This document shows positions 1-64,000 of a DNA stretch of 64,000 nt, piece after piece. The notes under the pieces are model-generated. The model was not told the origin of the DNA. It saw nothing but the letters and a program-made list of their open reading frames with translations, and did not search any database. Made by a program: the position numbers and the translations under genes. Each line of letters begins with the position of its first letter. Within the stretch, counting starts at the first letter, position 1. This DNA comes from Gammaproteobacteria bacterium. GTDB lineage: Bacteria > Pseudomonadota > Gammaproteobacteria > SZUA-152. The stretch is taken from positions 1-64,000 of the forward strand of contig JAKIUF010000016.1 of NCBI GenBank assembly GCA_021647705.1. The letters run 5' to 3'.

Positions 1-60
1 TAAGGTTTTTTATATTGGGCTGCCTGCACAAATTGACAAAAAATATGAAAGGACAGCGAA

Positions 61-673
61 ATGCCAGAAATACTCATTAGCAACCGTACCTGGGATAAGC
101 CTCAATTCAAACAAATGTGTGGGGAATGGGAATCTCTTGATGAAATGCAATGCAGTGGGTCATGCGGCGCTATGTGGCCCTACGAGCTCTATACTGTAGG
201 CAAAACCACACAAACGAAGAGCTGATTCTCCGAGCCCTTCTCTATGGCGGCAATCCACGCAACATTCATACGCTTTCTTCCGCACTGGGAGAAAACAACA
301 TCGTTGGTATCAGTGATGTCATGACAAAGTTGCATGATACTTCCGCTGCCTTGGCTGGTGCGGCCAGCACAGTTTTGCTGTCCGCGGCGACAAACTTGTG
401 CTCGCTGTACAGTACTATCAGAATGCCCTGCTGGCTTATCGAAACGTCATGCAAGGTAAAGGAGCTGCTGGAGCTACAAAAGCCTCCGCAGGGGTAGCGG
501 TCAGCACCGTCTTTGAACAAATGCAAAAAAACTTTCAGCGTGAATTAAGCATGATCGCAGGGGAACAAAAAGTCTCGCGTAAAGGTACTCCTCTGAACAA
601 CCGCACCCGCGCCCTGAATATCGCCCGTAGCAGCCACAGCACTAAAAAACGGGAGCTGGTTTCCATACCCTAG
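61..673 (+). pseudogene. Frameshifted relic of an unrecognised gene
   Basis: Coding-like sequence continues across three reading frames. The first piece runs from ATG 61 to a stop at 225. The second is the frame reading RALLYGGNPRNIHTLSSALG from about 230 to 400. The third is the frame reading VQYYQNALLAYRNVMQG from about 395 to the stop at 673. The Ala-rich helical middle and basic C-terminus look like one protein of about 200 residues broken by two indels. An AGGA-type ribosome site precedes ATG 61. I do not recognise the family; a phage structural protein is possible but unproven. Confidence 0.4.
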
Positions 674-781
674 GCCGGAAAACTGGCCGGGTTCAGCAAA
701 TATGACAACGATGCTTTACTTTTAGGGTGGAGCACATGAGGCTTACAAAGCAATGTCATCAGATTCAGCGCAGGAGATAGC

Positions 782-871
782 CAATATCCCCCTTTCTCAC
801 AAGCTGCCAGAGATACCTTCACAAATGCCTTTGGCTGGACAGTGACTGATGGCGGACTTGCGCCGCAGTAA
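782..871 (+). pseudogene. C-terminal fragment of a surface repeat protein
   Basis: A 29-codon open stretch reads QYPPFSQAARDTFTNAFGWTVTDGGLAPQ and ends in TAA at 869-871. The NAF/N-GWTVTDGG pattern resembles the last repeat of BspA-like (DUF285) leucine-rich surface proteins. No start codon or upstream repeats remain, so this is a decayed tail. The family call rests on a short motif only. Confidence 0.3.
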
Positions 872-1082
872 GGTTTTTCATTTATTGTTTAGGAAAATCA
901 GGGCGGGAAAGCGGGGTTAGGTTTGCGCTATTGTGTTTTCCGAAACTCATAATACGAGTCGCAAATCTGTTTTCGTTTCAGTTATATCAGCATCTACTTA
1001 TTCAGGGCAGCTGATCTATATATACCCATGCTAATGCTGAGTGAGCTGGAGGCATTCCCAATTTCGGTGGAGCTATGGCCAG

Positions 1083-1101
1083 CGTCAGTGTTACACTGAC
1101 G
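1083..1101. promoter_or_regulatory. 19-bp palindrome upstream of ccmA
   Basis: CGTCAGTGT and ACACTGACG flank a single central T, giving a near-perfect 19-bp dyad about 40-50 bp before ccmA. It is placed like an operator or a leader hairpin for the ccm operon. No U-tract follows, so it is not a standard terminator. The binding factor is unknown. Confidence 0.4.
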
Positions 1102-1141
1102 GGCTTTCGGCAGCTGTGGCTATGGTACATGAGAGGGGTAA

Positions 1142-1768
1142 GTGGGTTCGATGTTGGAAGTCCGTGGTCTTGAGTGTGTGCGCGGTGATCACCGTCTGTT
1201 CACCGGATTGAATTTTCAATTGCAGGGTGGGGAACTCTTGCGTCTACGTGGGTCAAATGGCAGTGGCAAGACGAGCCTGCTGCGGATGTTGTGTGGCCTG
1301 CTGGAGCCTGCTGAGGGCGAAGTGCTGTGGAAGGGTGCAGATATTCGCGCCCAGCGCGATGAATTTAATGCTGAGCTGCTGTATCTGGGGCACAGCAACG
1401 GAGTGAAGGCTGAATTAACCGGTTTTGAGAATCTGCGTATTAACAACGCTTTGTGTGGACGCTCGCTGGTGGATGAGCAGCTTTATGATGCGTTGGCAGA
1501 AATTGGCCTGGGTGGCCGTGAGGATTTACCCACCCAGGCCTTGTCTCAGGGGCAAAAACGCCGTGTGGCTTTGGCGCGTTTGTTATTAAACGATGCGGCG
1601 CTGTGGATACTGGATGAGCCATTCACCGCGCTGGATGTGAAGGCCGTGGCGCAGCTAGCCAAGCTCATTGAGGCGCATCTGCAAAAGGGCGGCATGGTGG
1701 TATATACCACCCACCAGGAAGTGGAAATGCGCGCGGGTGCCTGTCGAGAAGTGAACCTTGATGAATGA
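1142..1768 (+). CDS. ccmA: Cytochrome c maturation ABC transporter ATPase CcmA
   Basis: CcmA is the ATPase of the CcmABCD complex, which releases haem-loaded CcmE in System I cytochrome c biogenesis. The 208-residue protein has a Walker A motif GSNGSGKT near residues 37-44, an ABC signature LSQGQKRR near 133, and a Walker B LWILDEP near 154. These match the single-domain family length. GTG at 1142 or ATG at 1151 could start it; the purine run gagagggg just upstream fits ATG 1151 by spacing. It is first in the ccm operon, and ccmB follows after 9 bp. Confidence 0.96.
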   Translation: MGSMLEVRGLECVRGDHRLFTGLNFQLQGGELLRLRGSNGSGKTSLLRMLCGLLEPAEGEVLWKGADIRAQRDEFNAELLYLGHSNGVKAELTGFENLRINNALCGRSLVDEQLYDALAEIGLGGREDLPTQALSQGQKRRVALARLLLNDAALWILDEPFTALDVKAVAQLAKLIEAHLQKGGMVVYTTHQEVEMRAGACREVNLDE

Positions 1769-1777
1769 GCGGGATCA

Positions 1778-2476
1778 ATGAGTAAGGGTGCAATAACTCA
1801 ACCCAGCCTGTTTGCTGCTTGGCGGGCGATGATTGTGCGTGATTTGACGCTTGCTATGCGTCGCCGGGCGGATGTGCTGACTACGTTGTTTTTTTTCATC
1901 ATCGTGGTCAGCCTGTTTCCGTTGGGTGTGAGCCCGGAAATGGCGGTGTTGCGTGAAATTGCTCCAGGGGTGATCTGGGTAGCGGCATTATTGGCCTCGA
2001 TGTTGTCACTGGGACGTTTGTTCTCGGATGATTATCAGGATGGTACGTTGGAGCAAATGCTGTTATTGCCCCAGCCGCTGTCGGTGTTGGTGTTGGCCAA
2101 GGTGCTGGCTCATTGGCTGGTGTCGGGTGTGCCGCTGGTATTGCTGTCACCGTTGTTGGGCATGCAATTGGGGTTGGATGGCGACGCTATTATATTGATG
2201 ATGCTGACTCTGTTGTTAGGTACACCGGTGTTGAGTCTGATTGGTTCCGTGGGTGCGGCGTTGACCTTGGGCGTGCGGGGTGGTGGGGTACTGGTTTCCC
2301 TGCTGGTGCTGCCGTTGTATATTCCTGTGCTGATTTTTGGCACGGGCGCGGTGGATGCCGCGACTTCGGGCATGGAGTTTGAAGGGCATTTGTCGTTGTT
2401 GGGTGCTTTTTTTGTGTTGGCGGCATTGTTGACACCGCTGGCGACAGCAGCGGCTCTGCGCATCAGTGTTGAATAG
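1778..2476 (+). CDS. ccmB: Haem exporter permease CcmB
   Basis: CcmB is the integral membrane partner of CcmA in the CcmABCD haem-handling complex. The 232-residue product has about six hydrophobic segments, a cytoplasmic basic stretch near the start (MRRRAD) and typical family length. It lies 9 bp after ccmA and before ccmC, which fixes the identity. The gene is rich in G and T on this strand and has no polar catalytic motif, as expected for a permease. Confidence 0.95.
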   Translation: MSKGAITQPSLFAAWRAMIVRDLTLAMRRRADVLTTLFFFIIVVSLFPLGVSPEMAVLREIAPGVIWVAALLASMLSLGRLFSDDYQDGTLEQMLLLPQPLSVLVLAKVLAHWLVSGVPLVLLSPLLGMQLGLDGDAIILMMLTLLLGTPVLSLIGSVGAALTLGVRGGGVLVSLLVLPLYIPVLIFGTGAVDAATSGMEFEGHLSLLGAFFVLAALLTPLATAAALRISVE

Positions 2477-2568
2477 AATACTGGGCGGGTTTGTTAGGCG
2501 AATGCACAGAGCAACTTAATCTAATAATAAAGTTGAACAAAATGGAAATGAATGTATGAGTTTTAATC

Positions 2569-3348
2569 ATGGCTTTTAAAAACTCCATCGCGTGGTATTA
2601 CTTCTCCTCGCCCAAAAATTTCTACCCGATGGCCGGGCGGTTGATCCCGTGGTTTTGGGCCTTGTCTATTACGCTATTAGTCGTTGGGTTATATATGGGG
2701 TTTTTTGTTGCCCCCACGGATTACAAACAGGGCGAAAGCTATCGCATTATCTTTATCCACGTCCCCGCAGCGTGGATGTCCATGTTGATTTATCTGGTGA
2801 TGGCGGGTTATGCCATTATCGGTTTGGCCTGGAAACTGCGCATGGCAGAAATGATGGCCAGTGCCCTGGCTCCCACCGGGGCCATGTTTACCTTTCTTGC
2901 GTTGTGGACCGGAGCTTTCTGGGGCAAACCGACATGGGGCACCTACTGGGTATGGGATGCGCGGCTCACGTCTGAATTGATTCTGTTATTTTTATATATT
3001 GGTTACATTTCTCTGCAATCGGCGATTGATGATCCGCGCCGCGCCGCGCGCGCCAGTGCCTTGCTGGCGATTGTGGGAGTTATTAATCTGCCAGTGATTT
3101 ATTGGTCGGTGACGTGGTGGAATACTCTGCATCAGGGTGCGTCAGTAAGCCCTGGAATGGAACCGAAAATGGCATCGGATATGCTGACGGCGATGATGGT
3201 GATGACGTTTGCCTTTTGGACATACACCATTGCGGTGGTGTTGATGCGTGTGCGGCGTACGGTGCTGGAGCGCGAAAACCAAACTTCATGGGTGAAGGCA
3301 TTGGTAGGTGCTCCGAAGGAAAAGAGTTCAGAGGGAGAAAAACAGTGA
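2569..3348 (+). CDS. ccmC: Haem chaperone-loading membrane protein CcmC
   Basis: CcmC binds haem at the periplasmic face and attaches it to CcmE. The 259-residue protein has six predicted membrane segments and the tryptophan-rich WWD signature WGTYWVWDAR near residues 122-131. Histidines that would be axial ligands flank it (FIHVPAAW near 64 and NTLHQG near 184). Its stop overlaps the GTG start of ccmD (GTGA), indicating translational coupling. The charged tail after the last helix is short and normal. Confidence 0.96.
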   Translation: MAFKNSIAWYYFSSPKNFYPMAGRLIPWFWALSITLLVVGLYMGFFVAPTDYKQGESYRIIFIHVPAAWMSMLIYLVMAGYAIIGLAWKLRMAEMMASALAPTGAMFTFLALWTGAFWGKPTWGTYWVWDARLTSELILLFLYIGYISLQSAIDDPRRAARASALLAIVGVINLPVIYWSVTWWNTLHQGASVSPGMEPKMASDMLTAMMVMTFAFWTYTIAVVLMRVRRTVLERENQTSWVKALVGAPKEKSSEGEKQ

Positions 3349-3521
3349 GCGAGTTTTTTGCCATGGGTGGGCGCGGTTTTTATGTGTGGATGTCCTACGG
3401 TGTGACGGCGCTGTTTATGATTGTCGAAGTCATTGCGTTGATGCGCAGTAAAAAAACAGTATTGAAACGACTGGCGCGAATGGTACGGGCTGAGACGCGA
3501 AGTCATTCTCATATAGAGTAA
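3345..3521 (+). CDS. ccmD: Haem exporter small subunit CcmD
   Basis: CcmD is a small single-helix membrane protein that stabilises the CcmABC complex and helps release holo-CcmE. The 58-residue product starts at GTG 3345, overlapping the ccmC stop, reads MSEFFAMGGRGFYVWMSYG, then has one transmembrane helix and a basic C-terminal tail. The conserved tyrosine before the helix and the basic tail match the family. An internal ATG at 3363 is an alternative start, but the GTGA overlap favours 3345. Confidence 0.9.
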   Translation: MSEFFAMGGRGFYVWMSYGVTALFMIVEVIALMRSKKTVLKRLARMVRAETRSHSHIE

Positions 3522-3594
3522 GTGGGGCCGAACGGCATGTCTGGCCCTATGGTTTAAACCCGGATTAAAGTAAAGACAAAGTAGCGGAGTCAGT

Positions 3595-4056
3595 ATGAAA
3601 ACACGGCATAAACGAATGGCATTTATTTTAGTAGGGCTGGCGGGGCTGGCTGTGGCAGCAGGGCTGGTGCTCAATGCCCTGAACAGTAATCTGGCGCTGT
3701 ACATCAGTCCCTCTGATGTGAAGGCAGGTAATATGCCCAAGGGCACGGCTTTTCGTCTCGGTGGCATGGTGGTGGAAGGCAGTCTGAAACGACAGGATGA
3801 CGGACTGACTGTATATTTTGATGTCAGCGATAATGTTGAAACGGTCACGGTTACTTATACCGGCATCCTACCGGATCTGTTCAAGGAAGGTACCGGCGTA
3901 GTCACGCAGGGCAAAATGACTGATGGGTTGTTTAGAGCCTCGGAAGTATTAGCCAAACACGATGAAAATTATATGTCACCGGAAGTGGCAGAAATGCTGG
4001 AAAAAGGTGAAAAGGCCAATCAGGCCGCAGCAGCAGCTGCAAAGGCATCGTATTAA
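3595..4056 (+). CDS. ccmE: Periplasmic haem chaperone CcmE
   Basis: CcmE covalently carries haem b from CcmC to the CcmF/H ligation complex. The 153-residue protein has a basic N-terminus, one membrane anchor (residues about 9-27) and an OB-fold periplasmic domain. The haem-binding motif [13 protein letters not shown] places the covalent histidine at residue 122, followed by the conserved tyrosine. The C-terminus is an Ala-rich flexible tail. It follows ccmD after 73 bp. Confidence 0.96.
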
Positions 4057-4121
4057 CGATTGACGTTAATGACGGGGCGTTTAATGTTGCTATTTAAGTT
4101 TTTACATGGGGGGTTGAATAA

Positions 4122-6167
4122 ATGATTCCAGAAATCGGGCATTTCGCGCTTATCCTGGCGCTGTGTGTTGCTGTCGTGCAGGGGGTGGTTGCTATCGCTG
4201 GAGCGCAGTTGGGTATTCGTTCATGGATGGTGATGGCGCGTCCTGCGGCACAGGTACATTTTATTCTTGTTGCGGTGTCTTTTGTTTGCCTGATGTACGC
4301 TTTCATCTACAACGATTTCTCCGTGGAATATGTTGCTTCCGTGTCGAACTCCATGTTGCCGATACAATATCGTATTGCGGCAATATGGGGCGGACATGAG
4401 GGTTCGCTGTTGTTGTGGGCTTTGTTGCTGGCTATCTGGACGATGGCGGTGGCGCGTTACAGTCGCAACCTGCCGTTAGATATGGTGTCACGGGTTATCG
4501 GGGTGATGGGCCTCATTTCAGTGGGGTTTTTAATGTTTATGCTGTTTACCTCCAACCCGTTTGATCGCCTGCTACCGGCTGCTCTTGATGGACGCGATCT
4601 TAATCCATTGCTGCAAGACCCGGGGCTGATTTTTCACCCGCCTTTGTTGTATATCGGTTACGTCGGTTTTTCCGTGGCTTTTGCCTTTGCTATTGCTGCG
4701 TTGCTGAGTGGACGTATGGATGCGACCTGGGCACGTTGGTCGCGGCCATGGACGACCATTGCGTGGAGTTTTTTGACTGCGGGTATCGCGTTAGGCAGTT
4801 GGTGGGCTTATTACGAATTAGGCTGGGGTGGCTGGTGGTTCTGGGATCCAGTCGAGAACGCCTCATTTTTGCCTTGGCTGGTGGGCACCGCGCTGGTACA
4901 TTCGCTGGCGGTGACTGAAAAACGTGGCAGCTTCAAAAACTGGACGATATTATTGGCCATCTTCACCTTTTCGTTGAGTCTGTTGGGTACCTTCCTGGTG
5001 CGTTCCGGTGTATTGACTTCTGTGCATGCTTTTGCGGTTGATCCTGAACGTGGTGTATTTATTCTTGGCTTCCTCGTTGTAACAATCGGTACTTCGCTTG
5101 CACTGTTTGCCTGGCGTGCGCCGAAAGTGGGGCTGGGTGGCCGATTCAGTTTAGTTTCGCGCGAAACCTTTTTGTTGATGAACAATGTGATGTTGGTGGT
5201 TGCCGCTGGCGCAGTGTTATTGGGTACCCTGTATCCATTGTTACTGGATTCCCTGGACATGGGTAAAATCTCTGTAGGCCCGCCGTATTTTGATGCGGTA
5301 TTCCTGCCGTTGATGGTACCGATGATTTTCCTCATGGGACTGGGGCCGATCGCGCGCTGGAAACAGGCGGATTTGCCGGATATGGCCAGTCGCATGAAGT
5401 GGGCGGCAGTGGTGAGTCTGGTAATGGCGCTGATTTTGCCATTTGTGATGGGTGAATGGTTTGCGTTGACCAGCCTGGGTTTTGCGCTGGCCTTCTGGAT
5501 TGTCAGCAGCATTGTGGTCAGCATGAGTGAGCGTTTGCGCAAAACGGCCAGCACTAATGCGGGAGCAGGCGTACTGGCACGTATCGTCGCATTGCCCAAT
5601 GCATATCTTGGTATGAATGTCGCGCATATCGGTGTGGCGGTTTTCATTATGGGCGTCACCATGGTGAACACCTATGAAGTGGAAAAAGATATGCGTATGG
5701 AGGTGGGCGACACGGTGACCATGAGTGGTTATACGTTCCGCTTTGATGGTGTTACTGAAGTTGAAGGGCCGAACTACAAGGCCAGCCGAGGTCAGATACT
5801 GGTTACCGTGGATGATAAAACCGAAGCGGTATTGTTTCCTGAAAAACGGGTTTATTTTGTGCAGACCATGCCAATGACCGAGGCCGGGATTGATTCAGGT
5901 CTGTTCCGTGATTTGTATGTGTCGCTGGGTGAGCCCGTGGGCAACGGCGCCTGGAGTGTACGTGTTTATTACAAACCCTTTGTGGGCTGGATTTGGGGTG
6001 GAACCTTCCTGATGGCGATTGGTGGTATTTTTGCCGTCAGTGATCGTCGTTATCGTTTGGCATCACGCAAGCGCAAGGCGCAGAAAAAGGCAGCTGGGCA
6101 GCCGGCAGCCGGTCAATCTGTAGCTGATCAAACAACAGCCCCTGTTCAGTCAATGGAAAGAGAATAG
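4122..6167 (+). CDS. ccmF: Haem lyase subunit CcmF
   Basis: CcmF is the large haem-binding membrane subunit of the lyase that attaches haem to apocytochrome CXXCH motifs. The 681-residue protein has about 15 membrane segments and a WWD domain, WGGWWFWDPVENASFLPW, near residues 234-251. Conserved histidine regions are present (FHPPLLYIGYVG near 170 and LLGTLYPLLLD near 365), with a large periplasmic domain near 520-625. The length is normal and the gene sits between ccmE and ccmG. Confidence 0.97.
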   Translation: MIPEIGHFALILALCVAVVQGVVAIAGAQLGIRSWMVMARPAAQVHFILVAVSFVCLMYAFIYNDFSVEYVASVSNSMLPIQYRIAAIWGGHEGSLLLWALLLAIWTMAVARYSRNLPLDMVSRVIGVMGLISVGFLMFMLFTSNPFDRLLPAALDGRDLNPLLQDPGLIFHPPLLYIGYVGFSVAFAFAIAALLSGRMDATWARWSRPWTTIAWSFLTAGIALGSWWAYYELGWGGWWFWDPVENASFLPWLVGTALVHSLAVTEKRGSFKNWTILLAIFTFSLSLLGTFLVRSGVLTSVHAFAVDPERGVFILGFLVVTIGTSLALFAWRAPKVGLGGRFSLVSRETFLLMNNVMLVVAAGAVLLGTLYPLLLDSLDMGKISVGPPYFDAVFLPLMVPMIFLMGLGPIARWKQADLPDMASRMKWAAVVSLVMALILPFVMGEWFALTSLGFALAFWIVSSIVVSMSERLRKTASTNAGAGVLARIVALPNAYLGMNVAHIGVAVFIMGVTMVNTYEVEKDMRMEVGDTVTMSGYTFRFDGVTEVEGPNYKASRGQILVTVDDKTEAVLFPEKRVYFVQTMPMTEAGIDSGLFRDLYVSLGEPVGNGAWSVRVYYKPFVGWIWGGTFLMAIGGIFAVSDRRYRLASRKRKAQKKAAGQPAAGQSVADQTTAPVQSMERE

Positions 6168-6171
6168 TCAT

Positions 6172-6744
6172 ATGTTGCGTTATCTTGTGCCCCTGATCGT
6201 ATTTTTGGGTGTGGCGGGCTTTTTGTTAAAAGGCTTGGAGCTTAATCCGCGTGAAGTGCCATCCCCGTTTATTGATAAACCGGCACCGAGTTTCAGTTTG
6301 CCAAAATTACACGAACCGGAGGCACAGTTTGCCAGCAAAGATATGCTGGGCCAGGTGTGGTTGCTAAATGTCTGGGCATCGTGGTGTGTGGCTTGTCGTT
6401 CTGAGCATCCATTGTTGGTACAATTGTCGCACGCCAACATAGTGCCTGTTTATGGTTTGAATTATAAAGACGAGCCTGATGATGCTAGAAACTGGTTGCG
6501 GCAACTGGGTGATGCCTACGTCAGCAGTTTGATAGACTACGACGGCAAGGTCGGTATTGATTATGGTGTATACGGTGTGCCGGAAACTTTCGTAATCGAC
6601 AAACAGGGGATTATTCGTCACAAAGTGATTGGTCCTGTCACCCCTTCTGCTCTGGATAACTGCGTATTACCGCTGGTCAGAAAATTGCAGCAGGCAACGG
6701 CGCAAACTGTGGTGAAACGGACCGAAGTGGAGGGTTGCGCATGA
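6172..6744 (+). CDS. ccmG: Thiol:disulfide interchange protein CcmG/DsbE
   Basis: CcmG is a membrane-anchored periplasmic thioredoxin that keeps apocytochrome cysteines reduced for haem ligation. The 190-residue protein has an N-terminal anchor (residues 2-18) and a thioredoxin fold with active site WCVAC (Cys72, Cys75). It also has the cis-proline loop GVYGVPETFVID expected for DsbE proteins. It starts 4 bp after ccmF and overlaps ccmH by four bases (ATGA). Confidence 0.96.
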   Translation: MLRYLVPLIVFLGVAGFLLKGLELNPREVPSPFIDKPAPSFSLPKLHEPEAQFASKDMLGQVWLLNVWASWCVACRSEHPLLVQLSHANIVPVYGLNYKDEPDDARNWLRQLGDAYVSSLIDYDGKVGIDYGVYGVPETFVIDKQGIIRHKVIGPVTPSALDNCVLPLVRKLQQATAQTVVKRTEVEGCA

Positions 6745-7271
6745 ACTCATTGAAAATAGGCATCGTGCTGCTATGTCTGTTTGTATTTGCACCACCGGCA
6801 TTCGCCAAAGAAGCGGAATATATGGTTGCTGATCCTGAAATGGAAAAAACAGTCAACGCAATTTCGGAGGAGTTGCGTTGTCTGGTGTGTCAAAATCAAA
6901 CCATTGCGGATTCCAATGCACCATTGGCGGTTGATTTGAAAAATCAGGTGCGAGACATGGTGGAGTCCGGTCAGTCACAGAGTGACATTATCGATTATAT
7001 GGTGGAGCGTTATGGTGATTTTGTCCGTTATCGTCCGCCGATGAACACAAGCACCATGCTGTTGTGGGTTGGCCCGTTTTTGTTGTTATTGATTGGTGTG
7101 GTGGTGCTGGTGGTGAATTTGCGCAAGCGTACAACAGTGATAAAAAACGATGGAGACTTATCTGTGGAAGAAAACGAGCGGCTTCAACGTTTATTGGCGG
7201 CTGAATCTTCAGCACCAGCGGCTAAACACGGGAACTTGTCGTCACAAAAGGCTGGAGAAGAAAAATCATGA
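6741..7271 (+). CDS. ccmH: Cytochrome c-type biogenesis protein CcmH
   Basis: CcmH is a periplasmic oxidoreductase-like subunit of the haem lyase complex. ATG 6741 is chosen because it overlaps the ccmG stop (ATGA), although an in-frame TTG lies at 6735. The 176-residue product has a signal peptide, the family motif LRCLVCQNQTIADSNA (Cys47, Cys50), one membrane helix near 100-125 and a charged tail. It ends in an ATGA overlap with ccmI. Confidence 0.96.
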   Translation: MNSLKIGIVLLCLFVFAPPAFAKEAEYMVADPEMEKTVNAISEELRCLVCQNQTIADSNAPLAVDLKNQVRDMVESGQSQSDIIDYMVERYGDFVRYRPPMNTSTMLLWVGPFLLLLIGVVVLVVNLRKRTTVIKNDGDLSVEENERLQRLLAAESSAPAAKHGNLSSQKAGEEKS

Positions 7272-8515
7272 TGGTGTTTTGGTTGGTTGCTGTGCTGTTG
7301 ATTGTTGTCACGCTGTTGTTTTTATTGCCACCGTTGATTCAAAAGCTGCGGGGGGACTCTGATAAAGATGTTTTTGATCGCGATGAGTTGAATGCTGCCA
7401 TATTCAAGGATCAGGTGACAGAGCTGGAACGGGATGTGTCTGTGGGAATCGTTTCACAAGAGCAGTTTGAAACCGCTAAGCATGATCTGGAACGCGGTTT
7501 TTTGCAGGATGTCAATACAGAAACCAGTGCGCCAGTTTCGCAGACAGATCGTGTTGTCGGTCGTTCAGCAGCGGTGGTGGTTGCGGTATTGGTTCCGGTT
7601 TTGGCCGTGAGTATTTACAATATGCTGGGTTCGGGAAAAGCGGGATTGCACCCGGAAGATGCGCGCCCGCAGGTGCAGGCCGAAGGTCATGAGGGTACGC
7701 TGGAAGAACAGGTGCGCAAACTGCAAGACCATCTACAGCAAAACCCGGATGATGCGGAAGGCTGGGGTATGTTGGCTCGTTCCTATTACTTCCTCAAACA
7801 ATATGGTGCAGCAGCAGAAACGTTTGCGCGTGTCTCCGCCTTGCAGAAAGACTCTAACGCAGAGTTGCTGGCTGATTATGCCGATGCGCTGGCCATGGCC
7901 AATGGCCGCAATATGGCTGGGCGGCCCTATGAGCTGGTGAAAAAAGCGCTAGAGATTGAGCCGCGACTTCAAAAAGCCTTGTGGTTGGCAGGTACAGCGA
8001 CGTATCAATCAGAAAATTTTGAAGATACCCTGGGTTATTGGAAGCGTTTGTTGGAAATTTTTCCCAAGGGATCAGAAAATTATCTGCAAATGCAGAAGAA
8101 CATTGCCGAAATTCAGCAAAAACTGGGTTTGCCAGTGGACACTGAAATACAAACGGTTGCGGTGAGTGGTGCAAGTATTTCCGGTGTGGTGCGTTTGGAT
8201 GAATCGCTGATGCTGGATGCGGCAATTGATGACACTCTGTTTGTGTATGCGCGTGCAGCCAATGGGCCGCGTATGCCCCTGGCAATTGTACGGAAAACAG
8301 TGAAAGATTTACCGCTTGAGTTTACTCTGGATGATTCCATGGCGATGGACCCGGCGATGAAATTGTCAAATTTCCAACAGGTGGTGGTTGGCGCGCGTAT
8401 TTCCAAAAGCGGCAACGCCATTCCGCAACCGGGTGATTTGCAGGTCGTCTCTCAGCCTATGGGCGTTGATGGGGTGCAAGGTCTGGAATTAATGATTAAC
8501 GAAGTCGTTCAATAA
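7268..8515 (+). CDS. ccmI: Cytochrome c biogenesis protein CcmI with TPR domain
   Basis: CcmI captures apocytochromes through their C-termini and presents them to the CcmFH lyase. The 415-residue protein begins with two membrane helices around a cytoplasmic loop (residues 1-120). A periplasmic TPR region follows (about 145-290; WGMLARSYYFLKQYGAAAETF and related helices), then a C-terminal beta-rich domain of about 110 residues. This is the fused CcmH-like/NrfG arrangement common in gammaproteobacteria. It is the last canonical ccm gene here. Confidence 0.94.
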   Translation: MMVFWLVAVLLIVVTLLFLLPPLIQKLRGDSDKDVFDRDELNAAIFKDQVTELERDVSVGIVSQEQFETAKHDLERGFLQDVNTETSAPVSQTDRVVGRSAAVVVAVLVPVLAVSIYNMLGSGKAGLHPEDARPQVQAEGHEGTLEEQVRKLQDHLQQNPDDAEGWGMLARSYYFLKQYGAAAETFARVSALQKDSNAELLADYADALAMANGRNMAGRPYELVKKALEIEPRLQKALWLAGTATYQSENFEDTLGYWKRLLEIFPKGSENYLQMQKNIAEIQQKLGLPVDTEIQTVAVSGASISGVVRLDESLMLDAAIDDTLFVYARAANGPRMPLAIVRKTVKDLPLEFTLDDSMAMDPAMKLSNFQQVVVGARISKSGNAIPQPGDLQVVSQPMGVDGVQGLELMINEVVQ

Positions 8516-8543
8516 TTATTATCTTCGATAATTGGAGGGAAAA

Positions 8544-8861
8544 ATGAGGAAGAACTTACCAGTTATACCCATGTTTTTGAGTCTTTTATTGTTGCTAGCG
8601 CCCACTGGTGTAGCGCTGGCTGGTGATCCCATGAAGGGGCGTCCGTTGTATATAGACCGTTGCTCGGGTTGTCATGGCCTGAGTGGCGCGTCCCATGTGG
8701 GACATATTCCCAACTTCAAATTAGGTGAGGGATTGATGAAACCAGATCAGGAAATACTGGCCTTTGTGAAAAAAGGCAAGGGTGTTATGCCGGGTTTTAA
8801 CGGTATTCTCACGGATACTGAAATTCGCGATATCCTTGCTTACGTGAGAACTTTTTTCTAA
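8544..8861 (+). CDS. Small monohaem cytochrome c
   Basis: A 105-residue periplasmic class I cytochrome. It has a Sec signal peptide ending near ALAGDP, one CSGCHG haem site near residues 45-50 and a likely methionine axial ligand in MPGFNG near 90. The C-terminal helix reads DTEIRDILAYVRTFF. ATG 8544 is preferred over in-frame TTG 8532 because GGAGGG lies just before it. It follows ccmI after 28 bp, and its stop overlaps the next start (TAATG), so it is co-translated with the propeller lipoprotein. Its redox partner is unknown. Confidence 0.88.
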   Translation: MRKNLPVIPMFLSLLLLLAPTGVALAGDPMKGRPLYIDRCSGCHGLSGASHVGHIPNFKLGEGLMKPDQEILAFVKKGKGVMPGFNGILTDTEIRDILAYVRTFF

Positions 8862-10051
8862 TGACACTCAATATTAATACCATAGCGTTATTACCACGAT
8901 GGTTGAACAACATGACTGCCGCGGCCTCAGTGACGGCAATATTGCTGCTGACGGCTTGTTCTGATGATGACAATAAAGCAATGACATCTGCTGATACCGC
9001 CGGTGCGCAAAAAACGGCAGCACCAACGACCGTTGTACAACCCGGCAACATGGTTAAGAGTGGTTATCGTATTGCTGACACGTTTAATGTAGGTGAGCGT
9101 GTGTATGTGCGCTCCATGGCCTTGGATGAAAAACAAAACCGCTTGTGGGTAGGTACCAGTGTCGGTGTGTTAGAAGTGGATACTGCCAGCCGTAATCTGG
9201 TGAATACCTTTACCCGTGAGCAAGGGCTGGCCAATGAATACGTGTTTGGCATACATGTCGATAGCCAGGGTGATCGCTGGTTTGGCACCAATGGTGGCGG
9301 TATTTCACGTTATTCTGCCAACCAGGAATGGAAGACATTTTTCCCCATGCATGGTTTGGCTGACTATTGGGTGTATGCATTCACCGAACAGGCTGATGGT
9401 ACCTTGTGGATTGGCACCTGGGCGGGATTGAATAAATATGATCCAAAGACCGAAACCTTTCATACCTATTTAAAAGAGCTGGTTAATGAATGGGTCTATG
9501 GCCTGGATGTGGATTCACAACAACGTATCTGGATTGGCACCGAAGGTGGTGTCAATATGTTTGATGGCAAAACCTGGGCAACTTGGACGCACGCAGATGG
9601 TCTGGGTGCCAAAAATGAGCAGGGGCTGTCAGCAAGCACCAACACCGGATTGGGAACACGCTCGCGCCATGATCTGAGTATCCTCTCCATGGATCAGGAG
9701 ACCTACAACCCCAACTATATTTTTTCACTGCTGGTGGCAAAAGATGATGGCGTATGGGCTGGTACCTGGGGTGGAGGTGTGAGTCGTTTTAATGGTCAAG
9801 TTTGGGAAAATTACAGCACCAAAAATGGTTTGGCTGGCAACATTGTTTACAGCATAGCGCAGGATGAAAAAGGCGGCATGTGGTTTGGCACCAATGCCGG
9901 GCTGTCATATTTTGATGGTACGGAGTGGTATACCTTTACCCGGTCTGATGGCCTGTTGGACAATAATATTTACGCGGTCACGCCCGCAGGCCAGAACCAA
10001 GTTTGGGTAGGCAGCCGGTCGGGTGTTGTATTGCTGGCCGCTGAAAATTAA
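8861..10051 (+). CDS. Regulator-propeller lipoprotein, paralogue 1
   Basis: A 396-residue secreted protein with a lipobox-like LLLTACS near residue 33. It then carries seven to eight repeats of the two-component-regulator propeller type (Reg_prop), such as LWVGTSVGVLEVD, WFGTNGGGISRYS, LWIGTWAGLNKYD and WFGTNAGLSYFDG. In the known family these blades form the sensor of hybrid kinases, but no kinase or DNA-binding domain is present, so it acts outside the cytoplasm as a binding or scaffold protein. It overlaps the cytochrome gene upstream by one base. Confidence 0.8.
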   Translation: MTLNINTIALLPRWLNNMTAAASVTAILLLTACSDDDNKAMTSADTAGAQKTAAPTTVVQPGNMVKSGYRIADTFNVGERVYVRSMALDEKQNRLWVGTSVGVLEVDTASRNLVNTFTREQGLANEYVFGIHVDSQGDRWFGTNGGGISRYSANQEWKTFFPMHGLADYWVYAFTEQADGTLWIGTWAGLNKYDPKTETFHTYLKELVNEWVYGLDVDSQQRIWIGTEGGVNMFDGKTWATWTHADGLGAKNEQGLSASTNTGLGTRSRHDLSILSMDQETYNPNYIFSLLVAKDDGVWAGTWGGGVSRFNGQVWENYSTKNGLAGNIVYSIAQDEKGGMWFGTNAGLSYFDGTEWYTFTRSDGLLDNNIYAVTPAGQNQVWVGSRSGVVLLAAEN

Positions 10052-10103
10052 ATATCCGAGTTAACCATATTAACCCGGAAAATAAAATGCATTGGAGGAC
10101 GTT

Positions 10104-11357
10104 GTGAATATCAGTTCGAAAGGTTTGGCCGTAGCGGTACTGGTCGTGGGAGGGCTGATTGTCGCGGCCTACAATTTTGGCAGCAAGCAAGAGCAGGCCG
10201 CGCCGTCCAGTGCCGCATCCAGTGCGCCACCACTTGCTGGCGCAACTGAAATGCCGCCAGGTCATCCCGCAACAACAGAAACATCTGGAATACCGGCAGT
10301 TAATCTGTTGCCCGATCAACCCGCGAGCGGCGCGAAATTTTCGCATTTCCGTGTCGGCCAACGAAACGTCAAGGGCATGTTGGCTGACGGTGATAAGGTA
10401 TGGGTGGGTACATCCGGCGGTGTTATTCGTTATGACCTGAAAACCGATGACTACAAATTGTATGATGTTAAAAATCAAAGCCTGATTTCCAATGGTGTGT
10501 TTCATGTCAGTAAACTGCGCGGCAAAATCATGGTAGGTACCTATGGTGGTGGCCTGTCGGTTTACACGCCGGAAACAGATCAATGGCAAAACTACAATAT
10601 TCCAGATGGTCTCGCAGACCAATTTGTGTACGATATTGTCGAGGCAAAAAATGGTGATTATTGGATCGCCACTTGGTCTGGTGTGAATCGTGTGCCTAAT
10701 GGTGACTTTTCGGACACCTCTAAATGGGAAACCTTCACGGTGGAGAATACCCAGGGTGGTTTGCCTAATGACTGGGTTTACAGTGTTGCGGTGGGCAAAG
10801 ACGGTGATATCTGGTTTGCTACGGAAGGTGGTTTGGCACTTTACAGAAACAAACAGTGGACTAACTGGCAGCACGATGCTGGATTGGGTGCCCCTTATGA
10901 AAAAGTGAAAGATGATGTTGCGTTTAGCAATGATCCTGCCGAATCGTCCAAGCATCATGCTCAGCAAAAGGCTGAACAAGGTCTAAGCGATATTAAAGTC
11001 GGTTATAACCCGAACTATATTATTTCTATGATTGTGGATGAAGATGGTGTTGTTTGGGCAGGCACATGGGGTGCCGGATTGTCTCGTTTTGATGGCAAAA
11101 CATGGAAAACCTACACAGTGAAGGAAGGTCTGCCAGGAAATCATATTTTCATGTTGCACAAAAGCCCAGGTGGTGAAATGTGGATTGGTACCAACAAAGG
11201 TTTGGCGCGACCGAATGCAAATGAAAACGGTTTTAAAGTGATGACCAAAGCCGATGGCCTGTTCGCCAACAATGTTTTTTCGCTGGCAGAAGCCTCCGAT
11301 GGTAGTTTGTGGGTGGGAAGCTTTGGTGGTGTAGCGAGAATTACTGATTATAATTAA
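10104..11357 (+). CDS. Regulator-propeller protein, paralogue 2
   Basis: A 417-residue protein with an N-terminal membrane anchor or uncleaved signal (VAVLVVGGLIVAAYNF), a Pro/Ala-rich linker to about residue 85 and Reg_prop blades (VWVGTSGGVIRYD, WIATWSGVNRV, IWFATEGGLALYR, WIGTNKGLARPN, LWVGSFGGVARI). It is clearly a paralogue of the gene before it: both have an inserted loop before a GYNPNYI/TYNPNYI segment. GTG 10104 is preferred over TTG 10092 because GGAGG precedes it. It lacks the lipobox of its neighbour, so the pair may be anchored differently. Function not established. Confidence 0.78.
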   Translation: MNISSKGLAVAVLVVGGLIVAAYNFGSKQEQAAPSSAASSAPPLAGATEMPPGHPATTETSGIPAVNLLPDQPASGAKFSHFRVGQRNVKGMLADGDKVWVGTSGGVIRYDLKTDDYKLYDVKNQSLISNGVFHVSKLRGKIMVGTYGGGLSVYTPETDQWQNYNIPDGLADQFVYDIVEAKNGDYWIATWSGVNRVPNGDFSDTSKWETFTVENTQGGLPNDWVYSVAVGKDGDIWFATEGGLALYRNKQWTNWQHDAGLGAPYEKVKDDVAFSNDPAESSKHHAQQKAEQGLSDIKVGYNPNYIISMIVDEDGVVWAGTWGAGLSRFDGKTWKTYTVKEGLPGNHIFMLHKSPGGEMWIGTNKGLARPNANENGFKVMTKADGLFANNVFSLAEASDGSLWVGSFGGVARITDYN

Positions 11358-11403
11358 AATCTAGTGTGAGACGCTAATTAGCATAACGGTATATATGTGA
11401 CCC

Positions 11404-11437
11404 AAAGGCTCTGTCTGGAAATCCAGGCAGAGCCTTT
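11404..11437. terminator. Long hairpin between propeller and Kelch genes
   Basis: AAAGGCTCTG pairs with CAGAGCCTTT (11404-11413 with 11428-11437), and an inner CTGG/CCAG closes on a four-base loop. The stem is strong but lacks a long U-tract on the plus strand. It could be a weak terminator or an RNA-stability element separating the upstream unit from the Kelch gene. Confidence 0.5.
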
Positions 11438-11457
11438 GCGTATCTGAGGACTTTAAA

Positions 11458-12825
11458 ATGAAACAAATCGCTTTTTTGATAATATTTTTGATGCTGGGCG
11501 CATGTTCGCCGACAGAAGACGGAGCACCAGAACAAAATAATGCCACACCGAAAAACCAGGTGACGCAAAATGAAATATGGATTTCGGGCTGGAAAGAAAC
11601 CAGCTCATTTAACATCGTGCGTGCAGGCGCAGCTATGGTGGTACACAATAATTTTGTTTACATGGTTGCCGGGGTTGATGGCCGAGATTTTTTGCGGAGC
11701 ACAGAATATGCCCCTATTTTATCGGATGGAGGCCTTGGTGAATGGAAAATGGGGCCACCATTAATTGAAGACCGTGGTTTTACAGAAGCAGTGGTTAAAA
11801 ATGGTTACATCTATGTGGTGGGTGGTGGTAATGGCCCCAATGGCCAGCAACTGCTGACTACCGTAGAACGGGCTAAAATTAATCCGGATGGCAGTCTGGG
11901 GGCATGGCGACAAGAAAGTAACCGCACAATACTTCCCCGGCGCTGCACCAAACTGAGCCTGATTGGTGATTATCTGTATTCATTCGGCGGCTATGGCGGG
12001 ACACTGCTGGACAGCGTGGAATACGCAAAAATTGAAGCCGATGGCAGCGTTGGCAAATGGAAAATGGCCAGTGAAGCAATGACATTACCGCGTTATGTGA
12101 ATAGTGTAAAAACCGTGGGTGGCTTTGCTTTTGTGTTGGGTGGACATGATCAGGATAAAGGGGTCGGTATTGTCGATGTGGAGTGGGCCAAGCCCCAGGC
12201 TAACGGTGACATACATTCCTGGCAGAAAACCAGTCCGTTGAAAACCGGGCGTTATGGTGTGGCTTCTGCTAAAACGGATAAAACAATCTATATGTTAGGC
12301 GGTTTAACCGGGCTTGAATATCTTGGGAGCATAGAAAAAAGCCAAGTCTTGCCTGAGGGTGGCTTGGCTGCTTGGCAGGAAACGACGGCAATGAGCGTAC
12401 CCAGAGCAACATTTAGTGCCTTTACGAATAATGGTTACATTTATGTATTGGGTGGCGCTAACCGGGATGGTTACCTGCGTAGTGTGGAATATGCCGAAAT
12501 CAATGCGCAGGGGGATCTGGGTTTCATGGGGAGCCCTCAAGAACGTGAGCAGTATTTACAGCAAGTTGAGGCCAAAAAAAATAACAGCCCCGAGTTACCG
12601 AATGAAGGTGTCATCAAGCAAATACTGAATGCTGAAATGTACAGCTATATACAAGTGTTAAGCCAGGGGAAGCTGGTATGGATTGCAGGACCGAAAACAG
12701 AACTGCCGATTGATGCCCGTATCGGGTACAGCAAGGGTGTGTACATGAGTAATTTTTTCAGTAAGGAATTGGAAAAACACTTTCCAGAGGTGACTTTTGT
12801 GAGTCGTATTGAAGTGGTTCAATAA
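11458..12825 (+). CDS. Kelch-repeat lipoprotein with C-terminal NrfJ-like domain
   Basis: A 455-residue lipoprotein (lipobox FLMLGACS). Six Kelch-type blades follow over residues about 35-365, each with a GY(I/L)Y(V/M)-x-GG core and a V-E-x-A-x-I-x-x-D/A-G linker. The last 75 residues form a separate domain: VIKQILNAEMYSYIQV, then GKLVWIAGP and FFSKELEKHFPEVTFVSRI. That pattern resembles small periplasmic NrfJ-type proteins found near cytochrome genes; this comparison is from memory. Kelch propellers usually bind proteins or sugars. It lies downstream of the cytochrome/propeller genes on the same strand. Confidence 0.72.
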   Translation: MKQIAFLIIFLMLGACSPTEDGAPEQNNATPKNQVTQNEIWISGWKETSSFNIVRAGAAMVVHNNFVYMVAGVDGRDFLRSTEYAPILSDGGLGEWKMGPPLIEDRGFTEAVVKNGYIYVVGGGNGPNGQQLLTTVERAKINPDGSLGAWRQESNRTILPRRCTKLSLIGDYLYSFGGYGGTLLDSVEYAKIEADGSVGKWKMASEAMTLPRYVNSVKTVGGFAFVLGGHDQDKGVGIVDVEWAKPQANGDIHSWQKTSPLKTGRYGVASAKTDKTIYMLGGLTGLEYLGSIEKSQVLPEGGLAAWQETTAMSVPRATFSAFTNNGYIYVLGGANRDGYLRSVEYAEINAQGDLGFMGSPQEREQYLQQVEAKKNNSPELPNEGVIKQILNAEMYSYIQVLSQGKLVWIAGPKTELPIDARIGYSKGVYMSNFFSKELEKHFPEVTFVSRIEVVQ

Positions 12826-12885
12826 GCTTAACGATGGTCGAAACTTCCAGACTGAGCACAAATAATTGCAAAGCGGTGAATAATA

Positions 12886-12917
12886 AAAAAGCCTCTGAGA
12901 TTACTCAGAGGCTTTTT
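12886..12917. terminator. Bidirectional intrinsic terminator
   Basis: GCCTCTGAG (12891-12899) pairs with CTCAGAGGC (12904-12912) around a four-base loop, with A5 before and T5 after. It therefore terminates in both directions, between the plus-strand Kelch gene and the convergent minus-strand PD40 propeller gene. Confidence 0.85.
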
Positions 12918-13019
12918 ATGCATTTGCCCGCAAGGGAGGCGCAACCGCTTTTGTTTTGCTAGGTGATGTGGTTGCTGCGTTCTACCCCACTTCGTCTAAC
13001 ATGATTATGTTTTTTAGCT

Positions 13020-14357
13020 CTATTGGCAAACTTGGCCGCTAATGCTGTCGTGTATGAAAATATCCCAGTTGTTATTAACGTCAGAATCACCTACTACGAG
13101 ATTACTGGCACCTGACCCAAACATGATGTAGCGCCCATCTCCGCTTACTGCACTGTTGCCAAAACTGAAATAGTTAGCAGTCGATCCATCGTGAGGTGTA
13201 TCTACCATTTTTGTGGTATTGGCAATGTGGTCGCGGACAAAAATAGCGAGCCCTTGAGGTGTGCCTCCTGTGACCAAATTGTTTGCTGAGGAGTTAAAGC
13301 TCACATAACGGCCGTTGGCGCTGATACTAGGATAGAAACTTGTCGAGTTCGCTTGTGAACCATCGTCGGCAATGCTGACTAACTCGGTTGTGCCCATGAC
13401 CAGATCGCGCACGAAGATATCGTTTTGTCCATTGCTGTCGTTTGCAACGAGGTTGCTGTCAAAGGAACCAAACACCAAGTAGCGGCCATCTGAACTCAGG
13501 TCGAACCCGTCATCATGAGCTATTGATTGCGCGCCATCGTTGGTGAGGTTGACCCGAGCAGTGGTTCCGTTTATCCGGTCGTGAATAAAAATATCGGACT
13601 TGCCGTTGGTATCGTTTGGTACCAAGTTACTGGCGGGGGAGTTAAAGACGACATAACGTCCATCTTTACTGATGTTCGTTTTAATGCCAACACTATTATC
13701 ATTTCCGTTGGCTTGCGTGCCATCGCTGGTGATATTGACCCGTTGCGTGGTAGCGGTGACTCTGTCTCTCACGAAGACGTCTATTTCACCGTTGGTATCA
13801 CCGCTCACTATGTTTGGTGAACCGGATACAAAGGTGACATAGCGACCGTTACCACTGATAGATGCGCCGCCGAGACTGTTGCCTACTGTATCCGGGCTGC
13901 CATCATTAGCAACAGAAATAAGTTCTGTTGTGCCCGTGGTACGATCACGAACATAGACATGACTGTTGTTGTTGCCATCGAGCCAGCTGCCAGTAAATAG
14001 GACATAACGACCATCATCACTGACATCGACAGCTCCACTAGTCTGGCCATTACTACCGTCGTTGCCAACACTGACCACTTCTGTTGTGCCAGTTGCTCGG
14101 TCGCGGAGATAGGCATGTGTCTGAGAAGAAGAGCCGCTGGTGATATTTGCAATGAATACTACGTACCGCCCGTCGCTACTTAATGCCTGATAGAATGGGG
14201 GCGCATAATTAAATTGTATGTTTCCACTGTCCACACTAATTCGTTCAATAGAGCCAGCAGTAGCCGAGTTGACAGTGAACGCAATACAGAGTGATGCCGC
14301 AAGTATGACGCTGCTCATTTTGCCGGCGATAATTTCGGGGATTATTCTGGTTTTCAT
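13020..14357 (-). CDS. Secreted PD40/TolB-like beta-propeller protein
   Basis: A 445-residue protein with a signal peptide cleaved near NSATAGS and about eight repeats of the type ISANGRYVSFNSSANNLV, D-IFVRDR and TT-RV. These are WD40-like PD40 blades as in TolB-type proteins, without TolB's N-terminal domain. A ribosome site GGAGAG precedes the start. It is probably secreted or periplasmic. It is convergent with the Kelch gene and lies downstream of the pentahaem cytochrome genes, separated by about 630 bp, so it may be its own transcript. Ligand unknown. Confidence 0.75.
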   Translation of the reverse strand: MKTRIIPEIIAGKMSSVILAASLCIAFTVNSATAGSIERISVDSGNIQFNYAPPFYQALSSDGRYVVFIANITSGSSSQTHAYLRDRATGTTEVVSVGNDGSNGQTSGAVDVSDDGRYVLFTGSWLDGNNNSHVYVRDRTTGTTELISVANDGSPDTVGNSLGGASISGNGRYVTFVSGSPNIVSGDTNGEIDVFVRDRVTATTQRVNITSDGTQANGNDNSVGIKTNISKDGRYVVFNSPASNLVPNDTNGKSDIFIHDRINGTTARVNLTNDGAQSIAHDDGFDLSSDGRYLVFGSFDSNLVANDSNGQNDIFVRDLVMGTTELVSIADDGSQANSTSFYPSISANGRYVSFNSSANNLVTGGTPQGLAIFVRDHIANTTKMVDTPHDGSTANYFSFGNSAVSGDGRYIMFGSGASNLVVGDSDVNNNWDIFIHDSISGQVCQ

Positions 14358-14987
14358 GGGTAACTCTCCTTATTAGTTATATGCCTATCCAAGTACGAAT
14401 AAAGAAATCACCTTATTTTAGTGGCGGCTTCTTTGATTAAACAGTGTACAGAAATAAATTCATTTCACCGCTATTTTTAGTTTGGCATTTTCCTTCTTTT
14501 CAATTACTGCAAAAAACTAAATTTTGGTGCAGCAAAAGCAAGACCAAGTTTAGCTGGAGGCTTACTTTTTGTTATTGATCCGGGCTTTTTCTTTGCACCC
14601 TTCGCGTTTAAATGCAGGGTTTGATTATTTGCGTGTGCGCTTGATCCTTTCTTTGGGCTGATGCGAGTGAGGTTTGGGGGGATATAAACACGGAGAATGC
14701 AAAGGTAAAGATATCAAAAAATGACTTTGTTTGGTGAGGTGAGTAGATGAAGGCGTTGAGATTGTTTGGGATTGAACGTGCTATAGGCTGCAAGGTGCCG
14801 CGCTGGGTGGGGCAGGTGTGAGCAGTGTTTATAAAGAGCGAAAAACGTGCAGAAAGGCTACAAGCACGGCTCTTGGAACGGGTAATGAGAACGGAGGGTT
14901 AACCCATTCTTGGTTTGTGCATAGAGTCGCTGGGTTCATCCGGCAGCTCTATGCACACACACTTTCTGTGAAATTTATTTCCAGTTT
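14358..14987. other. Intergenic region of 630 bp with one hairpin
   Basis: No convincing gene is present on either strand. GTGCATAGAG (14917-14926) pairs with CTCTATGCAC (14947-14956), with an additional inner GCTGG/CCGGC stem. It lies just beyond the stop of the minus-strand pentahaem cytochrome gene and may end or stabilise its mRNA. The rest probably includes the promoter of the PD40 gene; no clear -35/-10 pair was identified. Confidence 0.45.
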
Positions 14988-15995
14988 CTATTTAGCGTGA
15001 CAGGTCAGGCATAGCCCACTGGGGCCACCGATACCATTGCTATTCGGTGTGCTGTTACTGATACGCAAGAAACTGGGGATAAACTCAGTGCCAGGACCGT
15101 TGGAAGGGATGCCGTGAGGATCATGACAGGAGGCACATTCCACAGCAGGGCCATTACCGCTGTCGTATAGGCGCACTTCATCTTTTTCAGCGAAGCGGTT
15201 ACCGTTGCTGTCAAAAAACGACCATTTGCCAGGAACAATTACTTCCGGCTCATTATAATCAATGCCTGGGCCAAAGGTGGTGGGATATGTTATCCCGACT
15301 ACATGGTCGTTGCGAAGGTTGGTGCCTAGTATGAAGGCGCTGAAGTCTGGTGCAAACGGAATGGGAAGACTGTCGCTATTGATGTTGTGACATATGCTGC
15401 AGCCTCCTCCAGTCCCCGTTCCCGGTTCTGGTCCTAATGCAAGGTGGTTGCCCGTAGGGCCCATGCCAGGATTGGAAATAACCCATCTGTTTAGAAAATC
15501 TTCATTTGGCGAGCCAACTTCTAAATTGCGTAGGTTGCTACCTGGAGCTAGGCCAGACCCAGGCATATTTAACACAGAGTCGATAGCGATGGTGCCATCA
15601 TGGCAGGACAAACAGGTTAACGAGCTCGGTCCCGGAAGATTCAAGCGGCCTTCCAGCCCTAATGTGGTGGGGGTGTCGTAGATACTGTAGTTATCCGCAT
15701 TATTGATTGTGCGGTTCCATAACGGGGCGTTGATTTGTGTGTTGGCTCCGTGAGGGGTGTGGCAATAAACACAGGTTTCTCCATAATTGTTACGGAAACT
15801 ATTCATCAGAAAGGCGTTGCTGCTGTTATTGTAGGACAAAGTGAGGTTATGACGGGTCTGCTCAATACTGCCGATGTTGGTTGCGCTAAATCGTGGGTCC
15901 CAGCCATCAGCAAATGCCACCCCTCCACTTCCAGTCATCCCTATCCCAAACAAGCTTATGCAAAGTATAATTTTCGGTGTTATTTTCAGTGACAT
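14988..15995 (-). CDS. Periplasmic pentahaem cytochrome c (paired CXXCH type)
   Basis: A 335-residue secreted protein with a signal peptide ending near GGVAFAD and five CXXCH sites in order: CVYCH, CLSCH, CSICH, CASCH and CLTCH. The last lies four residues from the end (CHAK). LRNDH after the third site may donate a distal histidine. The arrangement matches the doubled-CXXCH families of multihaem electron-transfer proteins. It is a diverged paralogue of the pentahaem protein at 17.3-18.1 kb, sharing CVYCH, CLSCHDGT-A-D, CHN, LRNDH and CHAK. Electron partner unknown. Confidence 0.85.
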   Translation of the reverse strand: MSLKITPKIILCISLFGIGMTGSGGVAFADGWDPRFSATNIGSIEQTRHNLTLSYNNSSNAFLMNSFRNNYGETCVYCHTPHGANTQINAPLWNRTINNADNYSIYDTPTTLGLEGRLNLPGPSSLTCLSCHDGTIAIDSVLNMPGSGLAPGSNLRNLEVGSPNEDFLNRWVISNPGMGPTGNHLALGPEPGTGTGGGCSICHNINSDSLPIPFAPDFSAFILGTNLRNDHVVGITYPTTFGPGIDYNEPEVIVPGKWSFFDSNGNRFAEKDEVRLYDSGNGPAVECASCHDPHGIPSNGPGTEFIPSFLRISNSTPNSNGIGGPSGLCLTCHAK

Positions 15996-16221
15996 GACAA
16001 AATCCCTATTTGTTGGTTCCCAATACCTGCGAGAATGGCTTTATGTTTGTTAAATATTATAAGTATTAGGCCGCTACCTGCTATACAGACAGAAGGAGTC
16101 GAATCTAACGCTGCCCTTGAAGAAAAGAAAATCCAGTGCTGATTTAACCACAGATGGACAATATTTTCTAAATTAAGTTCATTTATATCATAGGTAGCCT
16201 ATATCAGGCAAACTGACGGAT

Positions 16222-17343
16222 TCATTTTTTGTCTTTTGGCAGGTGTTCTCCGCCCAGGTAGCCGCCATTCTTTGCGACGTTGGCAGGCCTGTAAATATCA
16301 ACTTTGCGAAAAAACTGATCAACAATGTAGACGCGACCATCTTCGTCCACTGCAATGCCAGCGGGCAGCATGTAGAGACCGGGTCCCTGTGTTTGGCTGC
16401 GTTGACCAACAAACATCAGTAATTGGCTTTTGTCATTGAATATCTGGAAGTTGCCAAAAGCGGCATCGACCACATAAATGTTGCCTTCGGGATCGGTTGC
16501 GATGCCCTTGGGGCGTGCAAAGTTCCCCAGTTTTCGTCCAACAGTGCCAAAGCTGAACTTGTGGGAGCCATCGGGATTAAAGGCCTGCACACGAAAATTG
16601 CCGCTGTCTGTTACGTAGATGGTGCCATCAGGGCCCGTGGTGACTTGCAAGGCCAGGTTAAATTCGCCGTCCTTGCGACCACGAGTGCCGATGGTTTTTT
16701 TCAGTTCGCCGGTCTTGGCGTCGAAAATATAGAGATGGTGCTCTTGCGTGGTGACGCCGCCGGTGTCAATGACGTAGGCTTGCAAGCCATCCGGGCTGAC
16801 GGCAACACCCGAAGGGCGTTTGAGAATACTGCGATCACCGAAGGCCCGTAGAAATTTTCCATCTTTGTCAAAAACGACAATACGTTTTGCTGTGTTGTCG
16901 GCGACATAAAGCTCCCCGTCTTTGCTGACGGCGATGCCGATGGGCTTGGCCAGCCTACCAGGGCCTTCGGTACCGATCATTTTGAAGTCTTTACCGGGTA
17001 CGTCAAACATCATCACGGCACGCTTGACGGTGTCGGTCACATAAACGCGCCCCTGGTAGACAGCAACACCATAGGGTTTGCCCAGGCCCGTGGCCTTGCC
17101 CAGTGTGCCGGTGGCGAAAATTTTAAGCTTGTCGACGCCGGTAATTTCTTTGACATCGTAGCTGCTGCGAAGGGTGCCCTCAAAATAAAAGCGTGCAGGC
17201 TCGGGAGCTGGCGGGTAGGCCAGAACAATTTCTTCCCGTTTTATTTTTTCTCCGCCGCAACCTGTCAGAAGAAGGGTGATGATGATCCCGAACCAGATCA
17301 GTCCATGATGTGTTTTTTTTATTTTGCGTGGCAAGTGAAACAT
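16222..17343 (-). CDS. NHL-repeat lipoprotein
   Basis: A 373-residue lipoprotein (lipobox LLLTGCG near residue 29). A short linker is followed by six NHL blades, such as KPYGVAVYQGRVYVTD, KPIGIAVSKDGELYVAD and RPKGIATDPEGNIYVVD. NHL propellers usually mediate protein contacts. The start overlaps the end of the pentahaem cytochrome gene by 25 bp, with GAGGTG as ribosome site, so the two are translationally coupled and probably act together at the membrane. Confidence 0.85.
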   Translation of the reverse strand: MFHLPRKIKKTHHGLIWFGIIITLLLTGCGGEKIKREEIVLAYPPAPEPARFYFEGTLRSSYDVKEITGVDKLKIFATGTLGKATGLGKPYGVAVYQGRVYVTDTVKRAVMMFDVPGKDFKMIGTEGPGRLAKPIGIAVSKDGELYVADNTAKRIVVFDKDGKFLRAFGDRSILKRPSGVAVSPDGLQAYVIDTGGVTTQEHHLYIFDAKTGELKKTIGTRGRKDGEFNLALQVTTGPDGTIYVTDSGNFRVQAFNPDGSHKFSFGTVGRKLGNFARPKGIATDPEGNIYVVDAAFGNFQIFNDKSQLLMFVGQRSQTQGPGLYMLPAGIAVDEDGRVYIVDQFFRKVDIYRPANVAKNGGYLGGEHLPKDKK

Positions 17344-18131
17344 AGCACCTCAGCATTAGCGCGTAGTAATAATTCCCGCGAGGGGTCGTGTACGTTGTGA
17401 CAAGTCATACATTCTACTTGTCCGTCGTATAGTTTAACACCATTAGCAAAGCCGTCAGGTGTATCGGGTGGACGAAAATCCGGGTCTTTGAATGCCAGTC
17501 CGGCATATCGCATGGAAATGGGATGGTCGTTGCGTAAATCGGTACCAAGCATTTTTACGGTGATGTCGTGGGCAATGTCTCCATTATGACATTTGCCACA
17601 GCTTTCGATGTCGTCGTCGGGACTGAGGCGCATATGCATGGCATCGTCTGCCGCTACATCAAATGTGGCTGGTTTGAAGACCACCATGTCTACTGCCATG
17701 GTGCCGTCGTGGCAGGACAGACAGAGCATACTGATGGGGTTGGGCCCGCTGGTTTTGCTGTCCATGTTAACGCTGTCGTATAGTTGGTAATTGCTCAGTG
17801 CGGGTACGTAGCGGTTCCAGCCGTCGATGCCGCCAAAATCTGCGGGAACAGCACCGGCTTCTTCTGGAGGAATGTGACAGTAAACGCAGGAGTAGCCATA
17901 GTCCGAAAAGGCAACGCCAGCCATGGCTACCACGCCAGCGCGTTCATTGAGACCGGTGAAATCATGTTTGGAACCCAGAATAGGGTCATCTGCGCCAAGC
18001 ACCGGGTCGCCGACAATGGCGGCAGCAGCGGTGTAGGTGGCCCACGACAATCCGCTAACCAGCAGAGTGAAGATCAGGAAAATAGTGCCAGCTTTTGTTT
18101 TGGATCGCCATTTTTTTATTTGTCGCGACAT
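17319..18131 (-). CDS. Periplasmic pentahaem cytochrome c (paired CXXCH type)
   Basis: A 270-residue secreted cytochrome with an N-terminal basic/hydrophobic signal segment and five haem sites: CVYCH, CLSCH, CGKCH, CMTCH and CFTCH, ending CHAK as the last four residues. LGTDLRNDHPISM supplies candidate axial histidine. It is a shorter paralogue of the cytochrome at 15 kb. It heads a minus-strand unit with the NHL lipoprotein and is divergent from the triheme cytochrome at 18.5 kb across a palindrome-rich region. Confidence 0.86.
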   Translation of the reverse strand: MSRQIKKWRSKTKAGTIFLIFTLLVSGLSWATYTAAAAIVGDPVLGADDPILGSKHDFTGLNERAGVVAMAGVAFSDYGYSCVYCHIPPEEAGAVPADFGGIDGWNRYVPALSNYQLYDSVNMDSKTSGPNPISMLCLSCHDGTMAVDMVVFKPATFDVAADDAMHMRLSPDDDIESCGKCHNGDIAHDITVKMLGTDLRNDHPISMRYAGLAFKDPDFRPPDTPDGFANGVKLYDGQVECMTCHNVHDPSRELLLRANAEVLCFTCHAK

Positions 18132-18264
18132 ACTTCTGCCCCCGTGAAGCGTAAATGGTGCAATGCAACATTCGGTGGCGTCGTTGTGTATGAAAACATC
18201 AACGTGCCATCCTAGAAAAATTTTAAAAAAGTTCGATAAATCCGCATATTACCTCCGCTATCGG

Positions 18265-18339
18265 CCCACTATACGCGAGCTTTAGGGTAGCGTAAAAGCC
18301 GTTTTTACGCCACAATCCGCGAGCTTTATCGTGAGTGGG
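18265..18339. promoter_or_regulatory. Nested palindromes in divergent cytochrome promoter region
   Basis: The 357 bp between the divergent pentahaem and triheme cytochrome genes holds three nested signals. They are an outer CCCACT/AGTGGG pair (18265-18270, 18334-18339), a direct repeat CGCGAGCTTTA (18274-18284 and 18318-18328), and a central inverted repeat GCGTAAAA/TTTTACGC (18290-18297, 18303-18310). This looks like a regulatory node for both operons. No known operator consensus was recognised. Confidence 0.5.
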
Positions 18340-18488
18340 TATATAATACCGTGCGATCCGGGGGTGTGTTGTCGGGTATTATTGGTGAGCGCGCTGCAAC
18401 TTGTTGAGTGATTAGGGGTTTTTGATAAGTTAATGCGGTAGGCGGTTTCAGGAAATAACTTTGGAAAAATTGAGAGGCGTCCTGGTTT

Positions 18489-19694
18489 ATGAAAAACAGT
18501 GTGATGTGGGTAAGGTTGGTGGGGATAGCCGGTGTGGTGTCACTTGGGTTGGGTGCGGCGAGCGCTGTTGCAGTAACGGCTAATAGTGGGTCAGCGGCGG
18601 ATAAAAAAGATATCGCTGCTTTGTACCTGAAAAATTGCTCCATTTGTCATGGTGATGAGGGTGATGCAAACACTCGTGCCCAGTCTGGCATGTACCCTGT
18701 ACCTCGTGATTTTACAACGGCTGAGGCGGCTATTGAGCTGACTCGTGAGCGTATGATTCAAGCGGTCACCGATGGTCGTCCTGGTACCACTATGGTGGCC
18801 CATAAAAAAAGGTTAAGTGAGCAGGAAATAGCTGATTTGGTTGATTATATCCGCAGCAATTTTATGCAGCTTCCAGAGGCCGCAGCCGGGACACCTGCGG
18901 CGGTGAATCTGGGCGAAAAAGTTTATACTGAAAATTGTTCAGTATGTCATGGGGACAATGGCAACACGGCTCTTTGGGCTCAAAATGGCCTTAATCCGGC
19001 TCCTCGGGATTTTACTTCACCTGAGGCGCTGAATGAGCTGACTCGTGATCGTATGTTGCGTTCGATTACCAATGGTCGTCCTGGTACCGGCATGGTCTCG
19101 TACAAAAAACGCTTATCGAAAGATGAAATTGCTGCGGTTGTTGATTTTATCCGCTTCAAGTTTATGGGCGTTGACCCGGATAAAGATACTGGTGCCTCCC
19201 CGTTGGTTATTGGCATTCCAGGAGTGGATGCCCCCCTTGCTTCGGTGCCGCCGACGCCAACGAGAGCTGATCCACATCAGCAACCACATAGCGCATCGGC
19301 ACCTGCGGTTGTGTCTGCCCCGTCGACTGCGAGCCACGATGTCGATATGTCCCTGCCTATACCCAAGGGGTTGAAGGGTGACCTAGTCTGGGGACGCCAA
19401 TTTTATATGGCTAATTGCCTCGATTGTCATGGTGTGACGGGTGAAGGCGATGGTCCGCGTGCTTATTTCAATATTCCCCGACCGCGTGATTTCACTAGCG
19501 AGGCTTCGCGGCAGGTGTTTAATCGACCCCGTATTTTTAGCGGTATTACTGCTGGCAAGCTGGGTACGGTGATGCCTGCCTGGGGCAAGGTGCTGACTGA
19601 ACAGGAAATTGCCGGTCTGACTGAGTTTGTGTTCCAGACGTTCATTCAGCCTGCTGAAACGGGTGACAGCGCGGGCAAAAAAAAAGCCCCGTAA
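18489..19694 (+). CDS. Triheme cytochrome c, N-terminal part of a likely hexahaem protein
   Basis: A 401-residue secreted protein with a signal peptide (about residues 8-30) and three cytochrome c domains. Haem sites are CSICHG (50-54), CSVCHG (150-154) and CLDCHG (310-314). Each domain has PRDFT, (G)RPGT-MV and a terminal VDFIR helix. The frame ends GKKKAP-stop immediately after a run of nine A (19677-19685). In the -1 frame the reading continues through a Pro/Ala/Gln linker into three more related domains up to 20680, so this may be the short product of a slippage-controlled gene. Confidence 0.85.
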   Translation: MKNSVMWVRLVGIAGVVSLGLGAASAVAVTANSGSAADKKDIAALYLKNCSICHGDEGDANTRAQSGMYPVPRDFTTAEAAIELTRERMIQAVTDGRPGTTMVAHKKRLSEQEIADLVDYIRSNFMQLPEAAAGTPAAVNLGEKVYTENCSVCHGDNGNTALWAQNGLNPAPRDFTSPEALNELTRDRMLRSITNGRPGTGMVSYKKRLSKDEIAAVVDFIRFKFMGVDPDKDTGASPLVIGIPGVDAPLASVPPTPTRADPHQQPHSASAPAVVSAPSTASHDVDMSLPIPKGLKGDLVWGRQFYMANCLDCHGVTGEGDGPRAYFNIPRPRDFTSEASRQVFNRPRIFSGITAGKLGTVMPAWGKVLTEQEIAGLTEFVFQTFIQPAETGDSAGKKKAP

Positions 19695-20680
19695 CAGGCC
19701 AATTACCAGCGGCGAATAGCACGCCGATAGCACAGAAAGCAGGACTCGACCCTGTTCATGGTGATCGTCATGAACAGGGTCGGGCTATTTACAACTTCCG
19801 TTGTTATTTTTGTCATGGTTACTCTGGTGATGCCAAAACCTTGGCAGCCAGTTATCTGACACCGCGTCCGCGCGATTTTATTGCCACCGAGCTTGATGAC
19901 ATTAGTTACGAAGCCATGATCAATGCCGTGACCCACGGTCGTCCTGATACCGCTATGCTGGGTTTTGTCAACACCATCAGTCGTGAAGATATTGCGCTGG
20001 TGGTGGATTTTGTCCGTCGCGAGTTCATGCAGAACAAGGATCGTAATACGGCGTATCATACCGTGGAGAACGGTTGGCCGAACCACCAGCAGTATGCGTT
20101 GGCCTTCCCTTTTGCGCTGGAGGAAATCGCGCTTGATACACCTTCTGAGCAGCTCAGCTCACAACAACGGATAGGGCGGCGCATTTTCATGCAAAGTTGT
20201 GTCACCTGCCATGATCGTGCTCGGGTTAATGATGAGGGGGTGATCTGGGATCCGCGTCCGGTGTCGTATCCTCGCAACCAGTACTCGCATCGCCAGACCG
20301 AAACCACGCCTCCTGATAGCATCAGCAGCGCCACTCCTTATGCGCGTCATGAGCAGGCACCGGTATTGGTTAATCTCACTGCGCAGGAAAAAGAGGGTGA
20401 AGCCTTATTTCAGGAAAACTGCGCTTTTTGTCACGCTCCGGATGGTACGGGCAAGAATTGGATTGGCAGTTTTCTTGAGCCACATCCGAGAGACCTCACT
20501 GATCCGGTAAATATGCAGACAATGACTGCGGAACGTCTGCGTCAGGTGATTCGTGACGGTTTGCCGGATACCACCATGTCGGCTTGGAAGGGTGTGCTGG
20601 ACGCAGGGCAAATTGACGCTGTGATTGCTTATATTAATCGGGCCTTTCATCCGCTAGCCAAGGCAGCTCCGGCAGATTAA
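19667..20680 (+). CDS. Triheme cytochrome c region lacking its own start
   Basis: This open frame carries CYFCHG (from 19802), CVTCHD (from 20198) and CAFCHA (from 20420), with the same PRDF, GRPDTAM and VDFVRREFM pattern as the gene before it. No ATG, GTG or TTG occurs between the frame's upstream limit (about 19667) and the first haem motif; the first possible start, TTG 19841, lies after it and would leave no signal peptide. It is best explained as the C-terminal half of one hexahaem protein (about 730 residues) made by -1 slippage at the A9 run, or as a disrupted or missequenced gene. Confidence 0.75.
   Translation, partial: QRGQKKSPVTGQLPAANSTPIAQKAGLDPVHGDRHEQGRAIYNFRCYFCHGYSGDAKTLAASYLTPRPRDFIATELDDISYEAMINAVTHGRPDTAMLGFVNTISREDIALVVDFVRREFMQNKDRNTAYHTVENGWPNHQQYALAFPFALEEIALDTPSEQLSSQQRIGRRIFMQSCVTCHDRARVNDEGVIWDPRPVSYPRNQYSHRQTETTPPDSISSATPYARHEQAPVLVNLTAQEKEGEALFQENCAFCHAPDGTGKNWIGSFLEPHPRDLTDPVNMQTMTAERLRQVIRDGLPDTTMSAWKGVLDAGQIDAVIAYINRAFHPLAKAAPAD
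19747..19782 (+). promoter_or_regulatory. Strong hairpin inside the hexahaem cytochrome reading frame
   Basis: CGACCCTGTTCATG (19747-19760) and CATGAACAGGGTCG (19769-19782) form a perfect 14-bp stem with an eight-base loop, 62 nt after the A9 run. It lies within the downstream coding frame (DPVHGDRHEQGR). It could affect slippage or mRNA processing. Its distance is longer than the usual 5-9 nt for frameshift stimulators. Confidence 0.5.
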
Positions 20681-20905
20681 TTGAGGTTAGATGTGTATAT
20701 AGGCTCAGCCTTGGTCTTGGTGTTAGGCATCAGCGAATTATGCCAACATTACCGGTATTTTTTTGTCGAGGGCAGGAAAACCCACGTAGGGATAAATAGA
20801 CAGATAAAAATGGAATAAAAAACAGAAGTTCAACGTCTGCTTGTTATGTATCGACAGCTGACAGCGTTGATACTTTGCTTTTATCGGTTACGGAGGAATA
20901 AATTA

Positions 20906-21358
20906 ATGTTTATACATATCGCCAAATGGCCAATGTTGCTCGCAGTGCTGGTGTTAATTATGGGGGGAACCCAGTCAGTTTTTGCGTCAGACAAGCCGTT
21001 CGCTGAAAAAAAGATTGTTTTGCAGATATCTGACTCCGATCCTTTCAAACAAACACTTGTGCTAAATGTGGCCAATAATCTGATCAAGGAATATGGCATC
21101 GATGGCGTGGAGATCGAGATTGTTGCCTTCGGCCCTGGGTTGCGTTTGTTGTTTGCTGACAATGCCAACAAAGGTCGTATTCAGGGTCTGGATGCCAATG
21201 GTGTTGAGTTTAGGGGGTGTAGTAATACCCAAAAAAGTATGGCTAAGAAACTGGGTTATGTTCCGAAGATGAATCCAGTTGCTTTGGTTGAAGGCCCGGG
21301 CGTGGTGCGTATCGTCAAGCTGGTGACGGAAGAGGGTTATACCCTGGTCAAGCCTTAA
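20906..21358 (+). CDS. Periplasmic DsrE/F-like protein
   Basis: A 150-residue protein with a signal peptide (cleavage near VFASDK) and an alpha/beta domain of the DsrE/DsrF superfamily. The hydrophobic strand IVLQISDSDPFKQTLVLNVA, the GVEIEIVAFGPGL strand and a single cysteine in FRGCSNT near residue 109 are typical. Family members relay sulfur or bind small thiols, but this exported subgroup has no settled function. ATG 20906 is chosen for its GGAGG site. It lies 225 bp after the hexahaem cytochrome frame, possibly in the same transcript. Confidence 0.75.
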   Translation: MFIHIAKWPMLLAVLVLIMGGTQSVFASDKPFAEKKIVLQISDSDPFKQTLVLNVANNLIKEYGIDGVEIEIVAFGPGLRLLFADNANKGRIQGLDANGVEFRGCSNTQKSMAKKLGYVPKMNPVALVEGPGVVRIVKLVTEEGYTLVKP

Positions 21359-21605
21359 ATGGTTAAACGCAAGCCAATTGTCACTAAAAAAGAAATCACA
21401 GTAACCGGCTTGAACGTTTTTAGGGAGAAGTAAACTGAATGAAGCAGGTAACCATTTTTTGGTGCAATTGCTGATTATTTTCCAGAAGCTGGCATCAACC
21501 ACGAACGTACACCGTATTTATGACGAAGAGATGTGGATTAACACTACCCCTTTGTCGCTATAGCCCTTACCATTAGTGGTTCAAATTTCCGGGGGGAAGT
21601 GTGGC

Positions 21606-22649
21606 ATGGTAAAGGTGGGTATTGTTGGTGGTACGGGGTACACGGGCGTGGAGTTGCTGCGCCTGCTGGCGGCCCATCCCGAAGTGGAACTGGCGCTGAT
21701 CACTTCTCGGTCCGAGGCTGGTCTGCCGGTGGCTGATATGTTTCCCAATCTACGTGGCCATGTTGATCTTGAATTCAGTGTGCCTGACCTCGCAACGTTG
21801 GCGACCTGCGACGTGGTATTTTTTGCAACTCCCAATGGTGTGGCTATGCAGTCAGTGCCGGGTTTGCTGGAAGCGGGCGTGAAAGTGATTGATCTGGCGG
21901 CCGATTTCCGGCTCAAAAACACAGAAGAGTGGGCGCAGTGGTACGGTCAGCCCCATGCTTGTCCGCAATTACTCGACGAGGCGGTGTACGGTCTGTCCGA
22001 GGTAAACCGTGCTGCCATCAGTGAAGCACGGTTGATCGCTAATCCCGGTTGTTATCCCACGGCAGTGCAACTGGGATTGTTACCGTTGCTGGAAAAAGGT
22101 TTGGTGGATACCGGGCGGTTGATTGCGGATTGCAAATCCGGTGTCAGTGGTGCTGGTCGCAAGGCCGCAGTGAGCGCCCTGCTGTGCGAGACCAGTGAAA
22201 ACTTCAAAGCCTATGGTGTGGCAGGGCATCGACACTGGCCGGAGATTCGTCAAGGGCTGAATGCTGCTGTTGAAGGTACTGTGGGATTGACCTTTGTTCC
22301 GCATCTTACGCCCATGTTACGGGGGATTCATGCCACCCTGTATGCCACTCTGCTTAGCTCTGACGATGCAACCGATGCGGATTTACAGGCGTTGTACGAA
22401 CAGCGCTATGCCAGTGAACCCTTCGTGGACGTACTGCCTATGGGCAGCCACCCGGAGACTCGCAGTGTGAAAGGTGCCAATACCTGTCGTATTGCTATCC
22501 ATCGGCCACAAGGTGCCGACACTGTGGTAATTCTCTCGGTGATCGATAATCTGGTGAAGGGGGCGGCCGGGCAGGCGGTGCAGAATATGAATATTCTTTG
22601 TGGTTTTCCGGAAACAGCAGGGCTGACAGGTATTGCGCTTGTTCCTTAA
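21606..22649 (+). CDS. argC: N-acetyl-gamma-glutamyl-phosphate reductase
   Basis: ArgC reduces N-acetylglutamyl phosphate with NADPH in arginine biosynthesis. The 347-residue protein has the N-terminal nucleotide-binding motif [10 protein letters not shown] and the catalytic NPGCYPT segment (Cys149). The KSGVSGAGR loop follows, then HRHWPEI and the C-terminal [12 protein letters not shown] 21606, after a GGGGGAAG purine run, fits the family start better than GTG 21576. No other arg gene is adjacent. Confidence 0.95.
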
Positions 22650-22743
22650 CGGCTTGTTAATAACGCCAGAGTGGTCGTTGTAAAATGATGTTAAAAAGTC
22701 GTATGCATTTGGCGTGGATAATGAAACAGGCGGGGTGGGCATT

Positions 22744-23460
22744 ATGCCGTCGAAGCTGATCATCAAATCCCACCATCCCTGGCGATATCGTGTGAGGCTG
22801 GCATTGTTGGGATCAGCCGTGGTGTTGCTCGCCTGGGGTGTGTTTGAGTTCGGGTTTTCCCGAGCAGGCTATGACAATGACAACCTGCATGCCCAGCGCG
22901 AATTGCTGCGTGAACAAATCGACATAGAAAAACAGCGTACCCGGGATTTGCGGGCACAGCTTGCCGTGTTGGAGCGGGCGAGTCAGGTTGATCGACAAGC
23001 CTACGGTACGGTGGAAGAGTCACTAAAGCAGGCACAGGATGAAATGCTGGAGCTTAAACAGGAAGTGGCATTTTACCGAGGTATTGTGTCACCTACAGAA
23101 GCAGCCAGCGGTCTGAATATCACCAGTCTCAAACTGACGAGTATCGGTGAAGCCCATGCCTATCGCTTCAAGTTGGTGTTAACCCAATTAAAATCCAACG
23201 TGCGGCTCATTAGGGGCTACGCGCGCATGGAATTTGAAGGAGTGAAAGACGGTGCGCAAATGCATCTGGGCTTGAAAGAGGTTTCGGGTGGTGCGCTGGA
23301 TAAACTCAAATTACGGTTCAAATATTTTCAGAATAATGAAGGTGAGATTGTCTTGCCGGAAGGTTTTTTACCCTCACGGGTATTGGTGGAAGTAGTGCCC
23401 AGTGGCAAGGATGCAACCCGGCTTAAAAAAACGTTTGATTGGTCGGATATCAGCTCGTAA
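22744..23460 (+). CDS. DUF6776-type membrane protein with coiled coil
   Basis: A protein of 238 residues from ATG 22744 (GTG 22714 is an alternative). It has a single membrane helix near residues 18-36, a long charged coiled coil to about 110 (REQIDIEKQRTRDLRAQLAV) and a beta-rich C-terminal domain facing the periplasm. I recognise the architecture as the DUF6776 family found next to bactofilin and erpA in gammaproteobacteria. Function is unknown; a role in envelope organisation with the adjacent bactofilin is inference. Confidence 0.75.
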   Translation: MPSKLIIKSHHPWRYRVRLALLGSAVVLLAWGVFEFGFSRAGYDNDNLHAQRELLREQIDIEKQRTRDLRAQLAVLERASQVDRQAYGTVEESLKQAQDEMLELKQEVAFYRGIVSPTEAASGLNITSLKLTSIGEAHAYRFKLVLTQLKSNVRLIRGYARMEFEGVKDGAQMHLGLKEVSGGALDKLKLRFKYFQNNEGEIVLPEGFLPSRVLVEVVPSGKDATRLKKTFDWSDISS

Positions 23461-23474
23461 AACTATAATAAACA

Positions 23475-23494
23475 GAGCACCGTTTCCGGTGCTC
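23475..23494. other. Hairpin before the bactofilin gene
   Basis: GAGCACCG pairs with CGGTGCTC around TTTC. It lies 15 bp after the DUF6776 gene stop and 20 bp before the bactofilin ATG, with the AAAGGAG ribosome site just beyond. It has no U-tract, so partial termination or mRNA stabilisation is more likely than full termination. Confidence 0.4.
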
Positions 23495-23514
23495 ATGGAA
23501 AGGAGTCGGAACAC

Positions 23515-23934
23515 ATGCTTTTTGGGAAAAAAAATACACGTCGAAATTCACAAATTGATTCGCTGATTGGCAGCGGCACAGAATTACGGGGTGATGTGCA
23601 TTTCAAAGATGGCCTGCACATTGATGGTATAGTAAAGGGCAATGTCATCGCCGAAGGTGAGAGCTCGATACTCACCATGAGTGAGCATGGCCGTATTGAA
23701 GGTGAGGTACGGGTGCATAATTTAGTGCTCAATGGTGAGGTAATAGGTGATGTGCATGCCTCGGAGCACATTGAACTTGCCCCAGCGGCGCGCGTCACAG
23801 GCAATGTGTATTATAATCTCATTGAAATGGCCATGGGTGCCGAAGTGAACGGTAACCTTGTGCATGAAGTTGAAGCCACTACTGCGACGGAGCAGCGTAC
23901 GTTGCCTGCGGGCCTGGCCACTGATGGAGGTTAA
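23515..23934 (+). CDS. Bactofilin
   Basis: Bactofilins polymerise without nucleotides and organise cell-envelope processes. The 139-residue protein has the central right-handed beta-helix (about residues 14-110) with repeated six-residue hydrophobic turns (TELRGDVHFKDGLHIDGIVKGN, split here by short loops), flanked by disordered ends. GGAG precedes the ATG. Position between the DUF6776 gene and erpA is typical. Confidence 0.92.
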   Translation: MLFGKKNTRRNSQIDSLIGSGTELRGDVHFKDGLHIDGIVKGNVIAEGESSILTMSEHGRIEGEVRVHNLVLNGEVIGDVHASEHIELAPAARVTGNVYYNLIEMAMGAEVNGNLVHEVEATTATEQRTLPAGLATDGG

Positions 23935-24073
23935 TTCTTGACCAAAATGGTTGGGAATGGTTTACTTTAGCGATGGCTAATGTTTGCCCGGTCAATGCAG
24001 GATGTTTTTTTTGACGTTGGTGGGCATTTTGAATGTTTTTGAATGTGGAGTGATGTTTGTGGGAGCAGTTAAT

Positions 24074-24457
24074 ATGAATACAGAAACAGTCTCGAATGAT
24101 CTGGCCACCGGAGCGGAAAATGTCCCGGAAGAACTATTGGTTGTCACTCAGAATGCAGCAGACAAGGTAAAAGCACTCATTGAGGAAGAAGGTAACGAGG
24201 CGCTGAAGCTGCGAGTGTTTGTTACCGGAGGAGGTTGTTCTGGTTTCCAGTACGGTTTTTCCTTTGATGAAAATGTCAACGATGGCGACACCGCCATCGA
24301 AAAAGACGGCGTGACTTTTTTGGTGGACCCCATGAGTTATCAGTATCTAGTAGGCGCTGAACTGGATTACCAGGAAGGTCTGATGGGTTCTCAGTTTATG
24401 ATTAAAAACCCCAACGCCAGTACGACCTGTGGTTGTGGTTCGTCTTTTTCCATCTAG
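24074..24457 (+). CDS. erpA: Iron-sulfur cluster insertion protein ErpA
   Basis: ErpA is an A-type carrier that delivers [4Fe-4S] or [2Fe-2S] clusters to apoproteins. The 127-residue product from ATG 24074 has the three conserved cysteines: Cys55 in GGGCSGFQY, and Cys119 and Cys121 in CGCGSSF at the C-terminus. The upstream in-frame extension lacks family similarity, and GGGAG precedes ATG 24074. The first 20 residues are variable, as usual. Confidence 0.94.
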
Positions 24458-24608
24458 CTGAATTTAAGCTCTGCAACAAACCTCAAGTCATATTGGCCTC
24501 AGGCCGTCAGTATCAACAAACGAGATCAACAGAATTAACAGGATACTGAACAGCCTGTTTGTTATGCTTGCATTCTCTCACTAATCAGTTTCAGCGTGGA
24601 GACACCTC

Positions 24609-25766
24609 ATGAGTGAATACTTGCCAGGCCTTGCGGGCGTACCGGCTACCAAATCCAATATCTCGGCTATCGATGGTGAGAAGGGTGTGCTTTATTACCG
24701 GGGCTATCCCATTGAGCAGCTGGCCAAACACAGCAGTTTTGAAGAAACCACGTTATTGCTGCTGGATGGTGAACTGCCCAATCAAGCAGACCTGAGCGAA
24801 TTTGACGAACAGCTACGGGAAAATCGCCAGGTTAAATACCATATCAGTGAGCTGATGAAGGCATTACCTGCGACCGGCCACCCCATGGACATGCTGCAAA
24901 CAGCAGTGGCCAGTCTCGCCATGTTTTATCCGGGCAACGAATGCCTGACCGGTAAAAATGCTTGTGAAGACATGAATTATATTCACAATATGACCGTAAA
25001 AATTATCGCACGCATGGGGAGCATGGTGGCCATGTGGCAGCATCTGCGTAGTGGTTATGAGCCACCCGCGCCGCGTGAAGATCTCACTTATGCACAAAAC
25101 TTTTTGTATATGCTCAATCGCAAGGAAGCCGATCCCCTGTTGGCGCGTATTATGGATGTCTGTCTGATATTGCACGCAGAACACACGATTAATGCTTCAA
25201 CGTTCTCAAGTTTGGTAACAGCTTCTACTCTGGCCAGTCCTTATAGTGTTATCGCTGCGGCGATTGGTACCTTGTCGGGGCCATTGCACGGTGGTGCGAA
25301 TCAACGTGTATTGGAAATGCTTAATGAAATAGGCTCACCGGAAAAGGCAGAGGCCTATGTGGATAAAAAGCTGGCGGATAAACAAGTTATTTGGGGTATG
25401 GGGCATCGTGAATACAAAACCAAAGACCCGCGCGCTACGATTTTGCAGGGATTAGTGACACAGCTCATGGAAGCACGTGGCGGCACAGTAAACCCGTTAA
25501 TGGAAATTGCCCTAGCTGTGGAAAAAGTGGTGGAAGACCGTTTGGCGCACAAAGGTGTTTATCCCAATGTGGATTTTTATTCCGGTATCCTCTATCACGA
25601 AATGGGCATCCCCGGTGACCAGTTCACCACAATTTTTGCTATGTCACGTTCTGCTGGCTGGTTGGCACATTGGCGTGAACAGTTGGCAGACAATCGTATC
25701 TTCCGGCCGACGCAAATGTATACCGGTTCTCCTGAACGTGATTATGTTTCGATAGAAAAAAGGTAA
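24609..25766 (+). CDS. Citrate synthase (short, dimeric type)
   Basis: Condenses acetyl-CoA and oxaloacetate to citrate. The 385-residue protein is of the short class shared with 2-methylcitrate synthases rather than the longer enterobacterial allosteric type. Catalytic histidines lie in LHAEHTINAS and LSGPLHGGANQ, and the substrate-binding GHREYKTKDPR and catalytic aspartate in NVDFYSG are present. GTGGAGA precedes the ATG. Without prp genes nearby, citrate synthase is more likely than 2-methylcitrate synthase, but the sequence alone does not separate them. Confidence 0.88.
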   Translation: MSEYLPGLAGVPATKSNISAIDGEKGVLYYRGYPIEQLAKHSSFEETTLLLLDGELPNQADLSEFDEQLRENRQVKYHISELMKALPATGHPMDMLQTAVASLAMFYPGNECLTGKNACEDMNYIHNMTVKIIARMGSMVAMWQHLRSGYEPPAPREDLTYAQNFLYMLNRKEADPLLARIMDVCLILHAEHTINASTFSSLVTASTLASPYSVIAAAIGTLSGPLHGGANQRVLEMLNEIGSPEKAEAYVDKKLADKQVIWGMGHREYKTKDPRATILQGLVTQLMEARGGTVNPLMEIALAVEKVVEDRLAHKGVYPNVDFYSGILYHEMGIPGDQFTTIFAMSRSAGWLAHWREQLADNRIFRPTQMYTGSPERDYVSIEKR

Positions 25767-26281
25767 CCAAGTCTGACGCTCTTTTCAGACACAACAAGAT
25801 TGTCAAAATGATTGTCAATATCCTTGGGTAATTGCCATCAGGTTAAGTCGATTTTTTGCTTGTTACAGTTTGAGGATCCGCAAGCTCACTAGCAATCTGC
25901 GACATATTAACCTGATGACATTGCCTCTTAAGTTTTATCAGAAAGCCCTTAACTTTCCTTCTCTGAAATCGTTTTTTGGATCATAAATCTCAGAGCTGCC
26001 TGTAGCAATTTCGGTACAAAGATAAACTCACAGACCGGTATCGCAAAGAGGCTAACCTGATCAATTTGGAATTTTTGCTCACTTCGATGTCGTCAACGTG
26101 CCCTTAAAACCATCCAGCAATTTTTTCAGTACTTTTTGCCACTGGTTTGCACGGTAAATCGATAAAGTTTTTATGCGCTCAGGTAACCGGCGGGGCTAGT
26201 TCCTGAAATTCAACAAGCCCCCTGGACATCAATGACAATCACTATTTGTTTTCAGTGGTCAGTGAAAAATGCATACTGACA
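25767..26281. other. Intergenic region with an interrupted inverted repeat
   Basis: No gene is convincing here. CATCAGGTTAA (25836-25846) and TTAACCTGATG (25907-25917) form inverted arms 60 bp apart, with further loose similarity outside them. This may be a decayed palindromic element, or the 3' structure of the citrate synthase transcript. It separates that gene from the convergent minus-strand PKD gene. Confidence 0.4.
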
Positions 26282-29200
26282 TTAGCGCAGTATTCTGATC
26301 TGACCCCATACATTTTCCATACTGTCGCTTTTGTCACGCGCACCAAAACCCGTCAAAAAAACTTTCCCATAGTCGTTAAAAGGGACGAGGTTGTTAAAAG
26401 AAAACTCGATTTCATATACCGCTCCAGAATGGGCCATTGAACTGACGGCTTGCACATACTGAAAAACCCAGTAGTCTACCTGTTGAGTCTCAGCAACGAA
26501 CCTGGAACATCGTAATCTGAGATTGGTGATATTATCATTTGCCTCACGCATGGCGACGGCCGTAACCACTGAGCCGGGCGGACAATTCGCTTCTACTTCT
26601 AACGGATTATTGGGAGCACGGCCACTACGCTTTTCCATGTTGCCTTGCAAGCCCGTCGCTGTAACTTCACGCGCATTTATTAACATTGTTGTTATTACCC
26701 CTTCGTGCGCCCTGAATCCCAGCCCTGTTATTACCCAGTTGACCGGTAATGAATCCTGAACTTCCAGATAAGTTTCCCGGCCTGGTACATGGATACCGAT
26801 CGGTGAATCCCATTTTGCTGAAAGTGCGCTGGCTACGATCGTTACGGCATGTTCGGCGCTGCTATCCAGAGCAATACCACCATCGTGTCTTAATTCTGCA
26901 CGGGCTGCCAGAATCTGGCCCGCAATGGTGCCGATGTCTACCGTGGTATTCACTTCCCGCTGAATGGTATTGTCTGCCGCAAGACTGGCAATAGTCCAGA
27001 CGATTTCGCCAGTAGCATCGTCTTGGGCTCCATCATCGCTGATACTGTTGACGGTGACTCCCGCAGGCAGAGCCGTGCGTAATTCAAGATTGCTCAATGG
27101 CGTCGCATTGATACTGCTGATATCGAATTGATATACAAGATTGTCACTCGGTATGACTGGGGTTTTCGAGGCGCTCATGGCCAGCTGTGACATTGGGCTG
27201 TTATTCACCGCGACTATTTTGGGCTCATTAATATTGTCAATGACTTCTGGCGAAGTGACCCGGATCAACGAATTGATCAGGGTGCTTGTTGGCACATCCG
27301 ATGGTGATAACACAGTGGCGTTAATGGTAATGGTACGGCTCGCACCTGCGGTTAGCGTACCTAGTGCCCAGGAGGCTTCAGCGCCATCAGCACATGTGCT
27401 TTCGCAGCTTGTATCCGGTTCAGTATCAACTGACGGATGAAACTGGAGTTGTGGTGGCACCCGGAGTTGTATTTCCACCATGTTAACCGGCTCAGCAGAT
27501 ATGTTGCTAACAATGATGTTGTAAGGTAAACGTTTGTTCGCAACCGCCGGGCTATGTGCTGCGCTGACATTCAGTGTTAATGGAAAAGTGCTGGCTACAA
27601 CCGTCACCGAATGCCCGGCATTGCTATCCAGAGCAACTCCCTCATCGTATTTTAACGCTGCGCGGGCCGTCAGGATCTGACCAGCAATGGCACTGGTGTC
27701 TACGCTGACACTCACTTCCCGCCGAACCGTATCATCTGCCGAAAAATGGGTAATGGTCCAGACGATTTCACCAGTGGCATCGTCCCGGATTCCACCATCA
27801 CTGATGTTATTGACAGTAACTCCCGCAGGCAGAACTGCACGTAATTCAGGATTGCTCAATGCCGCTGCATTGATATTGCCAATGTTGAACTGATATACGA
27901 GGTTATCACCGGGTATGACCGGATCTTTCGAGGCGCTCATGGCCAGTTGTGGCATTGGGCTGTTATTCACGGCCACTGTTTTGGTTATATGAACAATGTC
28001 GATAATATCCGGCGAAGTGACCCGGATCGGCGTACTGATCAGGGTGCCGGTCGGCACATCCAATGGCGATAGCACAACGGCGTTAACCGTAATGGTACGA
28101 CTCTCACCTGCGGCCAGTGTACCCAGTGACCAAGAAGCATCTGTCCCACCAACACATGTACTTTCGCAACTTGTATTCGGCTCAGCATCAACTGTCGGGT
28201 GAAACCGGAGTTCCGCCGGAATTGCATATACCACGGAAACATCAGTTATCGGCGTAGCTGAGACATTACTCACTGTCATCGTATAAAGCGCTCTTCCATC
28301 CGCATTTACCGGCCCATCGACGGTAACATCCAGCAAAAGCTGTGATTTGACCATCAGTGATAATGTGGTCTGTGTATCGTTGACGCTATCACGAACAGTC
28401 AGTTGTGCTGTGTAATTTCCACTTGATGCATAGGTATGTTCCTGAGATGCAATATTGGCGCAGTCGTCGATGGTATAGTCATCGGTTCCGTCATTGTCGA
28501 TATCAAGCATACAGGTCAACGTATCATTCTCTGGATCACTGACCTGCCAGTAAAAGGTAGTCGCTACTGTTGAATAGGCAGGATTGACGGTGAACTCGCT
28601 GATGACCGGTGGTACCGATGACACCGTCACATCAATTTCTGTTAACACTGGAGAATTCGCACCATCCTCAACCGACAAGCGAACCTTGTAAGTACCTGCC
28701 TGTGTATAGGTATGTGCCTGTGAGGTGTTGTTAGTGCAGCCACTAACCGTGTAATCATTTGTACCGTCGGCATCGATATCCAGTTTGCAGGTCAGTGTAT
28801 CACTGTCTGTATCACTGACGGTCCAGTTCAGAGTCATGGAATTATTTGTTTTTGGTACATCCGGGGTTGCATTAAAACTGTCTATTTGTGGTGGTGCATC
28901 GCTTGTACCCTCAGGAGTCACCGTGACATTCATACTTTGCCGTACCGCTGCGTTGATACCATCCGTAACTGTCAGGCGTATCTCGTAATTCCCGGTCTGC
29001 GTATAAATATGTGCTTGCGAACCGTTGGCACAGTCATTAATAGTGTGTTCGTCTGTGCCATCTCCATTGATATCCAGGCCACAGGTCAGCGTATTATTTT
29101 CTGCATCGGTAATGGTCCAGCTGAGTGTGGTCGGTGTGCCGACATTCACACGGGTCAGGCTTGCTGTCATGGTATCGATGACGGGTGCCGCATTAACCGT

Positions 29201-29539
29201 GATGGTGATGGTGTCGGTACCCATCGCTTCCTCACTGTCCGTGGCTTTTAGCGTGATGGTATGACTGCCTGTAGAAAGCATGGAGGAAACAGCCGTACCT
29301 GTACCCAGTTGGCCATCAGTATCGGACGACCATTCAAGACTGGTCCCGCTTAATGTGCCATCTTCGTCGTCTGAGCCGGTGCCAGTGAAGGAAATATCAC
29401 TGTTTTCGGGATGAACGCTCCCATTTTCCGGGTTAGTGATTGTGGTTACCGGATCTGAAGAACCGGGGCCACCACATGCCCCCAGCAACAACGATAAAAA
29501 AATAACAACAACACCCTGAATCCACTTCATTGACGACAT
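26282..29539 (-). CDS. Large PKD/DUF11-repeat surface lipoprotein
   Basis: A 1085-residue lipoprotein (lipobox LLLGACGG near residue 20). An Ig/PKD-like domain near 30-115 (DEDGTLSGTSLEWSS) is followed by three PKD-like repeats with LSWTI/LNWTV, LTCGLDI and CAN motifs (about 115-400). Two DUF11-type domain pairs (about 400-900) are near duplicates: both contain PNTSCESTC or PDTSCESTC and the SLGTLAAGESRTITVNA pattern. The last 180 residues form a separate Trp-rich domain that I do not recognise. A surface-exposed adhesive or ligand-binding role is inference. Confidence 0.8.
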   Translation of the reverse strand: MSSMKWIQGVVVIFLSLLLGACGGPGSSDPVTTITNPENGSVHPENSDISFTGTGSDDEDGTLSGTSLEWSSDTDGQLGTGTAVSSMLSTGSHTITLKATDSEEAMGTDTITITVNAAPVIDTMTASLTRVNVGTPTTLSWTITDAENNTLTCGLDINGDGTDEHTINDCANGSQAHIYTQTGNYEIRLTVTDGINAAVRQSMNVTVTPEGTSDAPPQIDSFNATPDVPKTNNSMTLNWTVSDTDSDTLTCKLDIDADGTNDYTVSGCTNNTSQAHTYTQAGTYKVRLSVEDGANSPVLTEIDVTVSSVPPVISEFTVNPAYSTVATTFYWQVSDPENDTLTCMLDIDNDGTDDYTIDDCANIASQEHTYASSGNYTAQLTVRDSVNDTQTTLSLMVKSQLLLDVTVDGPVNADGRALYTMTVSNVSATPITDVSVVYAIPAELRFHPTVDAEPNTSCESTCVGGTDASWSLGTLAAGESRTITVNAVVLSPLDVPTGTLISTPIRVTSPDIIDIVHITKTVAVNNSPMPQLAMSASKDPVIPGDNLVYQFNIGNINAAALSNPELRAVLPAGVTVNNISDGGIRDDATGEIVWTITHFSADDTVRREVSVSVDTSAIAGQILTARAALKYDEGVALDSNAGHSVTVVASTFPLTLNVSAAHSPAVANKRLPYNIIVSNISAEPVNMVEIQLRVPPQLQFHPSVDTEPDTSCESTCADGAEASWALGTLTAGASRTITINATVLSPSDVPTSTLINSLIRVTSPEVIDNINEPKIVAVNNSPMSQLAMSASKTPVIPSDNLVYQFDISSINATPLSNLELRTALPAGVTVNSISDDGAQDDATGEIVWTIASLAADNTIQREVNTTVDIGTIAGQILAARAELRHDGGIALDSSAEHAVTIVASALSAKWDSPIGIHVPGRETYLEVQDSLPVNWVITGLGFRAHEGVITTMLINAREVTATGLQGNMEKRSGRAPNNPLEVEANCPPGSVVTAVAMREANDNITNLRLRCSRFVAETQQVDYWVFQYVQAVSSMAHSGAVYEIEFSFNNLVPFNDYGKVFLTGFGARDKSDSMENVWGQIRILR

Positions 29540-29565
29540 AACAGACTCCTTTCCATTCTTTGTTT

Positions 29566-29808
29566 CTATATTCTTATCCTTGCTTTTTTGTCACAACTCA
29601 AGCCGAATAAAAAAATCACACCCGTCATTATTGCCGTGAAGTTCACGAGCAATGGCATGGACTCCGGTCTTCTTGAAAACATGCAAGCACTGCACAACGC
29701 AAAAATGAAGATGCTTTGCCAGTGTGAAATTTTAAATTCTCTGTCAGTGACCCGATCCATTATTTCATGATCAAGTTTTTTAGTCACCAACAAACCGATC
29801 ACTATCAT
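29566..29808 (-). CDS. Small hypothetical membrane protein
   Basis: An 80-residue frame with two hydrophobic segments (SIFIFALCSACMF and ITA-type TGVIFLFGLS) separated by a short basic loop. It begins near the promoter side of an AT-rich gap and lies 27 bp upstream of the PKD lipoprotein on the same strand. No family is recognised, and no clear ribosome site was found, so it may not be translated. Confidence 0.3.
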   Translation of the reverse strand: MIVIGLLVTKKLDHEIMDRVTDREFKISHWQSIFIFALCSACMFSRRPESMPLLVNFTAIMTGVIFLFGLSCDKKARIRI

Positions 29809-30138
29809 AACGTGAAATAAGCGATAAATTATTAGTTCTAAATCAACAGGTTAATTCGCTATATTGCTGATATATTGTTATCTGAGCATTGTAAGTTATT
29901 GATTATTTTTTGAGGAATATTTGGCTCTTAGTTCACGTTAGACAGCGCCTGTGTGATCTTTATACAAATAAAGCGTACATAGCAAAGCATTGGTTTTTGT
30001 TTGTCCAGGGCCGTGGAAAAAATTTGTCTTGTTTATGTTACGTCTGAATAAACCAGGGAAAATGTAAAGGACAGACCACGATTAAAATAATATCTTGGAT
30101 TTTACAATCCAGTTGTTTTAACAAGGAGTAGTTACTCT
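29809..30138. other. AT-rich intergenic gap
   Basis: About 330 bp without a supported gene. It contains A/T runs and short palindromes but no clear terminator hairpin with a U-tract, promoter pair or RNA family signature that I can identify. It lies downstream of the minus-strand MBL gene and upstream of the small membrane protein. Confidence 0.4.
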
Positions 30139-30963
30139 TTATTGCTGCCCACAGTGTATAACGGGCCCCGTTGTTGGCAGGCGGAGGCAGATATCGCCTC
30201 GTTCATCGGTGCGTAAAATCTGCCCGCTTGCTGCGACGAGGCGGCGCAGTGTGTCTGAGTCCGGGTAGCCGCGCAGGTTATCGTGATTGACGGAGATCAC
30301 ACTGTAAGTTGGTTGCACGGCAGCGAGAAAGGCAGTATCGCTGGCATCGGCGGCACCGTGATGGCCGACAATGAGTACGTCGGCGGCGAGAACTTCTTTT
30401 TGGCGTAACAGTTGCTGTTCTACCTCTTTGTCAGCATCTCCCATAAGTAGCACGCTACGCTTACCATGATGGATGTGCAGTACCAGCGAGTGACGGTTAA
30501 GATTGGTGTTCACGAAAGTTGCGGGCCACAGGACTTCGATGCGCACATCTCCCCAGGGTAGGGTGTCACCAGCGGAAAGCCGACGGCGCAGAGGGTCGGT
30601 GGACAGGCTTTCATTGACCCAGCGCACCATGTCCGGTGCAATATTGGGGGGAAGTGGTTGCTGGGCATCCAGTACGGGTGTAGCCGGGTAAGCCTCGCGC
30701 AAACGAAAGTAGCCACTGGCATGGTCAGGGTGCAGATGGGTCAGAATGAGTAGATCCAATGACCGCACGCCATTGTCTGTAAGGGCTTGAAGTACCCGCG
30801 GTGCCTGTCCCGCATGGCCAGTATCGATAAGAATGCCCCGTTCACCGTGTTGGAGCAGGATAGCCTGCCCTTCGCCGACATCTAATGCGATGAGGCGTAG
30901 CTCCTGTGCCGGTGCGAGAGCGCTGAAGCTGATGAGGGCGATGGCGAGAATGAGGAATCGCAT
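30139..30963 (-). CDS. Exported metallo-beta-lactamase-fold hydrolase, ComEC-C-like
   Basis: A 274-residue protein with a signal peptide (cleavage near LAPAQE) and an MBL fold like the C-terminal domain of ComEC/Rec2. Metal ligands are THLHPDH (His76, His78, Asp80, His81), LMGDADKEVE and VGHHGAADAS. In ComEC this domain is thought to degrade DNA during uptake; here it stands alone without the channel domain. The start overlaps the VanZ-like gene stop (ATGA), so the two are coupled. Confidence 0.8.
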   Translation of the reverse strand: MRFLILAIALISFSALAPAQELRLIALDVGEGQAILLQHGERGILIDTGHAGQAPRVLQALTDNGVRSLDLLILTHLHPDHASGYFRLREAYPATPVLDAQQPLPPNIAPDMVRWVNESLSTDPLRRRLSAGDTLPWGDVRIEVLWPATFVNTNLNRHSLVLHIHHGKRSVLLMGDADKEVEQQLLRQKEVLAADVLIVGHHGAADASDTAFLAAVQPTYSVISVNHDNLRGYPDSDTLRRLVAASGQILRTDERGDICLRLPTTGPVIHCGQQ

Positions 30964-31472
30964 CAGCGCCGCCCCAGTTTCGCCAACAGCAGGCCACCCA
31001 GCACTGACACCAAATTGAAACCCACATCCCGCCAGTCACCTACTCGGTCGGGCAGTGCCCATTGCAATAATTCGTCCAGGCCAGCGGCAGAGATGCCCAG
31101 CAGTAACCCTGTTCTGCCTGTGAAGGTGCGCCCGGTGACCAGACCAAAGGCACCAAAGACCAGGAAATGCAGACGTTCTTCCACGGCATTCAGGGTCAGA
31201 GGCAGGATGCCAAACAGCGCTAATGCCCAGGCCAAGTGCCAGAGACGGCGATAGCCGTATCGTCGTGCCTGGTCGAATAAAAAGATGAGCACCAGTAACA
31301 ACGTGGGCACAGCGATGGCCCAGGCTAGAACATCGGTGTTGAGATGTTCCCGACTGAATGACTGCAAACGGCGACCATAGATGGACAGGAGCGGGATTAC
31401 ACTCAGCAGTAACAGCCATGTGGCAAACCAGCGTCGGTCAAGCGGTTTAGATAGCGGGTTGCGAATATTCAT
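30963..31472 (-). CDS. VanZ-like family membrane protein
   Basis: A 169-residue protein with four to five membrane segments. It has the VanZ signatures EERLHFLVFGAFGLV (about residue 105) and DELLQWALPDRVGDWRDVGFN (about 140), with conserved acidic and aromatic residues. VanZ relatives affect teicoplanin resistance in Gram-positives; the role in Gram-negatives is unknown. It overlaps the MBL-fold gene by ATGA. Confidence 0.82.
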   Translation of the reverse strand: MNIRNPLSKPLDRRWFATWLLLLSVIPLLSIYGRRLQSFSREHLNTDVLAWAIAVPTLLLVLIFLFDQARRYGYRRLWHLAWALALFGILPLTLNAVEERLHFLVFGAFGLVTGRTFTGRTGLLLGISAAGLDELLQWALPDRVGDWRDVGFNLVSVLGGLLLAKLGRR

Positions 31473-31499
31473 ATAGTGTTTAGGTGTATACGCAATAGT

Positions 31500-32051
31500 T
31501 TATGTGCGTACCAGTCCAGCCTCCACTTCACCACGTTTTTCTATCCCGACGAGGTTTTCGATTAATACCAATGCAAAATCCATGGCAGTACCGGGACCGC
31601 GTGAGGTAATAACATTACCGTCTTTTACTACGGATGCTGATTCCAATGTGACGTTATCAAGACGAAGTGCTTCCAGAGTACCGGGGTAGGCGGAAGCGCG
31701 CTTGCCATCGAGCAGCCCGGCACTGGCGAGCACTTTGGGGGCGGCGCAAATGGCAGCGGTGAATTTCCCATCGCTGGCCATCTTTTTTAACAGGCTTTGA
31801 ATGCGTTCATCCTGGTCAAGGTAATCAGCACCGGGTAATCCACCCGGTAATACCACCATGTCGTATTCTTTTTTTAATGCGTTATCCAGCGTGGTATCGG
31901 GGATGAGCACAACACCCCGACTGGCAGTAACGGGTTGTGCATCGAGTCCAGCAGTGGTGACTTCGATATCTGCACGGCGTAATAAATCAATAATGGTAAC
32001 GGCTTCCAGTTCTTCGCAGCTTTGAGCTAATGGGACAAGGACGCTTGCCAT
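31500..32051 (-). CDS. DJ-1/PfpI family protein, YajL-like
   Basis: A 183-residue single-domain DJ-1 protein. The nucleophile-elbow cysteine is in AAICAAPKVL (near residue 106). The family glutamate is near the N-terminus (SCEELEAVTIIDLLRRA), and a PGGLPGADYL loop follows near 70. YajL-type members act as chaperones or in repair of glyoxal-modified molecules, and the precise activity is debated. The start overlaps the end of the upstream deacetylase-like gene by 25 bp. Confidence 0.87.
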   Translation of the reverse strand: MASVLVPLAQSCEELEAVTIIDLLRRADIEVTTAGLDAQPVTASRGVVLIPDTTLDNALKKEYDMVVLPGGLPGADYLDQDERIQSLLKKMASDGKFTAAICAAPKVLASAGLLDGKRASAYPGTLEALRLDNVTLESASVVKDGNVITSRGPGTAMDFALVLIENLVGIEKRGEVEAGLVRT

Positions 32052-32875
32052 GATGTTGACCTCTTCAACGTTCGGTGGACTAGCTGCGATACCGGCAGCA
32101 GGATAATGCCCTGTGCGCGGAGCTTGGGTAGTTCCTCTTTCAGTACCGCAATGGTTTCCGGAAAGGGGTGACCGATGGCCAATGCAGTGCCGTTTTTGCG
32201 TGCTTTGTTGATCAGGCGTTGCAAATGAAAACGAATGGTATCCGGGTTTCTGTCATGATCTAAAAATACATCGCGACGCATATTGGGTATTTGGTTTTCG
32301 TTAGCAAGTTGTTGGGCAATGCTGTTTTTGCTGGTGTAGCTATCAACAAAGTAGAGACCTTTGCGTTTGTTCAATTCGGTCATCAGCCATTGCATGTGAC
32401 CAGGGTGCTGGGTGAGCAGGCTGCCCATGTGATTGTTGATGCCGACAATGTGTGGAATGGCAGCAAAGTCTAACGTTAACTGTTGCTTAAATTGTCGGGA
32501 TGTCATATGCAACGTCAGTGCGCCCGGCCCAACTTTGTCATTTTCGATGGGCTGCATGGGCAGATGCAACATGACCTCTTTGTTGAGCTGGTGGGCAAGC
32601 TCAGCCAGTTTGCGGGCGTGGGGGGTATGAGGCAAAAAGGCAAATGTGACCGCGCCGGGCAGTTGCAGCGCACGTTTGTCACGTTGCTCAAGGTTACCCA
32701 TGTCATCGATGATGATGCCAATAGCAGGTTGATGGCTATGGGTTGGCCGATCAGGCGGTGTTGCTGCGAACACCGCCGTATTTGATATCCAGCCGCCCAT
32801 TATTAACGCCAACACCAGGACAGGTGTGAGTGCTTTTTTGCCCGTGATTGAATGCAGCGCCACTATGTTATTCAC
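32027..32875 (-). CDS. Divergent polysaccharide deacetylase family protein
   Basis: A 282-residue exported protein (signal segment near residues 15-35) of the divergent polysaccharide deacetylase family (YibQ type). The fold motifs IGIIIDDMGN, VTFAFLPHTPHA and EVMLHLPMQP are present, as is NNHMGSLLTQ with metal-type histidine. The start codon is GTG. The family habitually follows envC and ctp in gammaproteobacteria, as here, which suggests an envelope-remodelling role; enzymatic activity has not been shown for most members. Confidence 0.88.
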   Translation of the reverse strand: MNNIVALHSITGKKALTPVLVLALIMGGWISNTAVFAATPPDRPTHSHQPAIGIIIDDMGNLEQRDKRALQLPGAVTFAFLPHTPHARKLAELAHQLNKEVMLHLPMQPIENDKVGPGALTLHMTSRQFKQQLTLDFAAIPHIVGINNHMGSLLTQHPGHMQWLMTELNKRKGLYFVDSYTSKNSIAQQLANENQIPNMRRDVFLDHDRNPDTIRFHLQRLINKARKNGTALAIGHPFPETIAVLKEELPKLRAQGIILLPVSQLVHRTLKRSTSWQASLSH

Positions 32876-32898
32876 ATACCAGGCAATTCAGTCAGCGC

Positions 32899-34227
32899 TT
32901 AATTTTGTCGCAGGACGATACTCATGCCCTTGAGCACGTTGAGCGCTTCAAAAAGCTGGTAGTCTCTTTGGGCCAGAGACAATTCAGGCTCGTCTTTCTT
33001 TTTACCATCCTTTTTATCATCTTTGCTTTTGTTTTTACCGTTACCATTATCCAGATGCCCGGAAAGATCGGCTTCTTTGACGCGCTCTCCCATGCCTTCC
33101 AGCTTGGTGATTTTGAGTGGCTCAAGGATGATGTCCGGTGTCACACCTTCTGCCTGAATGGAACGACCGGACGGCGTGTAATAACGTGCCGTAGTCAGTT
33201 TAAGTGCAGTTTTTTCGTTGAGAGGCAGAATGGTTTGCACCGAGCCTTTGCCGAAGGTGCGTGTGCCGATAATTACCGCGCGTTTGTGATCTTGTAATGC
33301 GCCCGCGACGATTTCGGATGCGGATGCCGAACCACCGTTCACCAATACCACCAATGGTGCGCCATCCAGCACGCGATGTGGTGTGGCATTGAATTTCATT
33401 TCAGAATCGGCGATGCGGCCCTGGGTGTAAACGATGAGGCCGGTTTCGAGGAAGGCATCACTGACTTCCACTGCGGCATTTAGCACGCCACCAGGGTTAT
33501 TACGCAGATCCAGTACCAAGCCGTTAAGTTTGCCATCATTGTCTTTTTTCAGTTTTTCGATGGCCTCAGTGAGATTTTCACCCGTACGTGACTGGAATTG
33601 CGACACGCGCAAATAACCAAAACCATCACCCAGGTCTCGGGCTCGCACGCTTTTGACCTTGATGGTGTCGCGAGTAATGGTGATCTTCAGCGGTTTTTCT
33701 TCACCTTCGCGGATAATGGTGAGTACGATATCGGTGCCCACCTTGCCGCGCATGATCTTTACGGCGTCGTGCAAGGTCATGCCTTTCACAGGTTTTTCAT
33801 CGAGACGAATCACCAGATCACCGGCTTTCACCCCGGCATGTTGCGCAGGGGTATCATCTATAGGGGAGATAACTTTGACGAAGCCGTCTTCCATGCCCAC
33901 TTCGATGCCCAAGCCGCCGAATTCACCGGAAGTACCCACTTGCAGCTCTTTAAAATGCTCGGGGTCCAGATAACTGGAGTGGGGGTCGAGACCGGATAAC
34001 ATGCCACGGATAGCATTTTCCAGCAGCGTTTTATCGCTGACTTCTTCCACATAGTCTTTTTTGATGCGGGAGAATACTTCAGTGAAGCTGCGCAGCTCAT
34101 CCAGCGGCAGGGCGCTGGTGGCTTGGCTCGCGCTCTTGTCTGCAAAAACACCCTGGCCGATAGCCAGAGTGATACCAAGGATCAAACCGATAGTCAGCAC
34201 CAGCAAGGTGCGTAAATTTGCATTCAT
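32899..34227 (-). CDS. C-terminal processing peptidase, S41 family
   Basis: A 442-residue periplasmic serine protease with a signal/anchor (residues 6-29). A PDZ domain lies near 95-175 (GGLGIEVGMEDGFVKVISP), followed by the S41 catalytic domain. The catalytic serine is in GGSASASEIVAGAL and the lysine in RTFGKGSVQ. A charged linker rich in K and D lies near the C-terminus (about 390-425). Such CtpA-type proteases trim envelope proteins and murein hydrolases. It sits directly downstream of envC. Confidence 0.93.
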   Translation of the reverse strand: MNANLRTLLVLTIGLILGITLAIGQGVFADKSASQATSALPLDELRSFTEVFSRIKKDYVEEVSDKTLLENAIRGMLSGLDPHSSYLDPEHFKELQVGTSGEFGGLGIEVGMEDGFVKVISPIDDTPAQHAGVKAGDLVIRLDEKPVKGMTLHDAVKIMRGKVGTDIVLTIIREGEEKPLKITITRDTIKVKSVRARDLGDGFGYLRVSQFQSRTGENLTEAIEKLKKDNDGKLNGLVLDLRNNPGGVLNAAVEVSDAFLETGLIVYTQGRIADSEMKFNATPHRVLDGAPLVVLVNGGSASASEIVAGALQDHKRAVIIGTRTFGKGSVQTILPLNEKTALKLTTARYYTPSGRSIQAEGVTPDIILEPLKITKLEGMGERVKEADLSGHLDNGNGKNKSKDDKKDGKKKDEPELSLAQRDYQLFEALNVLKGMSIVLRQN

Positions 34228-34365
34228 GAATAGCTCCGCAGGCCCGAAAAACGGCCCAAATAAAGAAACACAGTTGTTGTATGGATAGCGCTTACGCTGA
34301 AAAATTCAGCCTGATTATGCAGGACTCTGTCTAACTTGTGAATCAGGCAATGTTTTTTCACCTTT

Positions 34366-35646
34366 TCACGAAGCTGCTGAGACTCTCTTCGGCTTGTTTC
34401 GACACCACTTGAGCGGGTTGCTGGGTTTGCCATTGTGGCGAATCTCAAAATACAGGGCAGCGTCTTTGCGTCCGCCACTCTTGCCCACGCTGGCAATGAC
34501 CTCTCCCGCTTCCACCCAGTCGCCCACTTCCTTGAATAAGCTTTGATTGCCACCGTACAAGCTCATGTAACCATCGCCGTGATCAATAATGGTGAGCAGG
34601 CCAAAACCCCGCAGCCAATCGGAAAAAGCCACACGACCGTGGGAGATGGCGCTCACCTCGGTGCCTTCGGGGGCGCTGATATTGACGCCTTGCCATTTGA
34701 GTTTGCCGACTTTGCGGGCGCTACCGTAACGGGTGGCCAACCGACCGCGTGATGGCCAGCGCAGCTTTCCGCGCAGTTTGGCAAAAGGTGTGTGTTCGCT
34801 GCCTTCGGAGGTGAATTCTGATTCATTGTCTTCCGGTATCATCGGGCTGGGGCGTGAAATGGTGGCGAGACTGTCCAACAAACGTTGCAGGCGACGTTTA
34901 TCTTCTTCCATCAACGACAGGCGCTCGCCTTTGGCGAGAATTTTTTGTTGCAGTCCGGCGAGTACGCTGGTGCGTTGTTGGCGGGTTTTTTCCAGTTGTG
35001 CCTTTTCGCGATTTTGCTCTTCGCGGGTTTTTTCCAGCTTTTGGGTTTTTTGCTGAATCTTTTCTTCGACGGTGCGTAGCTCGGCGAGGTCTTCATCGAT
35101 GTCTTGCATGCGTGCCAGCCGGGCACGATGAAAATAATCGTAATAGGTGAGGGTGCGGGCGACCGCAGCGGGGTCTTGCTGGTTGAGCAGGATTTTCACG
35201 TATTCCTGCTGGCCGATGGTATAGGCTGCACGAATTTGTTGGGCCAGAGCGACGCGGTGTTTGTGCAGGTCTGACTGTAATCCGCTGCGACGGGTGTTGA
35301 GTTTTTTCAGTTCGCGTTGTTGTGTACGCAACTGGCGTTTGAGTTTTTTCAGCAGGGCGACGACTTTACCGATATGGCGTTCGCTGCGTTGCAGCCTGGA
35401 TTGCAGGCTCTGTTTACGCTGCACGTCAGAATCCAGCTCGCGACGCAGCACCTGAATTTGTTGTCGCAGTTGTTCCAGTTTTTGGCTATCTGCCGGGTCA
35501 TTGTCACCGGCCTGTGATATTGATGGCCAGCTGCCCAGTGTAAGCAACATTAGAAGGAGTGCGAAAACAGCAGCAGCGGCGAATTTTCTGCCAGCGGTGG
35601 TCGCTGGGGTGCCAGTGGAACGACAGAGGGAATTAAGCGTTTTCAT
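34366..35646 (-). CDS. envC: Murein hydrolase activator EnvC
   Basis: EnvC activates amidases that split septal peptidoglycan. The 426-residue protein from ATG 35646 has a signal peptide (residues about 17-42), two long coiled coils (about 50-290) and a C-terminal LytM (M23) domain. In that domain the metal-binding pattern is degenerate, as in Env[32 protein letters not shown] split across loops. An upstream in-frame extension to 35751 is inside gpmI and is unlikely; ATG 35646 overlaps the gpmI stop by 14 bp. Confidence 0.9.
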
Positions 35647-37210
35647 CTCCCGCCACATCGTCGTCTGTGGCCAGCGTAACCAGATTGCGTCCACCCATTT
35701 CGCTGGGGATGTCCACTCCCATGAGTTTGAGCATGGTGGGGGCGACGTCACATAGTGAACCAGTGTCTGCCAGGCTGCCGGGGCGGCCCAGATAAATCAG
35801 GGGCACCGGATTGGAGGTATGAGCGGTATGCGCCTGTCCGGTTTCTTTGTTGTTGAGCAGTTCGGCATTACCATGGTCGGCGGTAATCAATGCTTCGCCA
35901 CCCACGGATTCCAGTGCTTCCACTACTCGCGCGAGACAAGCATCCAGCGCTTCAATGGCTTCAATAGTGGCTTCGAGGTTACCAGTATGGCCCACCATAT
36001 CCGGGTTGGCATAATTGCAAATAATGGTGTCGTATTTTTTGCTGAGAATAGCGTCTACCAGTTTGTCGGTAAGTTCCGGTGCGCTCATTTCAGGCTGAAG
36101 GTCGTAGGTGGCGACATCGGGTGAGGGCACCAGAATGCGATCTTCACCGTCAAAGGGTTCTTCGCGACCACCATTAAAAAAGAAGGTGACGTGGGCATAT
36201 TTTTCAGTTTCGGCAATGCGCAATTGGCGCAGTCCGAGGTCGGCGATGTATTCACCAAAAACATTGTGCAGGCGTTCCGGGGGGAAGGCCACGGGAACGT
36301 CAAAGTCAGCGCTGTATTCGGTAAGGCTGACAAAGGCACCCAATTTGGGCGTTGCGGCGCGCGCAAAGCAGTCAAAGTCCGGCTCAATGAAGGGGCGAGT
36401 GATTTGGCGTGCGCGGTCGGAGCGATAATTCATGAATATCAGTATGTCGCCATCGCGCAGTTCCACCGGTGTTTCACCTGGGGGAACAATGCGTGTGGCC
36501 TGGATGAATTCGTCGGACTCATCGCGGGCATAAGCAGCATCTACGGCGGCTTGGGCCGTGGGAGCTTCAAATTCACATTTACCCTGGGTGATGAGGTCAT
36601 AGGCAGCCTGCACCCGAGGCCAGCGGTGGTCGCGATCCATGGCATAATACCGACCAATGATGGAGGCAAAGCGTCCGCCGCCCAGTTCGTCGAAAGTTTT
36701 TTGCATGGAAGCAATGTAGGTCTCTGCACTTCTGGGCGCGGTATCGCGGCCATCCAGAAAGGCATGCAGATAGACATGTTTCGCACCGCGTTCCACGGCC
36801 AATTTGACCATGGCGCAAATGTGTTCTTCATGGCTGTGGACACCGCCGTCGGAGAGCAAGCCGAGAATGTGTATGGCGCGATCAGTTTCGATACTTAAGT
36901 CCACTGCATCGGTCAGTGTCTGGTTAGTAAAAAAAGAGCCGGTGCGAATAGCGCGGCTGACGCGGGTGAATTCCTGATACACCACGCGGCCTGCTCCCAG
37001 GTTCAGGTGGCCGACTTCGGAGTTACCCATTTGCCCGCTGGGCAGGCCGACTTCCGGGCCGGAGCCCTTAATCAGCGTGTGTGGGTATTTCGCCCACAGG
37101 GCATCCCATACCGGAGTGTTGGCATTGGCAATGGCGTTGGATTCAGGGTCTTCACTATAACCCCAACCATCCAGGATGATGGTCATCACGGGTGCTGGTG
37201 TGCTTGGCAT
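35633..37210 (-). CDS. gpmI: 2,3-bisphosphoglycerate-independent phosphoglycerate mutase
   Basis: Interconverts 3- and 2-phosphoglycerate using two Mn ions and a phosphoserine intermediate. The 525-residue protein begins with the metal site [10 protein letters not shown], has the nucleophile loop [16 protein letters not shown] (serine near residue 64), the substrate motif HAFLDGRDT, and the second metal cluster [12 protein letters not shown] and ITADHGNAE. Length is normal for iPGM. It overlaps envC at its 3' end and heads the gpmI-envC-ctp run. Confidence 0.97.
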
Positions 37211-37586
37211 GTACTCAGGCTAGCTCTTTTAGAAATAAGAATGAGGTGGATATGAATACACCATTTTAAATGATTTTTCCGATTTGTGAAAAGTATTTAC
37301 TGTGCTTCCTGATTTTTTACACAATATTTTGAGTGGTTTTGGTGTGAATATTATTAATTGTTCAAGTTGCGGGATGCTGTATAGTTAGGCGAGCGGCAAC
37401 CTCGGGTTGCCCAGTGATGGTGGGGCTTTCCCACTGGTTGTACCACTTTTTAGCAGGTTGCTCCGATAATATGGATGTGTCGGTAAAGTCGAAAACTGCA
37501 AGGTTTTTACTTTTCGTGTTTTGAAAAGGGCAGGATGTCTTTTTTGACAGCCTATTAAAATGTATTTGATTTTATGGTGATGATGT
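37211..37586. promoter_or_regulatory. Divergent promoter region with two stacked hairpins
   Basis: Between divergent gpmI and the ArsR gene. GGCAACC (37395-37401) pairs with GGTTGCC (37405-37411), and the overlapping CCAGTG (37411-37416) pairs with CACTGG (37432-37437). The two stems share bases at 37411, so they could be mutually exclusive in an RNA leader for the ArsR gene. No known riboswitch class was recognised. Confidence 0.35.
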
Positions 37587-37898
37587 ATGAATACAACGGA
37601 ACATCTGATTACGCGTGATGAGGATATCGAAAGAGCCTCTCGTTCCATCAAGGCCATGTCGCACCCGCTACGACTGAAAATTCTCTGTGCGCTAGGTGAT
37701 AAGGAGATCAGTGTGCAGGACATCGTCGCCATGGTGGGTACCTCGCAGAGTAATATCTCCCAGCATTTGGCCATATTACGTGATAAAGGTATTTTGATGT
37801 CACGCAAGGATGCCAATCGTGTTTTTTATCGGGTTGGTGACGGGCGTACTTTGCGTCTGATCAGTATGATGCGCGAAGTTTTTTGTAACCCGGATTAA
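37587..37898 (+). CDS. ArsR-family winged-helix regulator
   Basis: A 103-residue DNA-binding protein with the ArsR/SmtB fold: AMSHPLRLKILCALGDKEISVQDIVAMVGTSQSN forms the helix-turn-helix (quoted in parts), then HLAILRDKGILMSRKDANRVFYRV forms the wing. No CXC metal-binding pair occurs in the alpha-3 helix; the cysteines near residues 35 and 100 are isolated, so sensing may be thiol-based or non-metal. It precedes the rhodanese-glutaredoxin gene by 250 bp, and control of that gene is plausible. Confidence 0.85.
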   Translation: MNTTEHLITRDEDIERASRSIKAMSHPLRLKILCALGDKEISVQDIVAMVGTSQSNISQHLAILRDKGILMSRKDANRVFYRVGDGRTLRLISMMREVFCNPD

Positions 37899-38150
37899 AC
37901 GCTGAGTACAGTCTGCTTGCGGATGTTTTCGATGGATTTTCGGCCCGTTCCCTATTTTGCCGGAAACATCGTTGACAGGCGCTTTTCTTTTTTGATTCCT
38001 ATCTATATAGTGCCCAGCCAATGCCGAATGTTGGTTGGAACTCCGCACTATCACGGTGCCATGTGGAGCATGCCTGCTATTAAGTAAAGTGTGACGGTCC
38101 ACCCGGCTTTCAGTACACCCTTCAAAAAAATACAGGTTTAGAAGAGCGTT

Positions 38151-38951
38151 ATGCAGGAATTTAGTCATTTTGTCAGCGGTAACTGGGAGCTGTTTCTGGC
38201 TCTGACCATCATTTTATTTTTATTGGCACGTACTTGGTATGGGCCGAGCGCAGTGGTTATGGTATTGGTCGGTGAAGCGGTGAAGCTGATCAATGATAAA
38301 AATGCCTTGGTAGTGGATGTGCGTACTGAAAAGGAATACAAGGAAGGCCATGTGATGAATGCGCTTCATATTCCACTGGGTATGTTGGATGATCGTATTC
38401 AGGAGTTACAAGCGTACAAAAATCATGCCGTGGTGATGGTATGCCGTTCCGGTGCCCGTTCTGCACAGGCTGCAACCAAGTTGAAAAAACAGGGTTTTGC
38501 CAATGTGCATAATATCGGTGGAGGCATGTTGGCCTGGGAGCGTGTCAAACTGCCTATCACAACGAAAGTGGGCAAGCCGCCTAAGCCTGAGCTTGAAAAA
38601 CCCGAGTTGGGTGATGCAGAAGTTGATGAAACCACTGAAACCACTGAAACTAAAAATCCGGTACTGGTTTACTGTACCCACGAACACCCATTTTGCACCC
38701 GTGCCATCGAGTTGCTAGAAGCAAAAAATGTTGGTTTTGACGAAATTCGCATTGATGAAGACACCGACAAGCGCAGCGAAATGGAAGCACGCTCCGGTCA
38801 GACTTCTGTGCCGCAGATTTTTATTGGTGATGTTTACGTCGGTGATTGTGATGATATGTATGCGCTGGAAGACAAAGGGGAGCTGGATGCCTTGCTTGGC
38901 CCGCAAGACGAACCGGCGGTGAACAGCAAGCCGCAGGATTCTGTGGCATGA
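38151..38951 (+). CDS. Membrane rhodanese fused to a degenerate glutaredoxin
   Basis: A 266-residue fusion. Residues about 14-34 form a membrane helix; 45-130 are a rhodanese domain with persulfide cysteine Cys98 in VCRSGARSA, resembling YibN. An acidic linker follows, and 168-250 is a glutaredoxin domain. The glutaredoxin active site reads HPFC (His179, Cys182) instead of CPYC, so the usual nucleophile is missing; another cysteine, Cys176, lies three residues before. The TSVPQIFIG cis-proline motif is intact. It overlaps the free glutaredoxin gene by ATGA and precedes trxC and secB. Confidence 0.88.
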   Translation: MQEFSHFVSGNWELFLALTIILFLLARTWYGPSAVVMVLVGEAVKLINDKNALVVDVRTEKEYKEGHVMNALHIPLGMLDDRIQELQAYKNHAVVMVCRSGARSAQAATKLKKQGFANVHNIGGGMLAWERVKLPITTKVGKPPKPELEKPELGDAEVDETTETTETKNPVLVYCTHEHPFCTRAIELLEAKNVGFDEIRIDEDTDKRSEMEARSGQTSVPQIFIGDVYVGDCDDMYALEDKGELDALLGPQDEPAVNSKPQDSVA

Positions 38952-39232
38952 GTGAAATAACCCGCCAAAAAAAGACGCCTGAAATTGTTATATATACTGC
39001 GGCCTTTTGTGGTTATTGTGCAGGTGCAAAAAGCCTGCTGAAAAAAAAGGGTGCGGCTTATCTGGAAATCCGCGTTGATGAGGAGGCGGGTAAGCGTGAG
39101 GAAATGGAACAGCGTGCCGGGCGTGATTCCGTACCACAAATTTTTATTGGTGATCAACACATTGGTGGTTTTGATGAATTGGTTGAGCTGGATATGGACG
39201 ACGAGCTTGATTCATTGCTGGGCCTGGAATAA
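38948..39232 (+). CDS. grxC: Glutaredoxin 3-like protein
   Basis: A 94-residue dithiol glutaredoxin that reduces disulfides with glutathione. The active site is FCGYC (Cys21, Cys24) rather than CPYC. DSVPQIFIGDQHIGGFDEL contains the glutathione-binding TVP-like and GG-D motifs. Overall similarity to the glutaredoxin domain of the preceding gene points to a tandem duplication in which this copy kept both cysteines. Its ATG overlaps the stop of the rhodanese fusion. Confidence 0.9.
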   Translation: MSEITRQKKTPEIVIYTAAFCGYCAGAKSLLKKKGAAYLEIRVDEEAGKREEMEQRAGRDSVPQIFIGDQHIGGFDELVELDMDDELDSLLGLE

Positions 39233-39274
39233 GCAGGACTTGAATAAACAGCACATCGGCCCCACACAGCATTC

Positions 39275-39721
39275 ATGAGCGATAGTTTGCACATTGTCTG
39301 CCCCCATTGTGATGGTATCAACCGGATGCCACAGGAGAAGCTGGCCGCAGGCGGTTCTTGTGGTGCTTGTCATAAGCCACTGTTCACCGGCGAGCCGCTT
39401 AATCTTAATCAGACCCGTTTTCAACGTCATCTCACCAAAAGTGATTTGCCTTTGCTGGTGGATTTTTGGGCGTCGTGGTGCGGCCCCTGCAAAATGATGT
39501 CCCCGGTGTTTGCTGAGGCGGCCGGGCAGCTTGAACCCGATATGCGGCTGGTGAAAATTAACTCCGAGCAGGAACAGTCGCTGTCTACGCAGCTGGGCAT
39601 TCGCAGTATTCCCACGCTGTTGATTTTCAAGCAAGGCAAGGAAATTGCGCGGTTGTCCGGTGCTCTGGATCTGCCGAACCTGTTGGCCTGGGTGGGTGAG
39701 CAGGTGCGCCAACACCCGTAA
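39275..39721 (+). CDS. trxC: Thioredoxin 2 (zinc-binding thioredoxin TrxC)
   Basis: A cytosolic disulfide reductase of 148 residues. The N-terminal zinc finger has CPHC (9-12) and CGAC (near 29-32); the thioredoxin domain has WCGPC (Cys69, Cys72) and the RSIPTLLIF cis-proline loop. Zinc-finger thioredoxins respond to oxidative stress in other proteobacteria. It lies 43 bp after grxC in a thiol-redox gene group ending with secB. Confidence 0.94.
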   Translation: MSDSLHIVCPHCDGINRMPQEKLAAGGSCGACHKPLFTGEPLNLNQTRFQRHLTKSDLPLLVDFWASWCGPCKMMSPVFAEAAGQLEPDMRLVKINSEQEQSLSTQLGIRSIPTLLIFKQGKEIARLSGALDLPNLLAWVGEQVRQHP

Positions 39722-39777
39722 CCCGTTAAAATCCTTTTTTCTTTCCGCCCGTTTGGGCCTAATTTGGAATAGCATTC

Positions 39778-40275
39778 ATGTCAGATGATAAAGAAGAACA
39801 AAATGCCGCTGCAAGCGGTGAACAGGCCGAGCAACAGTTTGCTCTGCAAAAAATTTACCTCAAAGACACCTCTTTTGAGACCCCCAACTCACCTGAGATT
39901 TTCACCGAAGAGTGGAAGCCGGATGTCAATGTGGAATTGCAGACCGCTGGCAAGCCATTGACCGACGAGGTGATGGAGGTGGTACTCACGGTGACGGTGA
40001 CGGCCAAGCTGGGTGACAACACTGCTTATCTGGCCGAAGTGCATCAAGCCGGTGTGTTTACCATGAGCGGGTTTGGTGACGATGAGCGTGTTCACATGCA
40101 GGGTAGCTACTGCCCCAACATTTTGTTCCCGTATGCGCGTGAAGCGGTTTCTGATCTTGTCAGCAAAGGTGGCTTTCCGCAGTTGTTATTGGCTCCCGTC
40201 AATTTCGATGCCTTGCTGGCGCAGCACAAACAGCAAGCCGAAGCATCCGCGAAAGAGAAAGAGGTTGTACACTAA
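39778..40275 (+). CDS. secB: Protein-export chaperone SecB
   Basis: SecB is a tetrameric chaperone that delivers unfolded preproteins to SecA. The 165-residue protein has family motifs IYLKDTSFETPNSPEIF, VLTVTVTAKLGD and the SecA-contacting acidic surface, with the C-terminal region SKGGFPQLLLAPVNFDALL. The N-terminus is extended by an acidic/Gln-rich segment of about 18 residues. It sits in the conserved grxC-secB-gpsA order. Confidence 0.96.
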   Translation: MSDDKEEQNAAASGEQAEQQFALQKIYLKDTSFETPNSPEIFTEEWKPDVNVELQTAGKPLTDEVMEVVLTVTVTAKLGDNTAYLAEVHQAGVFTMSGFGDDERVHMQGSYCPNILFPYAREAVSDLVSKGGFPQLLLAPVNFDALLAQHKQQAEASAKEKEVVH

Positions 40276-40333
40276 CGTTGCACGCGGTTTTTAATTTCGG
40301 GCGATTTCATTCACATGAACTCCAGGATCATGA

Positions 40334-41344
40334 ATGACTAGACAACAAAGTCCCATTGCCGTACTGGGTGCTGGTTCCTGGGGCACGGCACTGGCTATCC
40401 AGCTGTGTCGTGCTGGTGGTTTGGTGACCCTGTGGGGTCATGAAGCTGAACTGATGGCCAACATCAGTGCCGCGCGTTGTAATGAGCGTTACCTACCTGG
40501 CGTGCCTTTGCCCAAACAGCTGTCGCTTGATGCGGACCTGGGCTCGGCATTGCAGAATGTGCAGGATGTGTTGGTCGTTGTGCCCAGCCATGCCTTTCGT
40601 GCCGTGCTTACCCAGCTCCGGCCATTGTTGAAAAATGATGCGCGATTAGCGTGGGCCACCAAGGGGCTGGAGTCCGGTTCCGGTAAATTGTTGCACGAAG
40701 TGGCTGAAGAAGTGCTGGGCAAAGATATTGCCACTGCGGTTGTCTCCGGCCCTACCTTTGCTTGTGAAGTGGCTGAAGGTCTGCCCACGGCGGTGACAGT
40801 GGCATCCACCGATATTGTGTTTGCCGCTGACATGGCGGCGCGTCTGCACAGCAAAACTTTCCGTGCTTATACAAATGATGATGTTGCTGGTGTCGAAGTC
40901 GGCGGTGCAGTGAAGAATGTGCTCGCCATTGCAGCGGGCATTGCCGATGGGCTGGGGTATGGAGCCAATGCGCGTACCGCACTGATTACCCGGGGTCTGG
41001 CAGAAATGATGCGTTTGGGTGAAACCCTGCATGGTCAGCGCGAGACCTTCATGGGGCTCGCGGGACTGGGTGATCTGGTGCTGACCTGTACCGATGATCA
41101 ATCCCGTAATCGTCGGCTCGGTTTGGCGCTGGGGCAGGGCAAGTTTTTGGAAGAGGCACTGGCTGCTATCGATCAAGTGGTGGAAGGTGTGCAGACCGCC
41201 CGCGAAGTGCATGATCTGGCATTGAGTCAGGGGGTTGATATGCCCATCACCGAACAGGTTTATGCTGTGCTGTATGAAGCACGTAAACCGAAAGATGCGG
41301 TGCAGGCATTGTTGAACCGGGATCAAAAGGCCGAATTGAGTTAG
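40334..41344 (+). CDS. gpsA: NAD(P)H-dependent glycerol-3-phosphate dehydrogenase
   Basis: Reduces dihydroxyacetone phosphate to sn-glycerol 3-phosphate for phospholipid synthesis. The 336-residue protein has an N-terminal Rossmann motif VLGAGSWGTALA, the ATKGLE and SGPTFACEVA segments, and catalytic lysine in EVGGAVKNVLAIAAG. The C-terminal GLAGLGDLVLTCTDD-SRNR motif is intact. It follows secB after 58 bp. Confidence 0.97.
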   Translation: MTRQQSPIAVLGAGSWGTALAIQLCRAGGLVTLWGHEAELMANISAARCNERYLPGVPLPKQLSLDADLGSALQNVQDVLVVVPSHAFRAVLTQLRPLLKNDARLAWATKGLESGSGKLLHEVAEEVLGKDIATAVVSGPTFACEVAEGLPTAVTVASTDIVFAADMAARLHSKTFRAYTNDDVAGVEVGGAVKNVLAIAAGIADGLGYGANARTALITRGLAEMMRLGETLHGQRETFMGLAGLGDLVLTCTDDQSRNRRLGLALGQGKFLEEALAAIDQVVEGVQTAREVHDLALSQGVDMPITEQVYAVLYEARKPKDAVQALLNRDQKAELS

Positions 41345-41378
41345 GAGCTGAATTAGGCGTTGAGTTAAATCTCAGCCC

Positions 41379-41547
41379 GGTAGGTTGGGGTGAGGCACGA
41401 ACCCCAACATGTTCATAACATGGAGTAGAAATATTTTTGGCTTTGATTATTAAGGCGAATTTATTTGTGGTGGCCTGAATATGGCTTTGGAGATGGTTTG
41501 TTGTTCTGGCATGTTGGGGTTCATAAAAAACATTCACCCCAACCTAC
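41379..41547. repeat. Palindromic MITE-like repeat ending at trmL
   Basis: Terminal inverted arms: GGTAGGTTGGGGTGAGGCA (from 41380), then GAACCCCAACATG, match the mirrored CATGTTGGGGTTC (from 41509) and TTCACCCCAACCTACG near 41533-41548. The arms surround about 90 bp of unrelated sequence. The right arm runs into the trmL stop codon (41544-41546), so the last codons of trmL are supplied or touched by the repeat. No transposase is inside. Confidence 0.65.
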
Positions 41548-42011
41548 GCACGTGCTCCCACAAAACCTTGCTGCCGCCAAGCTTCATAAATAATAATCGC
41601 TGTCGCATTGGAAAGATTCAAGCTGCGGTTGTCAGGCAACATGGGAATACGCAACAGTTGCTCGCGCGGCAGTGAGTCCAGAATATCCGCAGGCAGCCCC
41701 CGTGTTTCCGGCCCGAATAAAAAAGCGTCCCCCGCGGCGTAGCTGATCTCGGTATAATTCTGTTGGCCCTTAGTGGAGCAAGCGAATAACCGGGCGGGGT
41801 TAACGGTTTGCACAAAGGCTTCGAGCGTGTCATGAATCTGTACCTTGGAAAACTCATGGTAATCCAGCCCTGCACGCCGCAGTTGTTTATGCGACATATC
41901 AAAACCCAACGGGCGTATCAGGTGCAGCTGCGCACCACAATTGGCGCAAAGGCGAATGATGTTGCCGGTATTGGGTGGAATCTCTGGTTGAAAAAGAACG
42001 ACGTGGAACAT
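41544..42011 (-). CDS. trmL: tRNA (cytidine/uridine(34)-2'-O)-methyltransferase
   Basis: TrmL methylates the wobble ribose in tRNA-Leu isoacceptors. The 155-residue single-domain SPOUT enzyme has motif 1 (QPEIPPNTGNIIRLCANCGAQLHL in parts), motif 2 LFGPETRGLP, and the C-terminal knot motif RIPMLPDNRSLNLSNA. The length is typical. It is convergent with gpsA across a palindromic repeat that overlaps the stop codon. Confidence 0.94.
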   Translation of the reverse strand: MFHVVLFQPEIPPNTGNIIRLCANCGAQLHLIRPLGFDMSHKQLRRAGLDYHEFSKVQIHDTLEAFVQTVNPARLFACSTKGQQNYTEISYAAGDAFLFGPETRGLPADILDSLPREQLLRIPMLPDNRSLNLSNATAIIIYEAWRQQGFVGARA

Positions 42012-42060
42012 AGGCTGGTAAACATACTCCGCAAGTGAGTGTTAATGAGGTAAAAAATCA

Positions 42061-43008
42061 ATGGTGCATAAATCACAGAAAACCATGTTGGTATCCGAAT
42101 TTTGCGGTATGCGCTTCGACACACCCATTGTGTTGTTATCCGGTTGTGTCGGTTTTGGCGAAGAATATACACGGGTCAAAGGCTTTAGCAATCGTGATGC
42201 AGGTGCCGTGTGCCTCAAAGGTACCACGCTGGAGCCGCGCCTCGGTAATGCGCCGCATCGGGTGATCGAAACTCCGGCCGGAATGATCAACGCCATTGGC
42301 CTGCAAAACCCGGGTGCCAAACATGTGATCGATGTCATCCTGCCCGAGCTGGATTTTGAAGAAACCCGTTTTATCGCCAATATTTCCGGTTCCACCGTGG
42401 AAGATTACGCGGAAGTGACACGTTTGTTTAACGATTCCGACATCGATGCCATGGAAATCAATATTTCCTGCCCCAACGTCAAAGCGGGTGGTGTTGCTTT
42501 TGGTAATGACCCGGATATGTCCGCGCGTGTGGTGGAGGCCTGCCGCAAAGAAACGGATAAACCGCTGATCACCAAACTTTCGCCCAACCAAACAGATATT
42601 GCTGAAAATGCCCGACGTTGTATCGAAGCAGGCACGGATGGTTTTGCCGTTATTAACACGCTCATGGGCATGGCTATCGACGTGGAATCACGCACGCCCA
42701 TTATCGGTAACAATCAGGGCGGTCTGTCTGGCCCTGCGATCAAACCCATTGCGTTGTTAAAAACACATCAGGTTTATCAGGTCTGCAAGGGGCATGGCAT
42801 TCCCATCATTGGTCAGGGCGGTATTTGCACCGCCAACGATGCCATTGAATTTATGATTGCCGGTGCTTCTGCCGTGGGGGTGGGGACAGCGCTGTTTTAT
42901 GATCCACTGGTTTGCAAAAAAATAAACGATGGCATTGTGGATTATCTGGAACGACATGAATTGACGGAAGTGTCCCAGTTAGTGGGAACGCTGGTATTGA
43001 ACGGGTAG
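42061..43008 (+). CDS. pyrD: Dihydroorotate dehydrogenase, class 1B-like
   Basis: Oxidises dihydroorotate to orotate in pyrimidine synthesis. The 315-residue FMN protein has the class 1 cysteine base in NISCPNVKAGG (Cys137), the FMN-binding KLSPNQTDI and the VINTLMGMAIDVE segment typical of class 1B. It ends with IIGQGGICTANDAIEFMIAGA. It lacks the N-terminal membrane helix of class 2. No pyrK partner is next to it, so the electron acceptor is open. Confidence 0.88.
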   Translation: MVHKSQKTMLVSEFCGMRFDTPIVLLSGCVGFGEEYTRVKGFSNRDAGAVCLKGTTLEPRLGNAPHRVIETPAGMINAIGLQNPGAKHVIDVILPELDFEETRFIANISGSTVEDYAEVTRLFNDSDIDAMEINISCPNVKAGGVAFGNDPDMSARVVEACRKETDKPLITKLSPNQTDIAENARRCIEAGTDGFAVINTLMGMAIDVESRTPIIGNNQGGLSGPAIKPIALLKTHQVYQVCKGHGIPIIGQGGICTANDAIEFMIAGASAVGVGTALFYDPLVCKKINDGIVDYLERHELTEVSQLVGTLVLNG

Positions 43009-43034
43009 ATTTTAATGCGTGTTGAGGTGGTAAC

Positions 43035-43313
43035 ATGAGTCGCTCAAAATACACAAAAATGGTTTTATTGTCCCTTTTTATTTTTGCTGTCAGTGGTTGT
43101 TCTAGTATTGTGGAGCGTTCTGAACAGGCAACACCAGTGCCTTATGCCGGCACAAAAGTCGCCATAAAAAAAGTGAAAAAATCCTGGCAGCATTATGATA
43201 TTTACGGGCAGGTTTATTTGTATATGATCGATACGCCTTTCAGTTTTATTACGGATACATTGTTGTATCCGCTGGATATATACCGGATCGAGCAAGCGAA
43301 ACCGGTGCGGTAG
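43035..43313 (+). CDS. YceK/YidQ-type small lipoprotein
   Basis: A 92-residue outer-membrane lipoprotein candidate with lipobox FAVSGCSS (Cys22). The C-terminal pattern DIYGQVYLYMIDTPFSFITDTLLYPLD matches the YceK/YidQ family, in which D-PFSF--DTLLLP is the hallmark. It is 26 bp after pyrD on the same strand. The role of the family is unknown. Confidence 0.8.
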   Translation: MSRSKYTKMVLLSLFIFAVSGCSSIVERSEQATPVPYAGTKVAIKKVKKSWQHYDIYGQVYLYMIDTPFSFITDTLLYPLDIYRIEQAKPVR

Positions 43314-43663
43314 CCAGCGTGAAATGCGAATTAAGCGCTACCCCCCTAAACGCTAACAAATAACGCAAAGTTGACCCTTTTTCTTTGCGTCTTTCGTGCC
43401 TTTGCGAGCTTTGCGTTTATAACTCGTCATTTGTCAGCATCACTGCACCGCAATACAGCTTTCTGATGCACTGTGAAATGTTTAGCCAGAGGCTTAAGCG
43501 CCTGGATTCCGGCTAAAAACATGCCAGAACGACGGTATTTCCAGTCATTAAGCGCTAACGGAGTGGTTTAGCGTTGAGTCTGCCTCCAGGTTTTGGTCTG
43601 ATGTACCATCGGTGGCAAAGCCGGTAGATATGTTGCTGGCCGACAAAATTTTCTGCCTTAAGA
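43314..43663. repeat. Intergenic repeat copy 1 (GCAAAG hairpin plus tail)
   Basis: ACGCAAAG and CTTTGCGT (43363-43370 and 43383-43390) form a hairpin. The tail from 43414, GCGTTTATAACTCG then TTGTCAG, matches the tail of the repeat at 47.15 kb (GCGTTTATAACACG, TTGTCAG). A downstream ATTCCGGCTAA near 43508 matches ATTCCGGCTGA at 47.24 kb. It is one of three composite copies found between 43 and 50.5 kb. Confidence 0.55.
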
Positions 43664-43690
43664 CTTGAATTTCCTTTTTTCACCCCTATC
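43664..43690 (+). promoter_or_regulatory. Sigma-32-like heat-shock promoter of groES
   Basis: CTTGAAT at 43664-43670 and CCCCTATC at 43683-43690, separated by 12 bp, fit the heat-shock sigma factor pattern (CTTGAAA, then CCCCAT-T). It sits immediately upstream of the CIRCE element and about 105 bp before groES. Confidence 0.65.
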
Positions 43691-43691
43691 A

Positions 43692-43718
43692 TTAGCGCTC
43701 ACTTAACGCGAGTGCTAA
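43692..43718. promoter_or_regulatory. CIRCE operator upstream of groESL
   Basis: TTAGCGCTC, nine bases, then GAGTGCTAA. The right arm is perfect and the left differs by one base from the CIRCE consensus TTAGCACTC-N9-GAGTGCTAA. CIRCE is bound by the repressor HrcA, so HrcA control of groESL is expected here, overlapping the likely transcription start. Confidence 0.9.
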
Positions 43719-43793
43719 TCGCGAAATTTTCCGGCGACGAATAAAAGTGTTGCCATGATTTGAAAAACAAAAGCTAATTCAAGGAGATAGTAA

Positions 43794-44084
43794 ATGAATA
43801 TTCGTCCTTTGCATGATCGAGTCATCGTTCGCCGTATGGAGGAAGAACGTACGAGTGCTGGTGGTATCGTGATTCCTGATTCGGCGACTGAAAAACCTGC
43901 CCAGGGTGAAGTGGTTGCCGTGGGTAAGGGCAAAATTCTTGAGAATGGCGATGTGCGTCCCCTGGATGTGAAGGTCGGCGACAAGGTGCTGTTCAGCAAA
44001 TACGGCGGTACCGAAGTGAAGGTGGAAGGTGAAGAGCTGCTGGTGATGCGCGAAGACGATATCACGGGCGTTGTCGAAGGCTAG
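43794..44084 (+). CDS. groES: Co-chaperonin GroES
   Basis: The seven-subunit lid of the GroEL chamber. The 96-residue protein has the family pattern [18 protein letters not shown], the mobile loop [21 protein letters not shown] (in parts) and the C-terminal [31 protein letters not shown] lies before ATG. Expression is likely under sigma-32 and HrcA from the signals upstream. Confidence 0.98.
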
Positions 44085-44140
44085 TCCTGTTCGCTGAACG
44101 AACAGTCACCCATCAAATTCCGTTATAAACAGACAAATAG

Positions 44141-45805
<1,665 letters not shown>

Positions 45806-45851
45806 GTCGCGCTCATCCACGAGCCTTACGCTGCCTTTGCAGCGGCAAAAT

Positions 45852-45896
45852 AAACCCCGTCGCTGGTCTGAAAACAGACTGTCGGCGGGGTTTTTT
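45852..45896 (+). terminator. Intrinsic terminator of groESL
   Basis: CCCCGTCG and CTGGTCTG on the left pair with CAGACTGT and CGGCGGGG on the right around AAAA, followed by T6. This is a strong rho-independent terminator 47 bp after groEL. Confidence 0.9.
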
Positions 45897-46078
45897 ATTG
45901 TTTGCACTCCATTTTAATGGCTGTGTTGGCAGTCATTGACTGTAGTTCTTCCGCATCCCGATGTTATGGGTATATCTCCCGGCAAACAGATCGGAAACTG
46001 ACTTGAAATAAGCTAAAATGGCACCACTTTCAGAGGCTTGGATTATTGCCTTCACTTTTAACACTCACCCGGACATTC

Positions 46079-47038
46079 ATGAAAAAACATTCCATTGCAC
46101 TACTGGGCTTCGGATTATTAACGCTCGTGCTGATTAGCGCGATGCTGATTGCCGCAAAAACCTCAGCGCATGCTTTATCCCGCTCGGCAGTGCCCATAGT
46201 CACTCACGTCAAAGATGTGAACGCTGATACCGTAAAAGCATTGGACAGTGTCTTTGAAAAAATCGACTACAACTGGCCGCCAGGGGGAGCGCAAAGTGTG
46301 CCGCCGGTAATGCTCAAGAAGCTGCCCAATGATTTTGGTAAAATATTCGATGTTGATAAGCGCCGGGAACTGTTTTTGCGTACCTTGTTGCCCATTGTAC
46401 TCGTCGAAAATCAGCGCTTGCGAGAGCAAAGAGAGCTGGCCTCCTGGTTATTGGAAGGTGGCCTGCCCGCCGATGGCAGTCCCATGCGTGACTGGTTGAA
46501 CAGCCTGGCCAAAGAATTGCGAATACGTGGTGATCTTAATGAACCAGCCGTGCGCGAAAAAATTCTGCTGCGACTGGATGAAATTCCTTCTGCGCTGGCA
46601 TTGGCGCAAGCGGCTATCGAAACCGGCTGGGGCAGTTCGCGTTTTGCACTGGAAGGTAACAGCCTGTTCGGGCAATGGACTTTTGGCAAAACCGGTGGAT
46701 TGACTCCGAATAAGCGTGATGCCGATGCGGCTCATCTGGTTGCCAGTTTCCCGGACCTGCGCGCCTCGGTACGTTCCTATATGCGTAACCTCAATACCGG
46801 CAATGCCTATCATGAACTCCGCACCTTTCGTGCTGCCACCCGTGCTGCGGGTAAACCACTGAGTGCGTATGAATTAGCGGGTCATCTGCATCGCTATTCG
46901 GCTCGTGGTGAAGATTACATAACAGAGATTCGGCGCATCATTCGCAGCCCGGCCATTGCGGTATTGGCTGAGGCCAGCTTGGCCCATGGTCAGCAAGTTC
47001 TGCTGGAAAATGAGCGCAATGAAAAACCTGATGCTTAA
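46079..47038 (+). CDS. Bax-like glucosaminidase-domain protein
   Basis: A 319-residue exported protein (membrane/signal helix residues 5-30) related to E. coli Bax. A glucosaminidase-type domain lies near 165-300: ALAQAAIETGWGSSRFALEGNSLFGQWTF holds the catalytic-type glutamate, with YMRNLNTGNAYHELRTFRA and YELAGHLHRYSARGEDYI downstream. It probably acts on peptidoglycan. ATG 46079 starts just before the signal helix; TTG 46046 is a weaker in-frame option. Confidence 0.88.
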   Translation: MKKHSIALLGFGLLTLVLISAMLIAAKTSAHALSRSAVPIVTHVKDVNADTVKALDSVFEKIDYNWPPGGAQSVPPVMLKKLPNDFGKIFDVDKRRELFLRTLLPIVLVENQRLREQRELASWLLEGGLPADGSPMRDWLNSLAKELRIRGDLNEPAVREKILLRLDEIPSALALAQAAIETGWGSSRFALEGNSLFGQWTFGKTGGLTPNKRDADAAHLVASFPDLRASVRSYMRNLNTGNAYHELRTFRAATRAAGKPLSAYELAGHLHRYSARGEDYITEIRRIIRSPAIAVLAEASLAHGQQVLLENERNEKPDA

Positions 47039-47257
47039 ATGTGAATTAAACGCTGAAAATACTCGTTTTAAAAAATCACCGGGTATTTAACACAGAGGTC
47101 GCAGAGACGCAGAGGACACAGAGTTTTTAGTGTTTTTCTCTGCGCCCTCTGCGTTTATAACACGCTACTTGTCAGTAGCACGACAATATAAGTTTCCAAT
47201 GTACTGGAGTGATTGTCCGAAGGTGTAAACCCCTGAATTCCGGCTGACAAAATGCAG
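47039..47257. repeat. Intergenic repeat copy 2 (GCAGAG hairpin plus tail)
   Basis: CGCAGAGGACACAGAG (47108-47123) pairs with CTCTGCGCCCTCTGCG (47139-47154) in 13 of 16 positions. The following tail GCGTTTATAACACG-N5-TTGTCAG and ATTCCGGCTGA match copy 1 at 43.4 kb. The same hairpin occurs in reverse orientation at 50.35 kb. Confidence 0.6.
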
Positions 47258-47494
47258 CCGGGTAGGGTGGAACAAGCGTAGCGGTTCCACCAAACGGGAA
47301 AGGGACATATTCAAAGTTCGATCAGCTATCGTCGTTTGCCGGTGAGTCATTGTTGCATGAGGGCTTTTTTCTTCTGTTTCAGGCAATCGGGTTTTTGTTA
47401 CAAGGTTCTTTTATTAGCGGTCGTGAGTGCAGAGGCGATTTGTTATTCCTTATAGCCTGTTGGTGGAACCGCTGCGCTTGTTCCACCCTACAAT
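47258..47494. repeat. MITE-like element with TAGGGTGGAACAAGCG arms
   Basis: Left arm GGGTAGGGTGGAACAAGCG then GCGGTTCCACCAA (47261-47293). The right arm is the inverted match, TGGTGGAACCGC then GCTTGTTCCACCCTAC (47461-47492). About 165 bp of non-coding sequence lies between. A single arm of the same family recurs at 59.58 kb. No transposase is present, so it would depend on one elsewhere. Confidence 0.7.
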
Positions 47495-47625
47495 TTTACG
47501 CTGTGTTGAATAGAGCGGAACAAAAAAACGATAGTACTCCAACTTTACTATCTTCCTGGGCAGAGTTTAGCCTGACGGCTATGCCCCTACGGGTGCGTAT
47601 TCTGACTGAAGCCTTTAATTCACAT

Positions 47626-49143
47626 TTAACTCAAAAACAACTGATAAGCCGGATTGTCAGTTTCTTCCCAGGCCTCATAGCCCAATTCATCTAAAAATAC
47701 CTGAAATTCATCAGCATCTTCTTTTGGTACTTGAATGCCTGTCAAAATCCGTCCGTAAGCTGCGCCATGATTACGGTAATGAAACAGACTGATATTCCAG
47801 CGTTTGCCGATACGGTTTAAAAAACGCAACAATGCACCGGGCCGCTCGGGAAACTGAAAACGGAACAGGCGTTCATTGGCAACGTGTTCGGTACTGTGAC
47901 CACCGACCATGTAACGAATATGCACTTTGGCCATTTCGTTGTCGGTCATATCTAACACGGAGTAGCCACTTTTGGTCAGTTCGTTAATGAGCGCGTCTTT
48001 TTCCGTGTCACCACCGTGCATTTGCACGCCGACAAAGACATGAGCTTGTGCATCGTCACTGTAACGATAATTAAATTCGGTGATGCCACGCAGGCCGATG
48101 ATGCCGCAGAATTGACGGAAGCTGCCGGGTTGCTCGGGAATGGTGACGCTGATCAGTGCTTCGCGGCGCTCACCCAGTTCGGCACGTTCGGCGACGTGAC
48201 GCAGGCGGTCGAAGTTCATGTTGGCACCGCTGTCGATGGCGACTAAGTCCTGATCACGAATATCTTCACGTTCGACATATTTTTTCAGCCCGGCAACGGC
48301 CAATGCACCAGCGGGTTCAGTGATGGAGCGGGTGTCATCGAAAATATCTTTGATGGCGGCACAGATTTCATCGGTTTTAACGAGGATGATTTCGTCCACG
48401 GCTTTGCGGGCAATGCGAAATGGTTCTTTTCCGGCTTGCCGCACGGCGACGCCGTCAGCGAAGATACCCACCTGGTCGAGGAGCACGCGCTCGTCCGCCG
48501 CCAGTGCGGCATGCATGCTGGGGGCATCTTCCGGTTCTACGCCGATGATTTTGATCTCCGGGTGCAGGGTTTTGACCCAGGCGGCGATACCGGCGATGAG
48601 ACCGCCTCCGCCCACGGGTACGAAGATGGCATGGATGGGGGAAGCGTGTTGTTCGAGGATTTCCATGGCCACCGTGCCCTGACCCGCGATGACATCGGGG
48701 TCATCGTAAGGCGGGATAAACGTCATACCGCGTTGTTTGGCAATTTCCATGGCATGTTCGAAGGCATCGTCGTAAGCATTACCGTGCAAAATAACGTCAC
48801 CACCCAAGTGCTTAACAGCACGCACTTTGATGTCCGGTGTGGTTTTGGGCATGACGATGAGCGAGTCCAGCCCCAAGCGTTGCGCAGCCAGTGCGACGCC
48901 CTGGGCGTGATTACCCGCCGAAGCGGCGATAACGCCTTTTTGCTGCTGAGCCTCACTAAGACCGGCGATTTTGTTGTAAGCGCCGCGTAACTTGAACGAA
49001 AACACCGGTTGCAGGTCTTCCCGTTTGAGCAGTACCCGATTGTTGAGGCGTGTTGATAATCCCGGTGCGACTTCCAGTGGCGTTTTTTTAGCCACGTCAT
49101 AAACACGGGCGTTGCGGATTTTTTCAACGTAGTCTTTGAACAT
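47626..49143 (-). CDS. ilvA: Threonine dehydratase, biosynthetic
   Basis: Deaminates threonine to 2-oxobutyrate, the first step of isoleucine synthesis. The 505-residue protein has the PLP lysine in SFKLRGAYNKI (near residue 52), the glycine loop VPVGGGGLIAGIA, and two C-terminal ACT-like domains (about 325-400 and 420-500) that give isoleucine feedback control. Length matches the long biosynthetic form. It is divergent from rpiA. Confidence 0.95.
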   Translation of the reverse strand: MFKDYVEKIRNARVYDVAKKTPLEVAPGLSTRLNNRVLLKREDLQPVFSFKLRGAYNKIAGLSEAQQQKGVIAASAGNHAQGVALAAQRLGLDSLIVMPKTTPDIKVRAVKHLGGDVILHGNAYDDAFEHAMEIAKQRGMTFIPPYDDPDVIAGQGTVAMEILEQHASPIHAIFVPVGGGGLIAGIAAWVKTLHPEIKIIGVEPEDAPSMHAALAADERVLLDQVGIFADGVAVRQAGKEPFRIARKAVDEIILVKTDEICAAIKDIFDDTRSITEPAGALAVAGLKKYVEREDIRDQDLVAIDSGANMNFDRLRHVAERAELGERREALISVTIPEQPGSFRQFCGIIGLRGITEFNYRYSDDAQAHVFVGVQMHGGDTEKDALINELTKSGYSVLDMTDNEMAKVHIRYMVGGHSTEHVANERLFRFQFPERPGALLRFLNRIGKRWNISLFHYRNHGAAYGRILTGIQVPKEDADEFQVFLDELGYEAWEETDNPAYQLFLS

Positions 49144-49325
49144 GAGCGTACGGTAGCAGCTTGCTGTTATTCTGTATAATGATAGTGGCAGTGACAGGCG
49201 AGGAGACAGCTCTATTTATTTTTCCACCTGGGTGAGACAGCCTGCAAAACCAGAGAAAGAATTGCGCTGCTGAACAAGGGTAGATAGATCTGTTCCCTCT
49301 TTTGGATAGACCAAGGATACAAAAA

Positions 49326-49982
49326 ATGAACCAAGATGAAATGAAAAAAGCAGTGGCCAAAGCCGCTCTGGAATACATCAAGCCAGGAATGACGGTGGGT
49401 GTTGGCACTGGCAGCACAGCCAATTTTTTTATCGATGAGCTGGCGACCATCAAGGGGCAGATCGAAACCACGGTGGCCAGTTCCGAAGCCTCGGCTGAAC
49501 GACTCAAAGGTCACGGCATTCTGGTGGAAGACCTCAACATGGTGGACTGCATTGATGTGTATGTAGACGGTGCCGACGAATCCAACAAATACCTGCATCT
49601 GATGAAAGGCGGAGGAGGAGCTTTGACTCGCGAGAAAATTGTTGCGGCAGTGTCGAAACAGTTTGTTTGCATTGCCGATGAATCCAAGCTGGTGGATATC
49701 ATGGGCGAGTTTCCGCTCCCTATCGAAGTGATTCCCATGGCGCGATCTTATGTGGCGCGGGAAATCGTGAAGCTGGGTGGCCAGCCAGCCTATCGCGAAG
49801 GCTTTGTTACGGACAATGGCAACGTTATTCTCGATATACATGGCCTGCAAATCATGAATCCGGTGGAACTGGAAAATCAGCTCAACAGTATTGTTGGCGT
49901 GGTCACTAACGGCCTGTTCGCAGTACGTCCGGCGGATGTGCTGCTGCTGGGTACGCCCGAAGGCGTCAAAACGCTCACGTAG
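49326..49982 (+). CDS. rpiA: Ribose-5-phosphate isomerase A
   Basis: Interconverts ribose 5-phosphate and ribulose 5-phosphate in the pentose phosphate pathway. The 218-residue protein from ATG 49326 has the phosphate loop [13 protein letters not shown], the catalytic segment [25 protein letters not shown] (in parts) with the glutamate base, and VIPMARSYV. An in-frame start at 49302 adds eight residues without family similarity. Confidence 0.96.
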
Positions 49983-49994
49983 CGTTAGCCCACC

Positions 49995-50195
49995 ATGCCG
50001 CGGCTGCTCATCACTTTAGGTATTCTTCTCGTGGTGGTCGGGTTGCTGTGGCCATGGCTTTCCAAACTGGGGCTGGGGCGTTTGCCCGGCGATATCGTGG
50101 TGGAGCGGGAGAATGGCCGGTTTTATTTTCCGCTGATGACATCACTGATTGTCAGTCTGGTGTTATCGCTGTTGCTTTGGTTGTTTCGTCGATAG
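49995..50195 (+). CDS. DUF2905 family small membrane protein
   Basis: A 66-residue protein with two membrane helices separated by the family motif LGRLPGDIVVERENGRFYFPL, which defines DUF2905. It starts 12 bp after rpiA and is probably co-transcribed. Function is unknown. Confidence 0.88.
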   Translation: MPRLLITLGILLVVVGLLWPWLSKLGLGRLPGDIVVERENGRFYFPLMTSLIVSLVLSLLLWLFRR

Positions 50196-50500
50196 CCCTC
50201 TGTTTGCACTTTTGTTACTGAAAATACCGTCATTTCGGCATGTTTTCAGCCGGAATCTGGAGGTTTTCTCCCCGGACAAGCGTTCCAGAGTATGGGGAAA
50301 TTATGTTTAGTGGTGCTGAATAAATGGCGTGTTATGAACGCAGAGCTCACAGAGACGCAGAGGGCGCGCAGAGAAAAACACCAAAAACTCTGCGCCCTCT
50401 GAGTCTCTGCGAACGCTGTGTTAAATACTCAGTGTTTTTTTTAAAGTAGAGTGTTTTTAGTGCTTAATTCATATTTTAGCCTTTTGTCAAAAAATCACCC
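50196..50500. repeat. Intergenic repeat copy 3 (reverse orientation)
   Basis: A near-perfect hairpin spans 50350-50411: CAGAGACGCAGAGGGCG on the left and CGCCCTCTGAGTCTCTG on the right around an A-rich loop. GTGTTATGAACGCAGAG at 50328 is the reverse complement of the tail of copy 2. A related GGCATGTTTTCAGCCGGAATC segment lies at 50238. No gene is present. Confidence 0.6.
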
Positions 50501-51274
50501 GTGAGCATTTTCAAGCAACTGCGGATTTTATTTCTGCTGCTGATCCTGTTTCTGGTGGCAACGGGTACCTGGTTGACCCAGTGGCGCAGTACCAGCTGGG
50601 ATAAACCGCTGGTGGTCGCCATTTATCCCATTAATGGTGACAACAGCGCACGGTCTGCGGCTTACATCGAAGACCTGTCACTGGATACTTTTGACGATAT
50701 TGAAACTTTTTTTGTGGATGAGGCCGAGCAATTCCGGCTGACATTAAAGCAACCGGTGGATATCGTGCTGGGGCCGGTATTGAGTGAGCCTCCACCCGAG
50801 CCACCAAAAAACCGCAACCCGCTGAAAGTCATGTGGTGGAGCCTGAAAATACGGTGGTGGGCCTGGCAGGTGGGTCGGGATATGGGGCCACCGGCAAATA
50901 TTCAGGTATTTGTGTTGTACCATGACCCCGAAACCAGTCCCCGGCTAGCGCATTCGCTGGGTCTGCAAAAGGGGCTTTTGGGAGTGGTGCATGCCTTTGC
51001 CAGTCAACGTCAGGCAGCGGGTAACAATATTGTGATTGCCCATGAATTGTTGCATACCGTGGGTGCGACGGATAAATATGATCCGCAGACGAATCAGCCT
51101 GTTTTCCCCACCGGTTATGCCGAGCCGGACAAAGAGCCCGTATTACCGCAGGAATTTGCGGAAATCATGGCGGGGCGGGTACCGTTAAGTGATACACAAT
51201 TTCGACAGGCGCAGGGACTGGGTGAAGTAATGATCGGCGAATATACGGCGCAGGAAATCCGTTGGGTAAGGTGA
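50501..51274 (+). CDS. Membrane-anchored protein with HELLH metalloprotease-like motif
   Basis: A 257-residue protein, GTG start, with one N-terminal membrane helix (residues 5-27) and a periplasmic domain. NIVIAHELLHTVGATDKYD near residue 185 has the HExxH form of zincin metalloproteases, with GYAEP and an EIMAGRVPLS segment following that may supply the third ligand side (a met-turn-like IMAGR). A Pro-rich and Trp-rich segment lies near 100-125. I do not recognise a named family. Protease activity is inference from the motif. Confidence 0.65.
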   Translation: MSIFKQLRILFLLLILFLVATGTWLTQWRSTSWDKPLVVAIYPINGDNSARSAAYIEDLSLDTFDDIETFFVDEAEQFRLTLKQPVDIVLGPVLSEPPPEPPKNRNPLKVMWWSLKIRWWAWQVGRDMGPPANIQVFVLYHDPETSPRLAHSLGLQKGLLGVVHAFASQRQAAGNNIVIAHELLHTVGATDKYDPQTNQPVFPTGYAEPDKEPVLPQEFAEIMAGRVPLSDTQFRQAQGLGEVMIGEYTAQEIRWVR

Positions 51275-51510
51275 TGTGTGTCACGCCCGGAGGAGAGGTG
51301 GTCGAGCAGCCACTCCGCCATATCAGCAATTTCCTCTTTCCGATTCGGGGTGACTCCGTCACCTAGGTCTTCTGTTAGTGTCTTAGTATCTGCAAAAATG
51401 CCGAGATCAAGGACCACGGAGGTTTCCTCTATCGCTGGCCTCAAGGGCTTGACGAAGAAGTCAGGATAACTATATATCGATAAAACAAAGAAAAGCCGAC
51501 GTTTTTTCCG

Positions 51511-51588
51511 ATATGTCGGCTCATTCGACATTCGCGTGTTATATGTCGAAATTAATGGAATAGTTCGACATAAATCTGCATAATGTCG
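51511..51588. promoter_or_regulatory. Repeated TGTCGAA operator-like palindromes before fic
   Basis: The 370-bp gap before the Fic gene has no supported gene but ends in a cluster of half-sites. These are ATGTCGG/TTCGACAT (51513-51531), TATGTCGAA/TTCGACATA (51542-51550 and 51564-51572) and a further ATGTCG at 51583. The two dyads are placed 70-130 bp before the ATG, like tandem operators. The Fic protein has a C-terminal winged-helix-like region, so autoregulation is possible. Confidence 0.6.
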
Positions 51589-51642
51589 TGAAGGGCAACT
51601 TACGCATCAACAGCATTAACCAGGGATTATGGAACAAGCACC

Positions 51643-52767
51643 ATGCCGGGCTTCAACCCCACTCAGCCATACAATACTTTACCTACCCTGCCTCCGAAGC
51701 AAGAGCTGGAAACCCGCGCAATATGGAAGCTCTGTACTGAGGCTCGTGTTGCACTGGCCGAACTGAAACAAGTGGGCGAGCTGATTCCCAATCAGTCGGT
51801 ATTGATTAACACCATTCCTCTGCTGGAGGCACAAGCCAGTTCCGAGATCGAAAACATCGTGACCACCAGCGACCAGTTATTTCGCTTTGCCGACAATAAC
51901 GCAAAACAAACAGACCCGATGATCAAAGAAGCGCTGCGTTATCGCACTGCTCTCTATCAGGGGTTTCAGGCTCTACAAAAGCGTCCGCTGAATACCAATC
52001 TGGCGGTGGAACTCTGTCGCACCATCAAAGGCAGTGACCTGGATATCCGCCGAGTACCCGGTACAACACTTGCCAATGACCGCACTGGCGAAGTGATCTA
52101 TACGCCACCTGCTGGAGAGGCAACCTTGCGCCAGCTACTCGCTAACTGGGAGCAGTTTCTCCATAACCATGACGAGATTGACCCACTGGTGCGTATGGCT
52201 GTGGCGCATTATCAATTTGAAGCCATTCACCCCTTTACCGACGGCAATGGCCGTACGGGGCGCCTGCTTAACATTCTCTATCTGGTGGATCAGCAACTGC
52301 TCAGTCTGCCGGTACTTTACCTTTCGCGTCACATTATTCAAAACAAAGCTGACTACTACTGCTTGTTGTTAGACGTGACCCAAAACAACAACTGGCACGA
52401 GTGGATCACTTTTATGCTCACTGCCGTTAAAGAGACCGCGCACTGGACCAAAGCGAAGATACATGCTGTACGACAACTGCAAGAACAAGCTGTTGATTAT
52501 GTGCGCCAGCAACAGCCCACTATCTATAGCCGAGAACTGGTTGATCAGATCTTCATCCAGCCCTATTGTCGTATTGGCAATTTGGTGGATGCAGGCGTTG
52601 GTCATCGGGAAACATCGTCAAAATACCTCAAGGCATTATGTAATATCGATGTGTTGCAGGAGGTAAAAGTCGGCAGAGAGAAGTTGTTTGTGCATAGCAA
52701 GTTGCTGCAACTGCTGACGATGGATGACAATGTGTTTACGCCATATGAGCAGAGGCCAGGCAAATGA
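51643..52767 (+). CDS. Class II Fic family AMP-transferase
   Basis: Fic enzymes transfer AMP to target hydroxyls. The 374-residue protein has the canonical active site HPFTDGNGRTGR from His196 and the flap upstream. An N-terminal inhibitory motif, SSEIEN at residues 66-71, matches (S/T)xxxE(G/N), which identifies autoinhibited class II. A C-terminal winged-helix-like segment follows (about 290-365). It stands alone with operator-like palindromes upstream. It may be a stress or mobile-element gene; target unknown. Confidence 0.93.
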   Translation: MPGFNPTQPYNTLPTLPPKQELETRAIWKLCTEARVALAELKQVGELIPNQSVLINTIPLLEAQASSEIENIVTTSDQLFRFADNNAKQTDPMIKEALRYRTALYQGFQALQKRPLNTNLAVELCRTIKGSDLDIRRVPGTTLANDRTGEVIYTPPAGEATLRQLLANWEQFLHNHDEIDPLVRMAVAHYQFEAIHPFTDGNGRTGRLLNILYLVDQQLLSLPVLYLSRHIIQNKADYYCLLLDVTQNNNWHEWITFMLTAVKETAHWTKAKIHAVRQLQEQAVDYVRQQQPTIYSRELVDQIFIQPYCRIGNLVDAGVGHRETSSKYLKALCNIDVLQEVKVGREKLFVHSKLLQLLTMDDNVFTPYEQRPGK

Positions 52768-52892
52768 AAGCAGAGCCCTGTAGTCTGGGCAAAGAGATCA
52801 GGCGATAAGATGACCAACAAAAAAGAACTGTCAGAACGCGATATCTGTACCTGATGTGCTAGGAATTTAACAATCGCGTCAATTACACGGGT

Positions 52893-53361
52893 GTTATACC
52901 TAAAGGAAGAAAAATGAATAATTACACTAAAACGCTTATATTCTTATTTATCATAATAATTTCATCACCCATACATGCAGTTGAAGTAAATAAGAAAGAT
53001 TGGGTTAATGCGATGACTACTGCTTTACCTGCCGCATTTTGTAACTCAAACCAGTATTTCAGGCAGTGTTTTTCTGTAACGGCACAAGAATGTGAAGAAA
53101 CAGCAGCATCTGCCACAAGAATTTGCCTAAATAATAATAACGACAAAATACCACCAAAATTACAACAGCCGAAGGATGGTACTCATTGGGGCACAATTAT
53201 TGGTGCATGCGCTGGAGAAGCATATGAAGTCGCATTAATTAAAAAACGCATAAAAAATACCAAATGCAACAACCCATCTAATTGGCAATAATAGGTATAC
53301 AAATCGTTAAGCCTGATCGACGCAAAAAACGCGCCTCTTGGTAGCTCAACTGTTATACCTC
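52893..53361 (+). mobile_element. Gene cassette bounded by GTTATACCT core repeats
   Basis: GTTATACCT occurs just before the secreted small-protein gene (52893) and again after it (53353). The downstream copy closes an attC-like inverted structure: GGTATAC (53292) with GTTATACC, and GTTAAGC (53304) with GCTCAAC (53344). One short gene between two core-like sites is the layout of an integron cassette. The core 7-mer deviates by one base from GTTRRRY, so the site is degenerate. Confidence 0.5.
52914..53291 (+). CDS. Small secreted protein, cassette-borne
   Basis: A 125-residue protein with a clear signal peptide (LIFLFIIIISSPIHA) and a mature part with six cysteines (CNS, CFSV, CEET, CLNN, CAGE, CNNP) suited to disulfides. 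GGAAG precedes the ATG. I do not recognise the family. Its AT-rich codon use differs from the housekeeping genes, and it sits within a cassette-like unit. Confidence 0.6.
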   Translation: MNNYTKTLIFLFIIIISSPIHAVEVNKKDWVNAMTTALPAAFCNSNQYFRQCFSVTAQECEETAASATRICLNNNNDKIPPKLQQPKDGTHWGTIIGACAGEAYEVALIKKRIKNTKCNNPSNWQ

Positions 53362-53376
53362 AATAGAAAAATACCG

Positions 53377-53634
53377 ATGGAAAAGTTAGATTTTAAGAAA
53401 GAAGTCAAGTACCTTTATAAGCCGTCAGCTAAGAAAATTGGGGGCGTTGAGGTGCCAAAAATGAACTTTCTTATGGTTGATGGAGAAGGAGACCCAAACA
53501 CATTACAATCATTCCAGGGTGCCATTGATATGAAATATGAAAAAAGACATAGACGGCTTAAGCCGGATATCAACCCCATAGCGGATAATATCCGACGCAT
53601 GCAGCTGTTTTCACGATATCCGGCGGACGTCTAG
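53377..53634 (+). pseudogene. Truncated GyrI-like domain protein
   Basis: The start MEKLDFKKEVKYLYKPSAKK and MNFLMVDGEGDPNT-QSFQ-AI match the N-terminus of GyrI-like small-molecule-binding proteins of about 200 residues. Similarity stops after FQGAID. The remainder, to the stop at 53634, comes from a palindromic segment (CCGGATATC at 53563 and GATATCCGG at 53618). The gene therefore lost about two thirds of its length through insertion of a repeat or a decayed attC-like sequence. Confidence 0.6.
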
Positions 53635-53677
53635 TATTAAGAGTTATGCGTAATAATTTGGATGAGATATAAAAAAT

Positions 53678-53914
53678 ATGATCACAGAAGGAACCGTTTT
53701 TAGCTGGGGCAACAATCAAAAAGCCGTAGTTGTAAAAGCGCTAGATGAAGCATCTGGAATCTACTACTGTGTTTATCATCAAAATGGCTACAAGTATGTC
53801 GTTTCAGAGTTTTTATTCTACGACGGTAGCTGGTCAATATCAGATGAATCCGGCAGAGAAATAAAAGCTAGTGAATGGCCTCAATATGTTAGTAAACTCA
53901 AGAGCATCGCATAA
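53678..53914 (+). CDS. Small hypothetical protein, cassette-borne
   Basis: A 78-residue protein reading MITEGTVFSWGNNQKAVVVK, rich in beta-type strands and aromatic residues (YYCVYHQNGYKYVVSEFLFYDGSW in parts). No membrane segment or signal is seen. GATGAGAT lies upstream as a weak ribosome site. Its stop lies inside the start of an attC-like site, as is usual for the single gene of a cassette. Family not recognised. Confidence 0.55.
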   Translation: MITEGTVFSWGNNQKAVVVKALDEASGIYYCVYHQNGYKYVVSEFLFYDGSWSISDESGREIKASEWPQYVSKLKSIA

Positions 53915-53992
53915 CAAGTACGGTAAACATGGACTGGCCTTCTGCGCCACTTCGTTTTGTTACAGGCCAGCCAGTTACCGCGGACGTTAGAG
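53909..53992 (+). other. attC-like recombination site
   Basis: GCATAAC starts and GTTAGAG ends an 84-bp imperfect palindrome. AAC pairs with GTT at the ends, GGTAA (53922) with TTACC (53975), and CTGGCC (53934) with GGCCAG (53964), with unpaired bases in between. These are the R, L and stem parts of integron attC sites. The first gene base of the next unit follows at 54008. Confidence 0.65.
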
Positions 53993-54007
53993 CTGCCAAG
54001 GAATAAA

Positions 54008-54259
54008 ATGAAAAATATCAAAATAGTTTTCTTTATTAAAGCATCTCATAAATCTGAAACAGAAAGTTATTCAGGAAGTCGAAGATTCAATATTATTGAG
54101 GGAAATATCTCCAATGCTACCAATTTAATGAATAGAGATATTGAGAACGTTAATATAAGTAAAATCGATGATGATAAATACAATCTCTCAATTGCATTCG
54201 TAGATGACATCACAAAAAATGATGCATTTCTGTTCTTAGTAGAACTAGCAAGTTTTTGA
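54008..54259 (+). CDS. N-terminal part of split HEPN gene, or small partner protein
   Basis: An 83-residue protein from ATG 54008, with AAGGAA before it, starting MKNIKIVFFIKASHKSETES and ending DAFLFLVELASF. It sits immediately after an attC-like site. The stop overlaps a TTG from which the next frame continues (TTTTTGACG). The hydrophobic C-terminus runs on naturally in the -1 frame, so the two frames may be one gene of about 300 residues. A separate small partner is the alternative. Confidence 0.55.
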   Translation: MKNIKIVFFIKASHKSETESYSGSRRFNIIEGNISNATNLMNRDIENVNISKIDDDKYNLSIAFVDDITKNDAFLFLVELASF

Positions 54260-54906
54260 CGTTTAAACTATCTTATGGGAAAAATCACCATTATGGTTCA
54301 CCATATGTCGCGATAGATTATGAAGATTTCCACAAAGGACATAATGAAGGTATAAGTGCTTATTTAAGCATGAAGATTGACGAGTCAGTTGATTTTTCTA
54401 TTTTATTGAGCGACAAAACTTCCTTGCATGATCTTCATAAATATTTTTACGATGGAATGAAGTCAAACAACATAAAATCCAAATACTTTAATCTATTCCT
54501 AATCCTCGAATATTTAGAATACTCTGATAGGTATAAACAGCTCTTTTCTAACACCCCATTATTTAATAAAGAGGAAAAAGATAGAATAACGGATTTGGCC
54601 GAATCGTTTACAAATGAAATAAAGAAAGGGGCTATTAAGAATATATTATCAAGAACTGAATTACCTAGAAAAGAAAAACTTTACTCTCTTCTCAATGATG
54701 TTGGAGTAAACAATTATAGTATTTTGGGTACAGAAAGAGCTGATTTACTAGAGGAAAATATAGCTACTTTAATCACTACAAGAAATAAACTGTTCCACAA
54801 AGGAATGGAATTTGATGAAAATATAGTCTGGAATATACTAATACCATTAACACGAAAGGTAGTTAAGATAGTTTCTAAAAATCCAGACATTTTAAATAAT
54901 AGATAA
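54256..54906 (+). CDS. HEPN-domain protein, putative RNase toxin
   Basis: A 216-residue alpha-helical product. TTRNKLFHKGMEFDEN contains the HEPN ribonuclease signature R-x4-H (Arg176, Asn177, His181), preceded by long helices as in HEPN folds. HEPN proteins cleave RNA in toxin and defence systems. The only possible start is TTG 54256 overlapping the previous stop, with no good ribosome site. Translation may therefore depend on coupling or on -1 slippage at the T5 run. Confidence 0.62.
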   Translation: MTFKLSYGKNHHYGSPYVAIDYEDFHKGHNEGISAYLSMKIDESVDFSILLSDKTSLHDLHKYFYDGMKSNNIKSKYFNLFLILEYLEYSDRYKQLFSNTPLFNKEEKDRITDLAESFTNEIKKGAIKNILSRTELPRKEKLYSLLNDVGVNNYSILGTERADLLEENIATLITTRNKLFHKGMEFDENIVWNILIPLTRKVVKIVSKNPDILNNR

Positions 54907-55107
54907 GCTCTAACACATATGAGCCATTTCTCTGTCAATAGGCAATAACTCTCTTTTTTAAATCGATGGGGTCAGCCATTAGCAATTCGCTGTCAAGCAG
55001 GCAAATGAAGAAAATCGATCGAGTCTGATGAGATGGACACGTTCCTTATATGAGACTCATCATAGCCAGGAAAAGAAGCGTTCACTCATTCCATAAGGAG
55101 TGAGTCC
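54907..55107. repeat. Degenerate REP-like sequence
   Basis: ATCGATGGGGTCAG (54962) and ATCGATCGAGTCTGA (55014) are opposed halves of the GGGGTCAGACTCGATCGAT palindrome seen at 59.6 kb. GCTCTAAC just after the HEPN gene may be the remains of another attC core. No gene is seen. Confidence 0.45.
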
Positions 55108-55446
55108 ATGGGCAAGACTAATACCATTGGTGTCGATTTGGCAAAGAATGTTTTTCACCCGTGCGTTCAGGATAGCCGTGGCCATATCCTCGACAAAATC
55201 AAACTTGGGCGCAGCCAGTTCAAACATTTTCTCGCCACAATGCCCATCAGCTAGGTCGTCTTAGAGTCCTGCGCCACATCCCATTGATATGTTGGTTGGC
55301 GCGTGATGTACAGCATTTGCTGGGGATACGCTAAGTGGTACAACATTCCTGAATGTAATTTCCAAGGTGAAAACCGCCTGTGAGCTGTAGGGTCACACCA
55401 TTCCCGCCCATTTTGCCGACGCCGGGAAGATGGTCGAATTAGGCTA
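55108..55446 (+). mobile_element. IS110-family transposase relic, N-terminal part
   Basis: ATG 55108 opens MGKTNTIGVDLAKNVFHPCV, the IS110 RuvC-like N-terminus with the first catalytic aspartate (GVDLAKNVF). A stop falls at 55252, followed in the same sense by VVLESCATSH, then WLARDVQHLLGIR in another frame and further broken pieces such as GHTIPAHFA. Several frameshifts and stops make it inactive. Confidence 0.8.
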
Positions 55447-55531
55447 GATAGAAATCAGCGTAGGCTCATGAAAAATAAGTAATTTTAATTTACTCTATTG
55501 AAAAAATTAACAAATCCGTTAATATGTTCAG

Positions 55532-55850
55532 ATGAACTGGAATATCATCTATTACAGTGAGGCACTTCAAGAGGAGATCATGGCTTTGCCTGTGGGAATT
55601 CAAGCAAGGTATATCCATCTCACAAAGCGAATGCTTATTCACGGAGCGAATTTTGAAATGCCTCATACAAAGCCAATGAAAGATGGCCTGTTTGAGCTGC
55701 GAATGAAATCAAAGAAAGGTATTGAAAGAGCTTTCTACTACATTTTTAGTGAACAAATAAATTGTGATGTTGCATTGTTTCATAAAGAAAACTCAGAAAA
55801 CACCATAGGCTGATCTTAAGCTGGCTATTTCAGGAATGAAAGAGGTGAAA
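55532..55850 (+). pseudogene. HigB/RelE-type toxin with broken C-terminus
   Basis: The open frame 55532-55813 (93 residues) begins like phage Gp49/HigB toxins: MNWNIIYYSEALQEEI, MPHTKPMKDGLFELRMK, GIERAFYY. After FYYIFSE the frame is wrong. In the next frame the true tail is legible as IVMLHCFIKKTQKTP, a TAG stop, then ADLKLAISGMKEVKAN. The gene thus carries a frameshift and a nonsense codon, and the RNase C-terminus is lost. The antitoxin gene follows. Confidence 0.75.
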
Positions 55851-55854
55851 GCAA

Positions 55855-56145
55855 ATGTTGATACATAAAGAACTCACAAAGAAAATATTGAGTAACCCAA
55901 AAGTTAAAGCTGAGTATGACTCTTTAGAAGAGGAGTTTTCGCTTTTTGATGAGCTATTGAAAGCCAGAATGAACGCGGGGCTTACGCAGTCCGAGGTAGC
56001 CAATCGTATGGGAACTAAAACGCCAGCGGTAGCAAGGTTGGAAGCCGGAGGTGGAAATAAGCAGCACTCCCCTTCAATATCCACGCTTCGAAAATATGCT
56101 TCAGCAGTCGGGTGTCATTTGGAAATAAGGCTTGTTCAAGATTAA
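55855..56145 (+). CDS. XRE-family antitoxin, HigA-like
   Basis: A 96-residue protein with a C-terminal helix-turn-helix (AGLTQSEVANRMGTKTPAVARLE near 41-63), the usual HigA fold. Upstream AGAGGTG serves as ribosome site. The predicted toxin tail overlaps the region before its ATG. It is intact while its toxin is broken, so it may persist as a repressor or as passive remnant. Confidence 0.85.
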   Translation: MLIHKELTKKILSNPKVKAEYDSLEEEFSLFDELLKARMNAGLTQSEVANRMGTKTPAVARLEAGGGNKQHSPSISTLRKYASAVGCHLEIRLVQD

Positions 56146-56154
56146 GAGAAGCCC

Positions 56155-56313
56155 AACAGAAATAATCGATTTGGACATCCGGTTGTTCCTCGTGAGTGGT
56201 TTTTGATGCCGCTGTTTGTTATTGATGACATGGTTGAGAAAATTAAAGACGGGATGATTAGCGAGTATGTATATGATACGAAGTCCGTAGTCTTGGTGTC
56301 TGATAAACGGTGA
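56155..56313 (+). pseudogene. C-terminal fragment of a nuclease-like gene
   Basis: An open stretch without a proper start reads GHPVVPREWFLMPLFVIDDM, then VEKIKDGMISEYVYD, and stops at 56311. The pattern PREWFL-PLFVID-VEKIKDG resembles the C-terminus of T5orf172/GIY-YIG-type proteins of phages and mobile elements. Only this tail remains. The family call is tentative. Confidence 0.4.
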
Positions 56314-56411
56314 TTTTTGTATTATAGAAGGCTGAGCTGGCCGCTCAAGCCAAGATAGTAAAAATAGCAAGTAAAAAAGCGACTAGCCGTATAAAAGTGA
56401 CTGCTAAATAG

Positions 56412-57931
56412 ATGAGAGAAAATATGCCAACATCTGAAATTTATACACAGCTTGATCAGCTTATTGCTGCCTGGGAAAGTGAGGTTGTTGAGTTTAAACG
56501 TGCGGGAGATGGTTTTTCCACTTCAGAGATCGGCAAATATTTTTCTGCTCTGGCCAACGAAGCCAATTTGCGTGATTGTGAGCAGGCGTGGCTGGTGTTT
56601 GGGATAGACAATAAAAGCCGCAGTGTCATCGGTACGCATTACCGTGAAGACAAAGAACGGCTCCATGGTCTTAAGCATCAAATTAGTCAGGATACTTCCC
56701 CGGCTGTTACCTTTCACGAAATTTATGAATTGGCACACGAGCAAGGCCGTGTATTGATGTTTGAAATACCCGCAGCACCGCAAGGGATGCCGATTGCGTG
56801 GAAGGGACATTATTACGCCCGTGCGGGTGAGAGTCTTACCCATTTAGGGTTGGATAAGCTTGATACAATTCGAGCACAGACTGGTGTTGTGGATTGGACG
56901 GTACAAGTCGTAGAGGATGCGACAATTGATCATCTCGACCTTCAGGCATTGGCCAGGGCTAAATCGGCCTTTGCTCGGAAACATGCTAACCGCTTTTCCG
57001 AAGGTGAGGTTGCGGGTTGGCCTGATGCTACGTTTCTCAATCGTGCAAAGTTGGCGCTTGATGGGAAAATCACCCGTGCGGCGTTGTTACTATTGGGTAA
57101 GCCTGAGGTTGTCCCTCTGTTGTCACCCCATCCTGCACAGATGACCTGACTACTGCGCTTTATCAAAAAATTCGTAATTTCCAGATGCGCATTCTCCCTG
57201 AGGATCAGTTGCTGGCGATTGAACTGGCCAAGTATGATCAAAAGATCATCCTGGAAGCATTGCATAACTGTATTGCCCATCAGGATTACCACCGCAATGG
57301 CCGCATTATTGTCACCGAATACCCGGATCGTTTGGTTTTAGAGAATGAAGGCTCGTTCTTTGAGGGGGTGCCAGAAGATTATATTTCAGGGCATAAAACA
57401 CCGAGACGTTATCGTAATCCATTTTTGGCCCAGGCTATGGCTGAGTTGAGCATGATTGACACCATGGGTTACGGCATTCACGAAATGTATGCTGGTCAAC
57501 GACGTCGTTTTTTCCCGTTGCCGGATTATGACTTAAGCGATGCTGATGTCGTTCAAATGACGATTCACGGGAAAATTGTCGATGCGACTTTTAGTCGGAT
57601 GCTTATACAAAAAACAGATCTCTCACTTGAAGAGGTGTTGGCGCTGGATCGAGTGCAAAAGCATCTACCTGTGGATGCTAAGGCAGACTATATCCACACA
57701 CGTGGACAGGATGATGTTTTCTACACCAAGCTGATTATGGATTATTTAAATAAATATCGCTCTGCAACCCGCCAGGATATTAATAAGCTACTTTGGCGCA
57801 AGCTGAGTGATGCGCTTGATGACGAACAAAAAGAGACAAAAATCGGCAATTTGATTACTAGTATGCGCCGGAGTGGAAAGATAAAAAACAGTGGCTCTCG
57901 GCGTACTCCGAATTGGGAAATTGCAGAATAA
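56412..57931 (+). pseudogene. AlbA_2/Schlafen-type ATP-binding regulator, internally deleted
   Basis: The first frame (56412-57149) has the AlbA_2 domain: EVVEFKRAGDGFSTSEIGKYFSALANEANLR in parts, then ARAGESLTHLGLDKLDTIRAQ. The second frame (57185-57931) gives the C-terminal ATPase-like half: EALHNCIAHQDYHRNGRI, DRLVLENEGSF, TMGYGIHEMY and a winged-helix tail. At the junction HPAQMT-stop is followed by TALYQKIRNFQ. About 20 codons usually found between these are missing, so a deletion with frameshift inactivated the gene. Confidence 0.75.
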
Positions 57932-58228
57932 AAATGCAATATATTGCAGTTTTAAAGATGTAACTCATTGTATTTATAAAGATTATTTCTTTCTGCACAG
58001 GCGTGCCAAAAGAATAAAAAACAAAATGAAATAAATGCAGAATCGATTGGAATACAGTGACGTAATCGGCGTTACGTGTCGTATTAGGCATAGTAAATTT
58101 GCTTGAGTAGGACTCGACAGGTTGTCTGTTTTCAGTAATACGATACCCCATTGATACTCTTTTACGTTTTCTTCGTGGTTTTCCGTCAGTGGCTGATTTA
58201 CACTTTTTGTTTTACCTTGTTTAGTACG

Positions 58229-59278
58229 TTATTTAGATGCAAGGGTATCAGCATCGGGTGGCAGTATGGGGGTTGCCTGAATGCTGTATTCACCCGTTAA
58301 TGATTTCAAAAAAGCTTCGAGTATGTCTGCTTCGTAATCACTTAATTCTCGATTTAATTGTGATCGAGCCATAACACGTATTGCTTTGTTTAACGTTTTT
58401 ACAGAGCCATTGTGGAAGTAGGGTGCGGTATTGGCAATATTGCGTAAAGAGGGTACGCGCCATTTTCCTCGTCTGACTTTCAGTTCATTGTCTTTGCCAT
58501 TGTTATAGCCTAAGTCGTCTACTAATTTGTATTTATCAATATAGTGGTTAGGGAATGCCGGGAACCACTGTAAGAAGACTTCGCCGGTGACTAATAGGGG
58601 GCCGGCCATCGCAGGGCCTCTATGGCAACGAACACAGCCTAGTGATTCAAATGCTTCCATTCCGTTTAACTCCTGGCGGGTAAGTGCGGCCGTGTTACCT
58701 AGCAGATATTGGTCAAATCGACTGTTGGGAGTTATTAAGGTTCGCTCGTACGCTGCAATGGCTCGGGCAATGTTATCGTAGGTTACCGGTTTATCCCCAC
58801 CAAATACTTTGGTGAATTGTGAAACGTAACCGGGAATACTGGCGATACGCTCAACAGCGGCATCCGGGTGGGGCATAGCCATTTCAATTGGGTTTAATAT
58901 CGGACCTTTGGCCTGCTCTTCCAGTGATGGAAAGCGGCCATCCCACATTTGTGCGCTAAGAAAAGCGGCATTCCAGACAGAGGGTGCGGAGCGGTCGCCT
59001 AGCTGACCTTTGACACCAATGGATGTAGCGCGACTATCGGTACCGTTGCCTTGTACGTCGTGGCAGGAATTGCATGATACTGTTCCATCAATAGACAGGC
59101 GTGCATCGAAAAATAATTGTTTACCAAGACTTATTTTTTCTGGTGTACTTGGGTTGTCTTTTGGTTCTGGCGCGACGAGAGGTAAAGGTACAAAATTTTC
59201 AACACTGGCATAGCTCGGCGTTGTAAATGCAATAACACACAGTATGACTACCAGGAAAGCTGATCTAAAAACGGTCAT
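58229..59278 (-). CDS. Di-haem cytochrome c peroxidase, MauG/CcpA family
   Basis: A 349-residue periplasmic protein (signal peptide to about residue 24, PSYAS) with two haem sites: CNSCH (Cys69-His73) and CVRCH (Cys215-His219). The pattern LGKQLFFDARLS, SVWNAAF, MWDGR, NPIEM and the second-domain APYFHNGS matches bacterial peroxidases reducing H2O2 with cytochrome c electrons. GAGG precedes the ATG. It is separate from the cytochrome cluster, in the accessory region. Confidence 0.93.
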   Translation of the reverse strand: MTVFRSAFLVVILCVIAFTTPSYASVENFVPLPLVAPEPKDNPSTPEKISLGKQLFFDARLSIDGTVSCNSCHDVQGNGTDSRATSIGVKGQLGDRSAPSVWNAAFLSAQMWDGRFPSLEEQAKGPILNPIEMAMPHPDAAVERIASIPGYVSQFTKVFGGDKPVTYDNIARAIAAYERTLITPNSRFDQYLLGNTAALTRQELNGMEAFESLGCVRCHRGPAMAGPLLVTGEVFLQWFPAFPNHYIDKYKLVDDLGYNNGKDNELKVRRGKWRVPSLRNIANTAPYFHNGSVKTLNKAIRVMARSQLNRELSDYEADILEAFLKSLTGEYSIQATPILPPDADTLASK

Positions 59279-60085
59279 TATTATTTCCTCGAATTTAAGA
59301 GCCTGCTGTCGGCGTGTGAGTTTTTAAAGAGCTGTTTTACGATACATTGAAAGCGCACGGCAGGTTACCTCATAAAAGTGTATTTAATATACATTAATAT
59401 TCTTGCTGTCGCAAGATGCTCTAAATTAGGGGCCTGGGTAGCCACCCATCACAACCATCAAACACAGCTAATCCATCCGGTTTGTGTTACATCTTATCTC
59501 ACTGATGTTACGCACTCGCAGCCATAGCGTGGGTAAAAACACATGCTCACCCGCTGCATAATCATCAGGCTAAACCGGGTAGGGTGGAACAAGCGTAGCG
59601 GTTCCACCAAACGGGAAATAAATCAATGGGGTCAGACTCGATCGATTTTAAAAAATGTTGAAAAATTATGAGCTGCTTACGAAGTAGTGTCAAAAACGTG
59701 AAAAGAGAGGGGCAAAAAAACTGGAAATTATCTAAATCGATCGACCCCATTGATAAACCCCATCACTTGCTCATGTCCAAAATGTCAAAAGGGCCGACTC
59801 CGGGTGTGTTATGAAATCCCGGCAACCCCGTTGTATGGACGGTGACCTGATGATAGCGCGTTAAACAAAAAAACAGGACAAACCCTGAATGACAGATTTT
59901 TGACAATCTGGCATCTGTGACGCCTTGCTGTCAGGGGATGTACAAATAACAAACAGAGCTGAAAATGGGTAAGAAAACAGCTTTATCAAACAGGGTTTCA
60001 GCCAAAACAGTATTATCGCCCTTCGACAAGCCCCACCACTTTCAATACAATCTCCATAGTCTGCTGCCCCGGTAGAGGAGGCATA
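59279..60085. repeat. Gap of about 800 bp with mixed palindromic repeats
   Basis: No supported gene. It holds a single arm of the TAGGGTGGAACAAGCG family (59579-59612). It also holds a REP-like pair, AATGGGGTCAGACTCGATCG (from 59624) and ATCGATCGACCCCATT (59737-59752), about 90 bp apart. The rest, to about 60.08 kb, is non-coding with no recognised structure. Confidence 0.6.
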
Positions 60086-60149
60086 GTCCAACAGACATTT
60101 ATACCCCATGCTGAATTGCGCACGGGGTATAAATGCTTAGACGTTAGGC
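60086..60149 (+). other. Orphan attC site
   Basis: GTCCAAC (60086-60092, RYYYAAC) and GTTAGGC (60143-60149, GTTRRRY) are both full matches to the integron core consensus. CATTTATACCCC (60096-60107) pairs perfectly with GGGGTATAAATG (60124-60135), leaving a 16-base loop. The 64-bp size and the spacing between R and stem are those of a short attC. No integrase gene was found in the window. Confidence 0.75.
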
Positions 60150-60237
60150 ATCTGTCACACGAAGTACCCTTTGATAGTCCAACTATGGAAGAACCACGAT
60201 TTTTGAGGTTTAACAATAACTCCATAGGAGAGCTATT

Positions 60238-60645
60238 ATGAAAAACTTTGATATACAGGGCATTGATTTGAATGTGCCAAAATGCAAGGCATTTACGTTC
60301 ATTGCTGATCCAAATGACTTGCCGAAATGGACAAATGCTTTTGCTTCTATAAATCAGGGAAAAGCTATAATGCAAACCCCCGAAGGGGAGGTTGAAATCG
60401 ACCTTGAGGTACAAGCATCCGCCGATTATGGGTTGGTTGACTGGCGAATGACATTTCCTGATCAGAGTGTAGCTACAGCCTTTTCGCGAATTGTAGAAGC
60501 CGATCAAGACCATTGTGTTTATGGTTTTATTCTTATGCCACCGCCTGTTCCACTTGAAGAGATTGAAGGTGCATTGGAAGCTCAATCTCAAATACTTGAA
60601 AAAGAACTCAGAAAACTGAAAAAGTTACTAGAAGACAATGAATGA
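60238..60645 (+). CDS. SRPBCC-like hypothetical protein
   Basis: A 135-residue protein with the START/Bet v1-like pattern IAD--DLPKWTNAFASI near residues 23-40 and a C-terminal charged helix. SRPBCC folds bind hydrophobic ligands. TAGGAG precedes the ATG. It overlaps the sigma factor gene by 8 bp, so the two are coupled. The attC site lies about 90 bp upstream, so this may be a cassette. A role linked to the sigma factor is inference. Confidence 0.6.
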   Translation: MKNFDIQGIDLNVPKCKAFTFIADPNDLPKWTNAFASINQGKAIMQTPEGEVEIDLEVQASADYGLVDWRMTFPDQSVATAFSRIVEADQDHCVYGFILMPPPVPLEEIEGALEAQSQILEKELRKLKKLLEDNE

Positions 60646-61510
60646 AAATGTAACCTCAAAGATGCAGTGTTTAGAAGCTGAGGTTACTTTAGCCAAAGCA
60701 GGAAATCGAAAATCACTAGAGGCAGTGGTGCGTGCCATACAAAAAGACGTATATGGAATTGCTCTACGTTTCCTGTGGCACCCTCAAGACGCAGAGGATG
60801 CCACGCAAGAAATTCTTATCAAGGTAATTACTAATCTGGGCGGATTTCGAGGTGAAAGTGGCTTTAAAACATGGGTATATCGAATAGCCTCTAATACATT
60901 GCTAACACTGAAAAAAAAGAGAATGGAAAAGCAAGCGATGACATTCGACGAGTTCGCCGAAGATCTATTTCAAGGCGTATCCAGTACCGCTATACGTATA
61001 GAGTGTGATCTTGATGAAAAACTTCTATTAGAGGAAGTGAAAGTAGGCTGCACACTGGCAATGCTTATGTGTTTAGATCGTAAACATCGTTTGGCCTATA
61101 TTCTCGGAGAAATAGTTGAGTTAGACCACTGTGAAGCAGCTATAGTTCTAGAAATAACCCAAGGGACCTTTAGAAAACAATTGTCACGAGCACGACAACG
61201 TATCCTATCAGTCATGACCTCTAAATGCGGGCTGGTTAATCCTAAAAATATATGTAGATGCAGAAAGCGCGTTGATACTGCTGTAAACCTTGATCGCATT
61301 AACCCTGATAATTTGCTATTTGCACACTCTTTATCGAAAGCTAAGCACTTTCCGGTAATACTGGATAAAATTAGACAGTTTGAGGATACCCGCCGTGTAG
61401 CTGCTTTGTATAGGTCGCATTCAATGCCTGCTCTATCACAGGAATTTGTCTCTTGGTTAAGGAAAGTAATCATGGAAACAAAAACACCAGATTCTGAATT
61501 CATAACATGA
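60638..61510 (+). CDS. ECF-like RNA polymerase sigma factor
   Basis: A 290-residue sigma-70 family protein. Region 2 includes FLWHPQDAEDATQEILIKV and FKTWVYRIASN (near 47-90), and region 4 includes EIVELDHCEAAIVLEITQGTFRKQLSRARQRI in parts (near 160-190). A further 95 residues follow region 4, with a Cys cluster CRCRKRVD near 210, which is longer than usual ECF factors. No anti-sigma gene is adjacent. It is co-translated with the SRPBCC-like gene. Confidence 0.85.
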   Translation: MNENVTSKMQCLEAEVTLAKAGNRKSLEAVVRAIQKDVYGIALRFLWHPQDAEDATQEILIKVITNLGGFRGESGFKTWVYRIASNTLLTLKKKRMEKQAMTFDEFAEDLFQGVSSTAIRIECDLDEKLLLEEVKVGCTLAMLMCLDRKHRLAYILGEIVELDHCEAAIVLEITQGTFRKQLSRARQRILSVMTSKCGLVNPKNICRCRKRVDTAVNLDRINPDNLLFAHSLSKAKHFPVILDKIRQFEDTRRVAALYRSHSMPALSQEFVSWLRKVIMETKTPDSEFIT

Positions 61511-61577
61511 ATAAATTTAAAAAATGCCTAATCGGGGTAGCCAAGGGCCTCTAACCCTCGGCCCCCACAACACTTAT

Positions 61578-61691
61578 CTCAAAACGAACAAGAATGACTT
61601 CAATGATGTCGAAGCCATTTGTGAAGCCGCTAGTCGTCCCACCATGCGCTATGTTTCATCCAAGACCGTTGCGCAGCAGGATGTTTTATAG
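61578..61691 (+). mobile_element. IS110-family transposase relic, middle part
   Basis: A 37-codon open stretch reads LKTNKNDFNDVEAICEAASR then PTMRYVSSKTVAQQDVL and stops. TNKND-ND-EAI is the conserved IS110 segment following the region present in the relic at 55.1 kb. The remaining transposase is absent. Confidence 0.78.
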
Positions 61692-61763
61692 GCTTGGCAT
61701 GTAAAAAACTGACAGAAATGTATAATTCGCTCTCTTATGTACGTAAAGGCTCCGTACGTAGAA

Positions 61764-61945
61764 TCAATGGGGTCAGACTCGAATGGCACTAAGTTAAGGG
61801 GTTTCAGCATAGCTAAAACAACAACTTAAGCCAGTATTGGCGCAGGTTTCACAAGAATCCAACTTTGCTAAAAATGCTTAAGTTAGTGCCATTCGAGTCT
61901 GACACCATCGATTTGTGACCCTCATCGATTTGACCCCATTGATAC
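61764..61945. repeat. REP-like palindrome with GGGGTCAGACTCGAATGGCA arms
   Basis: GTCAGACTCGAATGGCACTAA (read in parts from 61772) and its mirror TTAGTGCCATTCGAGTCTGA (61881-61901) flank about 85 bp; a second inverted TGACCCCATTGAT follows near 61930. This GGGGTCAGACTC family is known to accompany RAYT (REP-associated) transposases. No such transposase is in the window. Confidence 0.7.
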
Positions 61946-62290
61946 AAGATCGAGGAATGTCGCCTGGGAAATGCTGACAAGTCAGTCAAATTTATTGCGG
62001 TAATGAGCGTTGTTGCGTGGAAGCTGTTTATGCTAACGTTGATTGCCAGAATAGATTCAGAAATACCTTGTAACACCCTAATCGACAAGCAGCACTGGAT
62101 GCCTCTCTATCTGGAAGTTCATAAAAATAAAAAACTTCCCAAAAGAGCACCTAAAATGGGTTGTATTGCTATGCTTGAAGGATTTTTAGGAAGGGCGGGT
62201 GATGGAAGCCCGAGAATAACAACGCCGTGGCGAGGCTGGATACGACTCAATGATATTTTGCGAGGCTGGGTTCTCGCGCAGAGCATATAA
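61946..62290 (+). mobile_element. IS4-family transposase relic, C-terminal part
   Basis: An open frame without start reads KIEECRLGNADKSVKFIAVM (61946 on), then SVVAWKLFMLTLIARI and, near the end, MLEGFLGRAGDGSPRITTPWRGW. These match the C-terminal third of IS4/Tn5-like transposases, including the GFLGRKGDGEPG-type signature. The catalytic N-terminal part is absent; a REP-like palindrome abuts its 5' end. Confidence 0.78.
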
Positions 62291-62392
62291 TTTATGGGTA
62301 ATAGAAAGGTTCTGAGAGGACTGTGAAGCCCCTGACCTACCCGGTATTTTTTCTCCCCATACCACCAACCTATCATTGATAATATATATTAA

Positions 62393-63562
62393 ATGACTCC
62401 AGAAATTGATTTATTGTCAGTTCTCTACCTGATTGGGGCTGCTCAGGGAATATTTTTAGTCGTTGCGTTATTGGATAAAAAAATTGTAAACAAACAAGCT
62501 AATCGTTATCTCGCTGCTTTTCTTTTTGTATTTACCCTCTCACTTGTCGATGAATTTTTATTTCAATCACGCTATTTTTATGACTACCCTCATTTTGTCG
62601 GTCTGATCTGGCCTTTAGAGTATTTATACGGCCCCTTATTCTATTTCTATGTTCGTGAATTAACGTCTATTAAGCTCCCAATTCGTGGCAGAAAAGATAC
62701 GCTTCATTGGTTGTTGTTTTTTGTGGGGCTTATGTTGGCGATTCCAACCTGGGTTTTAGATCCAGATCAAAAAATTACCATGCTGTATGGATTAAGCCAA
62801 GCGGCAACGGGAGAGGTATTTAGGGCTAATGTTTTTGATGGACTGGCCACATTATTTGTTGTTATTCAAATTGCAGTGTATATACGCTTGAGTTTCCGAC
62901 ATTTGCGATATTATCGCCAAAGTATTCGCCAGCAATTTTCGGAAATAGAAAAAATTAACTTGTCTTGGCTGGTAACTCTTCTGTGGCTATTGCTTCCCTT
63001 ATGGATGCTTTACATCGTCGATATATTCTTTTCGGATGGGCTAGGTATTGGCAATCAAGCAGGAATATCACTGCATGTAATTTTGGTATTAATTATATAT
63101 AGCATGGGATATATGGGGTTGCGGCAACCCTCCATCTTCAAACTGGAGCAAGCTATCAGTACTTTGCCTGAAACTGAAGAAGGTAGTGGCGAAGGTGAAA
63201 AGTACCGAAAGTCAAAACTATCTGATGAACTTAGTGAAACGCTTAAATCTTGCCTTTTTACTGTTATGGAGGAGCACAAGCCTTACTTGGAAAACGGAAT
63301 TACCTTGCCTCAATTGGCAAATATAGTGGGATGTACATCGAACAATTTGTCTCAAGTGATTAATGATGGACTGGGAAAATCATTTTTTGATTTCATTAAC
63401 AGGTATCGAATAGCCTATGCCAAGCAGCAACTACTGACCCCTGAGAGAGTGCCCGTATTACAGATTGCAATGAATGCCGGATTTAATTCAAAATCAGCTT
63501 TTTATACGGCGTTTAAAAAAGAGGTGGGGATGACACCCACTCAATATAGGAAAACCAACTAA
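62393..63562 (+). CDS. AraC-family regulator with N-terminal membrane domain
   Basis: A 389-residue protein. The first about 245 residues hold seven hydrophobic segments (LYLIGAAQGIFLVVALL onward). After a linker, an AraC-type double helix-turn-helix (about 295-389) follows: LPQLANIVGCTSNNLSQVIND and VLQIAMNAGFNSKSAFYTAFKKEVGMTPTQYRK in parts. Such membrane AraC proteins sense ligands at the membrane. It is monocistronic, upstream of a small lipoprotein gene. Confidence 0.92.
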   Translation: MTPEIDLLSVLYLIGAAQGIFLVVALLDKKIVNKQANRYLAAFLFVFTLSLVDEFLFQSRYFYDYPHFVGLIWPLEYLYGPLFYFYVRELTSIKLPIRGRKDTLHWLLFFVGLMLAIPTWVLDPDQKITMLYGLSQAATGEVFRANVFDGLATLFVVIQIAVYIRLSFRHLRYYRQSIRQQFSEIEKINLSWLVTLLWLLLPLWMLYIVDIFFSDGLGIGNQAGISLHVILVLIIYSMGYMGLRQPSIFKLEQAISTLPETEEGSGEGEKYRKSKLSDELSETLKSCLFTVMEEHKPYLENGITLPQLANIVGCTSNNLSQVINDGLGKSFFDFINRYRIAYAKQQLLTPERVPVLQIAMNAGFNSKSAFYTAFKKEVGMTPTQYRKTN

Positions 63563-63707
63563 CCGTCACTGACTTTTGCGCTGGATTGTAACTCATTGAA
63601 TTAAAAGTAATTGTATTTGTCTTTCCGTATAGGCTTGGACGATTCTCATGTGTTCATATTGTATATTGCCCTTTCGGTTTACTTCATTTTTTTAAAAGTA
63701 AGGAAAT

Positions 63708-64000
63708 ATGATGAAATATTTAGCTGTAATCAGTACGGTGATCTTTGCGATGACTTCTTTGGGGGGATGTGCAGCGTACAAATCTAGCAAGTCTGGGCTA
63801 TCAAAAATGGGTTATGAAGAGGAGTTACTAAATGATGGATCTTATCAATTAACATATTATGGTTCAGGATTTAGTGAGCATGATGAGCTTATTGCGTTAT
63901 GGCATAAACGTGCTGCTGAGCTGTGTAGTGGTCAGCAATACGAGTCAAAAACGACAAATGAGCACTGGTTTTCCGATAGCTATACTGTGTTGCCGCCATT
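63708..64000 (+). CDS. Lipoprotein, cut by window end
   Basis: The start MMKYLAVISTVIFAMTSLGG is followed by a lipobox cysteine (GGCAAY, Cys22). The mature part contains GYEEELLNDGSYQLTYYGSG and LWHKRAAELC. AAGGAA precedes the ATG. The pattern resembles CC0125/CC1285-type lipoproteins, in which Y-V-Y-G-----------A---C is conserved. About 97 codons are present and the gene runs past 64000. Confidence 0.65.
   Translation, partial: MMKYLAVISTVIFAMTSLGGCAAYKSSKSGLSKMGYEEELLNDGSYQLTYYGSGFSEHDELIALWHKRAAELCSGQQYESKTTNEHWFSDSYTVLPP

Follow-up and report, generated by a model that had tools for sequence, protein, structure and literature searches.

An A-run junction conserved between two cytochrome reading frames in Gammaproteobacteria, a probable case of programmed recoding

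The best-known cases of slippage recoding concern mobile elements, dnaX, a chelatase and some virulence genes. The recoding proposed here sits in a chromosomal multihaem cytochrome gene, at 77 loci spread over 13 coded families and one record that has no family code. The cytochrome gene resembles dnaX of Thermus thermophilus, where the slippage is transcriptional, in the nine A of its sense strand and, if the slip takes place as proposed, in its two products of different length (PMC1088944). Among dnaX orthologues, transcriptional slippage operates in some species and ribosomal frameshifting in others (PMC3711429, section 10). According to a rule given in the same section, a gene family with a single shift direction counts as ribosomal. 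Regarding run length, selection against A/T runs appears at length nine in a large share of genomes (PMC1088944), and chelatase cassettes carrying 11, 9 and 7 A gave 63%, 40% and 10% frameshifting in E. coli (PMC3711429, section 24); transcription and translation are not told apart in that section. Slippage at spa13 amounts to 25-30% (PMC5009743). Finally, with stimulators present, G_GG.A_AA.G is listed as one of the three -1 heptamers that work most efficiently in E. coli (PMC4066793).

The two reading frames and their junction

The window, i.e., the whole 64-kb stretch of DNA that was analysed, contains a frame with three CXXCH codons (18636, 18936 and 19416), which reads through nine A as AAA AAA AAA G, the run being read directly in the sequence, and ends at GKKKAP-stop (Table 1). 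After the run the -1 frame reads KKSPVTGQLPAANSTPIAQKAG..., continues into a linker and encodes three further haem motifs (CYFCH at 19802, CVTCH at 20198 and CAFCH at 20420). The original prediction that an A9 run ends a triheme frame at GKKKAP, and that the -1 frame encodes three more haem motifs, was therefore upheld. In the Pfam search, Cytochrome_CBB3 matched three stretches of the first half and two of the second, with Cytochrom_C also matching both. Membership of the multihaem c-type cytochromes rests on the CXXCH motifs and these domains, while haem attachment and redox activity are inferred. No NCBIfam model reached its cut-off with either half, the best being ccoP (84.2 and 60.1 bits against 179.95), and among solved structures the closest to the second half was a CcoP chain matching one domain only (E 6e-10), so that the role is stated merely as electron transfer in the cell envelope. 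No oxidase genes were noticed beside the cytochrome gene among the open reading frames listed. Export of the first-frame product is inferred from sequence alone, the signal peptide having been judged from the N-terminal sequence with no predictor run.

Table 1. Coordinates of the cytochrome locus, its proposed slip site and its neighbours in the window.
Feature	Position	Strand	Remarks
First frame, putative triheme c-type cytochrome	18489..19694	+	ATG start, 401 aa, stop TAA 19692-19694
A9 run, proposed slip site	19677..19685	+	A9 or A10 in 70/77 slip loci, including L101, which has GGGAAAG too
Second half, -1 frame	19685..20680	+	331 aa, three CXXCH, stop at 20680
Linker, run to first haem motif of second half	19686..19801	+	length and sequence vary among orthologues; run-to-haem-codon distance 53-197 nt among the 71 A-run loci
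Hairpin	19747..19782	+	15 pairs drawn, 6-nt loop; just upstream of haem codon; role unknown
Divergent neighbour, five-CXXCH cytochrome	17319..18131	-	similar gene by eye in G263, G298 and G016
NHL-repeat lipoprotein-like neighbour	16222..17343	-	similar gene by eye in G263, G298, G016 and G213

In G213, the lipoprotein-like gene alone was noticed of the two neighbour types. A further five-CXXCH protein is encoded on the minus strand at 14988-15995, and G016 has a similar gene in the same place. Directly 3' of the cytochrome gene, the plus strand encodes a small exported-looking protein (20915-21358), for which searches of Pfam and NCBIfam gave no match.

With the first frame as query, 37 of 40 relatives searched gave a match at E 0.001, many of them to other cytochromes, and 20 loci were taken from 20 genomes of the coded family to which the window belongs (f1). 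All 20 have, where the first frame ends, a run of exactly nine A followed by G, and the second half lay in the -1 frame in all 19 where the sequence covers it; it was detected in 22 of the 24 genomes of this family. An order-level search of the lineage of the window brought up these 24 genomes again. One contig scan gave 17 named-relative loci, all from metagenome assemblies and labelled Gammaproteobacteria or groups such as Nitrosomonadales, Chromatiales and Thiotrichaceae. A class-wide draw contained the second half in 38 of 369 genomes, three orders in 19/20, 11/13 and 10/11 genomes, and a phylum-wide draw in 24 of 398. Loci with the halves in different frames and a slip site between them were counted as slip loci, 77 in number after removal of duplicates, among them one without a family code (L050). 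Fourteen contig-scan loci repeating whole-genome loci were left out, as were L007, whose sequence ends soon after its A9 with the second half unseen, and four loci cut before the junction (L092, L168, L169 and L203); L058 and L059 are separate genes and fall outside the count. In genome G001, L007 and L030 are two different copies or variants. Genome G005 carries two A9 loci, L043 (G005:C223) beside L005 (G005:C209), and since L043 groups with another coded genus of the family, it may have been transferred or the genome bin may be mixed.

At every one of the 77 loci, the second half is read in -1 relative to the first. The junction consists of A9 alone in 63, A10 in six, A9 with GGGAAAG in one, A8 with GGGAAAG in one and GGGAAAG alone in six. 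At the 71 A-run loci, the run lies in codon phase 0, 1 or 2 in 57, 10 and 4 cases, respectively, is followed by G in 58 and C in 13, and has the zero-frame stop 9 nt past it in 37. Phase, next base, stop position and linker thus vary while run length is kept, i.e., the flanking sequence drifts and the run does not. An A9 is unremarkable on its own, as the window has one and its shuffles average 2.37, and the genome of the window holds 48 runs of at least nine A on either strand in 4.44 Mb (overlapping windows merged, three pairs). Its retention at the frame junction is far beyond chance, given that a run of 8-10 A is found there in 71 of the 77 orthologous slip loci. In the genes of 65 slip loci, comprising 148,822 sense bases, all 58 A runs of nine or ten lie at the junction and no other run of nine or more was found; runs of eight occur four times elsewhere and once at a junction. 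Codon preference does not account for the run, since lysine is encoded by AAA 443 times and by AAG 514 times in the same genes. Three plus three CXXCH motifs are present in 58 of these 65 loci; five of the remaining seven are cut by the sequence end, and L086 and L088 have two plus three.

The original prediction had asked whether the run and the split are conserved in orthologues, which they are, clearly in favour of a slip. It had also held that a count of A8 or A10 would open a single frame, and this was confirmed only in part: among single-base changes A10 alone does so, and A8 would not join the frames, because in all 71 A-run loci the +1 frame meets a stop within 29 codons. The 47 other runs of at least nine A in the genome of the window were scanned for joined frames as well. 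A single one passed the length filter (L151, G000:C72, T run 18356-18364), but its translations do not resemble those of a real gene, and it probably is not one.

Selection, export and relatives of the second half

Both halves are under strong purifying selection. The first half gave dN/dS values of 0.08-0.23 and the second half values of 0.03-0.24, each computable in nine of ten locus pairs. These values are far below 1, as compared to 1.2-4.5 for the second-half DNA read in the wrong frames, and it follows that both halves behave as working proteins.

These results bear on two rival explanations. The first is a sequencing or assembly error, or a decaying pseudogene. Homopolymers are error-prone and the 17 named records are metagenome assemblies; however, the identical frame break recurs in 77 loci of 13 coded families, including G263 with two contigs, and decay is opposed by the dN/dS of both halves. 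The second is a phase-variable contingency locus, in which run length in the DNA would toggle the six-haem form. A homopolymer within a gene for an exported protein would suit such a locus, yet none of the 71 A-run loci is in the joined phase, and at the A10 loci the codon phase is shifted along with the run, leaving the frames apart. Owing to the conserved run, the selection and the existence of separate-gene and in-frame fused relatives, we consider error, decay and phase variation all very unlikely, and the indel or sequencing error that had originally been named as the rival can be largely set aside given conservation and selection.

The second half poses a problem of export. In its frame, as read from the sequence, no ATG, GTG or TTG is found upstream of the first haem codon in the window, and the first mechanical start in the ORF listing is a TTG at 19841, downstream of that codon. 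The claim that the second frame has neither a start before its first haem motif nor a signal peptide was thus borne out. Of the 77 slip loci, 49 lack any start codon 15 or more residues ahead of the first haem in the second half (40/65 in the first set and 9/12 in the later set). In the remaining 28, hydropathy over 12 residues peaks at no more than 1.28 in the best start-led N-terminus, as compared to 1.86 or more in 31 separately encoded second halves (8 + 23 loci), and the two ranges do not overlap; this is a plain hydropathy value rather than the output of a signal-peptide predictor. The c-type cytochromes acquire their haem after export. At slip loci the second half, lacking a signal peptide, should therefore turn into a cytochrome only as part of the joined product.

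Separate translation of the second half by re-initiation or coupling, with no slip, is another explanation to be considered. In its support, the second half is a gene of its own in more distant relatives, where it often overlaps the first, and those 28 slip loci do have some start at least 15 residues before the haem. Against it stand the 49 loci without such a start, the low hydropathy of the other 28 as compared to the separate genes, and the absence of any start before the first haem in the window. Besides, an unexported product is not expected to receive haem. We thus regard separate translation as very unlikely.

Relatives with a different gene arrangement were also identified. The second half is a separate gene in L058 (GTG start, GTGA overlap) and L059 (ATGA overlap, lipoprotein-like), as well as in L074, L077, L083, L090, L093, L095 and L173-L195, and in more distant relatives it is a gene of its own with a signal-peptide-like start. 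L166 and L167, sister loci from two genomes of one coded genus, each consist of a single gene with six CXXCH motifs in one frame; in the tree, the row closest to them is that of the A9 locus L078. In G213 the fused gene encodes 637 residues with five Cytochrome_CBB3 stretches, and we take it as a natural example of the proposed six-haem product. In 13 of the phylum-level relatives the second half is read in -1 relative to the first gene, and in 12 of these the two overlap; the longest A run in the 12 overlaps is five, and GGGAAAG is absent. In a tree of 87 second halves, the slip loci are nested within a separately exported background, and the states separate, slip and fused require at least seven changes. 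This was a quick tree, drawn from outgroup rows with separate genes after near-copies and short rows had been thinned, and it places one outgroup row on the wrong side; many deep branches are weak, and thus the number of A-run origins remains unsettled. Orthologues arranged as two genes, each with its own signal peptide, had been named in advance as a refutation. They do occur, in outgroups and a few lineages, and no A run was found in those two-gene lineages. We infer that they represent the ancestral or a re-separated state.

Slippage or frameshifting at the junction

What has been shown is the sequence, its conservation, the frame relation, the selection, the missing start and signal peptide, and the fused and separate relatives. 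That slipping occurs in cells, its rate, the machine responsible and the existence of both products are inferred. A programmed slip, ribosomal or transcriptional, yielding a triheme and a hexahaem form had been predicted, and the comparison supports it without showing the slipping itself. Programmed recoding of either kind is very likely on comparative sequence evidence, in the absence of RNA or protein data. At the A run, we favour transcriptional slippage as the likely mechanism, again inferred without RNA data. RNA polymerase would slip on A9 during transcription, giving a share of transcripts with A10 (or A10+3n). Unslipped transcripts would yield the exported triheme cytochrome, with the stop two codons past the run, and those with one extra A would be read on in the -1 frame into an exported six-haem cytochrome. 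Without a signal peptide of its own, the second half would get to the periplasm and acquire haem only if joined to the first.

The preference for transcription is based on what has been conserved, namely a run length near the slippage threshold and not the codon phase, the next base or nearby RNA structure. The run has nine or ten A and never seven, and eight only beside GGGAAAG. Three codon phases and two next bases (G and C) occur, as expected of a slip that depends on neither phase nor next base; the predominance of phase 0 and of G as the next base counts against transcription. Shifts in both directions were not found among the orthologues (77/77 are -1), and the section 10 rule of PMC3711429 would therefore class this cytochrome family as ribosomal.

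Programmed -1 ribosomal frameshifting on A_AAA_AAA within the run, which would give the same products from a homogeneous mRNA, is indeed the serious rival, even though we consider it unlikely. In its favour, A_AAA_AAA, which is known as a ribosomal slip heptamer although a weaker one, is in phase at 65 of 71 loci (A_AAA_AAC at four and A_AAA_AAG at two), the single shift direction fits the rule mentioned above, and RNA structure is present 10-110 nt downstream of the run. However, seven bases would suffice for the ribosome and the runs have nine or ten, the efficient A_AAA_AAG is in phase at only two of the 71 loci, the next base is C in 13, and the structure is aligned with the haem codon rather than with the run. 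Specifically, the region 10-110 nt past the run shows a structure excess (mean z -1.47, 15/58 below z -2), as compared to a mean z between -0.42 and +0.12 in ten windows away from the junction. No excess was detected in the first 45 nt past the run (mean z -0.24, 0/58 below z -2), and 7/58 fell below z -2 at 10-55 nt. When windows were aligned to each of the two, the structure followed the haem codon and not the run, at a similar place in many orthologues.

The hairpin of the window was considered as a ribosomal stimulator after a promising early profile, but it was rejected in this role as the structure adjoins the haem codon and not the run. Its covariation among five close relatives is modest, the score being reached by 8 of 500 shuffles and the both-sided changes by 36 of 500. 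A Shine-Dalgarno (SD)-like motif within 25 nt upstream was found at 16 of 59 A sites, with no control run.

A different junction was found in one clade. Six loci of coded family f71, genus g76, have no A run and carry an in-phase G_GGA_AAG, a heptamer in phase at eight loci in total. In the sister clade, L102 has A9, L101 has A9 and G_GGA_AAG, and L098 has A8 and G_GGA_AAG followed directly by TAG. The six loci with the heptamer only form one group of modest support (84/76) in a separate, earlier tree of 72 rows. Past the heptamer, constraint in these six falls on the -1 frame, with a pN/pS of 0.50 vs 1.34 in the zero frame; before it the values are 0.63 and 0.77, and the frames are not clearly different. 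In the 60 nt downstream of the GGGAAAG sites no structure stands out (mean z -0.16, 1/8 below -2). From the sequence, -1 ribosomal frameshifting is inferred as the likely mechanism at the G_GGA_AAG loci. The simplest inferred reading has A9 as the starting state, a double site as the intermediate and G_GGA_AAG without a run as the end point.

An SD-like GGAG lies upstream of GGGAAAG in seven of the eight loci scanned (L084, L085, L098, L101, L103, L104, L106 and L110), at 14 nt in six and at 11 nt in L103, which has GGAGG; it is absent from L110. Given that these loci are closely related and that a control is lacking, a stimulatory role for the GGAG is a possibility only.

Comparison with known systems

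No report of this cytochrome gene was found in the literature searched, although an unnamed cluster in supplementary tables is not excluded. The word 'cytochrome' is absent from the main text of PMC3711429 and PMC1088944, and in PMC5009743 it appears in three places, all concerning mitochondrial genes. The mechanism is of a known kind, in a gene family without a published case in the literature searched. Two further features can be inferred, i.e., the slip does the work of a signal peptide, and the slip site has been exchanged in one clade. The six-haem protein is probably missing from protein databases, as a gene finder sees two pieces.

A bolder reading may also be proposed. Regarding history, two triheme cytochromes that were each exported separately would have merged in Gammaproteobacteria via a slip in expression and not by gene fusion. 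Regarding export, the same slip would have taken over the role of a lost signal peptide. It may then have been kept through much of the diversification of the class, holding the ratio of triheme to six-haem form. In one clade, finally, ribosomal G_GGA_AAG would have replaced transcriptional slippage, with A9+GGGAAAG and A8+GGGAAAG-TAG as intermediates that still exist. For all four parts to hold jointly, we see the balance tipping only slightly in favour. The G_GGA_AAG clade allows one to ask whether evolution preserves the product ratio or the slipping machine.

With respect to protein type, both halves resemble CcoP and class I cytochromes c in their Cytochrome_CBB3 and Cytochrom_C domains and in having ccoP as best NCBIfam match, but they differ from CcoP in the six haems expected when joined and in a ccoP score under the cut-off. 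As to the slip, Shigella spa13/mxiE and the orfA/orfB pairs of IS elements are similar in that the slip adds a C-terminal extension; those are virulence or mobile genes, whereas the cytochrome gene is chromosomal and spread over 13 coded families. The magnesium chelatase gene chlD shares with the cytochrome gene a -1 slip on poly-A, annotation as two adjacent genes and fused homologues elsewhere. Unlike the product proposed here, the chelatase is not an exported cytochrome, and in that case two subunits arise from one gene by an event called translational (PMC9227772). The dnaX gene is a different gene with a different function, and its slip in Thermus leads to the shorter product, whereas the cytochrome slip would lead to a longer product and to export of the half that has no signal of its own. 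The difference in mechanism among dnaX species nevertheless serves as precedent for the exchange of slip site in the cytochrome family.
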